Below the pieces are notes generated by a model. The model ran no database searches and had not been told where the DNA came from. It saw nothing but the letters and a program-made list of their open reading frames with translations. Source: a virus. Taken from it: DNA of 45,032 bases. How positions within the stretch are numbered: the first letter of the stretch is position 1; each line of letters opens with the position of its first letter. Shown piece by piece: positions 1 through 45,032 of this stretch. The position numbers and the translations under genes are program-made. The stretch spans positions 1 through 45,032 of the IMG/VR virus record IMGVR_UViG_3300036770_003316. One strand, 5' to 3'.

Positions 1-2
1 AA

Positions 3-209
3 ACTTTGAGTATGTGATATTACTAAGTAATCTATTTTATCAGTGTATTCTTTTGTTTTAATCATGGCAGCAAATGGTCCGCCATCATATTTATTTCTAC
101 TTAGTCTTTCCTCTTCAATACTAAAAACTATTTTTCCATCTTTTAGTAGGCAAGCGCCAGCATTATGTCCTCGACTAATGCCTAGTATATATCCTGTTTT
201 TTCTATCAT
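3..209 (-). CDS. NodU/CmcH-type carbamoyltransferase, N-terminal fragment (runs off the window)
   Basis: I read this frame directly from the minus strand: it starts at an ATG at 209-207 and stays open to the window edge, giving 69 residues. The visible N-terminus has ILGISRGHNAGACLLKDGKI at residues 8-27, followed by an EEERLSR stretch. This is the characteristic start of the NodU/CmcH O-carbamoyltransferase family, whose members transfer a carbamoyl group from carbamoyl phosphate to a sugar hydroxyl. The start lies 2 nt after the stop of the glycosyltransferase gene, so the two are co-transcribed and probably translationally coupled. The upstream sequence is only a weak ribosome site (TTAGAA). 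Most of the protein, including the C-terminal domain, lies outside the window. I infer a role in decorating a glycan on the virion or host surface. The substrate cannot be read from this sequence. Confidence 0.85.
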   Translation of the reverse strand, partial: MIEKTGYILGISRGHNAGACLLKDGKIVFSIEEERLSRNKYDGGPFAAMIKTKEYTDKIDYLVISHTQS

Positions 210-211
210 TT

Positions 212-1264
212 CTAACCGGCTAAAGTTTGTTTATTAAACATATCTTTGATTTCTGCACTTAATACATTTGTTGTAGGTTGATGATTACAAGCAGCTGTAG
301 TACTTATATTATTTGGTACAACTATTTTATTTGATTTACTAGAAGATTTGCCTAATTTATTAGTAACGCTTTTAATTATTTTGTCAAAAGCTTTATCGTC
401 TAATACCATCAATTCTTCATTATCTCTATCAATAAACCAATCCATTGCAATTCTAATGGGGGAATATTTTCTCTTAGTTCCGCCGTTATCTATAATAGTA
501 AAGTTTTTATTGTATGGATAGCTTATATTTTCAGGATAAGTTGAGCCAATAACAACTGTGGCAGATTTTCCCAGAGCATTAGCAAAGTGTTGGCCTACAC
601 TATCACATCCTAGAAAATAATCACTGGCTTTAATTAATCCCATCCATTGAAGAAGATTTAAATTATCTGGTATTACTGCTGGCATTTGTTTATCTATAGG
701 CAGCTTTAAATCAGTGAATAAAATAACTGCATAATGTTTACCTAATTCTTCTACAATTCTAATTACATCATTGTATTCAAAACTGCGTCCACTTTCATCA
801 ATTACAAATCTACCTTGAAGTTTTGCTCCACTACCAAATGGTTGAAAAACTACTGTTTTTTCCTTATTCAATTGATACTTTACTTGTTCTACAAAATTAT
901 AACCAAATGCTTGATCACCTTTACCTAGTTCAATATTCAGTGGTTTAGGGTCAGGTATAGATTTTAAGTCATTTATTAAAATATCAAAAGCTTGAATTAA
1001 ATTTGCCCGCTGTGTAAAATAAGCGTTAAGTCTATAAGGTTCTGGGCTAATAATTTCTCTGTCTAGTAATTGATTATTAAATAAATTTTTATTATTTATA
1101 GGATAAGTTTTATCTCTAAGTACTGGGCTAAGGGAGAATAACTCGAACCAACCTTCAGCAACTACTATTATGTCTTGACTAATATTTTTTACATAATATT
1201 CTAAAGCTGGTAGAGCACATAGTACTCTACCACTACCGCCGTTTATAAAAAATGCTTTTTTCAT
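212..1264 (-). CDS. GT9-like glycosyltransferase (heptosyltransferase fold)
   Basis: This 350-residue protein resembles glycosyltransferase family 9, the ADP-heptose:LPS heptosyltransferase group. The N-terminal FINGGSGRVLCALPALE (residues 7-22) matches the family's first Rossmann beta-loop-helix. Residues 208-233 hold the conserved C-terminal nucleotide-sugar motif, including GCDSVGQHFANALGK at 219-233. Length is normal for GT9. About 60 C-terminal residues after 290 are polar and low in complexity and probably lie outside the catalytic fold. The gene has its own promoter immediately upstream and is followed after 2 nt by a carbamoyltransferase, so the pair looks like a small glycan-modification operon attached to the end of the tail-fibre genes. 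No clear Shine-Dalgarno sequence precedes the ATG. The family assignment is from motifs; the donor and acceptor are unknown. Phage GT9-like enzymes may act on host O-antigen or on virion proteins. Confidence 0.75.
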   Translation of the reverse strand: MKKAFFINGGSGRVLCALPALEYYVKNISQDIIVVAEGWFELFSLSPVLRDKTYPINNKNLFNNQLLDREIISPEPYRLNAYFTQRANLIQAFDILINDLKSIPDPKPLNIELGKGDQAFGYNFVEQVKYQLNKEKTVVFQPFGSGAKLQGRFVIDESGRSFEYNDVIRIVEELGKHYAVILFTDLKLPIDKQMPAVIPDNLNLLQWMGLIKASDYFLGCDSVGQHFANALGKSATVVIGSTYPENISYPYNKNFTIIDNGGTKRKYSPIRIAMDWFIDRDNEELMVLDDKAFDKIIKSVTNKLGKSSSKSNKIVVPNNISTTAACNHQPTTNVLSAEIKDMFNKQTLAG

Positions 1265-1303
1265 GTTATATTTTTGACTCTATTTTAACTACTTGGAATA
1301 TTA

Positions 1304-1332
1304 ATTATAGCACAATGTAGTTAAATACTCAA
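1304..1332 (-). promoter_or_regulatory. Sigma70-type promoter for the glycosyltransferase-carbamoyltransferase operon
   Basis: On the minus strand, TTGAGT (1332-1327), a 17-bp spacer and a perfect TATAAT (1309-1304) lie 40 bp upstream of the glycosyltransferase ATG. The spacer ends in TTGTGC, giving an extended -10 (TGCTATAAT) like the other late promoters here. The -35 matches consensus at 4 of 6 bases. An 8-bp inverted repeat (TTAACTAC at 1324-1317 and GTAGTTAA at 1292-1285) brackets the -10 box and could be an operator. Confidence 0.8.
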
Positions 1333-1340
1333 GTGTAAAA

Positions 1341-2441
1341 TTATGCAGTAATCCATTGAATACATGCGGCGCCTCCTCTACCTCGATCTCCCATAGCTTG
1401 AGTACAGCCGCCAAAAGCAGTTGCGCCAAAACCGCCTGCTCCTGCACAAGCTATATTCCCACTAGTTACGCCTATACCAATTGCCCAGGCATGGCAAGTT
1501 GAGGTATGATTATACCACCCATAACTAATAGTGGGAATTTGGCTTGATTGAATCGCTTGATATGGTACATTAGCAATAATTGCGCCATGTTGGTTGCTAT
1601 CAAAAAGATGCCCGCCATAAATACTAGGAATGGTCCATACTACGCCTCTAGTACTAGAACCGTATGCGCGTCTAGTATAACTTCCTTGTGCGTTTACGCA
1701 ACAGCCAGGTCCAGCTGCATACCCAAAATTACACACCCAACTACTACAGCAAATACAACCGCCGCAGCAGATACTGCTGCTAGTAGCGCAACCATGACGA
1801 ATAGCATAAAACTTACAACAACCACTGTCAATATATGTTTGACAACCAGCCGAGCATGCTCTAGCTTTCATGCTTTCCCAAAGGCTGGCCTCACCACCCT
1901 CTGCACAAAAATTTGTTAAGCCTGGACCAGTTATAAATGTTTTATTTCCGTTATAGCATCCTTGGTTTATCCAAGTTTGGCAACCACAGTTGCACTGACA
2001 GCCACAAGCACTAGTACCAACACTTATAGCATAAGATTCTCCGGGTGTTACAGACATAATAACACTGGCAAAAGCTCCTGTGGCTCCACTAGGTGCTATT
2101 CCGCAACAGTTGGGGGTGCCGCTACCAGCTCCAGCTCCCCAAATCATAAATCTAGCAAATTTAGCACCTGCTGGAACTGTCCAGCTGCCAGTTTGATAAC
2201 AAGGGGTTTGATCTCCAATACCTCCATTACTATTTGATACACAACTTAAGTTAAAATTTCCAAAATTACTTGTACTTTGAAGCTCTGGTATCATTGCCCA
2301 TAATTGAGTATTGTGTGCTAAACATGGATGTATACAGGCTGTGGGATAGCTCAGCAAATTACTCGTATCTGTTTCAATACCAGTAATATTAGCTTTTAAC
2401 CATTCAGCTTCTTGATATGCTGCTTGCTGTAGTATATCCAT
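1341..2441 (-). CDS. Cysteine- and glycine-rich virion appendage protein, copy 1
   Basis: This 366-residue protein has about 30 cysteines, roughly 8 percent of residues, many as CC pairs or CxC. I count GCQCNCGC and SSICCGGCICC among the clusters. The middle region follows the plan of phage glycine-rich domains: a beta entry (WTVPAGAKFARFMIWGAG), glycine loops, and a VTPGESYAISVG turn. Cysteines stand where such proteins usually carry glycine. Its paralogue lies at 3118-4173; both carry a short W(A/S)(M/L)IP(E/K)L motif near residue 50, just before the glycine-rich part. The ATG abuts the stop of the upstream gene, and the ribosome site GGAGAGGG lies inside that gene's end. No signal peptide or membrane segment is visible. 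Position at the end of the fibre operon suggests a distal fibre or receptor-contact protein; that role is inferred. The cysteines could form disulfides or bind metal. Confidence 0.7.
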   Translation of the reverse strand: MDILQQAAYQEAEWLKANITGIETDTSNLLSYPTACIHPCLAHNTQLWAMIPELQSTSNFGNFNLSCVSNSNGGIGDQTPCYQTGSWTVPAGAKFARFMIWGAGAGSGTPNCCGIAPSGATGAFASVIMSVTPGESYAISVGTSACGCQCNCGCQTWINQGCYNGNKTFITGPGLTNFCAEGGEASLWESMKARACSAGCQTYIDSGCCKFYAIRHGCATSSSICCGGCICCSSWVCNFGYAAGPGCCVNAQGSYTRRAYGSSTRGVVWTIPSIYGGHLFDSNQHGAIIANVPYQAIQSSQIPTISYGWYNHTSTCHAWAIGIGVTSGNIACAGAGGFGATAFGGCTQAMGDRGRGGAACIQWITA

Positions 2442-3107
2442 TTAATTACCCTCTCCAAGTAATGCTAATAAATTGTTGGGTATAGCAGGAGCACTGGAAA
2501 AAGTTGTATATTTCCAAACGATTTTAGTCTGTTCCTGTTCTATATAAGTTTCTAGTTCTGTCTTATAAGCATTTAAATATTGAGATTCTAGCTCTGTTAA
2601 ACGTCTTATAGAATCTGGTGCTGTATCTAAAGCAAATAGGCCGTCTATTTGAGTAATTAAACTAATAGCTTTTTGTAATCCCGGAGTTTTTGTATCTTTT
2701 ACTATTGGTTCTAGTTTCCAGGAAGCATTTTGACGATTATATTTAATCTGATAAAAATAATCATGTAACTGTGGATTAACTATCTTATTAAATACTGTGC
2801 CATCAGATAGTGTTTCATCTTCAAAAATATAACTACTAGAATCTTTAGGAACAAATAAAAAATAACCTATTTCTGGATATTGATCAAGGTCTATTCTAAT
2901 AATTTCTATATTAGGATTTATAGGAGCTAATTTTAACGAATCATCTAGTTTTATATGGTCTATTACTATATCCAATTGTTTATCTATAATTAAATCTAAG
3001 TACCTAATTCCATTATATGTAGCCGTTAGAGTTTTATTACCACTAATCGGTGCAAGGTATAACTCATCAGGTACAGGTATTGTAAAATCTTTTGTTATTA
3101 TACTCAT
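2442..3107 (-). CDS. Protein of unknown function between the two cysteine-rich paralogues
   Basis: This 221-residue protein is not recognised. It contains no cysteine, in sharp contrast with both neighbours. The first about 130 residues alternate polar and beta-branched residues and look like beta-sandwich. Residues about 140-200 are helical and charged (ELESQYLNAYKTELETYIEQ) and may form a coiled coil. A ribosome site (AGGTGA) lies 3-4 nt before the ATG. Its stop abuts the next ATG, so it is tightly coupled with the downstream cysteine-rich protein. Its position, size and separate coding next to a fibre-like gene would fit a fibre assembly factor or a small structural partner. This is inference from context only. 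Confidence 0.6.
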   Translation of the reverse strand: MSIITKDFTIPVPDELYLAPISGNKTLTATYNGIRYLDLIIDKQLDIVIDHIKLDDSLKLAPINPNIEIIRIDLDQYPEIGYFLFVPKDSSSYIFEDETLSDGTVFNKIVNPQLHDYFYQIKYNRQNASWKLEPIVKDTKTPGLQKAISLITQIDGLFALDTAPDSIRRLTELESQYLNAYKTELETYIEQEQTKIVWKYTTFSSAPAIPNNLLALLGEGN

Positions 3108-3117
3108 ATTTCACCTA

Positions 3118-4173
3118 TTAACAATAACTTATTCTAACCATGCCGAAACGACCAGAGTCACCTTGATAACTATTAGTTCCACCTTGCTGAATTACTGGAG
3201 CTCCACCAGCACTAGGAATTCTTAAAAAATCCTGACATTGAGCGCTACGAGCGATCCCATTAATACTGCTTCCAGCAGTCCAAGATACACAGCATTGACT
3301 AATATTTTCAAAACCATATATAGGAGGATGTATTGTAAAACCGGCGGTAGGATTCGTAGAAGGTAAACAAAAAGCTGGCCACATACCTGGTATTACATAG
3401 GCTGGAATACCTGTTATACTATTAGTACCACCACCTTTACCTGCTTTTCCATATGTAACTAGATTACTTGTTGGTTGCATATTGCTGCTACACCAATCTG
3501 AACCAGAATTACAAATAGCCATCGTAGTACCGCCACTATTAGTACAATGACTGCATCCTAAGTGTGGTAGACTATAGTCGGTGTGTGTAACATATCCAAA
3601 GCCGCCACCACAATTATTTTGTTGTTCCATATATCGAACAGCTATACATGAATAGCCAGCAACTGCACAAACTCCGCATAGGCCGTATCCTTGTACATAT
3701 GAGGGCCCTCCATAGCCTGGAGATGCCCATTGAGAATAGCAGCAATTAGCACAACCGGCACAAACCGTATATTGACAACCAGGAACAGCATCTATAATAA
3801 TACTTGTAAAACTACCTGATTGTCCAAAACCCCAACTGCCGCCACAACAACAGCCGCTACCTGTGCCTGCTCCTGGCCCCCATAATTCAAACTGCAGTTT
3901 AGTTGTACCACTTGGTACGGTAAAAGTGCAGGTTGCTCCACATCTAAACTGTGTTGCATCTGTAGCTGTGCTACATACCTGTATTACAGTAGCATTAGTA
4001 AGTTTTGGAATTAGGCTCCAGCAACTAGTATTTACCGGTAAATAAGTACTAGTTCCATTTCTGCTTAACGCTGCCGCACCATCGTAGGTAGCTTGTGCAG
4101 CAACTACGCTTGGAACAAGAACAGTTTTACTTGATTTATAAATTGCACTAGTTCGTACAATATCTATAGCCAT
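3118..4173 (-). CDS. Cysteine- and glycine-rich virion appendage protein, copy 2
   Basis: The frame is open from 4197, but I place the start at the ATG at 4173: AAAGGGG lies 6 nt upstream of it, directly after the TAA of the preceding gene, while the 4197 ATG lies inside that gene. The resulting 351-residue protein has about 25 cysteines, around 7 percent. A glycine-rich core contains FTVPSGTTKLQFELWGPGAG, then GSGCCCGGSW, VPGCQYTVCAGCANCC and LCGVC. The plan (VPxG, xxxxWGxGxG, VxPGxxYxxxxG) is that of the glycine-rich domains found in phage receptor-binding proteins, with many glycine positions taken by cysteine. It is a paralogue of the 1341-2441 product. I infer a tail appendage role. Confidence 0.7.
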   Translation of the reverse strand: MAIDIVRTSAIYKSSKTVLVPSVVAAQATYDGAAALSRNGTSTYLPVNTSCWSLIPKLTNATVIQVCSTATDATQFRCGATCTFTVPSGTTKLQFELWGPGAGTGSGCCCGGSWGFGQSGSFTSIIIDAVPGCQYTVCAGCANCCYSQWASPGYGGPSYVQGYGLCGVCAVAGYSCIAVRYMEQQNNCGGGFGYVTHTDYSLPHLGCSHCTNSGGTTMAICNSGSDWCSSNMQPTSNLVTYGKAGKGGGTNSITGIPAYVIPGMWPAFCLPSTNPTAGFTIHPPIYGFENISQCCVSWTAGSSINGIARSAQCQDFLRIPSAGGAPVIQQGGTNSYQGDSGRFGMVRISYC

Positions 4174-4186
4174 TATAGTCCCCTTT

Positions 4187-6337
4187 TTAAGCTGCAATAG
4201 CTCTAGTTATATTGTTTATTTCGCCACTAGCTAAATAAGTAATAGTATATTCATAACGCTGACTATTACCTGTTACAGCTGCTCTAAATGAAGTTAATTT
4301 TTTACTTGTATTTGCTGTAGTTGTATAGACAATATTGTCATAAATCACATTATTGTCTTTATAGTAGGTTACAAAACCAGTAGCGTCATATGTTATATCT
4401 GTACTACTACTATAAGTTTCTGGAAATTGTGCAACATTATCTACATAGTGCTTTACAGCATATTCTGTAGGAATAGCTTGATTACTAAATCCGCTTAATA
4501 GATTATCGCTGCTAAATTCATTAATAGTCTCGCCAAGCTGCGCACCAATACTACCAAGCCTTAAACTGCTTAAGCCACTTAAATCAAATGCACTAGCATT
4601 TAGCGTTGCGCGACCAGTGGCTTGATCAATTTTGAAATATTCACCAACTCTAAAATTACCGTCTTGGTCCGTACTTACATAGAATACTCGTCCTGGGAAT
4701 ACTTCTTCAACTTCATTACCTTGACTAGCGGCTTGAGTTGGAGTATTAGGATAATTAGTGGTTGAGACACCGCCTGTACCAATACTTAAAAAATCATGTC
4801 CTGTTAATCTAATTTGAGAATACTTAGATCTAATAGTAGTTATTTTTGCTGTATCGCTGCCAGTTAATTTTTCCTGCGCTAAAACTACCGCAATTATACT
4901 AGTATTATCGGTATATGTGCCTGTTACACTTTGTATAACATAAGCGGAAGTATCCTCTTCAATTTGTATACTTTGACCTGGTTTTGGTAGTGCAGTTAAT
5001 GTATTCATAACCAACACAAAACCTTTTTGAAACTCTAGTGCTCCAGTAGCTACTGTAGCAGTACCGCCAGCAGTACTAGTAATGCTGTCGCCAGAAGTCC
5101 AGGTGCCCGTATAGTTTCTTACATATACTTTTCCAGCAGTAAGTTGGCTATTAGTAATAATTGCTGTAGCACCAGTAGTAGTATTGGTAATAGTATCACC
5201 AACTGCAAAATTACCGCTAACATTCGCAATGTTTAACTGTCTGCCAAAGATTCTACCAGTTATAGGTGTTTCACCAGTATCAAATCCACGACTTGTAGCA
5301 CCCCAAGTACCATAACTATTATTACCATTAAGAGCGCGTATATGTCCGCCACCAGTACTTGAATATCCAAAGTAACAGTAATAGGTAAAACAACTTACAA
5401 TTTCTGCACGCCCGCCATCCTTTACCCAATAACCTACGCCGTTATCACTTATAACAGTGTATCCATGAAAAATCATTGATTTATAACCAGTACTTGGGCT
5501 ACTACCGTCAACAAGCGCACCAATTCCTCCAGTTAATATAGCTGTACACTCTAATATATAGGGTGACTTAGTAGTTACTGGACTACTTGGGTTTAGTCTT
5601 GCTACTACTCCTTTTATAGTACTTGTTGTAATATCTGCTGGAGTTAATCCCGGAACCCAACCAGTCATACCTTTAAAAGTCATCTTATTAAGAATAGACC
5701 CATCTGACATATAAAACATAGTACTTTGATTATTAGGTGTTACCCCATCATCGCTATTACCAGCTTTAGGTTGAATATTTACAGTTCGTTGATTATCTCC
5801 TACAATAGCTACATTTGCCGGAACCGTAATAGGTAGTTGCTCACTGTAGGTACCGCTTTTAACATATATAGTACTACCAGTAGGCACATTTGCACATGCA
5901 TATTTAAGTGTTAAGAATGGAGTACTTAAACTATTACCAGAGCCTAATTGGTCAGCTCCATGAGAGGCCACATAATAAACATTGGCACTAGCTGTATTTT
6001 GAATTAAAATTGGGGACCAATAAGTAGTATTGGTTGGTAAATTTCCTGTACTTGGTGTATTATTAATATATTGGTATATACTTCCAGAATAGCTTACAGT
6101 ACTACCGCGACCATACTCAGAACTATTATTATAGGCGCCTTCCCAAAATAGTCCACTAGCTAATAGTCCCCAGAACTGAGCGTTACTGGTCAATGTACCC
6201 GTTGTCTTGGCTGTACTAATATATACGTAGCCATTACCCTTATAAAATACTACATCATTAAATTGATATTCAGTACTAGAGCTCCAAGTGCCTTTAAACT
6301 GAAATCTAATCTTGCCTAAATCTAAAATTTGAGCCAT
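4187..6337 (-). CDS. Beta-helix tail fibre with N-terminal carbohydrate-binding-like repeats
   Basis: This 716-residue protein opens with two related modules of about 50 residues (FKGTWSSSTEYQFNDVVFYK and FWEGAYNNSSEYGRGSTVSY) that resemble family 5/12 carbohydrate-binding repeats. From about residue 120 it shows YYVASHGADQLGSGNSLSTP and YVKSGTYSEQLPITVPANVA, the start of a DUF1565/pectin-lyase-like right-handed beta-helix. Around residues 540-600 it has VFYVSTDQDGNFRVGEYFKI, a segment I associate with structural proteins of T4-like cyanophages. I see no obvious catalytic residues. It is coupled to the upstream gene by a TAATG overlap at 6337. The likely role is a tail fibre or tailspike-like adhesin that binds surface polysaccharide. 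Confidence 0.75.
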   Translation of the reverse strand: MAQILDLGKIRFQFKGTWSSSTEYQFNDVVFYKGNGYVYISTAKTTGTLTSNAQFWGLLASGLFWEGAYNNSSEYGRGSTVSYSGSIYQYINNTPSTGNLPTNTTYWSPILIQNTASANVYYVASHGADQLGSGNSLSTPFLTLKYACANVPTGSTIYVKSGTYSEQLPITVPANVAIVGDNQRTVNIQPKAGNSDDGVTPNNQSTMFYMSDGSILNKMTFKGMTGWVPGLTPADITTSTIKGVVARLNPSSPVTTKSPYILECTAILTGGIGALVDGSSPSTGYKSMIFHGYTVISDNGVGYWVKDGGRAEIVSCFTYYCYFGYSSTGGGHIRALNGNNSYGTWGATSRGFDTGETPITGRIFGRQLNIANVSGNFAVGDTITNTTTGATAIITNSQLTAGKVYVRNYTGTWTSGDSITSTAGGTATVATGALEFQKGFVLVMNTLTALPKPGQSIQIEEDTSAYVIQSVTGTYTDNTSIIAVVLAQEKLTGSDTAKITTIRSKYSQIRLTGHDFLSIGTGGVSTTNYPNTPTQAASQGNEVEEVFPGRVFYVSTDQDGNFRVGEYFKIDQATGRATLNASAFDLSGLSSLRLGSIGAQLGETINEFSSDNLLSGFSNQAIPTEYAVKHYVDNVAQFPETYSSSTDITYDATGFVTYYKDNNVIYDNIVYTTTANTSKKLTSFRAAVTGNSQRYEYTITYLASGEINNITRAIAA

Positions 6338-6594
6338 TATTTGTACTCCATTAACAGTCGGCCAGAACTTGTTATACTAAATTTAATAGTATCGCTGGAC
6401 CAAAAATATATTAGATAGTCTTGTGCACTTGTTGCATATTCATCTGGTAAGTAAACTACGCTACCGTCTACACCATTATCAAAATCAAAATAAAGCTGAC
6501 CATTAGGAGCATCCATTCTAAACCCATAAAATGCTTTATCAGCATAATCATGTCCTGTGGTAGCATTATAGCCTGCATAAATTCCACCTGCCAT
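6337..6594 (-). CDS. Small virion-associated protein, unknown
   Basis: An 85-residue product with an aromatic, beta-rich sequence (LYFDFDNGVDGSVVYLPDEY) and no membrane segment. It overlaps both neighbours by one base in TAATG junctions (6594 and 6337), so translation is probably coupled through this gene to the beta-helix fibre. The family is not recognised. Its place within the appendage operon suggests a small fibre or adaptor subunit. Confidence 0.6.
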   Translation of the reverse strand: MAGGIYAGYNATTGHDYADKAFYGFRMDAPNGQLYFDFDNGVDGSVVYLPDEYATSAQDYLIYFWSSDTIKFSITSSGRLLMEYK

Positions 6595-6917
6595 TATGAT
6601 ACTCCTTCTAAATACGATACTATTATTTCAAATGCATTATTATCACTAGCATTAGCACTAATAGTATCACCTACTTCTAATATCAGCTTATTACCTGCTA
6701 TGAAATCTACATATTGGCCGGCTTCTATGCGTCTAGCTTTTGCTATATGTGCACTGGTGCCGCCGCTTTTATTTATTTTTATGGTAATAGGTAATACTGA
6801 CCCATATACATTAGTAGTTATTAAACCTATAACTACTGTTTTTGAACTTGGTGTAAATACTGTTACATTAGTAGTACCTATACCAGTTTTTATTGCGCTT
6901 TTAAATGCTGTTGGCAT
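6594..6917 (-). CDS. Small beta-rich phage appendage protein
   Basis: A 107-residue protein with alternating hydrophobic pattern (TVVIGLITTNVYGSVLPITI) and a C-terminal LEVGDTISANASDNNAFEII section. This pattern is common in small tail-fibre associated or virion decoration proteins of aquatic phages, where it reads as a compact beta sandwich. It begins 3 nt after the previous stop and ends in a TAATG overlap with the next gene. There is no signal peptide or catalytic motif. The function is inferred only from its place in the operon. Confidence 0.6.
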   Translation of the reverse strand: MPTAFKSAIKTGIGTTNVTVFTPSSKTVVIGLITTNVYGSVLPITIKINKSGGTSAHIAKARRIEAGQYVDFIAGNKLILEVGDTISANASDNNAFEIIVSYLEGVS

Positions 6918-6920
6918 AGT

Positions 6921-7394
6921 TTACCCCAATGCAATTGCGGCAACCACGCTTTGATCGCCGATTAATATATCTGTTTCTACTTTAGTATAACTGTTTGTTA
7001 AACTTTCTGCAAAATAAACTACAAATCTTACGCTGTCTCCAGCCGCACAAGCCTGCGCTAGTGTGACACTAGTAGCATTTGTTGCAGTAAAGTCAGAAGT
7101 TAATAGGGTGCTACCATTTAAAACAACATCAATAAATCCTACTGGATAGCCTCCAGGAATTGAAAAAGTAGTTTGTCCACTAGTTGCTGTAACTTCATAA
7201 ACAGACCTAGCCTGGGCACCGCCGCTACCGGCGGCCGGACCTGATCCGCCGCTAATAGTTCTGACTATCCCTTGGTCATCCTTATAATAAATTACGCCAT
7301 CAGCATAATTTATCGCTATTTCTCCAACATCTAACTGGGCCGCTGTTGGAACGGCCCCGGCTGTGCCACTTCGCTTAATCTTTATAAGTGACAT
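6921..7394 (-). CDS. Fibre adaptor protein with IKRS-type N-terminus
   Basis: A 157-residue protein starting SLIKIKRSGTAGAVPTAAQL and continuing DVGEIAINYADGVIYYKDDQ. This N-terminal beta-prism motif (IKRS, L..GEIAIN..DG..YYKD) recurs at the start of many phage tail fibres and major tropism determinant-type proteins. The C-terminal 80 residues (GQTTFSIPGGYPVGFIDVVL and VTLAQACAAGDSVRFVVY) match a short beta domain often found in cyanophage fibres. A Gly/Ala-rich linker (SGGSGPAAGSGGAQA) joins the halves. It probably trimerises and links larger fibres. The next gene upstream, at 7404-9257, starts with the same module. Confidence 0.7.
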   Translation of the reverse strand: MSLIKIKRSGTAGAVPTAAQLDVGEIAINYADGVIYYKDDQGIVRTISGGSGPAAGSGGAQARSVYEVTATSGQTTFSIPGGYPVGFIDVVLNGSTLLTSDFTATNATSVTLAQACAAGDSVRFVVYFAESLTNSYTKVETDILIGDQSVVAAIALG

Positions 7395-7403
7395 AGTAAT
7401 TCC

Positions 7404-9257
7404 TTAGAATGTTCCGCCGTCAATTGTAGCTATTGAAGCACTACCGCTAGTTACTGTAAACTGTGTTGAATCAAAGCTTGCAAGACCATTAACTGCTGTT
7501 GTAGCTATAGGAATTGATGAATTTGCAGCAGCTGTTAATCTACCTTTACTATCAACTGTAAATGTGGCTACACTAGTACTACTACCATAAGATGCCGCTG
7601 TAACTGTTGTATTTGCCAGTGTTAATGTAGCACTTACATTAGCTGTGCCGTCAACCCCTGTAAGTGAAGCTGAAGCATCTCCAGTTAAACTTAAATCTCT
7701 AGCAGTTGCCCATTTAGTAGCTGTAGCAGCATTACCATTTAATGAACCATTAAATTGTCCAGCAGTAACGTTTTTATTAAAATCCCAAGTATCTGTGCTG
7801 CTAACATATAATAAAGTAGCAGCTGCTCCTGCCACTGTTAGTCCTGCCCCATTTGCTTGAGCAGCTGTAGTAGCATCTTTTGCTAGTGTTAAGTTAACAT
7901 CACTAATTGCCACAGCGGTAGAATTAACTGTAACGGTTGTACCTTGTACTGTTAAATTACCAGTAATTGTAGCATTACCTGTTATACTTACATTAGTTGC
8001 TGTAATATCGTCACTATTAAATGTTCCGCTTACAGTTAAATTATTAGTAACAGTTGCACTATCTAACGTACTTGCTCCTGCTACACTAAGTGTACCAGCT
8101 ACTGCTGTATTACCTGTTGCAGATGCTACTGTAAATTTATTTGTTGCAACGCTAAAATTTCCTGCTACATCTAATGCGCCACTAAAACCAATTGCTCCTG
8201 TTACACTAAGTGTGCCGGCAACTACTGTGTTACCTGTAGTTGCATCTACAGTAAATTTATTAGTATTTACAGCTAAATTACTGGCTACTCCAAGAGTGCC
8301 TGCAATAGCAGTATTACCAGTTGTAGCCGCTATAGTAAATTTATTAGTATTTACGCTGACATCACCTGTTATACCCACTGTACTTCCAAAGGTAGAAGCT
8401 CCTGTGTGACTACTTGTTCCTGTTACTGCAAAAGTACCTGCAACTGCAGTGTTTCCTGTGATCGCATCAACTGTAAATTTATTTGTATTTACTGCTAAAT
8501 TACCAGTAATACTAGCCGCACCACCAATATTTACAGCACCGGCAATACCTGCACCACCAGCTACAATTAATGAGCCTGTTGTAGTACTAGTACTAGCAGT
8601 AGTTTGTAGCAGTTTTAAACTACTGGCATTTAACTGAGCTACTTCTATATTTGTGCTAAGTCCAGTAGCAGCATAGAAATGTAATATATCGTCACTACTA
8701 CCAGGACTAGATTCGGCAATGATATATGTTAGGCCGTCTACGCTGCGAACTCCACCTAAACTAGTCCAATTAGTCCCGTTATATCCTTCATACTGACTAG
8801 TATCTGTATTATATCTTACTGTACCTGTTAGACTTGGGCCGCGTTGAGCACTAGTACCACTAGGTATTACTAGTCCATTTGTACCAATTACTTGAACATA
8901 ACCGCTGCCATTAGGATCTAGTAGTAAGTTTCCATCGGTGTCAGTACTGCTTATAGTATTTCCGTCAAGATCGATATTATCTACTTTGAAATTATCAACC
9001 TTTTTGTTAGCATCTACAATAAGTGCACTGTTAGCAGTTAACGTACCGTGCACATGGTCCATCATGTCAGTAAAGTACTTGCCACCAATTATAAATTGTG
9101 GGGCACCACCACTAACTTCTGTACCAAAACCTATATATAAGCGTTCGCCACCATTTGCTTGTGTACCTGTACCCGCAGAATAAGCTAGCTCACCACTACC
9201 TAGAGTTGCTGGTGCTACAGAGGTATTAGAACGCTTGATACGAATAATTGAAGCCAT
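7404..9257 (-). CDS. Repeat-containing tail fibre with IKRS-type N-terminus
   Basis: A 617-residue fibre beginning MASIIRIKRSNTSVAPATLG, followed by GELAYSAGTGTQANGGERLY, the same head-proximal module as the 157-residue neighbour. The shaft contains four copies of a repeat of the form xVxTNKFTVxxxTGNTAVAGT spaced 35-50 residues apart, plus shorter ITGNLTV-like repeats, as expected for a trimeric beta-structured shaft. Threonine, alanine and serine dominate. A ribosome site (GGAGAT) precedes the ATG. I see no enzyme motif and no obvious chaperone-type C-terminal domain. The protein is likely a structural tail fibre. Confidence 0.75.
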   Translation of the reverse strand: MASIIRIKRSNTSVAPATLGSGELAYSAGTGTQANGGERLYIGFGTEVSGGAPQFIIGGKYFTDMMDHVHGTLTANSALIVDANKKVDNFKVDNIDLDGNTISSTDTDGNLLLDPNGSGYVQVIGTNGLVIPSGTSAQRGPSLTGTVRYNTDTSQYEGYNGTNWTSLGGVRSVDGLTYIIAESSPGSSDDILHFYAATGLSTNIEVAQLNASSLKLLQTTASTSTTTGSLIVAGGAGIAGAVNIGGAASITGNLAVNTNKFTVDAITGNTAVAGTFAVTGTSSHTGASTFGSTVGITGDVSVNTNKFTIAATTGNTAIAGTLGVASNLAVNTNKFTVDATTGNTVVAGTLSVTGAIGFSGALDVAGNFSVATNKFTVASATGNTAVAGTLSVAGASTLDSATVTNNLTVSGTFNSDDITATNVSITGNATITGNLTVQGTTVTVNSTAVAISDVNLTLAKDATTAAQANGAGLTVAGAAATLLYVSSTDTWDFNKNVTAGQFNGSLNGNAATATKWATARDLSLTGDASASLTGVDGTANVSATLTLANTTVTAASYGSSTSVATFTVDSKGRLTAAANSSIPIATTAVNGLASFDSTQFTVTSGSASIATIDGGTF

Positions 9258-9270
9258 TTATTATCTCCGA

Positions 9271-9510
9271 TTAATAGTAGCCACCTTCCATATTTTGGGC
9301 ATCAAGAGTTGTTGTTGCTACCCATTTCTGCGATGTTGAATTATAAACTAATATGCCACCATTTGTTAAACTTGAAACATCTACGTTGCTAAGACCTTGT
9401 AATGTTGTTACACCTTGTGGGCCTATCATACCTGCTATAACAACTTTAGGTTCTTTTCTATCTATTACTACTGTATTATTTTTTTCGGTTACAATTACTT
9501 CAGTACTCAT
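9271..9510 (-). CDS. Small fibre-associated protein
   Basis: A 79-residue protein. After a beta-rich start it has MIGPQGVTTLQGLSNVDVSS, a short collagen-like GPQG followed by a segment typical of phage fibre shafts (LSNVDVSSLTNGGILVYNST, then KWVATT). This LxNVDxSxLxNGxxLxYN pattern recurs in aquatic phage fibres. The gene overlaps the preceding one by ATGA (9510-9507). It ends in NMEGGYY. It is probably a short fibre or fibre-connecting subunit. Confidence 0.6.
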   Translation of the reverse strand: MSTEVIVTEKNNTVVIDRKEPKVVIAGMIGPQGVTTLQGLSNVDVSSLTNGGILVYNSTSQKWVATTTLDAQNMEGGYY

Positions 9511-10103
9511 CTTGTAACCTCCTGAACTAGTGTTAAGTTACCCGCTAAAAATGTGGTAACTACTCCGCTAGGATTTGTTAGCTCTAAACTATATACTGCT
9601 GTTGGAAAAGCAAATGCTCTTGTTTGGGCAGGAAGCATTGTAATACTTATAGTATAATTTTGTTCATCTATAAGTATGCCACCATTACTGCTAGTTAATT
9701 CTGCTATAGTTGTAGTACTATCTAGTGTTTCTCGTATTTGCATTTGTGCAGTATATCCAGTTAATGGAACGGGCAAGTTCCACTCTAATATTCCGCCACT
9801 AGTATAATTTGAAAATCCGGTACTATTTAGTTGATTAATAGTAGCTGTATTAGTAGTTACTTCTGTAATCAAATAATAATCATCTTCAGCAGGTTGATTT
9901 ATTTCTTTCATGCCTGCTACGCCAGTTACTCGTACTCGCCAATTCACAGGTATATTATGATTAGCACTAGTTGTAATTACACATGGAGCACTTTTAGCTA
10001 TATTGCTAATAGTAGCATAACTTTTGGTTTGACTTTCCCAACGAAATGTTTCAAAAAATGTGCTACCTTGATAAATTTTATAATTAATTTTGGCGGGTGT
10101 CAT
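9507..10103 (-). CDS. Tail appendage protein with BppU-like N-terminal fold
   Basis: This 198-residue protein begins INYKIYQGSTFFETFRWESQ and later has VPLTGYTAQMQIRETLDSTT. This is the pattern (YQG.T....F.W, LTGYTA.MQIR) seen in baseplate and upper-fibre N-terminal domains of siphoviruses, such as BppU-like proteins. An insertion (about residues 30-105, CVITTSANHNIPVNWRVRVT) resembles the small beta domain common in aquatic phage fibre proteins. A probable start ATG lies 4 nt after the stop of the membrane/coiled-coil gene. I infer a scaffold on which the following small fibre subunits dock. Confidence 0.6.
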   Translation of the reverse strand: MTPAKINYKIYQGSTFFETFRWESQTKSYATISNIAKSAPCVITTSANHNIPVNWRVRVTGVAGMKEINQPAEDDYYLITEVTTNTATINQLNSTGFSNYTSGGILEWNLPVPLTGYTAQMQIRETLDSTTTIAELTSSNGGILIDEQNYTISITMLPAQTRAFAFPTAVYSLELTNPSGVVTTFLAGNLTLVQEVTR

Positions 10104-10107
10104 TGTT

Positions 10108-10452
10108 TTACACCTTTACCTTTCGCAGTGCTGCTAATTTTTTAAAACTGTTTAACTCTGTAGTTAGTGCAGCTACATCTTGCTGCAGTTTATTGTTTTC
10201 TATACTAAACTTGGTTAATTGGCTGTTTAACTCTACGATTTCATTTTGTAATTTAGTAAGTTCTTCAGTTAATTTGGAGTTTTGTGTACCCATACGTTCT
10301 AACTCATCATGCATCATCTTGATAACACTGGTTTCCGCATCAGTACTACGCCACTCTTTTAACAATTTCTGAATACCAACACCAAGGGCAATTAAAGCCA
10401 TTCCTGCTACACTAATAGTTTGTACCAGGTTATGATTTTCTACTTCTACCAT
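10108..10452 (-). CDS. Small membrane-anchored coiled-coil protein (holin- or spanin-like candidate)
   Basis: A 114-residue protein with one predicted membrane segment (about residues 12-30, ISVAGMALIALGVGIQKLL), then a long amphipathic helix with leucine and asparagine heptads (residues 45-105). The tail ends in basic residues. It is the first gene of the operon driven by the 10.59 kb promoter, with a strong ribosome site (AAGGAG, 6 nt before the ATG) and a leader of roughly 115 nt. The topology fits a small holin or inner-membrane spanin-like lysis protein. No endolysin lies beside it, so a structural or membrane-associated role is also possible. There is no lipobox or cleavable signal. Confidence 0.55.
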   Translation of the reverse strand: MVEVENHNLVQTISVAGMALIALGVGIQKLLKEWRSTDAETSVIKMMHDELERMGTQNSKLTEELTKLQNEIVELNSQLTKFSIENNKLQQDVAALTTELNSFKKLAALRKVKV

Positions 10453-10574
10453 TGCAGCTCCTTTTCGTTAGCAGTGGTTAAGTTACAGGTTTAGTTGTAG
10501 CTAGTCTGCCAATTGATACTAGTGGCTCTGCTATTGTAAAGTAAAATTGTTCAAACCTTTTCTAATTCTTGTAT

Positions 10575-10603
10575 ATTATAACACAAGGGCAAAGACTTGT
10601 CAA
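10575..10603 (-). promoter_or_regulatory. Perfect consensus sigma70 promoter for the appendage operon
   Basis: The minus strand carries TTGACA (10603-10598), exactly 17 bp, and TATAAT (10580-10575). The spacer ends CCCTTGTGT, so the promoter also has an extended -10 (TGTTATAAT). It begins 4 bp past the T-run of a terminator for the upstream unit. The expected transcript starts near 10568 and reads into the small membrane protein at 10452. Confidence 0.9.
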
Positions 10604-10607
10604 CTAG

Positions 10608-10645
10608 AAAAAATACCCTGCCCAATCGATATTGAGCAGGGTATT
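10608..10645 (-). terminator. Intrinsic terminator after the Calx-beta fibre gene
   Basis: A perfect 10-bp stem, AATACCCTGC (10612-10621) against GCAGGGTATT (10636-10645), with a further CAAT/ATTG pairing inside. On the minus strand it is followed by six T (10613-10608). This is a strong rho-independent terminator for transcription arriving from the 10744-16329 gene. Confidence 0.92.
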
Positions 10646-10743
10646 GACTAGAACTTTTTAAGTTCTTTGCTTACCGATTTGTGGTTTCCAAGTTGGTTTA
10701 GTCAACTCGGTCGCCAAGTCGGGGTAAATTTGTCAATCTAAAT
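10646..10743 (-). other. Structured 3' untranslated region
   Basis: The 98 nt between the Calx-beta fibre stop and the terminator can fold on the minus-strand RNA into several helices: GAACTT/AAGTTC with a three-base loop (10651-10665), AGTTG/CAACT, an alternative GACTTGG/CCGAGTT hairpin, and an outer TTACC/GGTAA pairing. I see no coding potential and no tRNA fold. It may only protect the 3' end. A 3'-derived small RNA is possible. Confidence 0.45.
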
Positions 10744-13700
10744 TTAGCTGGCTACAAAATACAGTGAGTTGATAGTAGCATTATCAGTACCAGCATCTAC
10801 ACTGCCATCTTTAAAATATTCTACAGCTACAGTATTGCTAGCTATAACTGCAAAGCTACCAGTCATAATTTGATTTGCACCACTACGCTGATCTTGAACT
10901 ACGCCATTCTTTCTAATTCTAGCAAAATCATAATTTAGCTCGCTACTACTACTAATATTATAATATACTGTACCTCCACCATTTTGTACTATAAAATTAA
11001 TATATGCAGTAGTGCCTTGTTGATTATTGTTGCTACTAGTTCCTGTTAGTGGACTAACTGAAGTTAAACCTCCGCTATAGTTCCACATACTACTGCCTGT
11101 AACAGTCATAGTTCCACTTGATGACGGTGCTGGAGGATTAATGTCCCAAACAACCTCTTTACTACTAGCAAATACTCCTGCTTTAGATGCTGTTATAGTA
11201 ATATTTCTGTCGCCTTGCTCATCTCCTAAATTGCCTGACCACGAACCAGTTGCTGCACCTGCAGCTATAGTAAGCAAATTACTATATGTGCCATCATATA
11301 AATATGATCCGCTAAGTATAATATCAACTGACGTTGCTGACGAAACCGCACTAGTTAAATTAACAGTAATAGTATAAGGAACAGTACCACCAGTAACCGC
11401 TGTTAGAGGGTTAGGACTAACAGTAACAGAACTAATATCAGGTGCTGCGGGATTAACAGTTACAGTAGCTGTAGTTTGTGCTACCTTTTGTACATTATTA
11501 GCGCCCAGAGTATAGGTTGTTGTAGTTGTTGGACTAACAACTACACTACCGCTAGTTAGGGGGCTTAATGCTCCTACTCCTGGACTAATTTGAGCACTAG
11601 TAGCATTAGTAGTAGTATAACTAAGTGTAGTACTTTGTCCACTAGTTATTGTACTAGGATTTGCTGATAGAGATACTGATACTTCTGGTACAAGGGATGA
11701 ACTAGTTAATGTAAGTGTGCCTGCAGAGTTAGAAGCAGTAAGTGTATAAGTTACATCTTCACCTACACTGTATTCAAGTATATAGCCACTACCAGTAATT
11801 CCTATATTATTATAGGCAAAACCATTGCTGCCTTCAATATTAACTACAGGCGTTGGACTGCCACTAATGCTCCAACTAGCTGCAATATTAGCATAGCCAG
11901 TGTGTGAAGCTGGACTAACACTAAAGGTGCCTGTAGGAGTGGACGCTGTACCAGGAATTAATATATCTCCGGTTTGAGTAGCTAAACTACCACCAACATA
12001 CGCGGCTACTCTAAAATATTCATTAGTTTCATTAGCTGCGTCTGCGGCAGGTGTTACTGTAAATGAGTGTGTGCTAGTATCCGAATCTGAGGAGGTTGTT
12101 ATGGAACTTGGACTTATAGTTATTTCACTGCTAGTAGCAGCAGTGCCGCTGCTAGGCGCGTCTACTTGTAGTGTAAAAACAGTATTTCTAATATTATATG
12201 CTGTAAAGGTTCCAGTATACTCCGTGCCTTCGTTCATACTGCCAGCCAAATTAGTTATGGTATAATTTGGTGCGCTATGAGCCACTACTTTTATATTATC
12301 ACTAACTGCTAGTGGGGTACCACTAGAATTATTAGCTAGTATTCTAAACCACTCATCACCTTCTGCTATATAATCTTGATTAACCGTCATATATACATAA
12401 CCGCTATAACTATTACTATTTACCGCTAGACTTGACGTAAAAGCTGAAAATTCACTAGCACTAGCAGCTGTACCTCCATTATTGGGTGGTTGTACACTAA
12501 AATATGCCGTATTTCCATCCCAGTTACTAGCGTTAAACTGTATTGCATACTGTACGCCTTCGGACAAATTACCTGGTGCTGCTCCAAAACTCCAAGCTGG
12601 CACTACTGTTTGACTAGTATCGTTAATAGTTACACTACTACTGCTATAAAATACATTGCTAAAATCACTGGTAGTAGACAGTTGCCAATAAAAGCTTTCC
12701 GCACTAGATTCAGTAAGTGCATCTGCTGTAGCAGTTATAGTTAAATTATTCGTACTTCTAGGCCACAAATTGTTCCAGCTACTACTAGTAGCTGTTGTAA
12801 AATCCGCACTAGTTGCATTACTAAGTACAAGTCTATAATAAATAGTTCTGTCTAAGGTATCTAGTAGTGTAAAGCTAAATGTAGCTGTGTCGCCTTCATT
12901 AATGCTGCTAGGTATACTCACTCCTTGTACTTGCGGGTTTGGAGTACCGGTCCATAGACTAACTCGTATATTAGGCGCATTATCAACTAAAGTAAATTGA
13001 GCAAAACCGGTTGTTGCATAGTTAGGTAAAAATTGATAACCTGCAGAGTATACAGCTATAGCTCCATAGTAGGTACCTGCCCCTAATGTAGTAGTTATTC
13101 TACTACTATGATTAACTCCTCGACCATCTACACCTAAATCATCTCCTAGACCACTAATGTGCATTAATGTTCCACTACTGCTATAGATAGCTATAGTAGT
13201 ATCTGTACCATTAGGTGGAATAGGTATTTCATGTTCGGTGCTAAAAACTATTTCAGTTATACTGCTTAGGGTCCAGGTTACCCAATATACATTATTGAAT
13301 AAGTATGCTCCGGTACTAACATTTAATGCTTTTCCTAGTGTATTCATTGCAATAGTTTCGGCAGTTGGTGCCGCTGTTACACTAGTATCCTTTATTAAAA
13401 CACTTGCTGTAACAGTTGGGTAACTATCTAAAGTAATTACAAATGTTTCGTCACCTTCCGTGTTAACATCTGATGTAGCAGTGTAGTTTAGCACACTATT
13501 ATTTGTAACTGTTCCGGTTAAAGCAGCTCCTCCTATATCCCCTTGAGTAACTCCAGTAATAGTATAAGCAAAACTACCTGCTTGGTTAGTAGTAAAGGTT
13601 ATACTAAAACTTTGTCCTTCATTTACTTGGGAAACGCTACGTGTAAATGTCCTAATTACGGGTGTAGTACTGGTATCATTGACACTAATAGGACCTATTT

Positions 13701-16329
13701 GACCCCATTTATTGGCATCAACTGGGTTTCCGCTATTCCAAGTAGCAGTAGTAAAGAAATAAATAAAAAATTGTTCACTACCTTCAGTTGTTTGGTCTGC
13801 AGATAACGTAACAGTAATTGTTCTTTGTTCTCCAGCTCCAGTAGCACTAGTTATTAAATTATTAGCAGGAGTATAGCTAGCTACATCACCTCCTGTAAAA
13901 CCGGCTCCGCCAACTACTTTAAAGTATATATTTTGTACTGAACTGTCTTGTATAGTAAATACACAAGTTACAGTATTACCTTCATCAACAGGAGAAGGTG
14001 TTATTGTAACATTGGATATACTTAAAGTAGGTGTTTGACTAGTATCATTTACGCTTACAGTAGGGGCTTCATATAGTAAATTAGTATAACTGCTATCGCT
14101 ATAAAAACCTATTATAAAACTTTCAGCACCTGCTTCAGTAGTATAGTCCGTTTTAATTGTAATATCAGGTAAAGTTCGTTGAACTGAGCCAACTACTGTG
14201 TATATGGTTCCGTTTAACGCGGTATCCACATCATTAAGCTGAAAATTACCACTACCAGTAGTTTTCCAATAAACAGGTACATTAGCTACAGTGTGTGTTA
14301 CAGTTACAGTTAAACTTAACGTTTTAGTAGTAGTTTCATTTAAGTATATTAAACCTGTTCCACTATCCACTGCAGGGCTTGAACTATAGAAGTCTACTGT
14401 GGCACCAGGTGCTTTGCTAGTATCATTAATTGTAATGCTTTGTGTATCATAAACAAAGTTTTCTGTATCGGCAATTTGTAGTACTAATGTTTCTGTACCT
14501 TCAGTTGTTAGATCATTGGCTATAGCCACAGTCCAGGTTCTGCGTTGAGCTAGCAATTCACCTCCAGAATATACATCTATAAGCTGAACATATCCGCTAG
14601 GCGTAATAGTTAAATCACTAGCTGTAATATTAATACTACTAGAAGATACCTGTAACTGAAAAGTTCTACCATCATAAAATGTTTCAAAAAATTGATTATA
14701 TGTTGCAGTAACACTTATGTTTTGGCCTTCGTTTACATTTGTAGAACTAGCTGTTAAATCAACTTGTGAACCATCAGCAGCACCTTGACTGCTATCATTA
14801 ACACCAATAGAAATACTAGGATTTAATCCATGGGATAGTGTTAATGTAAAGGTTTTAAAACCATCTGTACGACCATCTGCAGAAGTAGTAAATGTTTTAC
14901 TTGTACTAGCGCTTTGAAAAGTTCCTGTTAAAGCCGGAAAAGATCCTGCTACATGTAAATTATTACCATCTAAACTATCGAAGGTATTGCCTACAGTATA
15001 GTTGAGCACAGTACCTGTGGCTACGTATGTTGTAGCTACGCTAATAGTAAAGCTATCGCCTTCATTAATATTTCCTGTTGCCGGTGTTCTAGACAAGGTA
15101 TATGTAGCAGTAGGAGCGGCTGTATTAGTAACGGTAAATGTTAGTGATTTGATAACTAGCCCACTACCATCAAACAATTCAAATACATACTGTTCTGTGT
15201 CGTTAACTGCGTCTATAAGTGGGGTAAAAGTAACACTAGAACTATTACTTTGAACTGTCATTGTACCACTAGAATAATTTCCTGAAAAATCTGTACTTGT
15301 TAAAGTATCTCCAGTTAAGGTCCAATTAAATATACTACTATTAGGAACATTTGTAGTGGTTAGTGTTATAGTAAAAGTACTACCTTCTAATGGACTTGTT
15401 GGTGTTATGCTTAGACTGTAGGTAGCATTAGGAAATGTGCCGCCTCCACTAGTTGAATATCTGCCACCGTCACTAAGTATAACATAGTTTTGGGCATTGC
15501 CATAGGTAGCCCAGGTTTGCCCACTGGATGCCTCTGGTTCATAAAAGAACTGATTAAAATATGCCTTTGAAGTTATTCTATTACTACTATCTCTACTGTA
15601 GAATGTTTTAAATGTGTACTCCCAATATGGGTCACCTGATGCAATTGTATAAATTGGATCGGTCTGATCTTTTACTTTTACATAATAAGTAAAAGGAGGT
15701 AGTACATAAATAGGCTTAGTAATAGAACTAAATGGGCTAAAGTCATAAATATTGACTCCACCTGTAATTATACTGCCTATTCTAGGGTTTGAACCTATAA
15801 AATTGCCTCCACCAAAATATGGAAAAGGAGTGTAGCTATTAATAGCATATAGAGGTCTAAATGCCTGATAGTTGCTATCATAGATACATTGTGGTACACT
15901 ATTAAAAATTTGTAGTCCGTAACCACTAGTACTATAGGCGTTAATATTTTCTGTACAAAATAAGTATACTTCTGGGGTATCACTAGCTGTGGGATTAATA
16001 GTTGATGGTACTAATACATCAACACTAAAACCAGATCCACTTTGCCAATATACTTGCGAAGAATAGAATATATTTATATTTGGCAGTGTGATTGCTGCAT
16101 ATCCGGTTTTTATAATACCATTATGATTTGGTATTGTATAATTAACAGTATATGCCCTAAAACTTTTCTGTGTGTATGTACTGCCACCATCAATAGATTC
16201 TTGAAAGTCTATTTGATATGGTCCGATTACACTACTAACTGTACCTTTAGCCATAAACCAAGGTTTAACATATGTGTCAGTTAATAGAAATTCATTATTT
16301 GAGTTAAAAGCTTGTAATCCGTATGCCAT
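10744..16329 (-). CDS. Giant Calx-beta repeat tail fibre
   Basis: An 1861-residue fibre. Residues 1-350 form a unique N-terminal region starting MAYGLQAFNSNNEFLLTDTY. It is followed by about eight tandem Calx-beta domains, each with an entry motif such as INEGDSFTI, VNEGQSFSI, INEGDTATF or MNEGTEYTG, a middle TEGxExF motif, and an INDTS or VNDTS exit. After residue about 1500 come Ig/PKD-like domains (SLSANPSTITSGQSTTLSYT) and a C-terminal beta domain. Calx-beta domains bind calcium in many extracellular adhesins; whether the acidic ligands are kept in each copy needs modelling. The first residues match those of the 118-residue neighbour, suggesting a shared tail-docking sequence. It overlaps that gene by TAATG and ends the transcription unit. 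The likely role is a long extended side or tip fibre. Confidence 0.8.
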   Translation of the reverse strand: MAYGLQAFNSNNEFLLTDTYVKPWFMAKGTVSSVIGPYQIDFQESIDGGSTYTQKSFRAYTVNYTIPNHNGIIKTGYAAITLPNINIFYSSQVYWQSGSGFSVDVLVPSTINPTASDTPEVYLFCTENINAYSTSGYGLQIFNSVPQCIYDSNYQAFRPLYAINSYTPFPYFGGGNFIGSNPRIGSIITGGVNIYDFSPFSSITKPIYVLPPFTYYVKVKDQTDPIYTIASGDPYWEYTFKTFYSRDSSNRITSKAYFNQFFYEPEASSGQTWATYGNAQNYVILSDGGRYSTSGGGTFPNATYSLSITPTSPLEGSTFTITLTTTNVPNSSIFNWTLTGDTLTSTDFSGNYSSGTMTVQSNSSSVTFTPLIDAVNDTEQYVFELFDGSGLVIKSLTFTVTNTAAPTATYTLSRTPATGNINEGDSFTISVATTYVATGTVLNYTVGNTFDSLDGNNLHVAGSFPALTGTFQSASTSKTFTTSADGRTDGFKTFTLTLSHGLNPSISIGVNDSSQGAADGSQVDLTASSTNVNEGQNISVTATYNQFFETFYDGRTFQLQVSSSSINITASDLTITPSGYVQLIDVYSGGELLAQRRTWTVAIANDLTTEGTETLVLQIADTENFVYDTQSITINDTSKAPGATVDFYSSSPAVDSGTGLIYLNETTTKTLSLTVTVTHTVANVPVYWKTTGSGNFQLNDVDTALNGTIYTVVGSVQRTLPDITIKTDYTTEAGAESFIIGFYSDSSYTNLLYEAPTVSVNDTSQTPTLSISNVTITPSPVDEGNTVTCVFTIQDSSVQNIYFKVVGGAGFTGGDVASYTPANNLITSATGAGEQRTITVTLSADQTTEGSEQFFIYFFTTATWNSGNPVDANKWGQIGPISVNDTSTTPVIRTFTRSVSQVNEGQSFSITFTTNQAGSFAYTITGVTQGDIGGAALTGTVTNNSVLNYTATSDVNTEGDETFVITLDSYPTVTASVLIKDTSVTAAPTAETIAMNTLGKALNVSTGAYLFNNVYWVTWTLSSITEIVFSTEHEIPIPPNGTDTTIAIYSSSGTLMHISGLGDDLGVDGRGVNHSSRITTTLGAGTYYGAIAVYSAGYQFLPNYATTGFAQFTLVDNAPNIRVSLWTGTPNPQVQGVSIPSSINEGDTATFSFTLLDTLDRTIYYRLVLSNATSADFTTATSSSWNNLWPRSTNNLTITATADALTESSAESFYWQLSTTSDFSNVFYSSSSVTINDTSQTVVPAWSFGAAPGNLSEGVQYAIQFNASNWDGNTAYFSVQPPNNGGTAASASEFSAFTSSLAVNSNSYSGYVYMTVNQDYIAEGDEWFRILANNSSGTPLAVSDNIKVVAHSAPNYTITNLAGSMNEGTEYTGTFTAYNIRNTVFTLQVDAPSSGTAATSSEITISPSSITTSSDSDTSTHSFTVTPAADAANETNEYFRVAAYVGGSLATQTGDILIPGTASTPTGTFSVSPASHTGYANIAASWSISGSPTPVVNIEGSNGFAYNNIGITGSGYILEYSVGEDVTYTLTASNSAGTLTLTSSSLVPEVSVSLSANPSTITSGQSTTLSYTTTNATSAQISPGVGALSPLTSGSVVVSPTTTTTYTLGANNVQKVAQTTATVTVNPAAPDISSVTVSPNPLTAVTGGTVPYTITVNLTSAVSSATSVDIILSGSYLYDGTYSNLLTIAAGAATGSWSGNLGDEQGDRNITITASKAGVFASSKEVVWDINPPAPSSSGTMTVTGSSMWNYSGGLTSVSPLTGTSSNNNQQGTTAYINFIVQNGGGTVYYNISSSSELNYDFARIRKNGVVQDQRSGANQIMTGSFAVIASNTVAVEYFKDGSVDAGTDNATINSLYFVAS

Positions 16330-16685
16330 TATCGTATAAATACAAGTATTCTACTTGTACCTCTCTGAGTTATTCCACTTGGTTCACGATACTCTATTTG
16401 AGGCCAAAAATTATATAAATCAGCAGCATATACTCCCGATTTTATTTCATGCGTACCTTGAGTAAGAATTATGTAGTATAATGATTTACCTTTAAAATCT
16501 GGTAATGTACCATTATATATTTCACTATTTGTGTAAGAATTATCAAATCTAATATATTTCCAAGTATTAAATGTAGTAGTAACGGGCAAAGTAAATTGCC
16601 CGTAAAATACTCCACCGTTAGTACTTTCCGTAGAACTAAATTCTACTCTGCCTTGACTATCATATATTTCAAAACCGTAAGCCAT
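16329..16685 (-). CDS. Short fibre protein with MAYG N-terminus
   Basis: A 118-residue protein beginning MAYGFEIYDSQGRVEFSSTE. Its start resembles that of the 1861-residue fibre that follows (MAYGLQAFNSNNEFLLTDTY), with the pattern MAYG, a hydrophobic pair and (N/D)S. The rest is beta-rich and aromatic (YYIILTQGTHEIKSGVYAAD). MAYG(F/L) proteins of about this size are common beside tail-tip genes in siphoviruses. It overlaps both neighbours by TAATG junctions. I infer a short tip subunit or docking partner sharing an attachment site with the long fibre. Confidence 0.65.
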   Translation of the reverse strand: MAYGFEIYDSQGRVEFSSTESTNGGVFYGQFTLPVTTTFNTWKYIRFDNSYTNSEIYNGTLPDFKGKSLYYIILTQGTHEIKSGVYAADLYNFWPQIEYREPSGITQRGTSRILVFIR

Positions 16686-19600
16686 TATGCTAAGTTTCCT
16701 ATTTTAACTCGTAATACATTTGATTCATATATTTCTATTTTATTATTTGTTAAGACTGTTCTACTACTACCAGTATTATTTCCAATTTGCAAACGATTGG
16801 CGTCAATAGTTCCTTGAACTATTACATCACCGCTTAAATATTGACTTATAACACTCCAAGATCCTCCCAATCGTCTATAGCTGGTGCTTCCCTGGCCACT
16901 AATATACACTACTGCTACATCGCCATCAATAGGACCTGTTGTACGACCTGTAGCAGCATTAACTTCAGCATCTGTAGGTGCAGATATTGATTGACCGGAT
17001 GCTCTTGCTATACTATAAGATCCAGAACCTGGAGTTCCTGGAGTTCCTGCACTTAAATAACCTATTGCTATAGGTGTATAGCTTGACCAAGTAATAGTAG
17101 TAGAATCTACTGCTGTTAATGTTTGGTTTGGATATGTTCCAGTCCAAGTAGCTGCATCAACTGTTAATGGGGCTGTTATTTCCCACAAATAATCGCCTGT
17201 GGTTTCTGCTATTGCAGTGCTAGCCGCGGCACTGCTGGTATACCAATAACCTTTGCTGCCAGCACTACCAACATTACCAACAATAGTTAAGCTACCTGCA
17301 GTATTTCCATCTACGGTATTCCAATAATATACAGAGCTAGTGGGTTTTGTAGGAGCACTAGCACTACTAGTCCAAGTATATATACTAGGTGCAGCACTTT
17401 TTTTGCCGTGTTGGCCTACCTGTCCTGCGGCACCATCGTTAGCTACTGCTATTGTAATAGTTTTTTCTGCACTGTTAGTACCATCACTAACAACTACTTT
17501 AACTTTTATAACTGAAGGAGTACCATTTGGTGTCATAATTACAGTAGCTGCATTTGCACTAAACGTAGCTGTACTATCAGGGCTTGTCCAAGTATAACTA
17601 GTTGGAGTAATATTTTGTGGTAGTGCAGTTAATGACAGCGTAGTTGGGCTGTAGCTACTAGTATTAGTATTATATCTTAATCCTGCTGCACCACTAATAT
17701 CTACGCCTCTGGCTGGTGTACCTGGCAACCCTGGTGTACCATTATTAGATATTGCTATTGTAATAGTTTTTTCAGCACTATTAGTTCCATCAGTAACCAC
17801 AACTTTTACTGTTATCGAAGACGGAGTGCCGTTAGGTGTCATAACAATAGTAGCACCGCTCTGTCCGCTAAACGTAGCTGTACTATCAGGGCTTGTCCAA
17901 GTATAACTAGTTGGAGTAATATTTTGTGGTAGCGCTGTTAAAGTTACGCTTGCAGGACTATAGGTATTAGTAGTAGTATTATAATTAATGCTAGCCGCAC
18001 CACTTATATCGACCCCTCTAGCTGGATTGCCAGTGTCTCCTTTTTGTGCGACTTTTACAGGATTTGACCATGATCCAAGAGTTATTTGTGTACCTGGTGT
18101 AGAGCTGCTAGCTACAGCTGTGGTCATAAATACTGCGCCTGGGACGGCAGGTATAGCTGGCATTGTTAAAGACCAACCAGCAGTACCTCCACTCTGAGTA
18201 CCTAATACTGCCCCTGTAATAGTATACAGAACACTTGTTGGCTTAGTAGGAGTGCTACCATCTGCCGTGGCTAAGTATAACTCTACTCTTTCTTGAGCAC
18301 TACCATCACTACCCTGTACTGCGTCAATAAATGGAGTACTCCATGTACCACCAGCATTTGTTGTCGTGCCTGGATTTACTACAAATGTATATTCCGTGGC
18401 ATAGGTAGGAATAGTTGATACAGCTGGTTGAGTTATACTCCAATCAACAGGTGCAGTTAGTACTCCTGTACTAGCATTAAAATTTCCACCAGTAGGAGCA
18501 CCTGGTGCGATGGCAACTTGTCGCCAAACTCTTGCTGTATAAACTACTTTTCCATCTGTACCGTTTTGTGAAACTTTTACTGGAGCTGACCAAGTTAATG
18601 TATTGGTATTGTTTCCAGTTTTTCCACCTACAGCTACAGCTCTACTTTCCCAAATAGGATCGGTGCCACTAGGTATAGCAGCCGTCCACTCAATTGTATT
18701 TGGGATAGTACCTGTGGTTGGATTTGTTGTTAAAGATTTGGTAGTAAAACTATAAACTCCGCCAGTGGGATTAGTATTTTGTGGAGTAGAACTACGGTAA
18801 AATACACTAATTTCTGCAATACTTTCACCGTCGGAACCAGTAGCCCCTTCTACGCGTACAGGATTATCCCAAGTCCAGGTAGTACCATTAATACTAAATC
18901 CAGTACTAGAATATAGCGGATTTGTACCGGTTGCATCCGCTACTGTCGTACTCCAGCCAGAATTAACTCCTGTTCCTGTAGGTGGATTATCTGTAGAAGT
19001 AGGCTTATCACTAGGGCCTAGTACTGTGGCGCTTCGCTTAAAAATAATATCTACACTGGTGCCACTGGGACCTTCTTGTGCTGTTTTTACTGGAGTTGAC
19101 CAAGTTAATATATTGTCAACTGTAGTTGGTGCTGTAACCGCCGCCGTAGTTCTGATTTCCCAAATAGGCGTAGTACCGACAGGTATATAACTATACCACG
19201 TGACATTTCCTCCAGTAGGTACAGTTAAAGTTTTATTACTAAAATCATAACTACCACCAGTTATACTAGTAGAACTTAAGTCATTAGCAGTTCTAGTAAA
19301 TGCGCTAATTTCTGCGACGCTTTCACCATTGCTACCAGTAGTACCCTCTACCTGAACAGCAGTATCCCAGACCCAAGTGGTTCCTCCGTCACTACTATAG
19401 CCAGTACTGGACCATAGTATTCCTGTACCAGGAGCAGTAGATACAGTTGTAGACCAGTTAATGTTAGGTGGATTATTAGTACCAGTTAATGCTGGAGGAG
19501 ATGATCCTCTGGCGAATACAATATCTACACTAGTTCCACTATCGCCTTTAGTCCCTTTAAATACTACTGGTACTTCTTCTCTGTCTAATTGTGTATAATT

Positions 19601-21784
19601 GTCAACACTATTTTTATATAATAGCTTTAAATTAACACTACTTTTATCTAAACTATTAGCTAATACAACGCTAACATATCCTAAAGCTGGTAGTAGTTGG
19701 GCGCTTGCATCAGTATTTGGCGGCTCTTGGTCTGGACTATTCCACTGTATATAATATAAACTTTGATCAGTTAACAGTGCAGCAGTATTATTACCAACAG
19801 TTTTGTAGACACTAAATATTAAATTTCCTGGTGTATGTATTCCATCTGTACCAACATCTGAACTTTGTTTGCTAATAGCTTTTGCATTGGGCTTTATTTG
19901 ATAAATAACGGCATCTTTGCCAATTATTCCAGCTTTATTTCTACTCAAACTAAAACGCTCGGTAAATAATTGGCTATCACTGGTTTGACGAGCAGTAATA
20001 TCTACATATCCACTATCGCTACTCAATTCAACAATATCAACAATTGCTGTACCACTAGTAGCAGTAAGTGCTCCATTTGTAGTGCCTGTACCGGTTCTAT
20101 CACTAGTGTCACCAGTTCCACGATATTTTATATTTTGTAGGCCACTAACATAAAATGTAAATCCACTAGTTTGTAGTACTCCATTTTTATAAACTTCTAT
20201 TGTAGTGCTGGCGCCTGTATAAACTGCCCCAGTACCATCTGCTGCTGTAGGCACAGCATGGAAATCATTAGTTAATTGTGCATCAATATTTGTACCATCT
20301 GCACCATCCTGTACGCGATTAACTGTTAATACTTTAGAAAGTGTAGTACCAGCAACTGTAGCTGTAATAGTGGCATAAGCTTGATTAGCAACTATTTCTG
20401 TAGCTTTTATATATCCAGCAGGTTTACCATTGACAGGATTATTTGCAGCTATGTTAATTGTTAATGTACTATTAAAACCACTTTGACTATTTACCGCAAA
20501 AGCTACTACCGGTGCTGAAAGTTGTGTAGTACCTTCTACTACAACCGCTTCACTCTCTATTGGTAACCCGCTAATAACCAAACCAGTTTTATCTAGCGTA
20601 ACTGTTTGATTTTCATTAATTAAACCCATAGCCAATGAGTCACTACCTTCTTTAAGATAGTAAATACTCATCAAGTCACTTACATTAATTGTACTACCTA
20701 CTATACCACTTTCCGCAACTACCTTAAATAATTTAAATTGTGGAGTAGCACCGGTAAAAAAGCTGTTACTTATAGTTAATTCATCTTTACCGGCATTTAG
20801 TGTAGTACCTGTAAAAGTACCATTTGTATAACCACTTCCTGTTCCTTCTATTGGAGTATTTGTACCATTGGGATCTAGCGTCCAAGTGTATGTAGGATTA
20901 GTAATATTACTAGCTGTTGCAGTAATTTTTAGATTGGCGGGACTCTTACTACTGCCACTACTATCTTCTGTTAGTACAAATACTTGTCCAGTAGCAGTTA
21001 ACACTACTAGAGGTGCTGTTTGACCTGGCCTACGCTTGCTAACATTTAATACTTGTTCAATTGTTATAGTATTAGCATTATTTAATGGATCTGTATATGT
21101 TGCTTGTAGTGTTATCGTACCTGTTAAATCAGTAAGTGCACTAACAGTATAAACATTTTTTGAAGATTCTTCAGTGCTAAAACTTGCTTCTACTCCTCCT
21201 GTAGCTACTGGTTCTGGAGGAAGTCCGCTGGTTTTAATACTATAACTTACGTCACTACTTGTACTAATATCTTGGCTATATCTGTATACTTTGAATTCGC
21301 CAATAGCATCTGTAAATACTCCGTTACTACCATTTTCATCTGTTGGTATCTCTATAGGATCTCTTGTTAGAAACCCTTGTAATGGTAGAGCAACGTCTAG
21401 CGTTATTCCTGTTTGCTCGCTGGAAACTCCTCCAACTATAGGTAAATATGTGTATTGATTTGGCTGTATTTTACTTATAAAAGCATACTTAATATAATAT
21501 ACAGTATTATCTGCTAAAGGGTCAGTGCTAGTCTGGCTTAATTTATCAATAGCTAAATAACCCTGAAAAGGTCCGTTATAATACAGCTCGTCAACCGTTG
21601 GGGTACTACTACCCCAACTTTCATCACTTATCCATACTTTTAAACCCTGCAAATCAGTACGAATATCATTTTGTACGGCTTGAGTAGTTCCGCCACTATC
21701 AACATCATCTACATTATAAGCATTAGTTGGCTGGTCAAAATATAAATTTAATGATTTATATCCAGGTGTAATTCTTAATGCCAT
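16685..21784 (-). CDS. Large mosaic tail-tip fibre with Ig-like, collagen-like and J-type C-terminal parts
   Basis: A 1699-residue protein directly downstream of the tip hub. Residues 1-250 are a unique N-terminus (MALRITPGYKSLNLYFDQPT). Next come Ig-like units with PLVVLTATGQVFVLTEDSSG and AxTxxxTLSKVLTVNRVQDG, each ending in a short collagen-like or DG-rich hinge (QDGADGTN, KGDTGNPARG, GTPGLPGTPA). Two tandem domains starting ARGVDISGAA are nearly identical and contain a 65-bp exact DNA repeat. The C-terminus (VIVQGTIDANRLQIGNNTG, then KIEIYESNVLRVKIGNLA) resembles the end of the lambda J-type central fibre (GTI.A..L.I). A ribosome site (TAGGAA) precedes the ATG. Together with the KIJ fusion it probably forms the central tip fibre that contacts the host. 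Confidence 0.75.
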   Translation of the reverse strand: MALRITPGYKSLNLYFDQPTNAYNVDDVDSGGTTQAVQNDIRTDLQGLKVWISDESWGSSTPTVDELYYNGPFQGYLAIDKLSQTSTDPLADNTVYYIKYAFISKIQPNQYTYLPIVGGVSSEQTGITLDVALPLQGFLTRDPIEIPTDENGSNGVFTDAIGEFKVYRYSQDISTSSDVSYSIKTSGLPPEPVATGGVEASFSTEESSKNVYTVSALTDLTGTITLQATYTDPLNNANTITIEQVLNVSKRRPGQTAPLVVLTATGQVFVLTEDSSGSSKSPANLKITATASNITNPTYTWTLDPNGTNTPIEGTGSGYTNGTFTGTTLNAGKDELTISNSFFTGATPQFKLFKVVAESGIVGSTINVSDLMSIYYLKEGSDSLAMGLINENQTVTLDKTGLVISGLPIESEAVVVEGTTQLSAPVVAFAVNSQSGFNSTLTINIAANNPVNGKPAGYIKATEIVANQAYATITATVAGTTLSKVLTVNRVQDGADGTNIDAQLTNDFHAVPTAADGTGAVYTGASTTIEVYKNGVLQTSGFTFYVSGLQNIKYRGTGDTSDRTGTGTTNGALTATSGTAIVDIVELSSDSGYVDITARQTSDSQLFTERFSLSRNKAGIIGKDAVIYQIKPNAKAISKQSSDVGTDGIHTPGNLIFSVYKTVGNNTAALLTDQSLYYIQWNSPDQEPPNTDASAQLLPALGYVSVVLANSLDKSSVNLKLLYKNSVDNYTQLDREEVPVVFKGTKGDSGTSVDIVFARGSSPPALTGTNNPPNINWSTTVSTAPGTGILWSSTGYSSDGGTTWVWDTAVQVEGTTGSNGESVAEISAFTRTANDLSSTSITGGSYDFSNKTLTVPTGGNVTWYSYIPVGTTPIWEIRTTAAVTAPTTVDNILTWSTPVKTAQEGPSGTSVDIIFKRSATVLGPSDKPTSTDNPPTGTGVNSGWSTTVADATGTNPLYSSTGFSINGTTWTWDNPVRVEGATGSDGESIAEISVFYRSSTPQNTNPTGGVYSFTTKSLTTNPTTGTIPNTIEWTAAIPSGTDPIWESRAVAVGGKTGNNTNTLTWSAPVKVSQNGTDGKVVYTARVWRQVAIAPGAPTGGNFNASTGVLTAPVDWSITQPAVSTIPTYATEYTFVVNPGTTTNAGGTWSTPFIDAVQGSDGSAQERVELYLATADGSTPTKPTSVLYTITGAVLGTQSGGTAGWSLTMPAIPAVPGAVFMTTAVASSSTPGTQITLGSWSNPVKVAQKGDTGNPARGVDISGAASINYNTTTNTYSPASVTLTALPQNITPTSYTWTSPDSTATFSGQSGATIVMTPNGTPSSITVKVVVTDGTNSAEKTITIAISNNGTPGLPGTPARGVDISGAAGLRYNTNTSSYSPTTLSLTALPQNITPTSYTWTSPDSTATFSANAATVIMTPNGTPSVIKVKVVVSDGTNSAEKTITIAVANDGAAGQVGQHGKKSAAPSIYTWTSSASAPTKPTSSVYYWNTVDGNTAGSLTIVGNVGSAGSKGYWYTSSAAASTAIAETTGDYLWEITAPLTVDAATWTGTYPNQTLTAVDSTTITWSSYTPIAIGYLSAGTPGTPGSGSYSIARASGQSISAPTDAEVNAATGRTTGPIDGDVAVVYISGQGSTSYRRLGGSWSVISQYLSGDVIVQGTIDANRLQIGNNTGSSRTVLTNNKIEIYESNVLRVKIGNLA
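17559..17932. repeat. 65-bp exact direct repeat within the fibre gene
   Basis: The 65 bases at 17559-17623 recur unchanged at 17868-17932, with a start-to-start spacing of 309 bp (103 codons, so in frame). Each copy encodes the end of an Ig-like module (reading LPQNITPTSYTWTSPDSTAT). The flanking codons differ, so the exact block points to recent duplication or gene conversion. Confidence 0.9.
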
Positions 21785-21793
21785 ATTAAATTC

Positions 21794-24700
21794 CTACTGA
21801 ATTGTTTTTATTAAAATAGACCCTACTGCACTAGTACTACTATAATTATTTGTACGATCTACGGCCCTGCACGCTATTCTGTAATTTATACCCGATGCAG
21901 AAATAAGTATATTAGTAGGACTTGGCTTAAAATCTAATAAATTAAATACTGCTTGAGTTTTGCTACGAGCAGTTAATATATTAATAGTATCTATAATATT
22001 CCAAAAATCACCACTACCACTATTTTTATATATTCTAAATTCATAGGTTTCAAAATCGCTAGGTTCTGTATTAGTGCCTGTTAACACTGGCTTTACATAT
22101 ACAAACGTATCTTGAAATGTTATACTTAAATCATTTGGCACAAAACTATTGCTTGTTTTACCTGTTACTTGTATAAGTTGCTCTGTAGTCCATGGACCAA
22201 ATATACTCATAGTATTATTAGTATATCTAGCTCTTATCTTATACAGTCCATTAGTTTTTAATCCAGTAATAGTAATACTACTGCTATCTTTTTCCACATA
22301 GTAGGCATTTGTAACTAAATTAAGGTCAAACAGTGCGGTAGACTCTATTAAATCTATTTGAATCCTACTAGCATTATTTACTTTACTTGGCGGACTTGCA
22401 AAACTAATTATTAAAGTATTTGTATAGTTACCAGTTGAAATTTGCTCACTAATAATATTACTAGTATTAACGCTAATAATATCTGGTGTTTCAGATATTG
22501 TATTTTTTACTATATCAATATTATTAAATGTAATATTACTGTTAAATGTAGTACTTAAACTATCAATATTTGTTGTGTATATATCTTCTGCATAATCACA
22601 TAGTGTCATTCTAGCACTAGTGTTATCCATAGGTTCTATGGTTAGTACTACTAGATCTTGGCTTACTTTATTAGTTTCGCCTAACATTACCAAGTTATCT
22701 ACTTCAACTCCTATTAAAGAACCTGTACAACGAACCGTATCATAGTAATTACTAGCGGTGGCTACTACTCCGCCACTAAGTGGCTGAATGGTTACAGTTG
22801 TACTAGGTACCTGTGTAATACCAGTACTACTAGGATTTTTCCTAATTAACATTTGATAAGTCTTTGTGCTATCAAACAATATAGCTTCGGTTAACACAAT
22901 ATCAGTGCCACTTATAGATTTAACTCTAGCACTGCCTGTTCCCCACATTGGCAGGTCATGTGTAACTTTTACTTTATCGCCACGGCTACATACTAAGTAC
23001 TCAAAGTCTGCATTTAAAGTATAAATTTCTGGCCGTTTATGTAGCTGTGCAAAGTGCCACTTAGCAAAAAACTGCACTTGGCTAAGATTAGTTACTCCTG
23101 GAAACTGTATTGTTTCAAACTGTTCTGCACGCTTTATACTACCACTAGCTGTTTCAGCATAACCCCAATCATAGACTATGGTTTCATCAACTTGATAGGC
23201 TTTTGCTTCATTTGGAAAACTAATTCTAAAAGCATGCGGTATACGTACGAGTGCTTTAGTACTCTCAAAGCCCCAGCTATTATGTGGAGTAAAGTGTTGT
23301 ACTGTATAAGGTCTAGCCTCATCTACAACTACACTCCACTGTCCGTTAACAAATGTAGGACTTGCCATACCAGCAGCACAAATATCTTTGAGTAGTTCCA
23401 TTAAGTTTTGTGTACTGTTAATAACATTGTTATAGTATAATTTTGGCTTACCAGTTACTGGAGTAATGGGTAGATTTGTTACTGGATTTAAATTATTGCA
23501 AAACGAGTGCCACTTTTGCAAGGCAGTTAAATTAATATCACTATCAGCTACTGGAAACGCATTTGCTGTATGCTGTAAAACATACCTAAATAGACTAGCT
23601 GGATTATTAGTTGTTCTCTCTACCCATGCTGTACCATCCCAATCTTTGGCAATAGTAGTTACCAAAGCATTTACACCTTCAATAGTACCATTTACTTTAC
23701 TAGTACTCTGTACAACCACAGCAGTTCTAGCTAAGTTTCTATGATCTATTTGTGGTGTGGCACCATTTGTCCAAGTACGTTCTGGTAATGGTAACATTGG
23801 TTTTGTATTATGATCATATGCTGTAGCAGTATATAAATATGCTCGCCAAACATTGGTCCACTCACCGTCTTCTGGTACACTAGTAGTTAACCGCTTTACA
23901 CCAACTGTATAGGTTGCGCGCTCTAGTGGTCCGTCTATAGGATATATAAAATTAAATCCGTCTTTTTTATTCTCATCAATAGTAATTGTTCTAATAATAC
24001 TATTAGGATTTACGTTATTGATACCGTCCCAGATAAAGCTTATTCGTAAGGCTACACCACAATTAGAATCTGTTACACTAGCGTTACCTGTTTCGCGATT
24101 TGTACACTCTAGTGTAATGGTTTTAGTACCAGCTGTTATATATCGCTCCTGTCTTACACTATTTGTAGGCGTGGAAAATTCATTAACATTTGTGTCCCAA
24201 GTTGCTTGTGCACTTACACTATCTACACCAGTAATACCAAGAGCCGCCCAGTTATCACCAGCTAAATCTATTGTATAATATCCTGTGTATGGGAAGTTAA
24301 CTGAAGCTGTTAAAGTAACATTTTTAGTTGTAAGTGGAACTGTGCCGTTAGAGCTTGCCCATACGGCATTTTGCTTTAAGAATGTATTTTTCCAAGCTGT
24401 ACTAGTTACATTTACTACTCCAGTAGTAAATGTGCTGTCTGCAGTTAAACCACTTGTACCAGTTAAAAATATTAATCGTTCTGTTTCTGTAGTACTTATA
24501 CCGGAACTTACTGATCCGCTAGTTATTGTTATGGTATTGCCACTATAAGTATTAACAGTTAATCCTGTAAATGTATATCCATAAGCTGCGCGTAAATCTT
24601 GATATGCAGTTATTCCACTACTAGACTGGGTATAACTAGCTAATTTTAAATAATTATTAGGTACTGATGGTTCCCATAAATAGGCATCTTCTCCAGTTGG

Positions 24701-26395
24701 TAATGTTGTTTTGATTAGTAGACTAGTATAACTAGTATAGTATAAATCTTCTGATATTGTGCTAGTTGGATTACCACCATTTACATCACTTATACTTCCA
24801 CTAAAACTATATGCTGTACCATTTGGTGCTAATGCAACAACGGTTTTTCTATAGTAGCCTGTAGGAATAGTTCCTAGATTAATAGTTGCGTTGCTGGCTA
24901 GGCTAAATATTTTTATTAGGTTGGCAGTATTTGGGTCAGTACTCGTACTTAGACTGACTGCATTTCCTAATACATTCTCTTTGCCAATAGCTATGGCTAG
25001 CTTAACACTAGTAGTTGCGGTATCCCCACTTTTAGTGTTAATTTTTCTTAGTCCATCTGGAAAATTAAAAGCTATTTTTATTTCATCTGCTGGCTGATTA
25101 AATGTAAACCAAGTCCATTGTGGGCTTCCAGTAGTATTAGTTAACTCAACCGGACTACTAGGTTTTTGCTGTATATCTGTTGGATAGTAACTATTAAATA
25201 TATTCTTTTCACTAGAGCTCTCTGTAGCATTACCTTCTAGCGTATAGTACACTTCCGTTGAACTGCCCTGTGCAATTAACTTACTAATAGGGGTACTACC
25301 TACACTAAGCGTACTACGATCTACGTATAGTGGGCCAAACCCCCAGATAACAATTAAACGTAATAAGCTAGTAGTTTCTAGTGTTTCTAGAAATGGCGCT
25401 GCTCCTAATAATCCTGTTACACGTTGACGACCTAGTACAACTGGTATCGAACCAAAAGGATTAGCTTGGTTTTGTGTACCACTAAACATATTAGTAGGTA
25501 TGGCCTGTCCAGGATCTTTTGGTAGTCTAATTGGAAACGCTGCATTTACTAGTGCCATGCCTGCAAACTGTATTGCTAATGTAGCGCCTATTTTAAAAGC
25601 TGCTGGTACTGTAGCTGCTGTATATCCACTAGTATACATAGCCCCTTCGGCTGCAATAGCTGCTTCGCCGCCAATTGAGTTTGCTATATATGCTCCAACA
25701 TCTCCACCAAAGTAGTAAGCAGCAACTATAACTGCTATCATAGCAATAGTGCGTAACCCGCCCCTACCCTGTGCAACCACACGATAGTTTACAACAGTAT
25801 CTTTAGTAAAATAAGTATTGATCCAACGATCTTGTGGCAGTGGAACACCGTCTACCATAAGTATTAAACGTTTTTCTTGATCGGTACTTAACCCATACTT
25901 TACAGTTAAATAATCAGCAAACGCTTGTGCGTTTGCACCTTCTATAGCTGTTTCCACTACAGTGTTCCACTGTAGTGGATGTGGCATACCTACTGCTGGT
26001 AGTGTAAAATGTTCAGTATATCTGTAAAAGCCCTGCAGCCTATTAAACCAGCGAGGGTTATTAATATTTTCTACTACACTGTCTTTGCCGTCACGACTGT
26101 GTAAAAAGCTTCCATTGTCGATGTATACGCCTACATGACTAGGCTCGCCCATTATACTAAATAGGCATAAATCACCAGGCTGTGGATTCTCAACTTTAGT
26201 CCAGGTGTCTTTATAATAGTTAATGGCAGCTACAACCTTAGGGTCGTAGCTGCCACTGTATAATTCTGTATAACTAGGTAATTCAATGCCTAGTTCTTGC
26301 TTGTAAAATAGTCTAGCTAATCCCCAGCAATCTATACCGGTTTCATCTCTACCATTTTCTTTATATGGTAATCCTATATAACGGTCATAATTCAT
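21794..26395 (-). CDS. Tail-tip hub: fused NlpC/P60 peptidase, lambda I-like and lambda J-like protein
   Basis: A 1533-residue protein. Residues 1-130 are an NlpC/P60 cysteine peptidase: catalytic Cys23 in ETGIDCWGLA, His87 in EPSHVGVYI and His99 in FLHS, the arrangement of lambda gpK. Residues about 145-290 resemble lambda gpI: a ubiquitin-like MVDGVPLPQDRW segment, then hydrophobic helices (TIAMIAVIVAAYYFG) that could insert in membrane. From about residue 290 (IPTNMFSGTQNQANPFGSIP, then VVLGRQRVTG) the sequence follows J-type tip proteins to a C-terminal fibronectin-like region. In lambda these are three genes. Such a protein would cut peptidoglycan, form the tip and hold the central fibre. 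The start overlaps the upstream stop by TAATG. Confidence 0.82.
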   Translation of the reverse strand: MNYDRYIGLPYKENGRDETGIDCWGLARLFYKQELGIELPSYTELYSGSYDPKVVAAINYYKDTWTKVENPQPGDLCLFSIMGEPSHVGVYIDNGSFLHSRDGKDSVVENINNPRWFNRLQGFYRYTEHFTLPAVGMPHPLQWNTVVETAIEGANAQAFADYLTVKYGLSTDQEKRLILMVDGVPLPQDRWINTYFTKDTVVNYRVVAQGRGGLRTIAMIAVIVAAYYFGGDVGAYIANSIGGEAAIAAEGAMYTSGYTAATVPAAFKIGATLAIQFAGMALVNAAFPIRLPKDPGQAIPTNMFSGTQNQANPFGSIPVVLGRQRVTGLLGAAPFLETLETTSLLRLIVIWGFGPLYVDRSTLSVGSTPISKLIAQGSSTEVYYTLEGNATESSSEKNIFNSYYPTDIQQKPSSPVELTNTTGSPQWTWFTFNQPADEIKIAFNFPDGLRKINTKSGDTATTSVKLAIAIGKENVLGNAVSLSTSTDPNTANLIKIFSLASNATINLGTIPTGYYRKTVVALAPNGTAYSFSGSISDVNGGNPTSTISEDLYYTSYTSLLIKTTLPTGEDAYLWEPSVPNNYLKLASYTQSSSGITAYQDLRAAYGYTFTGLTVNTYSGNTITITSGSVSSGISTTETERLIFLTGTSGLTADSTFTTGVVNVTSTAWKNTFLKQNAVWASSNGTVPLTTKNVTLTASVNFPYTGYYTIDLAGDNWAALGITGVDSVSAQATWDTNVNEFSTPTNSVRQERYITAGTKTITLECTNRETGNASVTDSNCGVALRISFIWDGINNVNPNSIIRTITIDENKKDGFNFIYPIDGPLERATYTVGVKRLTTSVPEDGEWTNVWRAYLYTATAYDHNTKPMLPLPERTWTNGATPQIDHRNLARTAVVVQSTSKVNGTIEGVNALVTTIAKDWDGTAWVERTTNNPASLFRYVLQHTANAFPVADSDINLTALQKWHSFCNNLNPVTNLPITPVTGKPKLYYNNVINSTQNLMELLKDICAAGMASPTFVNGQWSVVVDEARPYTVQHFTPHNSWGFESTKALVRIPHAFRISFPNEAKAYQVDETIVYDWGYAETASGSIKRAEQFETIQFPGVTNLSQVQFFAKWHFAQLHKRPEIYTLNADFEYLVCSRGDKVKVTHDLPMWGTGSARVKSISGTDIVLTEAILFDSTKTYQMLIRKNPSSTGITQVPSTTVTIQPLSGGVVATASNYYDTVRCTGSLIGVEVDNLVMLGETNKVSQDLVVLTIEPMDNTSARMTLCDYAEDIYTTNIDSLSTTFNSNITFNNIDIVKNTISETPDIISVNTSNIISEQISTGNYTNTLIISFASPPSKVNNASRIQIDLIESTALFDLNLVTNAYYVEKDSSSITITGLKTNGLYKIRARYTNNTMSIFGPWTTEQLIQVTGKTSNSFVPNDLSITFQDTFVYVKPVLTGTNTEPSDFETYEFRIYKNSGSGDFWNIIDTINILTARSKTQAVFNLLDFKPSPTNILISASGINYRIACRAVDRTNNYSSTSAVGSILIKTIQ

Positions 26396-26979
26396 TAGAA
26401 TAACCCCGGAAAATAACTAGGTGTAAAATTAAAGCTAGGGAAAGGCTCGCGACTAAAGCTAATCATATCTAATTGCAAACTAATAGATTGTGCATTATAA
26501 GTGGCACTGGTAATATAAAAATTACTAAAGCTTGCTTCTATGTTAGTAGGAGAACTTGCTAAAACCATCTCTATTGTTACTTTTGTTGGCTGTGTTAAAT
26601 ATTTTCTAATTAGTGTTATTGCTTGCGGTGTAACGTAGTTTAGGGTAAGTGATAAACTACCTACTCCAGTTTCTTGTTCTGGTGGTAAGCCGATTTGCAG
26701 TGGTAAAAATATAAATTCTTGCAATTGACCGCCTACAGTTCTAGATACACCATAGATTACTTCGCTATCTGTGGTGTATCCCTCTTTAGTTTCTAATTCG
26801 TGTGTAGTCCAGCCAAGTGTAGAACCAGTTAATCTGCCTGTAAATGTATCGGCTAATCTAATAGGATGCAAACCATCAACTGGATCATCTATAGTAATAA
26901 GTGTTATTAATTGTTCTTCTGTTTCAGAAGAAAACATAGCCTTAATAGCGGCGGCAGATAAACTGTTTATTCTACTCAT
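26395..26979 (-). CDS. Minor tail protein, DUF1833-like
   Basis: A 194-residue protein (ETEEQLITLITIDDPVDGLH, then PIRLADTF early on, and FLPLQIGLPPEQETGVGSLS in the middle) that matches the pattern of DUF1833 phage proteins, which occupy the place of lambda gpL between the tape measure and the tip hub. It has no cysteine, unlike the iron-sulfur-binding gpL. It overlaps the previous gene by ATGA (26979-26976) and the hub gene by TAATG. Likely a tail-tip ring component. Confidence 0.7.
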   Translation of the reverse strand: MSRINSLSAAAIKAMFSSETEEQLITLITIDDPVDGLHPIRLADTFTGRLTGSTLGWTTHELETKEGYTTDSEVIYGVSRTVGGQLQEFIFLPLQIGLPPEQETGVGSLSLTLNYVTPQAITLIRKYLTQPTKVTIEMVLASSPTNIEASFSNFYITSATYNAQSISLQLDMISFSREPFPSFNFTPSYFPGLF

Positions 26980-27338
26980 GGTAATATTTCAAATTGTAAA
27001 TTAGTTTGCCAATATCCTGGTGCACGATACTGTAGTGCAAAAAATTGACCTTCTCCTTGTGGTATTAGTCTACATTCAACACTTGTACCTAATCTAGGAT
27101 GTGTAAAATTAAATCGTTTTACTCCTAGTAGTGTGGTATTAATAAATGTTTCTAATGTCTGTGTTTGAGCAGTGGTCATAATAAAACTTAAATTCATAGT
27201 CGTAGGTCTACGACTACGCAATCTTTGTTTGGCGGGACCACTGTCCATATTAGAACGAATTATATTAATACCTACATTTTCTGTAAAGTCTTTTTGTGGG
27301 CTTTGTGGCAGCGTACTTGGCCATGTAGGTATTGCCAT
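26976..27338 (-). CDS. Minor tail protein, lambda M-like
   Basis: A 120-residue protein beginning AIPTWPSTLPQSPQKDFTEN, with RLRSRRPTTMNLSFIMTTAQ in the middle. This WPSTLP opening and the basic RxRxR motif are typical of small minor tail proteins encoded just after the tape measure in siphoviruses (lambda gpM or DUF6441-like place). It starts 2 nt after the tape measure stop and ends with an ATGA overlap. Probably the distal tail or first tip ring. Confidence 0.7.
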   Translation of the reverse strand: MAIPTWPSTLPQSPQKDFTENVGINIIRSNMDSGPAKQRLRSRRPTTMNLSFIMTTAQTQTLETFINTTLLGVKRFNFTHPRLGTSVECRLIPQGEGQFFALQYRAPGYWQTNLQFEILP

Positions 27339-27340
27339 AA

Positions 27341-30300
27341 TTATCTCCTTCCAACCATTTGTCCAATACCATAAGTATTAGAGAATGTTTGTTGTAGTGT
27401 ACTACCTGTACGAGAAATTTCTCCAGCAACCATATCGCCTACAGTAACTTCTATGCGACGATTACCACGAGCATCTTTAGTTTCTTTAACATTAGCTTGT
27501 TGATTTGTGTTATTGTTTACTGTTACATAAACTTCTCCACTTCTACCGTTCATGGTAACAGGTATTGTTTTACCATCTGGTAGGGGTACTACGGCTTCAG
27601 AGTACTTACCTTCACCTACTAGTGCCATGTCTGCTTTATTAGTGCCATTAGCATAAGTAAATAGTGTAGGACGATCTATTATACCCCCCATAGCATACTT
27701 TTTAATAGGCATACCTAAATTAGCATAACCACCGTCAGCAAAACCAAATATGCTTTTAGCACTAGCAAATAGACTACCAATTATACCTTCACTGCCACCA
27801 GCTGCGCTAATAGATTTTCTCATTGTTTGCTGGACTTCATAGCGTAATAAATCTGACAAGAAACTATTTATCATGTCTTTAAAGTTAATTTTTCCTGTTT
27901 GTGCAAAATTAACTATTGCATCTTCCATTCGCTTCATGGTGTTTTCAAAAGCTGTGGCGTAATTAGCTTCTCTAGTTAAATCTTGAAGATTATTTCTAAC
28001 CTGTAGTTTTGCGTCTTCGGCTGCTAGTACAATACGTTTACGGTTTTCTCTGGCGGCGTCTACTGCTGCTTTTCCAGACTCAACTGCAGCATTGTATGTA
28101 TCTTCACCATCCTCCATTACGCCTTCTTCAAATCTTGTTTTAAGTAAACTACGTTCGGCGTCATCTATAGCTTTATCTGCTGCAGCTAAATCACGTTTAA
28201 GCTTTATTTCTACGCCTAAATCGCCAAGTCTAATTTTTTGATTTCTATAATCTTCGTCAGTAAGGCCCATACGAGTTCTTAATCGTTCAATTCTTTGATC
28301 TTCAAAATTTATAGAACTTTCAGTACGTTGTATTTCTGTTTCTAATATAGCTTGATTTCTAGTAAACGAAGCATCTAATAGTTTTTGCACTTCTGCAATA
28401 TTAGTTACCGCTATTTGTATATTTTCTTTTACCTGTACAGCAGCTTCTTTATCCATACCAAGCTGTCTAAGCCTTCCATAGACACTAGATAAATTAGTGG
28501 ATAATTTTACACGCTCCTTTAGTCCGGCAAGTTCAGCTTCATCAGCAGCATTAAGTCCAGTCTCATTGTAGCCTCGTTTTGCTTCTAATTCAGCTATTCG
28601 CTTTTTATCATTTAGTGTTTGTTTATCTAGAGCGGTCTGTTCTTGTATCCGCTTAAACTCTTCTAATTGTAATTGTAGTGTTCTTACGCGTCTATCTGCC
28701 AATATTCTTTGTGTTTCTGCTAAGGCGCTGGTTCCAATAATTTGTTCTTTTGTTAATTCCGCTAACTTTGTTTCTAATTCTACTTCTCTGGTTTTTAATA
28801 GTATTCGTTGATTAGCTTCAGCGTTTGCCTTTCTAGTGGCCTCTTGTTCATCAATTAATTGTTGTGCCCTAGTTTTCTTTTCACCAGCAGTTTTTATTTC
28901 TGTTTGTGTAGCTTCTATAACTTTAGCATCGCCTAATTTCTTAGCACCTTGTAATTTAATTTCTAGCGCTGCAAGGGTTTTATCAAACTCAAGTATTTTT
29001 TCCTGATCTTTTAATCTAGCAAGTATAAGCTGCATTTGTTCTTTAAATATATCTGCTTCTGGTCCTGTTGCCAAAACTTGTGCAGCATTATTAACACGAT
29101 CATATGCATCTTGTAGAACTTTAGCTTTTTCAGCATATATAATACCAATTTGCTCTATACGTCCTTGAAATTCACTTCTAAGAATTTTATTAAAGGCGTC
29201 TTGCTGATTTTTATCTTTTTGGCTTGTTATTTTAAATATCTCGCCCAATTTATCTCTATAGTCAGCAGATTCTGGACGTTTCATTAATTCACCAATACTT
29301 TTCGTTCCACCTTTTAGCGCATCTTGTATAGATTTATTCACGTCTAGTACTTTTTGTGCACCTTTTTCTTCGTCCATTATATTTTCTAGTCTGCGTAAGT
29401 TTGGAGCACCTGTTTTACGTTCTTCAGCTAACCTAGCCAGAGTCATTTCTGCACGTAGACTTTCTAAAGCTAGAGTATTCATATGCTGTTCTAGTATCAG
29501 CTCTGTTTGTTGATTTAATAGTGCTGTTTCAATTTGTATCTGTTGCTTTTCTAAGTTCATTCTTGCTTGAACAGTTTCTACTGTTTTAGCTTCAGGTACT
29601 AATTCTAATATTACTTTACTGGCTTCTAATTTTAACTTACCTAATTCTAAGGAACTTTTCTTAATTAGTCCTTCAATAGCACGTTGAGTATTTTTTTCAA
29701 TTATATCACGTAATTGATTCTGTTTTTCCAATAGTTTCGGTGTTAGCTTATCTAGTTCGCTAGTAGCACTATCAATAATTTGTTGTTGCGTTTCTCGTGC
29801 TTGGTCTACTTCGCCTTTAAATTCTTTGCGATTAGGACCAAATCCACTTCCCTTGCCTAAAGCTTTTTCCCTAAGAGTTAGTGTTCCTGCCGCAGGTAAT
29901 TGTTCTAATGCGGTTTGTGCAGCATATATTTCTTTTCTAAACTGTTCTGCTTGTTTATTGATGCTTTCAAATTCAATGGTTACTTCACCAAAGCTTTGAA
30001 TTAATTCGGGGCTAAATCCTTTTAATGAATCAATTTTATCTATGAAACTTGCTACGCCCATTTGTGTTAAATTATTATCACTATTAAGGGCTTTTAGCAA
30101 TTGATTATTTAATTTTAAGCTATTTGTTAAAAATTCTGTTAACGGACTTTTATCACTAACACTATTTGCCAGACTCTGAAAAGATTTTGTAGTGGCTTCG
30201 GCCTGATCTTTCAGCTCTGTTAATATTTTATTTGATTGGCCAAATGTTTTATTAGCGTCCTTAGTAGCTTCATTGATTAAACCTATATTATTATCAAACT

Positions 30301-32464
30301 CTGCGTCACTGAGATCATCTAAGGCGCTACTAATATTTTTTACATTTAGTGGTAGTTTAGTATCAATGCCTAAAATGCTTCTATACTTTTCTTCTAGAGC
30401 TTTTCTTGCTGGCCCTGCTGGAGCTAGTTTAATAGCGGATACAATAGATTTTGCAACCTCACCGCCAGCTTTTTCATTTAAACTATCAAAACCTGGTACC
30501 CAATCAGCTATTTTATCAAAAAACTGATCCCACACAGTAGACTCAGCCTGTGCAGTTTTTAATCCTTCAACTGTTTTAGTCAATTGATCACTAAGATTAT
30601 TAAAACTGTTTGTATACGCAATAATCGCATCTACGCTTAAACTATTTTGAAACTTTTTTGCTGTTTCTTCAGCGTTTTTATTAGCTTCTGATAATCTGTC
30701 TAGTTGATCGGTTAATTCTTTAACTGCTTTGCTATTTCCAGAAAATAGCATTTCACCTACTTGAAATATTGTATATGCTATAGCTACATAATTAAATAAT
30801 TTACTAAAAGCATTAAAGGCTATTTCTGCTGCTCTAGCAATTGCAGTTAGTGATCCTACGCCAATTGTCTTAATTCTACCAAAAGTTGTAAGTTCTTTAT
30901 TTGCTTTAGTTTCACTAATTAATTCACCAATACCACCAGCTAGTCCAAGTTTGTCTACATTTTGTACGACACGACTTTGTATGTCTAACTCTGCGCTTTT
31001 ACGTTTTGCTTTTAGTGCTAGTTCTTCGCGTTGCCATAATTCGCTGCCCCATCTAGCACGGCTTTCCATGCTATCGTCTAAACCTTGACTAACGTCTGCT
31101 AGTTTCTTTTCAGCAGCTAAAACATTTTCGTTAGCTCGTAGCAATCTTTCTCGTGCAGCTGCTTGATCTTTCATAGAAGAAGTTTTGCCTTGCTCAAACT
31201 TCTGCTGTTGTTCAGTTAGTCTAGTAACTGTTTTTTCATTAAGCACATCTTCGGTAGTGGCTTGCTTAAACCAGCTGCTTTGAGCTGTTCGTTTATCTGT
31301 AGTTACGCCAGTTAATTGTTGCTGTGCTTCTTTTAATTCCTTTTTAGCTTTTTCAACATTTTCTCGCAATCCTGGAATACCTGCGGACTGAACTTTCTTA
31401 AGTGCAAAGGCTTCTTCAAAAGCAAAACTAATATCTTCGCTTTTCTTCTTTGCATCATCAGCACTGGCTTTAATAGCTTGACGCCATTTTAATAACTCTG
31501 GAAGTGCTTGACTGGTTATTTTTGCTGCGGCTAAAGCAATACCGGCACCAATTAATGCCGTATTATCTGCTAGTAACTTAGCAATAGGACCTACTATACT
31601 GTTAACTACACTAAGTATATTTTGAGCTGTATCTTTTAAACTAGCTAATAATTGATCATATGGATTTGCGGACTGTGCAATTTCTCCAAACTTATCGGTA
31701 CCTTCTTTTAGCACAGCATTAGCAAATGCCTGACGACGTTCAAAATCTGTTAACTGACTCTCTGCTTTACCTAATTGGCGAGCATAATCTTCGCTTGCTT
31801 TACCAACTTTAGTAAAAATACCAAGTTCGTCTAATAATTCTGGCTCTAGTTTAGTTATACCGCGTGTTAATCTACTAACAGCATCGCTCATATTTAGGCC
31901 AAGAGCTTGACTAGCACCTTTTGCAACTTTACCTAATTGCATAAATTGTTCTGTGCTCATACCACTACTCAATGCTTTAGCAGTAGCCTCCATAGATTCG
32001 CGAAAACTAATAGCTCCATCACTAGCTCTGGCAAAATCTTTAGCAACACCGCCCATAGCAGTACCAGTAGCAGCACCTAACTGGCTTAAGCCTTTGATCA
32101 TTATATCAGTGCCCATAGCATCACGCAATGCATTAAATGCAGCACTTACAGCAAATATATTAGCTGCCCAAGTAGCGTATAGGCGCACCAATCCACCAAG
32201 CCCACGAGCTTGATCTGAAAAATCTCTACCTGCAGCACCACCTCCACCGGTTACACCACGAGCGCGATTATAGTTACCTACTTCTGCACTTTCTGGATCA
32301 AGGCCTGCACGACGCATTGCCTGAGAGCCAGTTTTCGTGCCACGCATTAAATTCTGCGAACGCTCTAGTTGCTCATTTAGCTTTTTAGCGTCATTTGTAC
32401 GACCTTTAATCGTATTGCCCCGATCTTGTACACTAAGATCAATATTTATCGTATTACCTGCCAT
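27341..32464 (-). CDS. Tail tape measure protein
   Basis: A 1707-residue protein, the longest helical protein in the window. It has a basic N-terminus, hydrophobic stretches (GGLVRLYATWAANIFAVSAA and NTALIGAGIALAAAKI), long charged coiled coils between about residues 850 and 1550 (for example ERKTGAPNLRRLENIMDEEK), and a C-terminal Phe/Gly-rich part (FGFADGGYANLGMPIKKYAM) followed by LVGEGKYSEAVVPLPDG, a signature of lambda-type tape measures. At the usual 0.15 nm per residue the tail tube would be near 250 nm. It has its own promoter and ribosome site (TGGAG, 5 nt before the ATG). It sets tail length and travels with the genome on injection. No muralytic motif was recognised. Confidence 0.93.
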   Translation of the reverse strand: MAGNTINIDLSVQDRGNTIKGRTNDAKKLNEQLERSQNLMRGTKTGSQAMRRAGLDPESAEVGNYNRARGVTGGGGAAGRDFSDQARGLGGLVRLYATWAANIFAVSAAFNALRDAMGTDIMIKGLSQLGAATGTAMGGVAKDFARASDGAISFRESMEATAKALSSGMSTEQFMQLGKVAKGASQALGLNMSDAVSRLTRGITKLEPELLDELGIFTKVGKASEDYARQLGKAESQLTDFERRQAFANAVLKEGTDKFGEIAQSANPYDQLLASLKDTAQNILSVVNSIVGPIAKLLADNTALIGAGIALAAAKITSQALPELLKWRQAIKASADDAKKKSEDISFAFEEAFALKKVQSAGIPGLRENVEKAKKELKEAQQQLTGVTTDKRTAQSSWFKQATTEDVLNEKTVTRLTEQQQKFEQGKTSSMKDQAAARERLLRANENVLAAEKKLADVSQGLDDSMESRARWGSELWQREELALKAKRKSAELDIQSRVVQNVDKLGLAGGIGELISETKANKELTTFGRIKTIGVGSLTAIARAAEIAFNAFSKLFNYVAIAYTIFQVGEMLFSGNSKAVKELTDQLDRLSEANKNAEETAKKFQNSLSVDAIIAYTNSFNNLSDQLTKTVEGLKTAQAESTVWDQFFDKIADWVPGFDSLNEKAGGEVAKSIVSAIKLAPAGPARKALEEKYRSILGIDTKLPLNVKNISSALDDLSDAEFDNNIGLINEATKDANKTFGQSNKILTELKDQAEATTKSFQSLANSVSDKSPLTEFLTNSLKLNNQLLKALNSDNNLTQMGVASFIDKIDSLKGFSPELIQSFGEVTIEFESINKQAEQFRKEIYAAQTALEQLPAAGTLTLREKALGKGSGFGPNRKEFKGEVDQARETQQQIIDSATSELDKLTPKLLEKQNQLRDIIEKNTQRAIEGLIKKSSLELGKLKLEASKVILELVPEAKTVETVQARMNLEKQQIQIETALLNQQTELILEQHMNTLALESLRAEMTLARLAEERKTGAPNLRRLENIMDEEKGAQKVLDVNKSIQDALKGGTKSIGELMKRPESADYRDKLGEIFKITSQKDKNQQDAFNKILRSEFQGRIEQIGIIYAEKAKVLQDAYDRVNNAAQVLATGPEADIFKEQMQLILARLKDQEKILEFDKTLAALEIKLQGAKKLGDAKVIEATQTEIKTAGEKKTRAQQLIDEQEATRKANAEANQRILLKTREVELETKLAELTKEQIIGTSALAETQRILADRRVRTLQLQLEEFKRIQEQTALDKQTLNDKKRIAELEAKRGYNETGLNAADEAELAGLKERVKLSTNLSSVYGRLRQLGMDKEAAVQVKENIQIAVTNIAEVQKLLDASFTRNQAILETEIQRTESSINFEDQRIERLRTRMGLTDEDYRNQKIRLGDLGVEIKLKRDLAAADKAIDDAERSLLKTRFEEGVMEDGEDTYNAAVESGKAAVDAARENRKRIVLAAEDAKLQVRNNLQDLTREANYATAFENTMKRMEDAIVNFAQTGKINFKDMINSFLSDLLRYEVQQTMRKSISAAGGSEGIIGSLFASAKSIFGFADGGYANLGMPIKKYAMGGIIDRPTLFTYANGTNKADMALVGEGKYSEAVVPLPDGKTIPVTMNGRSGEVYVTVNNNTNQQANVKETKDARGNRRIEVTVGDMVAGEISRTGSTLQQTFSNTYGIGQMVGRR

Positions 32465-32491
32465 ATCAGCTCCAGGTGAATTTTTCTAGCT

Positions 32492-32507
32492 GCATAATAT
32501 TTTATGC
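32492..32507 (-). other. Leader hairpin of the tape measure transcript
   Basis: GCATAA/TTATGC with a four-base loop lies in the untranslated leader between the promoter at 32.53 kb and the tape measure start. It starts within a few bases of the predicted 5' end and may stabilise the message. Confidence 0.5.
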
Positions 32508-32519
32508 GAGATTACACCA

Positions 32520-32548
32520 AGTATACCACAAGGGTCACAAAATGTCAA
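32520..32548 (-). promoter_or_regulatory. Sigma70 promoter for the tape measure and tail-tip unit
   Basis: Minus-strand TTGACA (32548-32543), a 17-bp spacer, then TATACT (32525-32520). The spacer ends CCCTTGTGG, nearly the same as in the 10.59 kb promoter, giving an extended -10 (TGGTATACT). It lies about 20 bp after the terminator of the upstream unit and about 50 bp before the tape measure ATG. Confidence 0.88.
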
Positions 32549-32568
32549 TAGTAAATATTACATGCGAT

Positions 32569-32603
32569 AAAAAAGCCCGCTAGTTTTTTAACTCGCGGGC
32601 TTT
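32569..32603 (-). terminator. Intrinsic terminator overlapping the end of the tail chaperone frame
   Basis: The 9-bp stem AAAGCCCGC (32572-32580) / GCGGGCTTT (32595-32603) has an extra AGTT/AACT inner pairing and, on the minus strand, a run of six T (32574-32569). The TAG stop of the chaperone extension frame (32582-32580) lies inside the hairpin, so a terminating ribosome would cover it. Confidence 0.9.
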
Positions 32604-32978
32604 CTGTTCTTGTTCTCGTTTTTTATTATACTGGTCTTGTCTAATGTTATCTATAGTTCTTATTACTTTAACTATAAAATTTCTATCACTAAGGTCTACT
32701 TCGCTATACTCTAATATTTCTGTTAGTCCTTGATAGCTTTTGCCAAGATATAATCCATTAAATCCTTCCCATTCGTCACGCAACATTCTATAAACTAAAA
32801 ATGCTTGTTGTACTTCTACTGGGAAATCATCTAACTCAACGGGTATTTCTGCATCAACTGGCTGACTGCCTAGCATTTCGCACATTTCAAAATACTGCTG
32901 TTTTGTCATACCAGCTTGTTGATTTTGAAAATAGTTAGCTATTAACTTCTCTATTTCTTCGTACTGTTCATAGAAAAG
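32580..32978 (-). CDS. Tail assembly chaperone T-part, expressed by -1 frameshift (lambda gpGT-like)
   Basis: This frame has no convincing start of its own: the first ATG (32909) has no ribosome site. It is open upstream to the slippery site at 32984-32978, where it would be entered by a -1 shift out of the 139-residue frame. The joined product is about 263 residues: 131 from the upstream frame and 132 from here, beginning LFYEQYEEIEKLIANYFQ. This is the arrangement of lambda gpG/gpGT, in which the minor frameshift product recruits the tail tube and tape measure for assembly but is absent from the virion. The T-part is acidic and helical, ending in a KKREQEQKARELKN tail. Confidence 0.85.
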   Translation of the reverse strand, partial: LFYEQYEEIEKLIANYFQNQQAGMTKQQYFEMCEMLGSQPVDAEIPVELDDFPVEVQQAFLVYRMLRDEWEGFNGLYLGKSYQGLTEILEYSEVDLSDRNFIVKVIRTIDNIRQDQYNKKREQEQKARELKN

Positions 32979-33370
32979 TTTCCCAGATCACCAACCTGTT
33001 CACTAACAAAACTGTCAAAATCACTTGAATTCTTCATTAAGTATAAAGCATTTTCACTGGTATAATTTAGCTCATCTTCTGGATCTAGTTTACTAACATC
33101 TACGGGGGCTAGTTGCTCTAGATAACGAATTTTTAAACCAGTCCAGCCTTTTACAGCCTGTTCTACATACAGCTGTAAGAAAAGTTCGTCATTCAATTCT
33201 TCCTGAGGTTGACGATTTTTAAATGTTGTTTTAGTTGATTTTTTGCGAATATTAATTATAGTTTCACGACTGAGAAAACTTAAATTAATTTTGAAGCCTG
33301 GCATGCCAGGATATTCTACCTCAACGCTTTTTGAAGGTACTAATAGGGTTTTTAAACTTAGGTCTGCCAT
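32951..33370 (-). CDS. Tail assembly chaperone (lambda gpG-like)
   Basis: A 139-residue protein coded between the major tail protein and the tape measure, the invariant place of siphovirus tail chaperones. It has an N-terminal beta part (LLVPSKSVEVEYPGMPGFKI) and a helical C-terminal part with an acidic stretch (VDVSKLDPEDELNYTSENAL). Its last nine codons follow a GGGAAAC heptamer read as G GGA AAC, so part of translation should shift to the -1 frame. The zero-frame product ends NFSMNSTKK. There is no clear ribosome site, and the start follows a strong hairpin by 18 nt. Confidence 0.85.
   Translation of the reverse strand: MADLSLKTLLVPSKSVEVEYPGMPGFKINLSFLSRETIINIRKKSTKTTFKNRQPQEELNDELFLQLYVEQAVKGWTGLKIRYLEQLAPVDVSKLDPEDELNYTSENALYLMKNSSDFDSFVSEQVGDLGNFSMNSTKK
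32978..32984 (-). other. Programmed -1 frameshift slippery heptamer GGGAAAC
   Basis: Minus-strand GGGAAAC (32984-32978) is in the correct X XXY YYZ phase (G GGA AAC) for the 32951-33370 frame. Shifting by -1 joins it to the 32580 frame with no stop between. The zero-frame stop is 25 nt downstream. I could not identify a convincing stimulatory pseudoknot by eye. Confidence 0.88.
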
Positions 33371-33387
33371 TTGTTTACTAGATTGAT

Positions 33388-33409
33388 GAGGCTAGAGTAG
33401 TCTAGCCTC
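33388..33409 (-). other. Hairpin after the major tail protein gene
   Basis: GAGGCTAGA (33388-33396) pairs with TCTAGCCTC (33401-33409) in a perfect 9-bp stem with a four-base loop. It begins about 15 nt after the major tail protein stop. No T-run follows on either strand, so it is more likely an mRNA-end stabiliser or processing site than a terminator. Confidence 0.75.
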
Positions 33410-33424
33410 GGTTGATAAAACTTG

Positions 33425-34981
33425 TTAAGCTGCGTAGTATTTAATATTTAGTTCGTTAGCCTTAGCAATGTCAAAACTACCAGCAGTACTACCAGCTGCA
33501 GTAAAGTTAATAGTTGTTGAAACTACTTGCTCTGTGGCAATTGTAGGAATCTGTAATACGCCTGCAGGAATATCAAACTCTACATAATTACCACTAGTAC
33601 CACCAACTTTAACATTAATATTATAAGCTGGGGCTACGTCAGTTTCTTTGCTGGCTAGTAGTGCACTCATTAAACTACCGGTACCTGTGCCAGTTCGTAA
33701 ATATGCTGTTAAACTTCCACTTACTGCACGTGTACCTGTAAAATATGTTGCTGGCTGATTAACTGTACCAAGAATAGCTGGTGTTAAATAACTGACATTA
33801 TTACTAATTGTTAAGTTACCGCCTGTTAGTGGAACACTATAGCTACTGCTTAACGTGGCTGTAGCTGCTGCACCACTACCGGCTCCACCGGCAAATGTAA
33901 TTGCAGGAGCAGACGCATAACCAGCACCACTATCAGTAATAGCAATACCAGTAACTCCACCACCGCTAATTACTGCTGTACCTGTTGCAATTCTACCAAC
34001 CCACTCTAATTCAGCTTCATTACTAGTTTCAACACCGCTTAAGTGACTAGGTGCTGTAGCACTTAAAGTATAAGGGCTAGTTCCAGTAACGTCTATTACC
34101 TTATAGTAGTTTCCGTTATTAGAAATATAGTCATTTAGTGCTACTGTTCCACCGGCGCTAAATGCTGTGGCAGTAAATGGTTCTGCAAAAGTTACTGTTG
34201 GTGCACTAGTGTAGCCGCTGCCACCACTACCTACAGTTACGCTTCCAACACTACCTGGACTAATCTGTGCCTCTACAGTACAAACACTTAATTTATTAGC
34301 AATAAATGGTGCTGTAGTTACTTTAGCAGTAAATGTTCCGATAACTGAGCCAGTCATATCAGTTCCACTAAAGCTTGGAGCTGTGACTTGTCTAATGCCT
34401 TTTGCTTGTCCTGCCCACTGAACGCTGGCAATTGCATCAATACCAAAATCAACTGTAGCTGTGTTTAATACGCAGTCATCAATAACAAATGCGGTTGAAT
34501 CCATAACAATAATTAAGCCAAATTTTTGTAACTGGTGCTTATCACTGTTATCTAGTGTTACTTCTGCTGGGTTATCATATGTGCCATCTTTCCAAGCACC
34601 ATTACCTGTACCAATAGTACCTGCGCTAAATAGCGCGTTCCATAATACGCCTTCTTCAGCTTTTGTAGTTGTGCTAGATTTATATGGGCGCATATAAGTA
34701 GTCATGTTGAAGTCAACAGGATCTAGCTGTGTATTAAATGTACGCTGTCCACGAACAGGTGTTGCACCACTTTCATTAAGTGTTACAGTTTCACTAGTAG
34801 TATTTTGGCTGAAGCCGAAACCGTCTAGTACTTGTAGCTCCCAAGTATTTGATCCACTCATAGCAGCAGCGGCATGAACTCCACTGGCAATTGCGGTACC
34901 AGTAAGATTTACCTGACCACTAGTAGCACCTACAGCAGTAGTAAAGAAAACTCTACTATTACGAATTAAATTAAAACTCAT
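33425..34981 (-). CDS. Major tail tube protein with inserted beta domains
   Basis: A 518-residue protein upstream of the chaperones and downstream of the tail terminator. The N-terminal 230 residues (GQRTFNTQLDPVDFNMTTYM, then RPYKSS) fit a major tail protein core. From about 240 to 370 there are two copies of a GSGYTSAPTVTF / GAGYASAPAITF motif, a beta repeat often seen in aquatic phage virion proteins, here probably decorating the tube surface. The rest (LTGGNLTISNNVSYLTPAIL to the end) resumes the tube fold. At over 500 residues it is about twice the usual size. A ribosome site, AAGAGGAT, lies 8 nt before the ATG within a 12-bp palindrome. The final LNIKYYAA is consistent with this position. 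Confidence 0.78.
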   Translation of the reverse strand: MSFNLIRNSRVFFTTAVGATSGQVNLTGTAIASGVHAAAAMSGSNTWELQVLDGFGFSQNTTSETVTLNESGATPVRGQRTFNTQLDPVDFNMTTYMRPYKSSTTTKAEEGVLWNALFSAGTIGTGNGAWKDGTYDNPAEVTLDNSDKHQLQKFGLIIVMDSTAFVIDDCVLNTATVDFGIDAIASVQWAGQAKGIRQVTAPSFSGTDMTGSVIGTFTAKVTTAPFIANKLSVCTVEAQISPGSVGSVTVGSGGSGYTSAPTVTFAEPFTATAFSAGGTVALNDYISNNGNYYKVIDVTGTSPYTLSATAPSHLSGVETSNEAELEWVGRIATGTAVISGGGVTGIAITDSGAGYASAPAITFAGGAGSGAAATATLSSSYSVPLTGGNLTISNNVSYLTPAILGTVNQPATYFTGTRAVSGSLTAYLRTGTGTGSLMSALLASKETDVAPAYNINVKVGGTSGNYVEFDIPAGVLQIPTIATEQVVSTTINFTAAGSTAGSFDIAKANELNIKYYAA

Positions 34982-34989
34982 GTTTTTAT

Positions 34990-35001
34990 CCTCTTAAGAG
35001 G
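34990..35001 (-). promoter_or_regulatory. Palindrome containing the ribosome site of the major tail protein
   Basis: CCTCTTAAGAGG is a perfect 12-bp palindrome. Its GAGG half is the best ribosome site for the ATG at 34981, 8 nt away. Two messages, or one message with its antisense, could pair here, but the loop is too small for a good hairpin. An outer GTGTTC/GAACAC pairing (35001-35006 and 35047-35052) spans much of the 78-nt gap. Confidence 0.45.
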
Positions 35002-35059
35002 TGTTCCAGCAGTCATTACTAGACGTTTATCTGTATTAGACCTTGTGAACACGGTTTGC

Positions 35060-35500
35060 TTACATGATCTGATAGCGAACCTGTAAGTTAATCTCGCCAA
35101 CTGCATAGGGAGCTAAGAGGCCCTCGTCCGTAGTTATTGAGTCTATTAGTATTTCTGTTGTTTCATAATTTTTGTCTGCATCATAAATTAGTTGACGATT
35201 TGCATTTATGCAAGTTTCTAGGTCTCCTAATAATGCTTCTAGTTGCTCCTGCGAATTATCTTCGCTTTTGCAATATACTTTAACACATACTCCAAGCATG
35301 CCCCAGGCAAAATCTGCTGGATGATATTCACGCACTTCGGTACCAGGACTTAAATATACACTAGGAAAGTCATTGACTTCATCCCAAAATTTTAGTTTAG
35401 GATAACTTTGTTCCTGTAGGTTTGTTGTGTACGGACCTGTACCATCTATACTTTTAAATACTTCAGCCAAGGCACGCACTATTTGTACTCGTTTTGTCAT
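35060..35500 (-). CDS. Tail terminator protein
   Basis: A 146-residue protein between the connector genes and the major tail protein. The sequence (RALAEVFKSIDGTGPYTTNL, FPSVYLSPGTEVREYHPADF, and LQVRYQIM at the end) follows the alpha/beta plan of lambda gpU / phi-type tail terminators, which cap the tail tube and fix its length. It overlaps the upstream gene by ATGA (35500-35497). The length fits the family. Confidence 0.68.
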   Translation of the reverse strand: MTKRVQIVRALAEVFKSIDGTGPYTTNLQEQSYPKLKFWDEVNDFPSVYLSPGTEVREYHPADFAWGMLGVCVKVYCKSEDNSQEQLEALLGDLETCINANRQLIYDADKNYETTEILIDSITTDEGLLAPYAVGEINLQVRYQIM

Positions 35501-37131
35501 ATTAGTACGGCCCTTAATCTTGTTATTTTTGCCTGTGCTGCTACTTCGCGTATAGACTTAGAGATTAGCAGTTTAGGGTCTCTACTACGAGGTGTTTGCT
35601 GCTTTCCGCCTTCACTAAATGTCGCATAGGGGTTTCGCATATAATTATAAAATGCCGTAATCATTCCAGCTCTGCTTTGAGTTAATCGCTCAACTTTAAC
35701 ACTTTCAGCAAATCTACCACTACGTAAATTTAATATATCTCTACGGCTTCCCTGCCCCATATTTCTCTTAACAGTTTCAACTAAATTGCCGTTAAGTAAA
35801 TTTTGAAGAGATGTTAGTTTACTTTCTGCAGAAACTTGTGTATCTATTACAGGTACGTTAGTTACAGGTAATTTTGGCGGAGCTTTAAAAGCTACTACTT
35901 TATTTACAAAACCTTGTATAACTGGTGCTCTTCGCTTCTTTACAGTTTTGCTAGTGGCCTTGCTACTAGTCTTAGTTTTGGGCGCTGTTTTTTGAGTAAT
36001 TTTTGCAACTATAACTTTAGCTATATGCTCTACTAAACTATCACTACTTTTTCCTTTGATAAGTAACCTACTAAGCTGTGTTCCTAAGCCGGTGTTTAGC
36101 GCCGCCATCTGTGTGGATAAACGTTTCATTGTTTCTGCACTACTTTGCATGAAACTTTTACGTTCAGTTATAAAACCGCGCTTTTCATTGATTAGTGCAT
36201 TTTCAAATTTTACAACATTTCCGCCAATACGTATAAATATTGCAGCAATATTTTCACCAAAATCTTTTTCTACTGTAATGTATTCACTTATTACATCAGT
36301 ATTTGTAGCAAACTGTAACGCTGCTTGCTTACTAACATTAGCTGCTGCAGTTTTTTGAGTTGAGGCTGCTAAACTGGTAAAAATTATATTTAATAGTTTA
36401 GGACTATTGAATCTAACAACGGTATCTTTTTTATCACTCCAGCCAACTGCTACGTGCCCAAATTGCAAAAATTCTGAAACACTTTTGGTATTAGATATGC
36501 GACTTTTGTATTTTGATTTTTTTATTTCTTCTTTTAATAATTCTCTCAAATAATTACTTAATACCGCAAAATTTGAAAATAAAAAATATTTACGGTTATC
36601 ATTATTTGGTGTATCAGTAATATATATTCTACCGTATTTTGCCAAACCTAATTTACTAAGACTTTGTTTTACAGTAGTGCCAGCGTTACCTGGAATTTGC
36701 GTACTTATATATAATGCATTTTCAAGATCAATTGTAATATCATGACTCGTTTTCTGTGTACAACCAGCCTGTAATACAGCTACAGCACCTTTGATAATAT
36801 CTAATATTAGAGCTATTTCTTCATCACCTAACTTAGTATCTTTGAAATTAGCTAATACTTTTTCTTCATAATTTTCTTTGAGCGCAGACCGTAAATTTGT
36901 TTCTAAATCGTTATACTTGCGCAACTCTTTTTCAATATCAGTAAAATCTACTACTAACATACTAGGAAAAGTATTATCAATAATAGCTCGCCAATTTAAG
37001 CTTTCTCGCTTATATAGCCTAACGTCCTCGTACTCATTACCTTGCTCTCTATACTTACCTACTAAATTTAATAGTTCGCTAGCTATATTCTTTACTAGTC
37101 CTTCGTCTACATAATTAAAAAATAGTGCCAT
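35497..37131 (-). CDS. Large head-tail connector or neck protein (unrecognised, C-terminus gp10-like)
   Basis: A 544-residue protein in the place where siphoviruses usually code the head-closure and small tail-completion proteins. Residues about 1-340 are helical and unrecognised (KYREQGNEYEDVRLYKRESL, then a long segment with LILDIIKGAVAVLQAGC). Residues about 375-400 form a very basic linker (TKTSSKATSKTVKKRRAP). The last 110 residues (LNLRSGRFAESVKVERLTQS, MRNPYATFSEGGKQQTPRSR) resemble HK97 gp10-type tail completion proteins, with their SGRF and YA.F.E motifs. It may be a fusion of a neck protein with an accessory virion protein. TAATG and ATGA overlaps tie it to both neighbours. Confidence 0.6.
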   Translation of the reverse strand: MALFFNYVDEGLVKNIASELLNLVGKYREQGNEYEDVRLYKRESLNWRAIIDNTFPSMLVVDFTDIEKELRKYNDLETNLRSALKENYEEKVLANFKDTKLGDEEIALILDIIKGAVAVLQAGCTQKTSHDITIDLENALYISTQIPGNAGTTVKQSLSKLGLAKYGRIYITDTPNNDNRKYFLFSNFAVLSNYLRELLKEEIKKSKYKSRISNTKSVSEFLQFGHVAVGWSDKKDTVVRFNSPKLLNIIFTSLAASTQKTAAANVSKQAALQFATNTDVISEYITVEKDFGENIAAIFIRIGGNVVKFENALINEKRGFITERKSFMQSSAETMKRLSTQMAALNTGLGTQLSRLLIKGKSSDSLVEHIAKVIVAKITQKTAPKTKTSSKATSKTVKKRRAPVIQGFVNKVVAFKAPPKLPVTNVPVIDTQVSAESKLTSLQNLLNGNLVETVKRNMGQGSRRDILNLRSGRFAESVKVERLTQSRAGMITAFYNYMRNPYATFSEGGKQQTPRSRDPKLLISKSIREVAAQAKITRLRAVLI

Positions 37132-37694
37132 TACGCATAATCCGATACATATTGATCTAGTACGCGTTTAATATGTGCGGGAAAATTAGTAGTTGCTACA
37201 TACTGTATTTGTGTAACATTAGGCGTTACATCACGATTTACATGTACCGCACTATTATTTTTCGAATAATATTCTACTAAGTCTAACACTGCTAGCTTTA
37301 AGTCTTCTGGAACAGTTTCATAACCTGCTGTATAAGTAACTCTATATCCTCGCATATATGGAAGAAATATGCTAGTATCTGTACAACGTATTAAATCGCC
37401 ATCTTGTATCCAATTTGTATACTTAGTTAATTTACTATAAGTTTGGCCAAAATTTGTACTTTTAGATACTTCTTGTACAGTTACTACAGGTGTTTCTTTT
37501 AATACTAAGCTATCAAAACCGCCATCAAAATACTCTGTTTTAGCTTCGTCATAGTAGTCAGTAAAATTTCTGCGGCAGTAGGTTTTTACTAACTGACTAA
37601 CCTTGGGTATTAATAAATCTATTTCAACATCTTTATTTGTACTAGTAATACCAAGGTAATTTTTATATTCTGCTCTAGTTATTAGGTCAGCCAT
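37131..37694 (-). CDS. Head-tail adaptor (HK97 gp6-like)
   Basis: A 187-residue protein just after the capsid gene. It starts MADLITRAEYKNYLGITSTN and continues DKDVEIDLLIPKVSQLVKTY-like helices with CRR(N)F, the signature of gp6-type adaptors (phage QLRxHL family). A central beta insert (TEYFDGGFDSLVLKETPVVT) and YRVTYTAGYETVPEDLKLAV complete the pattern. The protein forms the ring under the portal. A strong ribosome site (AGGAGGG) lies 5 nt upstream, directly after the second capsid 3' hairpin. It ends in a TAATG overlap with the next gene. Confidence 0.8.
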   Translation of the reverse strand: MADLITRAEYKNYLGITSTNKDVEIDLLIPKVSQLVKTYCRRNFTDYYDEAKTEYFDGGFDSLVLKETPVVTVQEVSKSTNFGQTYSKLTKYTNWIQDGDLIRCTDTSIFLPYMRGYRVTYTAGYETVPEDLKLAVLDLVEYYSKNNSAVHVNRDVTPNVTQIQYVATTNFPAHIKRVLDQYVSDYA

Positions 37695-37704
37695 AAACCC
37701 TCCT

Positions 37705-37762
37705 CTGTCTCTAAAGCCTAACCTGTTAAGCTTTAGAGACAGGACTCTTGCGAATCCTGTCT
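37705..37762 (-). other. Two mutually exclusive hairpins after the capsid gene
   Basis: Hairpin 1 (37737-37762): an 11-bp stem with one GU pair closed by a GCAA tetraloop on the minus-strand RNA, beginning 9 nt after the capsid stop. Hairpin 2 (37705-37742): a perfect 13-bp stem, CTGTCTCTAAAGC against GCTTTAGAGACAG, with a 12-nt loop, ending just before the AGGAGGG of the adaptor gene. They share positions 37737-37742, so only one can form fully at a time. Neither has a T-run. Confidence 0.8.
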
Positions 37763-37771
37763 AATTACTAA

Positions 37772-39205
37772 TTAAGCAATGTAACGAACTGTAGCAACGC
37801 CTTGACCATCAACTGTTGATAGTTGTGTCATGCCAATGCGCATGCTTGCTACTAGGATGCTGCGTTGCTCAGCAACGATGTCGTCGCTGTCAACACGCAT
37901 ACCGCGGTGTGTACCGCCTAGGAAGTTCATTGGGTTAACAATAACAGCAGCAGCCTCACCTGCAGCAGCAGCATTAAAGCTTGCGCTGACGATTACTGGT
38001 GTATTGCCAACGCTGCCGACTTGTCCTGTTAGGATTGTAGCAGCTGGTCCTGCTTTATCTACTGTTAAGAAGTTTGTATCTTCTAGTAGCTCATAGTAAG
38101 CCTGTGTGCTTACAAATAGTACTAGTTCGCTAGGATTTAATCCCCAGGCACCTAGTGCCTTACGAGCTGCCATTGCTTTAGCAACTGTAAACTTGTCAGC
38201 ATTACTAATATCTAGTGTGCCACCAAAAGCATTAACTACTGTGTCATAGCTAGCTAGACCTTTAACTAATGCTGCTGTCTGACCACTTGTGCTACCAGCA
38301 CCTGTACCATCGCCAAGTAACATGGCTTTGTCAAGTGTTTTAGCCATACGACGTGCCATTGCATCACGTACTAGTGGAAGAATAGGAATAATGCTATCTT
38401 CATCTTCTTCAAATGCAATAAACTCTTTTGTTGCTAGTTTATATGCGCTTAGTGTGATTTCTGTAATAGCATGTGTACGCTGTGTACCGCTGCTGTTACT
38501 TGTGCCAAAATCAGTACCAGCAACCCATGTTGCATTTGTACCTGTATCTGGGTTAACAGGAATCTTCATAACTGGTTGAGCCATAGCAATGCTACGAACA
38601 ACTGGAGTTACTACTAGTTGACGACGCATTTCATTTTGAATTGTCGTGCTGACTTCTTCTTCCCAGCGCTCGTGTGGTAGGCGGAAAGCACCACCAAATG
38701 TAGCTGCTTTTTCTACTAAGGCTTTACCAAACTTGGTTTCACCAATACCTTTGCGCATGATCTTGGCTAGTAGAACTGCCTTTTCTTTGTCGCCATAAGC
38801 AATGTCGCCATCCTTTGGCTCGCTAAACTGCATGCGGCTACGCTGTAGGGCTTCGATTTCACCACTCTTGCTTTGTAGTTGCTCTAGCTCTTTGGCTTTT
38901 TCACGAATTGTAGCTTCTAGGCTTTCGATTGCTGATTTGTGCTCGTTAGCTTGATCTTCTAAACGCTTTTCAATATCGCCTAGTAAACGCTCTGCACCTG
39001 TGTCGACTGTTTGTACGACTGGAGCTTGTGGGGTAACGGCACTAACTGCAGCCTTGATTTTAGCTTGTAGGGCTTCTTCTTCAGCAGCCTTACGCTTGGC
39101 TTCATCAGCAGCTTTTGTTTGTGCTTCTAGTACAGCTTTAGCAGTTTGCTCAGCAGCTTTAGCAGCAGCATCTGCTAGTAATTTCTCTAACTCTTTTGGA
39201 TCCAT
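37772..39205 (-). CDS. Internal-start product: delta scaffold plus major capsid protein
   Basis: Within the fused frame an ATG at 39205 (codon 196) follows GAGG by 8 nt and begins MDPKELEKLLADAAAK, a natural N-terminus for an HK97-type delta domain. It lies exactly where the protease and linker end. This start would give a 477-residue capsid precursor without protease and would solve the stoichiometry problem of a one-to-one fusion. The site is read directly from the sequence; its use is inferred. Confidence 0.6.
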   Translation of the reverse strand: MDPKELEKLLADAAAKAAEQTAKAVLEAQTKAADEAKRKAAEEEALQAKIKAAVSAVTPQAPVVQTVDTGAERLLGDIEKRLEDQANEHKSAIESLEATIREKAKELEQLQSKSGEIEALQRSRMQFSEPKDGDIAYGDKEKAVLLAKIMRKGIGETKFGKALVEKAATFGGAFRLPHERWEEEVSTTIQNEMRRQLVVTPVVRSIAMAQPVMKIPVNPDTGTNATWVAGTDFGTSNSSGTQRTHAITEITLSAYKLATKEFIAFEEDEDSIIPILPLVRDAMARRMAKTLDKAMLLGDGTGAGSTSGQTAALVKGLASYDTVVNAFGGTLDISNADKFTVAKAMAARKALGAWGLNPSELVLFVSTQAYYELLEDTNFLTVDKAGPAATILTGQVGSVGNTPVIVSASFNAAAAGEAAAVIVNPMNFLGGTHRGMRVDSDDIVAEQRSILVASMRIGMTQLSTVDGQGVATVRYIA

Positions 39206-39790
39206 GTCCCATTCCTCATTTGTTGTGCTTTTTGCTGCTTTTGGGGTATCGAGCTTTTTAGCTGATGCCTTTGGTGCTGGCGCAAATTGCTGTTTAAATA
39301 AATCAAATTCTGCAGCTGTATCAAAAGCTTTAGCTAAGCTAAATAATGTATTTTGATTTGCTGGTACACTAACTACACTGATTTCATGTAGCTCTAGGTC
39401 TTTAACTAAAAACGTTTCTGTAGTATGGTCATAATCCGCATCACGAACTCTGAACCCTACGCTAAATGCACTTAATATACCCTTTTTAATCAGTTTGTAT
39501 ACATCACCTACTTCAGCAGGAATCTGCGCTCGAATCCACAAACCCTGATCTGTAACTTTATGCTCAACCATTTTACCGATTGGCATTTGATGATTGTGAT
39601 AGGCTAGTATAATTGGATTTTTGAGATAGTTATGCAATCCCTCGTTCCACGCTTTCATAGGGATCACATCACCCTGACGATCACGATCTACTGTGCTAGC
39701 ATATCCTTCAATAAAAATGCTATCATCAGACTCTGTACTAGCTGTAAACTTACTGCTTAAATAGAGTAATTTATCTAGCTTTTTGTCCAT
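37772..39790 (-). CDS. Prohead protease - major capsid protein fusion
   Basis: The frame is open from 39820, but AAAGGAG lies 5 nt before the ATG at 39790, which I take as the start (672 residues). Residues 20-155 are an HK97-type prohead protease of peptidase family U35: His65/67 in ILAYHNHQMPIG, Ser107 in ILSAFSVGF, and a LHEISVVSVPAN strand. Residues 196-310 are an Ala/Lys/Glu-rich coiled coil typical of the scaffolding delta region. Residues about 370-672 are an HK97-fold capsid domain (FRLPHERWEEEVSTTIQNEM, EFIAFEEDEDSIIPILPLVR, and DDIVAEQRSILVASMRIGMT). A second start at 39205 would give capsid protein alone. In HK97 the protease and capsid are separate genes. The gene starts one base after the portal stop. 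Confidence 0.88.
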   Translation of the reverse strand: MDKKLDKLLYLSSKFTASTESDDSIFIEGYASTVDRDRQGDVIPMKAWNEGLHNYLKNPIILAYHNHQMPIGKMVEHKVTDQGLWIRAQIPAEVGDVYKLIKKGILSAFSVGFRVRDADYDHTTETFLVKDLELHEISVVSVPANQNTLFSLAKAFDTAAEFDLFKQQFAPAPKASAKKLDTPKAAKSTTNEEWDMDPKELEKLLADAAAKAAEQTAKAVLEAQTKAADEAKRKAAEEEALQAKIKAAVSAVTPQAPVVQTVDTGAERLLGDIEKRLEDQANEHKSAIESLEATIREKAKELEQLQSKSGEIEALQRSRMQFSEPKDGDIAYGDKEKAVLLAKIMRKGIGETKFGKALVEKAATFGGAFRLPHERWEEEVSTTIQNEMRRQLVVTPVVRSIAMAQPVMKIPVNPDTGTNATWVAGTDFGTSNSSGTQRTHAITEITLSAYKLATKEFIAFEEDEDSIIPILPLVRDAMARRMAKTLDKAMLLGDGTGAGSTSGQTAALVKGLASYDTVVNAFGGTLDISNADKFTVAKAMAARKALGAWGLNPSELVLFVSTQAYYELLEDTNFLTVDKAGPAATILTGQVGSVGNTPVIVSASFNAAAAGEAAAVIVNPMNFLGGTHRGMRVDSDDIVAEQRSILVASMRIGMTQLSTVDGQGVATVRYIA

Positions 39791-39791
39791 A

Positions 39792-40976
39792 TTACTCCTT
39801 TGTCGTACTAGGCCTACCACCTTGAGATGGGTTGGCTGCTGAACCTGCTATGTTAGCAGGTATTCTTATAGTATCCTGACCTTCTAGTTTAGGATACCGT
39901 AATTCTATTCTAGCCTCATTAGGAGTAATAATACCTCCGTTAACTAATGAACTGTGATACGCTGCTACATCTTTTAGTTCGGGTTGCAGTGCGCTAACAT
40001 TGCTAGTTACTGGGGCTACGTCATAGCCAAAGTAACGCTCAAGCGCGCTGTTATACAAACCTACTAGTGGTAGTACAGTTTCTAGGTAGAATAATCGTAA
40101 GTTAGGACTTATATTTGCGTTGTTGCCACCAGTTAATAATATGGGCGGTACACCAATAGTAGTCATTATACGCTCACTGTGTGTGCGCATGGCTACATCA
40201 AAATCTAAGTCACTAAAATTTTGATCGCTAAGTTTCTGCGGTTTAAGTCCACTATCTAGGATAATTGGTCTGCGTCCGCCGCTTTTAGCATTATATCTTT
40301 GTTGCCAGTAGCTAACTGTTTTTTCCTTAGCTGCTTGGCTTAGTGTATTTTCTGTAGTTAATACTAGTCCAAAAATAGTACCATTATCAAAGAATTTTTC
40401 TTGAAACTCTTGCATACTGTAGAGTATGTTTATATTCTCTAAACATGCCTCCAGTCGGCTAGCTCCACGATAAATACTATCTGAACTCAAATCTTTAAAG
40501 TAAAATACTTCACGTTCTGTAAAGTCTACTTTGCCAGTATATCTGTATCCACGAATATAAGTAACTGGGTCACTTAATATTTCTACATTATTAGCTGGCA
40601 GGTGATACATAAATGTACCATCAAAGTGTATAAAAGCATTACCGTCCAACAACAAGTCTTTGAAGAGCTCTTTGCGAAACTCTACTGCACTTTGATAGGG
40701 ATTTGGTCTAAAGTTAAGCAGTGTAAGTAATGTTTTCTGACGAACGCCATTAACTACACCATCATGAACTTTGTCTTTTATATCATAGTCTAAACTAGCG
40801 CAAGCACTAACTACCATGTTAACAGCGCGATTAACGCTGTCTATATTTTTAAATGCTGTGCGATAGTTGTTGATACGAGCACTGCTTTGAATGCTGGTGC
40901 CCTCATCGTAGTGTATCTGCTGTTGAGCTGGATTAAGTTTCTCGCTAATCCAGCTACGAATTCTTTCTAACGCCAT
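39792..40976 (-). CDS. Portal protein (HK97 family)
   Basis: A 394-residue portal with the family hallmarks: RSWISEKLNPAQQQIHYDEG at the start, NRAVNMVVSACASLDYDI (helical), LLDGNAFIHF, YFKDLSSDSIYRGASRLEAC, FFDNGTIFGLVLTTENTLSQ, IMTTIGVPPILLTG (about residue 275) and a C-terminal GGIITPNEARIELRYPKLEG. The normal size is 390-430. It forms the dodecameric ring at the packaging vertex. It overlaps the HNH endonuclease gene by 23 bp and ends one base before the capsid fusion gene. Confidence 0.92.
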   Translation of the reverse strand: MALERIRSWISEKLNPAQQQIHYDEGTSIQSSARINNYRTAFKNIDSVNRAVNMVVSACASLDYDIKDKVHDGVVNGVRQKTLLTLLNFRPNPYQSAVEFRKELFKDLLLDGNAFIHFDGTFMYHLPANNVEILSDPVTYIRGYRYTGKVDFTEREVFYFKDLSSDSIYRGASRLEACLENINILYSMQEFQEKFFDNGTIFGLVLTTENTLSQAAKEKTVSYWQQRYNAKSGGRRPIILDSGLKPQKLSDQNFSDLDFDVAMRTHSERIMTTIGVPPILLTGGNNANISPNLRLFYLETVLPLVGLYNSALERYFGYDVAPVTSNVSALQPELKDVAAYHSSLVNGGIITPNEARIELRYPKLEGQDTIRIPANIAGSAANPSQGGRPSTTKE

Positions 40977-41415
40977 CTAAGCCCCCTGTGAACTCACTAA
41001 AGTAGCTGTTATAGCTGCTTCCGCGAAACACACTCTCACCACTTTGATGCTTTTGTTGTTGTAGTTCTATCCAATGTCGTTGCTTGTCTACACTGCTTGG
41101 TGCAGGACTTTTACCATAAATACCGTGTAGTTGTACATGGTGTCTATTACAGAGAGTATAGACTAAGTCATATATTTCTACATGGTGTTCTTGGATGAAA
41201 CGATCGCGAACAGCTAGTATAGCTTCATCAGTGCTTATATCAATCCCATTAGCACGCGACCATACCTCTAGGAGGTGGGTGATACTGTGCAGGTGATGAA
41301 GTTCTAGTTCTAGGGTACTACTACAAATATAGCAATGTGGTTGCTTTGCGTAAGCAGATTTTGCTTTGTCACGAATCCACTTTACTGGTATGCGTTTATT
41401 TGTGTTTACTGCCAT
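40954..41415 (-). CDS. HNH endonuclease next to the packaging genes
   Basis: A 153-residue protein with a zinc-knuckle HNH core: Cys28-x-x-Cys31 (HCYIC), ELHHLHS (residues 38-44) for the first HNH histidines, and Cys89-x-x-His92 with His97 (LCNRHHVQLHG). HNH proteins beside the terminase and portal are widespread in HK97-like phages. In HK97, gp74 stimulates terminase cutting at cos. This one lies on the same strand as the portal, with its own promoter 30 bp upstream of the ATG, so a packaging role is more likely than a selfish homing one. The 23-bp overlap with the portal suggests tight coupling. Confidence 0.82.
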   Translation of the reverse strand: MAVNTNKRIPVKWIRDKAKSAYAKQPHCYICSSTLELELHHLHSITHLLEVWSRANGIDISTDEAILAVRDRFIQEHHVEIYDLVYTLCNRHHVQLHGIYGKSPAPSSVDKQRHWIELQQQKHQSGESVFRGSSYNSYFSEFTGGLDGVRKNS

Positions 41416-41441
41416 TGAATATTATTTCCATAATTTTGATA

Positions 41442-41471
41442 ATTATAGCCTAAAAGGTACACAATTGTCAA
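41442..41471 (-). promoter_or_regulatory. Sigma70 promoter for the HNH-portal-capsid operon
   Basis: Minus-strand TTGACA (41471-41466), an 18-bp spacer, and TATAAT (41447-41442), about 27 bp upstream of the HNH start. Unlike the other late promoters it has no TGn beside the -10. It lies back to back with the plus-strand promoter at 41534. Confidence 0.85.
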
Positions 41472-41533
41472 TAGGTAAATTTATAGTACCCTAAACCGCC
41501 TAACTTAAAACCTATACCTGCTTAAAAAAGTAT

Positions 41534-41562
41534 TTGAAACCCAGACTAAAAGGGTGTATAAT
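41534..41562 (+). promoter_or_regulatory. Sigma70 promoter for the antisense GIY-YIG gene
   Basis: TTGAAA (41534-41539), a 17-bp spacer, and TATAAT (41557-41562) precede the GIY-YIG ATG at 41591 by 28 bp. The TTG of the -35 box is also in frame with the gene, but a start there would fall within the promoter, so the ATG is preferred. Start-to-ATG distance leaves about 22 nt of leader with no clear ribosome site. Confidence 0.85.
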
Positions 41563-41590
41563 AGTAGTTTTAACTCAACAAAACAAATAT

Positions 41591-42154
41591 ATGAACAGCG
41601 GAATATATCAACTAACTTTTACTAGTGGTCACTACTATATTGGCAAAAGCGAAAATATACCCAAGCGCTGGGATACGCATACTCGTAACTTTGAGCAAGG
41701 TAAACACACACGCAAAATGCAGTGGGCTTATGACAACTATGGTATGCCCAATTTTCAGGTCATAATGGTAGTACACCCAGATCATATCGACCTCTACGAA
41801 CGTGCAATGATACAGGTTAGCTGGGTCGACCACCTAATACTCAACGGCACTAAACCGCAGCCAATAAGCCAAGCGGATCTAGACAAGCTCGACCTAGCAG
41901 AGCGCACTACTATAGAGGATAAGTATATTATGCAATTAGGTACGCTAGAGCATATTGAATATCTTTGGCGTTTTAAGGAGCAGAGTGATCGTTATAAAAC
42001 CGAACTCGAACAACTAGAAGATACAGACGAAACCGTTAAACAACTGCGGCAACTAGAGCAAGCAAACCAAAACCTCCGTAACCAGCAACAAGCACTCCAA
42101 CAAGAAATCAACCACTTTAAAAGCTTAAACTGGTGGCAACGTATTTGGTACTAG
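41591..42154 (+). CDS. GIY-YIG endonuclease, antisense between terminase and HNH/portal
   Basis: Starting at the ATG at 41591 gives 187 residues. The N-terminal GIY-YIG nuclease core is complete: GIY at residues 4-6, YIG at 16-18, the catalytic Arg26 in PKRWDTH, and catalytic Glu70 in LYERAMI. The last 50 residues (ELEQLEDTDETVKQLRQLEQ and a QQQALQQEI helix, then WWQRIWY) are a coiled coil rather than a typical DNA-binding tail, so target choice may differ from I-TevI. It is the only plus-strand gene in the late region. Its TAG overlaps the TAG of the large terminase, on the opposite strand, in one CTAG. This suggests a mobile gene inserted between terminase and HNH. A resident regulatory or repair nuclease is also possible. 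Confidence 0.82.
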   Translation: MNSGIYQLTFTSGHYYIGKSENIPKRWDTHTRNFEQGKHTRKMQWAYDNYGMPNFQVIMVVHPDHIDLYERAMIQVSWVDHLILNGTKPQPISQADLDKLDLAERTTIEDKYIMQLGTLEHIEYLWRFKEQSDRYKTELEQLEDTDETVKQLRQLEQANQNLRNQQQALQQEINHFKSLNWWQRIWY

Positions 42155-43440
42155 ACTACATAGCTGTATAGTGCATAGCGGAGTGCATCGGCCATGTGAC
42201 TGTAACGATCATGCTTGGGTCGTTCACGAATAAGCCCCTGCTTATCATCCCAACGATACTGGTCTAGCATAGCTAATACATGTTGACAATCTTTATGTAC
42301 CCGCAACCGGCCCTGCTGCACAAGCGTTTGCACATATGCAATACCGGGCAATACGTCCTTTTTCGCACGTGTAGTTGCAATTTCATAGTTGTAGGCAAGA
42401 TCAGCTGCAAACTGTGCAGCAGCGCTATCAATAAATATGGTTTCCACACCCCAGCGTTCTATCATCTTATGAAAGTGTTCCGCATGCTCACGTGTAGTCC
42501 GTTCCGCTTCAAGATAATCTTCTACACAATAAAAGCAGTCACTGGCAAAATCATAGACAATATTAACCCAGGCTGTTTCGTCACGATAACCAGGATCTAG
42601 CCCACTAAAAGCCTCACCACGTAGCTTTGGCAATTCGTCTAGGATATACTCTGGCCTAAAACCCTCATAGATTTGACCTAGGTAGCTAGTAAAACTGGCC
42701 ATATACTCCTGCTCAAACTCCGATTTAGGCATCGATCGACGTGCTTCCTCAACATCTGATTCAGCCATGCGTGTATTCTCCGAATAATCCGCTTGCAGGC
42801 TACACCACTCGGGAAATTGTGGGTCAAATCCACGCTGATAAAATTTACTAAACCAGTTGTTGCGACCACGAGGTGTACTAATAAATAGGGCTTTAGCACC
42901 TGGGCGATCAAGTGTAGGACGTAGTGCTACATTAAATGCATCTTCTCCACGATCCGATAATGCAGCCTCGTCAAATATAATAAGATCATAGCTGCGACCT
43001 ACTGTACTATCCACAGTACTAATAGATCCCATGCGTATTGTCGATCCGTTCGACAACTCAATAATCTTGTCCTTTAGGTTATCACGCTCAACCTCAAGAT
43101 CAAAGTGCTTGATCAGTCTACGCTGCAGTTCAAACGAGATCGAGCTCAGGTTATAGTTAGGTGATATTATTAATACATTACTATTAGGCACTAGTGTTAC
43201 TAGTTGGCCTATAATATTGGCTATATAAGTTTTACCCAATCGTCTGGCAAGTGCAGCGCAGATGAATCGGTACTTGGGATCGTTGACGGCATTGATTAGT
43301 GCAATCTGTGGACGATTAATTGTATCATAGATGTTTAGCAATCTAAGGTAGTTGTCAATAGGCAGCTTGATAAAACGCTGGCCAGGATCAAACTCAGTTA
43401 TATAATCGCAATCAACATCTGGTCGGCTTACTACTAGCAT
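42151..43440 (-). CDS. terL: Terminase large subunit
   Basis: A 429-residue packaging motor. The ATPase has a deviant Walker A at residues 65-71 (ARRLGKT), Walker B at 153-158 (LIIFDE) and a coupling motif at 188-190 (STP, followed by RGRNNWF). The RNase H-like nuclease domain has acidic residues at GLDPGYRDET (280-289), FIDSAAAQ (336-343) and the terminal HDRYSHMADALRYAL (Asp418 is a good metal ligand). The motif spacing is that of Terminase_6-type subunits. It overlaps the small subunit gene by one base (TAATG) and shares its stop region with the antisense GIY-YIG gene. Confidence 0.94.
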   Translation of the reverse strand: MLVVSRPDVDCDYITEFDPGQRFIKLPIDNYLRLLNIYDTINRPQIALINAVNDPKYRFICAALARRLGKTYIANIIGQLVTLVPNSNVLIISPNYNLSSISFELQRRLIKHFDLEVERDNLKDKIIELSNGSTIRMGSISTVDSTVGRSYDLIIFDEAALSDRGEDAFNVALRPTLDRPGAKALFISTPRGRNNWFSKFYQRGFDPQFPEWCSLQADYSENTRMAESDVEEARRSMPKSEFEQEYMASFTSYLGQIYEGFRPEYILDELPKLRGEAFSGLDPGYRDETAWVNIVYDFASDCFYCVEDYLEAERTTREHAEHFHKMIERWGVETIFIDSAAAQFAADLAYNYEIATTRAKKDVLPGIAYVQTLVQQGRLRVHKDCQHVLAMLDQYRWDDKQGLIRERPKHDRYSHMADALRYALYSYVV

Positions 43441-43913
43441 TAAACACCTTCTCCACTAATAAGCTTGTGTATAAGCTGACCATACTTGCTACCATCGCCT
43501 TCGTTGATTTGTACGTTCACTTGACGTTGTGGTCCCGTAGCACCCTGCCGGGCCTTTTCCAGCTGTATTTCACGATCTAGCAAGTCCATTGACATTTTAT
43601 GTGATAAGGCTAAGAGTTCAGCAATATCCTTGCTAGAGCCTACTCCCGACTCCTCCATTTCCACAAACTTTTGCCGGATAAGTGCGTCCATAGCTCGACG
43701 CATAAGAAAGCGGTTGTTATAGCCGGTATCAAAGAATACGTGATCTATATAGTTGCGTACTTCTCGTCTGGCTAGTGTGGTTGTTACAATTTCAGGGTCA
43801 AGATCTAGGTTATCAGCTACTTGCCTGGCATCCTGCAGTTGAAGATAGCAGTTGGCTATTTCCAGTGCTTCTGGTGAGATTTTGAGTGTTTCTGCTGGCA
43901 GGTGTGTTGACAT
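43440..43913 (-). CDS. terS: Terminase small subunit
   Basis: The frame is open from 43943, but that GTG lies in the promoter's -10 region. GGAG lies 6 nt before the ATG at 43913, so I start there (157 residues). Residues about 10-50 (ALEIANCYLQLQDARQVADN, then LDLDPEIVTTTLARREVRNY) are a helix-turn-helix for packaging-site recognition. Residues about 65-120 (FLMRRAMDALIRQKFVEMEE, helical) are the oligomerisation region. The basic, disordered tail (RQGATGPQRQVNVQINEGDG) is usual for motor contact. A one-base overlap joins it to terL. It forms the ring that starts packaging. Confidence 0.85.
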   Translation of the reverse strand: MSTHLPAETLKISPEALEIANCYLQLQDARQVADNLDLDPEIVTTTLARREVRNYIDHVFFDTGYNNRFLMRRAMDALIRQKFVEMEESGVGSSKDIAELLALSHKMSMDLLDREIQLEKARQGATGPQRQVNVQINEGDGSKYGQLIHKLISGEGV

Positions 43914-43933
43914 AAATTTCTCCATTTTGTGTG

Positions 43934-43963
43934 AGTATAGCACTTGTGGGTGGTGGTGTGCAA
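43934..43963 (-). promoter_or_regulatory. Sigma70 promoter for the terminase operon
   Basis: Minus-strand TTGCAC (43963-43958), an 18-bp spacer, and TATACT (43939-43934). The spacer ends AAGTGC, giving the extended -10 (TGCTATACT) shared with the other late promoters. It lies about 20 bp before the terS ATG; the start site leaves a leader that still contains the GGAG. Confidence 0.78.
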
Positions 43964-44000
43964 GTTGAAAAATTTTTTGGTGTTGTGTTGGTTTGTGTTG

Positions 44001-44054
44001 GTTTGTTGGGTTGTTGCAGTTTATGGCAGTTTGTTGGGTTGTTGCAGTTTATGG
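44001..44054. repeat. 26-bp direct repeat in the GT-rich region
   Basis: The 26 bases at 44001-44026 recur exactly at 44029-44054, giving a 28-bp period. Shorter TGTGTTGGTT units precede them (from about 43985). The plus strand of this repeat has no C except one per unit. It could be a protein-binding iteron or part of a packaging site. Confidence 0.85.
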
Positions 44055-44170
44055 AGGTTTAGGGTCAGGTTTGGCACCTTTGGGGTTTGAAAAATTTTCT
44101 TGAAGTTACACGTGTGGGTGGGCCCCGCCGCTATAAATAACATAACAGTCCGATAACCGCCCTGGTCATG

Positions 44171-44218
44171 TATAAATTCTATAACCTATAGCATTCCATT
44201 ATAAATTCTATAATCTAT
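44171..44218. repeat. 19-bp near-identical direct repeat upstream of plus-strand genes
   Basis: Copies lie at 44171-44189 and 44200-44218. They differ at one base (C or T at position 15). The unit reads TATAAATTCTATAA then a pyrimidine and CTAT. Start-to-start spacing is 29 bp, close to three helical turns, so both copies face the same side of DNA, as expected for a repressor or initiator site. Confidence 0.8.
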
Positions 44219-44283
44219 CACAAAACCTGTAGTAAACTTTATAGCAGTAAACTACCACCTATCAGTCGACGAATGGTAGGCCA

Positions 44284-44303
44284 ATTGTCGTTGCGACGAC
44301 AAT
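44284..44303. promoter_or_regulatory. Operator-like palindrome over the -35 position
   Basis: ATTGTCGTTGCGACGACAAT has 8-bp perfect arms with a 4-bp centre. It covers the place where the -35 box of the promoter with -10 at 44322-44327 would be. A dimeric repressor or activator site is the simplest reading. Confidence 0.65.
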
Positions 44304-44321
44304 CTACAAGGCAAACCCGTG

Positions 44322-44327
44322 TATAAT
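44322..44327 (+). promoter_or_regulatory. -10 box of the promoter for plus-strand genes
   Basis: A perfect TATAAT 38 bp before the preferred start at 44365. The -35 region is poor (it falls on the palindrome arm ACGACAAT), so the promoter probably needs an activator or is repressed there. TSS would be near 44334. Confidence 0.6.
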
Positions 44328-44364
44328 TCAATACATGGACAAAACAACTTCACCGGAGCAAGAA

Positions 44365-44547
44365 ATGACCCAAGCCGCCCCCCGCGCGATGCGCGCGATC
44401 GACCAAGAAGAACTTGCATTTGCCAATGCGCTTCAAGTAGTCCACGATATGTACTTTGCTAGCAGCACTAGCGAAGCCGAGCAAGATCGCTTGACTAAAG
44501 AGGCGTTAGACCTCTGCCACCAATACTTGGCTAAGTTTGCCAAGTAA
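44365..44547 (+). CDS. Small acidic helical protein, unknown
   Basis: The frame is open from an ATG at 44335, but that lies at the expected transcription start. The ATG at 44365 has CGGAG 6 nt upstream and is preferred, giving 60 residues (MTQAAPRAMRAIDQEELAFA at the start). The sequence is helical and charged with no recognised domain. It is the first plus-strand gene after the divergent region and probably the first of an early or middle operon. Its codon use is richer in G and C than the fibre genes. Confidence 0.6.
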   Translation: MTQAAPRAMRAIDQEELAFANALQVVHDMYFASSTSEAEQDRLTKEALDLCHQYLAKFAK

Positions 44548-44550
44548 CCC

Positions 44551-44577
44551 AAGCCCGAAAGGGCTTTGTTATAAATT
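44551..44577 (+). terminator. Hairpin with GAAA tetraloop, probable (leaky) terminator
   Basis: AAGCCC (44551-44556), GAAA loop, GGGCTT (44561-44566), then TGTTATAAATTTTT. The stem is short and the T-run begins about 8 nt later, so it may be a weak or partial terminator, or a message stabiliser between the two small genes. Confidence 0.55.
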
Positions 44578-44603
44578 TTTCTTTAACCACAGGAGTAGCT
44601 AAA

Positions 44604-44930
44604 ATGGCCCAAGCCAAAGCCCCTAATTATAGCCCTGAGCAAACTGCTCAGATTGTGGCCGACTATCAGGCCGGTGTTACAGTTGAGCAAATTGCCCAGA
44701 CTATGGGTAAGACTGTTCGCTCAATTGTAGCGAAGCTCAGCCGTGAAAAGGTTTATATCGCTAAAGAATATAAAACCAAGACGGGCGAGACTCCCGTTAA
44801 AAAAGATGTAACGGCTGATTTCATCGGCGCTGCTCTCAAGCTCTCAGAGAACGATATAGAATCTTTAACGAAAGCTAACAAGAGCGCTCTGCGTGCGATT
44901 GAGCTTTTTATCCGTAACTCTGCCAACTAG
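44604..44930 (+). CDS. Small helix-turn-helix protein
   Basis: A 108-residue protein. Residues 9-45 (SPEQTAQIVADYQAGVTVEQ, then IAQTMGKTVRSIVAKLSR) form a helix-turn-helix of the resolvase/sigma-like type, the VEQIAQTMGKTVRSIV section being the turn and recognition helix. The remainder is helical (DFIGAALKLSENDIESLTKA). Proteins of this design are frequent in aquatic phage genomes, near the start of early operons. A ribosome site (AGGAG, 8 nt upstream) precedes the ATG. It is a candidate regulator of the neighbouring repeats or palindrome. The family is only broadly recognised. Confidence 0.65.
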   Translation: MAQAKAPNYSPEQTAQIVADYQAGVTVEQIAQTMGKTVRSIVAKLSREKVYIAKEYKTKTGETPVKKDVTADFIGAALKLSENDIESLTKANKSALRAIELFIRNSAN

Positions 44931-44932
44931 GG

Positions 44933-44954
44933 TATAGGGGCGCAAGCCCCTATA
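44933..44954 (+). other. Hairpin with GCAA tetraloop between plus-strand genes
   Basis: A perfect 9-bp stem (TATAGGGGC against GCCCCTATA) capped by GCAA, 2 nt after the stop of the helix-turn-helix gene and 8 nt before the next ATG. No T-run follows. Its place at a gene end resembles the capsid 3' hairpin, which has the same GCAA loop. Confidence 0.75.
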
Positions 44955-44962
44955 TAAACACT

Positions 44963-45032
44963 ATGAAAAACATAGCACTTGCCACCGAACCAAAAGTTAT
45001 AGCATTTAGCCGTCGTGCTGAGGTTGCTATCG
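44963..45032 (+). CDS. Start of an unidentified plus-strand gene (runs off the window)
   Basis: An ATG at 44963 opens a frame that continues to the window end, giving MKNIALATEPKVIAFSRRAE and three further residues. No ribosome site is evident: the region just upstream is the GCAA hairpin. Twenty-three residues are too few to name a family. The frame follows directly on the same strand and in the same style as the two preceding small genes, so it probably belongs to the same operon. Confidence 0.5.
   Translation, partial: MKNIALATEPKVIAFSRRAEVAI

Follow-up and report, generated by a model that had tools for sequence, protein, structure and literature searches.

Cysteine-dense tail proteins encoded beside a GT9-like transferase in cyanophages and other phages: a proposal for S-glycosylated receptor-binding tips

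Background

In the glycocin systems, the dedicated and genetically linked enzymes SunS and ThuS join a sugar to the sulphur of cysteine. These enzymes are of the GT2 type and act on small secreted bacteriocins that have one or two sites. The phage system described here differs from them in its GT9-like enzyme, in the large phage proteins involved, and in offering dozens of possible sites. A second comparison is with the heptosylated adhesins: TibC heptosylates the adhesin TibA (PMC4358343). The TibC/AAH enzymes and their substrates TibA/AIDA-I resemble the phage system in that an adhesin has a dedicated GT-B heptosyltransferase, in the many sites, and in ADP-heptose as the probable donor (PMC4358343). 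The differences are as follows. In TibC/AAH the acceptor is serine, and the enzyme has a four-cysteine iron finger and a catalytic aspartate. In the phage system, cysteine is the candidate acceptor, the enzyme contains three cysteines, an arginine appears to stand where GT9 enzymes have the aspartate, and the substrate would be a phage tip.

The proteins themselves are closest to the T4-type gp38 adhesins and Gly_rich_2 tips, with which they share a glycine-rich plan and the position of the gene behind the fibre. They depart from these tips in a cysteine content of 6–12% and in having a transferase gene as a regular neighbour; an ordinary Gly_rich_2 protein of phage P-SSM2 is 0.4% cysteine. 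The gene cluster is homologous to, and ordered like, the cassette of P-SSM2, S-SSM7 and S-CAM1 made up of the “hypothetical” clusters T4-GC 299, 301 and 302 together with a carbamoyltransferase and the “LPS” clusters T4-GC 303–308 (PMC3037559). The 2010 comparison of T4-like cyanophages reported co-occurring “LPS” genes, T4-GC 304, 305, 307 and 308 among them, and left it undecided whether these genes function or serve as stuffer DNA (PMC3037559). The association between a transferase and cysteine-dense tail proteins reported below is real and widespread, and no earlier description of it was found: the papers readable without subscription contained none of cysteine-rich cyanophage fibres or tips with a modifying enzyme, nor of phage S-glycosylation.

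The Cysteine-Rich Pair and Its Surroundings

The window is the whole 45,032-nucleotide stretch of viral DNA analysed (IMG/VR record IMGVR_UViG_3300036770_003316). On its minus strand, in the direction of transcription, lie genes for a tail fibre, a 351-residue protein, a 221-residue protein, a 366-residue protein, a GT9-like transferase, and the start of a carbamoyltransferase. The 351-residue product, the first copy of the cysteine-rich putative tip protein (3118..4173, minus strand), contains 25 cysteines (7.1%), and the 366-residue second copy (1341..2441, minus strand) contains 30 (8.2%). The initial annotation had counted these correctly, and the values lie far outside chance. The 24 other main open reading frames of the window have 43 cysteines in 12,924 residues (0.33%), and at this background the binomial chance is 5e-25 for 25 in 351 and 1e-31 for 30 in 366. 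Because both proteins match phrog_35878 and phrog_4205, two families of unknown function, they are read as paralogues, as had been suggested; the accompanying remark that no function is described for the type agrees with PHROGs and Pfam, which give none. We infer that both are virion proteins.

The fibre operon also contains two small genes, for products of 85 and 107 residues (6337..6917, minus strand), whose homologues lie upstream of the fibre in nine other loci (e.g., L035, L038–L041 and L056). Farther away, the window terminase (42151–43440) shares about 50% identity with the terminases of T5-like phages and Vibrio siphophages, yet the segment 4187–6337 belongs to a fibre/tip cassette common to the window phage and T4-like cyanophages, so modules have been exchanged between distant phage types. 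Inspection by eye showed a GIY-YIG-like reading frame (41534–42154, plus strand, opposite to the HNH-like one) and an HNH-like one (40954–41415, minus strand) near the terminase, both possibly homing endonucleases, and a prohead protease fused to the major capsid protein in a single product of 682 residues (37772–39820).

The Cysteine-Rich Family

A tblastn search placed relatives in the T4-like cyanophages P-SSM2, P-SSM5 and S-CAM1, as well as in marine phage contigs from single cells. Cysteine-rich members are PSSM2_304 and PSSM2_306 of P-SSM2, in which PSSM2_307 is the transferase, and SSSM7_114–116 of S-SSM7. Searches of viral contigs with single cysteine-rich proteins gave no matches, and a profile search of IMG/VR, built on an alignment of five sequences, gave 245 relatives and 74 loci. 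Together with the isolates, the IMG/VR loci supply 152 family reading frames, every one of them 6–12% cysteine, a figure to be read with the partial bias toward cysteine-rich members that comes from using one cysteine-containing and one cysteine-free (FQLWGAG-like) search pattern. Both window products are members of a large family, so far without a name, whose proteins have a PF21722-like glycine-rich domain. The usual arrangement is of tandem cysteine-rich copies accompanied by a cysteine-free likely chaperone, downstream of a tail fibre.

Conservation of the cysteines among homologues was the check proposed with the initial annotation, and the positions are indeed kept. Among 102 non-redundant family proteins, about 14 cysteine columns are retained in 76–99%, with a core subset at 85–99%. 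In the numbering of the first copy these are C67, C78, C82, C109, C110, C138, C141, C144, C145, C169, C210, C221, C228 and C294. The columns of C78, C141, C144 and C145 co-vary (phi 0.60–0.74), above the level of other residue types. Fifty proteins have an even number of cysteines and 52 an odd number. In a tree of the family, the nearest neighbour of each copy is the copy at the same position in another phage (84 of 84), and this grouping by position indicates that the duplication is ancient. Copy number nevertheless differs among lineages, since S-CAM1 (L004:3920–6720) and S-CAM3 (L086:5958–8776) have three adjacent copies of 8–12% cysteine, and S-SSM7 and Sf-FS3 have three shorter ones.

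The glycine-rich domain plan of receptor-binding proteins, also claimed at the outset, is borne out by the homologues and by fold comparison. The Pfam Gly_rich_2 profile (PF21722) matches SXBG_00224 of S-CAM1 with an E value of 4e-10. Homologues in S-CAM1, S-CAM3, S-SSM7 and Sf-FS3 score above its cut-off, eight out of 82 proteins of the family give E ≤ 0.1, and neither window protein matches this profile. The family is thus best described, at the level of sequence, as a divergent relative of Gly_rich_2 rather than a clear member. An AlphaFold model of the first copy (pLDDT 79) gave Foldseek matches to a fibre of cyanophage Pam3 (9e-5), to the Bxb1 tail tip (2e-3), to many phage glycine-rich-domain proteins in BFVD, to Syn9 gp38, and to the ALK/LTK glycine-rich domains; it shares the fold of known glycine-rich tips, with moderate TM-scores (0.3–0.5). 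A sequence search of the PDB with the cysteine-rich profile or a homologue returned nothing.

The tail context is supplied by the neighbouring genes. The fibre gene directly upstream (4187..6337, minus strand) matches the tail fiber family phrog_9851 at 6e-173, and homologous fibres precede the cysteine-rich genes in most loci. The protein between the copies (2442..3107, minus strand; 221 residues) has no cysteine, as first noted, and the gene in this position is cysteine-poor across 69 loci, with a median of zero. It is related to phrog_9740, members of which have the Phage_tail_APC domain PF16778. That domain scores above its cut-off in the between-copies relatives of S-SSM7, Sf-FS3, L182 and L187, and it is found as well in the corresponding gene beside the unrelated cysteine-rich proteins of AG-345-O18 and L186. 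The window protein itself does not match the PF16778 profile, and a fold search with its model (pLDDT 92) gave no PDB match and nothing usable. The product is likely to be a tail-fibre assembly chaperone, and the chaperone domain in its relatives supports a tail-fibre or tip role for the cysteine-rich proteins, a role that we consider very probable.

The proposal that the cysteines replaced glycines of a polyglycine sandwich did not survive. At the cysteine columns, glycine makes up 8.8% of the non-cysteine residues, against 16.7% elsewhere, and charged residues, asparagine, glutamine and histidine make up 36–39%, against 22%. P-SSM2 encodes elsewhere in its genome a second Gly_rich_2 protein, glycine-rich overall, with two cysteines in 485 residues (0.4%), and this paralogue has glycine at 2 of 12 aligned cysteine columns in a weak alignment. 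Column composition and the paralogue both speak against the replacement. The pattern fits better with the cysteine columns being exposed positions; exposed single sites would be expected to show polar replacements and no preference for an even or odd number of cysteines.

The Transferase and Heptose Genes

Downstream of the second copy lies the gene of a GT9/heptosyltransferase-like protein (212..1264, minus strand), our proposed S-glycosyltransferase, which matches phrog_8954 at 1e-134. The PF01075 profile gives it 21.7 bits, against a cut-off of 22, and gives the D505 homologue 24.5 bits, above the cut-off; a profile of the transferase aligns to E. coli WaaC with an E value of 0.02. A D-x4-H nucleotide-sugar motif is present near the C-terminus, where D221 and H226 are invariant in ten phage sequences and align with WaaC. 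The catalytic aspartate of WaaC lies in an N-terminal GDV motif and is the base in GT9 heptosyltransferases. The phage enzymes appear to lack it: their motif is GRV or GRI, with an arginine, R13, that is invariant in the ten sequences and is placed opposite the WaaC GDV through a weak segment of the alignment. One may speculate that arginine in place of aspartate is compatible with a thiol acceptor needing less activation. With three cysteines in total, the window enzyme does not have the four-cysteine iron finger of the BAHT enzymes.

The next gene (3..209, minus strand), for a NodU-like carbamoyltransferase, is cut off by the window edge after 69 codons; this part is 59% identical to PSSM2_308, which has PF16861/PF02543 domains. 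In P-SSM2, the carbamoyltransferase is followed by genes resembling heptose-1-P adenylyltransferase (1e-30) and heptose-7-P kinase (3e-43) and by those of a HAD phosphatase, a cupin and an ADP-heptose epimerase-like protein (5e-62); all of them fall short of the curated equivalog cut-off. Past the point at which the window ends, phages closely related to it (L035, L039 and L041) carry the same set. ADP-heptose-type genes with a carbamoyltransferase occur in 13 of 13 marine records and in 0 of 3 Vibrio/Aeromonas records. Gram-negative hosts generally make heptose. Heptose is absent from cyanobacterial LPS (PMC4515613), so a cyanophage would have to bring the pathway with it.

Two public annotations within the P-SSM2 cassette look wrong. 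PSSM2_312 (L002:17637–17993), a “cysteine dioxygenase”, was considered as a clue to cysteine chemistry and rejected, its product being a small cupin nearest WbuC, and PSSM2_311 (L002:17312–17656), a “phosphoheptose isomerase”, encodes a HAD phosphatase with EcbF/BcbF as its nearest match. The S-SSM7-like lineage has an extra gene between the chaperone and the transferase (L184:7260–7928, L081:9658–10317 and L085:7905–8537), a 2OG-Fe(II) oxygenase by match in L184 and by annotation in L085; it is possibly a further tip-modifying enzyme.

Co-Occurrence of the Transferase with Cysteine-Dense Proteins

The order fibre, cysteine-rich protein, chaperone, cysteine-rich protein, transferase, carbamoyltransferase recurs across 80 loci, and those lacking the transferase reach contig ends. 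The pairing also holds in the other direction. A reverse search used the transferase alone, with patterns independent of the cysteine-rich genes and with at least 2 kb of upstream sequence required, and gave 77 loci. The window family was present in 70 of these and another cysteine-rich protein in two; among background reading frames, 0.6% have at least 5% cysteine. The remaining five are Vibrio phages D505 and SBP1 (two records), Aeromonas phage HJ05, and L099. Each has one of three things: a cysteine-dense tail protein on the opposite side of the transferase, a cysteine-dense domain just short of the threshold, or the cysteine-rich family further along: the tail proteins adjoining the transferase in D505, SBP1 and HJ05 bear dense cysteine clusters, and L099 has its cysteine-rich genes further along. 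Six additional loci on MAG contigs, evidently of phage, agree in every case. These contigs (L182–L187) are labelled Actinomycetota, Euryarchaeota, Rhodobacteraceae, Gammaproteobacteria and Flavobacteriales; they carry the phage cassette and look misbinned. A search of viral contigs for the distant transferase group gave only one SBP1-like record, equal to SBP1 in length (78,071 bases).

The partners of the transferase are not all of one family. In AG-345-O18 it lies beside proteins of 758 residues with 73 cysteines and 290 residues with 31, and in AG-345-P14 beside one of 282 residues with 26, a different type that is found again in L116 and L159; the Vibrio phage tail proteins are yet another type. 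The probability of profile–profile homology between these unrelated neighbours and the window family is below 1%, and a search for a sequence motif common to them around the cysteines found none. Whole-genome scans of six transferase-bearing isolates placed the most cysteine-dense protein in the cluster adjoining the transferase each time, and in HJ05, D505 and SBP1 the sole reading frame with at least 8 cysteines per 100 residues sits there. The same scans of the cyanophages S-SM2, S-T4 and P-TIM68 found heptose genes, no such transferase, and no cysteine-dense protein (cut-off at least 10). The heptose genes of these three phages lie in LPS-like clusters, so such genes have another use too. 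Since the partners are unrelated, and since phages lacking the transferase lack cysteine-dense proteins, high cysteine content goes with the transferase rather than with the fold. Because the loci share ancestry, the counts overstate independence, the independent cases being the handful of unrelated partners; even so, we hold the link between the transferase and cysteine-dense tail proteins with high confidence.

A Proposal for S-Glycosylated Tips and Its Alternatives

We suggest that the cysteine-rich pair would form the distal, receptor-binding tips of the tail fibre, built on a glycine-rich-type domain and assembled with the aid of the cysteine-free chaperone. Many of the tip cysteines would be acceptors for the dedicated GT9-like transferase, which would attach a heptose-type sugar through sulphur, and the NodU-like carbamoyltransferase would then carbamoylate the attached sugar. 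The ADP-heptose enzymes would come from the same cassette, where relatives of the window phage encode them. A surface of S-linked sugars would contribute to the face that binds the host, and the sugars would protect the thiols against oxidation or scrambling outside the cell. For this reading as a whole we put the chances at about even. Modification of the cysteines themselves, the candidate acceptors, is favoured because the transferase accompanies cysteine-dense tail proteins of unrelated sequence, and for this step, too, the odds appear balanced. Were the cysteines modified, heptose would be the likely sugar, as suggested by the resemblance to GT9 enzymes, including the WaaC alignment, and by the ADP-heptose-type genes. 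Previous proteomic work on virions treated the samples with DTT and iodoacetamide, and cysteine peptides bearing a sugar could have escaped assignment there.

The initial annotation had listed disulfide locking, metal binding and covalent attachment to the host among possible uses, and had overlooked the heptosyltransferase-like gene next door. Were the cysteines to form pairs once lysis had released them into oxic water, making the tip rigid, with the transferase glycosylating serine or threonine of tip or fibre, the conserved columns, the stronger co-variation of some of them and the Foldseek matches to ALK/LTK domains would all be accounted for. We nevertheless regard this as rather unlikely, because cysteine number shows no parity preference, variable cysteine sites are replaced by polar residues, and the presence of the transferase beside several unrelated cysteine-dense proteins is left without explanation. 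A zinc or iron site in the conserved clusters (CCC, CxxCxxCC), stabilising the glycine-rich loops, could make use of the co-varying set C78/C141/C144/C145, but it would account for only a few of 21–51 cysteines, the clusters differ between unrelated neighbours, and the transferase would have no role; we think it improbable. Least probable by far is that reactive free thiols bond covalently to thiols of the host surface: a high cysteine density on a probable receptor-binding protein would suit it, but the relatives give no support, thiols are expected to oxidise in seawater, and the adjacent transferase is unexplained.

It might also be that the genes for the transferase, the carbamoyltransferase and the heptose enzymes act on a surface polysaccharide of the host, for instance to block superinfection, and that they adjoin the tip genes only as part of a travelling host-interaction cassette. 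Such cyanophage genes have been called LPS genes (PMC3037559), and similar heptose genes stand in LPS-like clusters of S-SM2, S-T4 and P-TIM68. Those three phages, however, have neither this transferase nor cysteine-dense proteins, and the transferase's neighbour is cysteine-dense even where unrelated, and even in Vibrio/Aeromonas phages without heptose genes, so that this explanation has little probability. Between S-glycosylation and the structural readings, a mixed picture is quite possible, with a structural core of cysteines and modified ones at the surface, since disulfides or a metal site could account for the conserved core and the co-varying C78/C141/C144/C145.

The S-glycosylation proposal may be extended, more tentatively and at somewhat less than even odds, to a general phage system of cysteine S-heptosylation, in which a GT9-like enzyme with arginine for aspartate would act on dozens of cysteines in several unrelated tips. 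Cyanophages would carry the ADP-heptose pathway and the carbamoyltransferase, and Vibrio/Aeromonas phages would use the ADP-heptose of the host.

Implications

A cysteine content near 10% is very unusual for proteins made in the cytoplasm, and here it is widespread in aquatic phages, including the textbook cyanophages P-SSM2, S-SSM7 and S-CAM1/3, which carry such proteins as hypotheticals. The link to the transferase offers a concrete and testable reason for it, and a GT9-like gene with a cysteine-dense neighbour is a genome signature for receptor-binding proteins. If the proposal is true, some of the cyanophage “LPS” genes for which the 2010 comparison had no explanation would have a role in the virion, and the tips would represent a novel type both of protein glycosylation and of receptor-binding surface.
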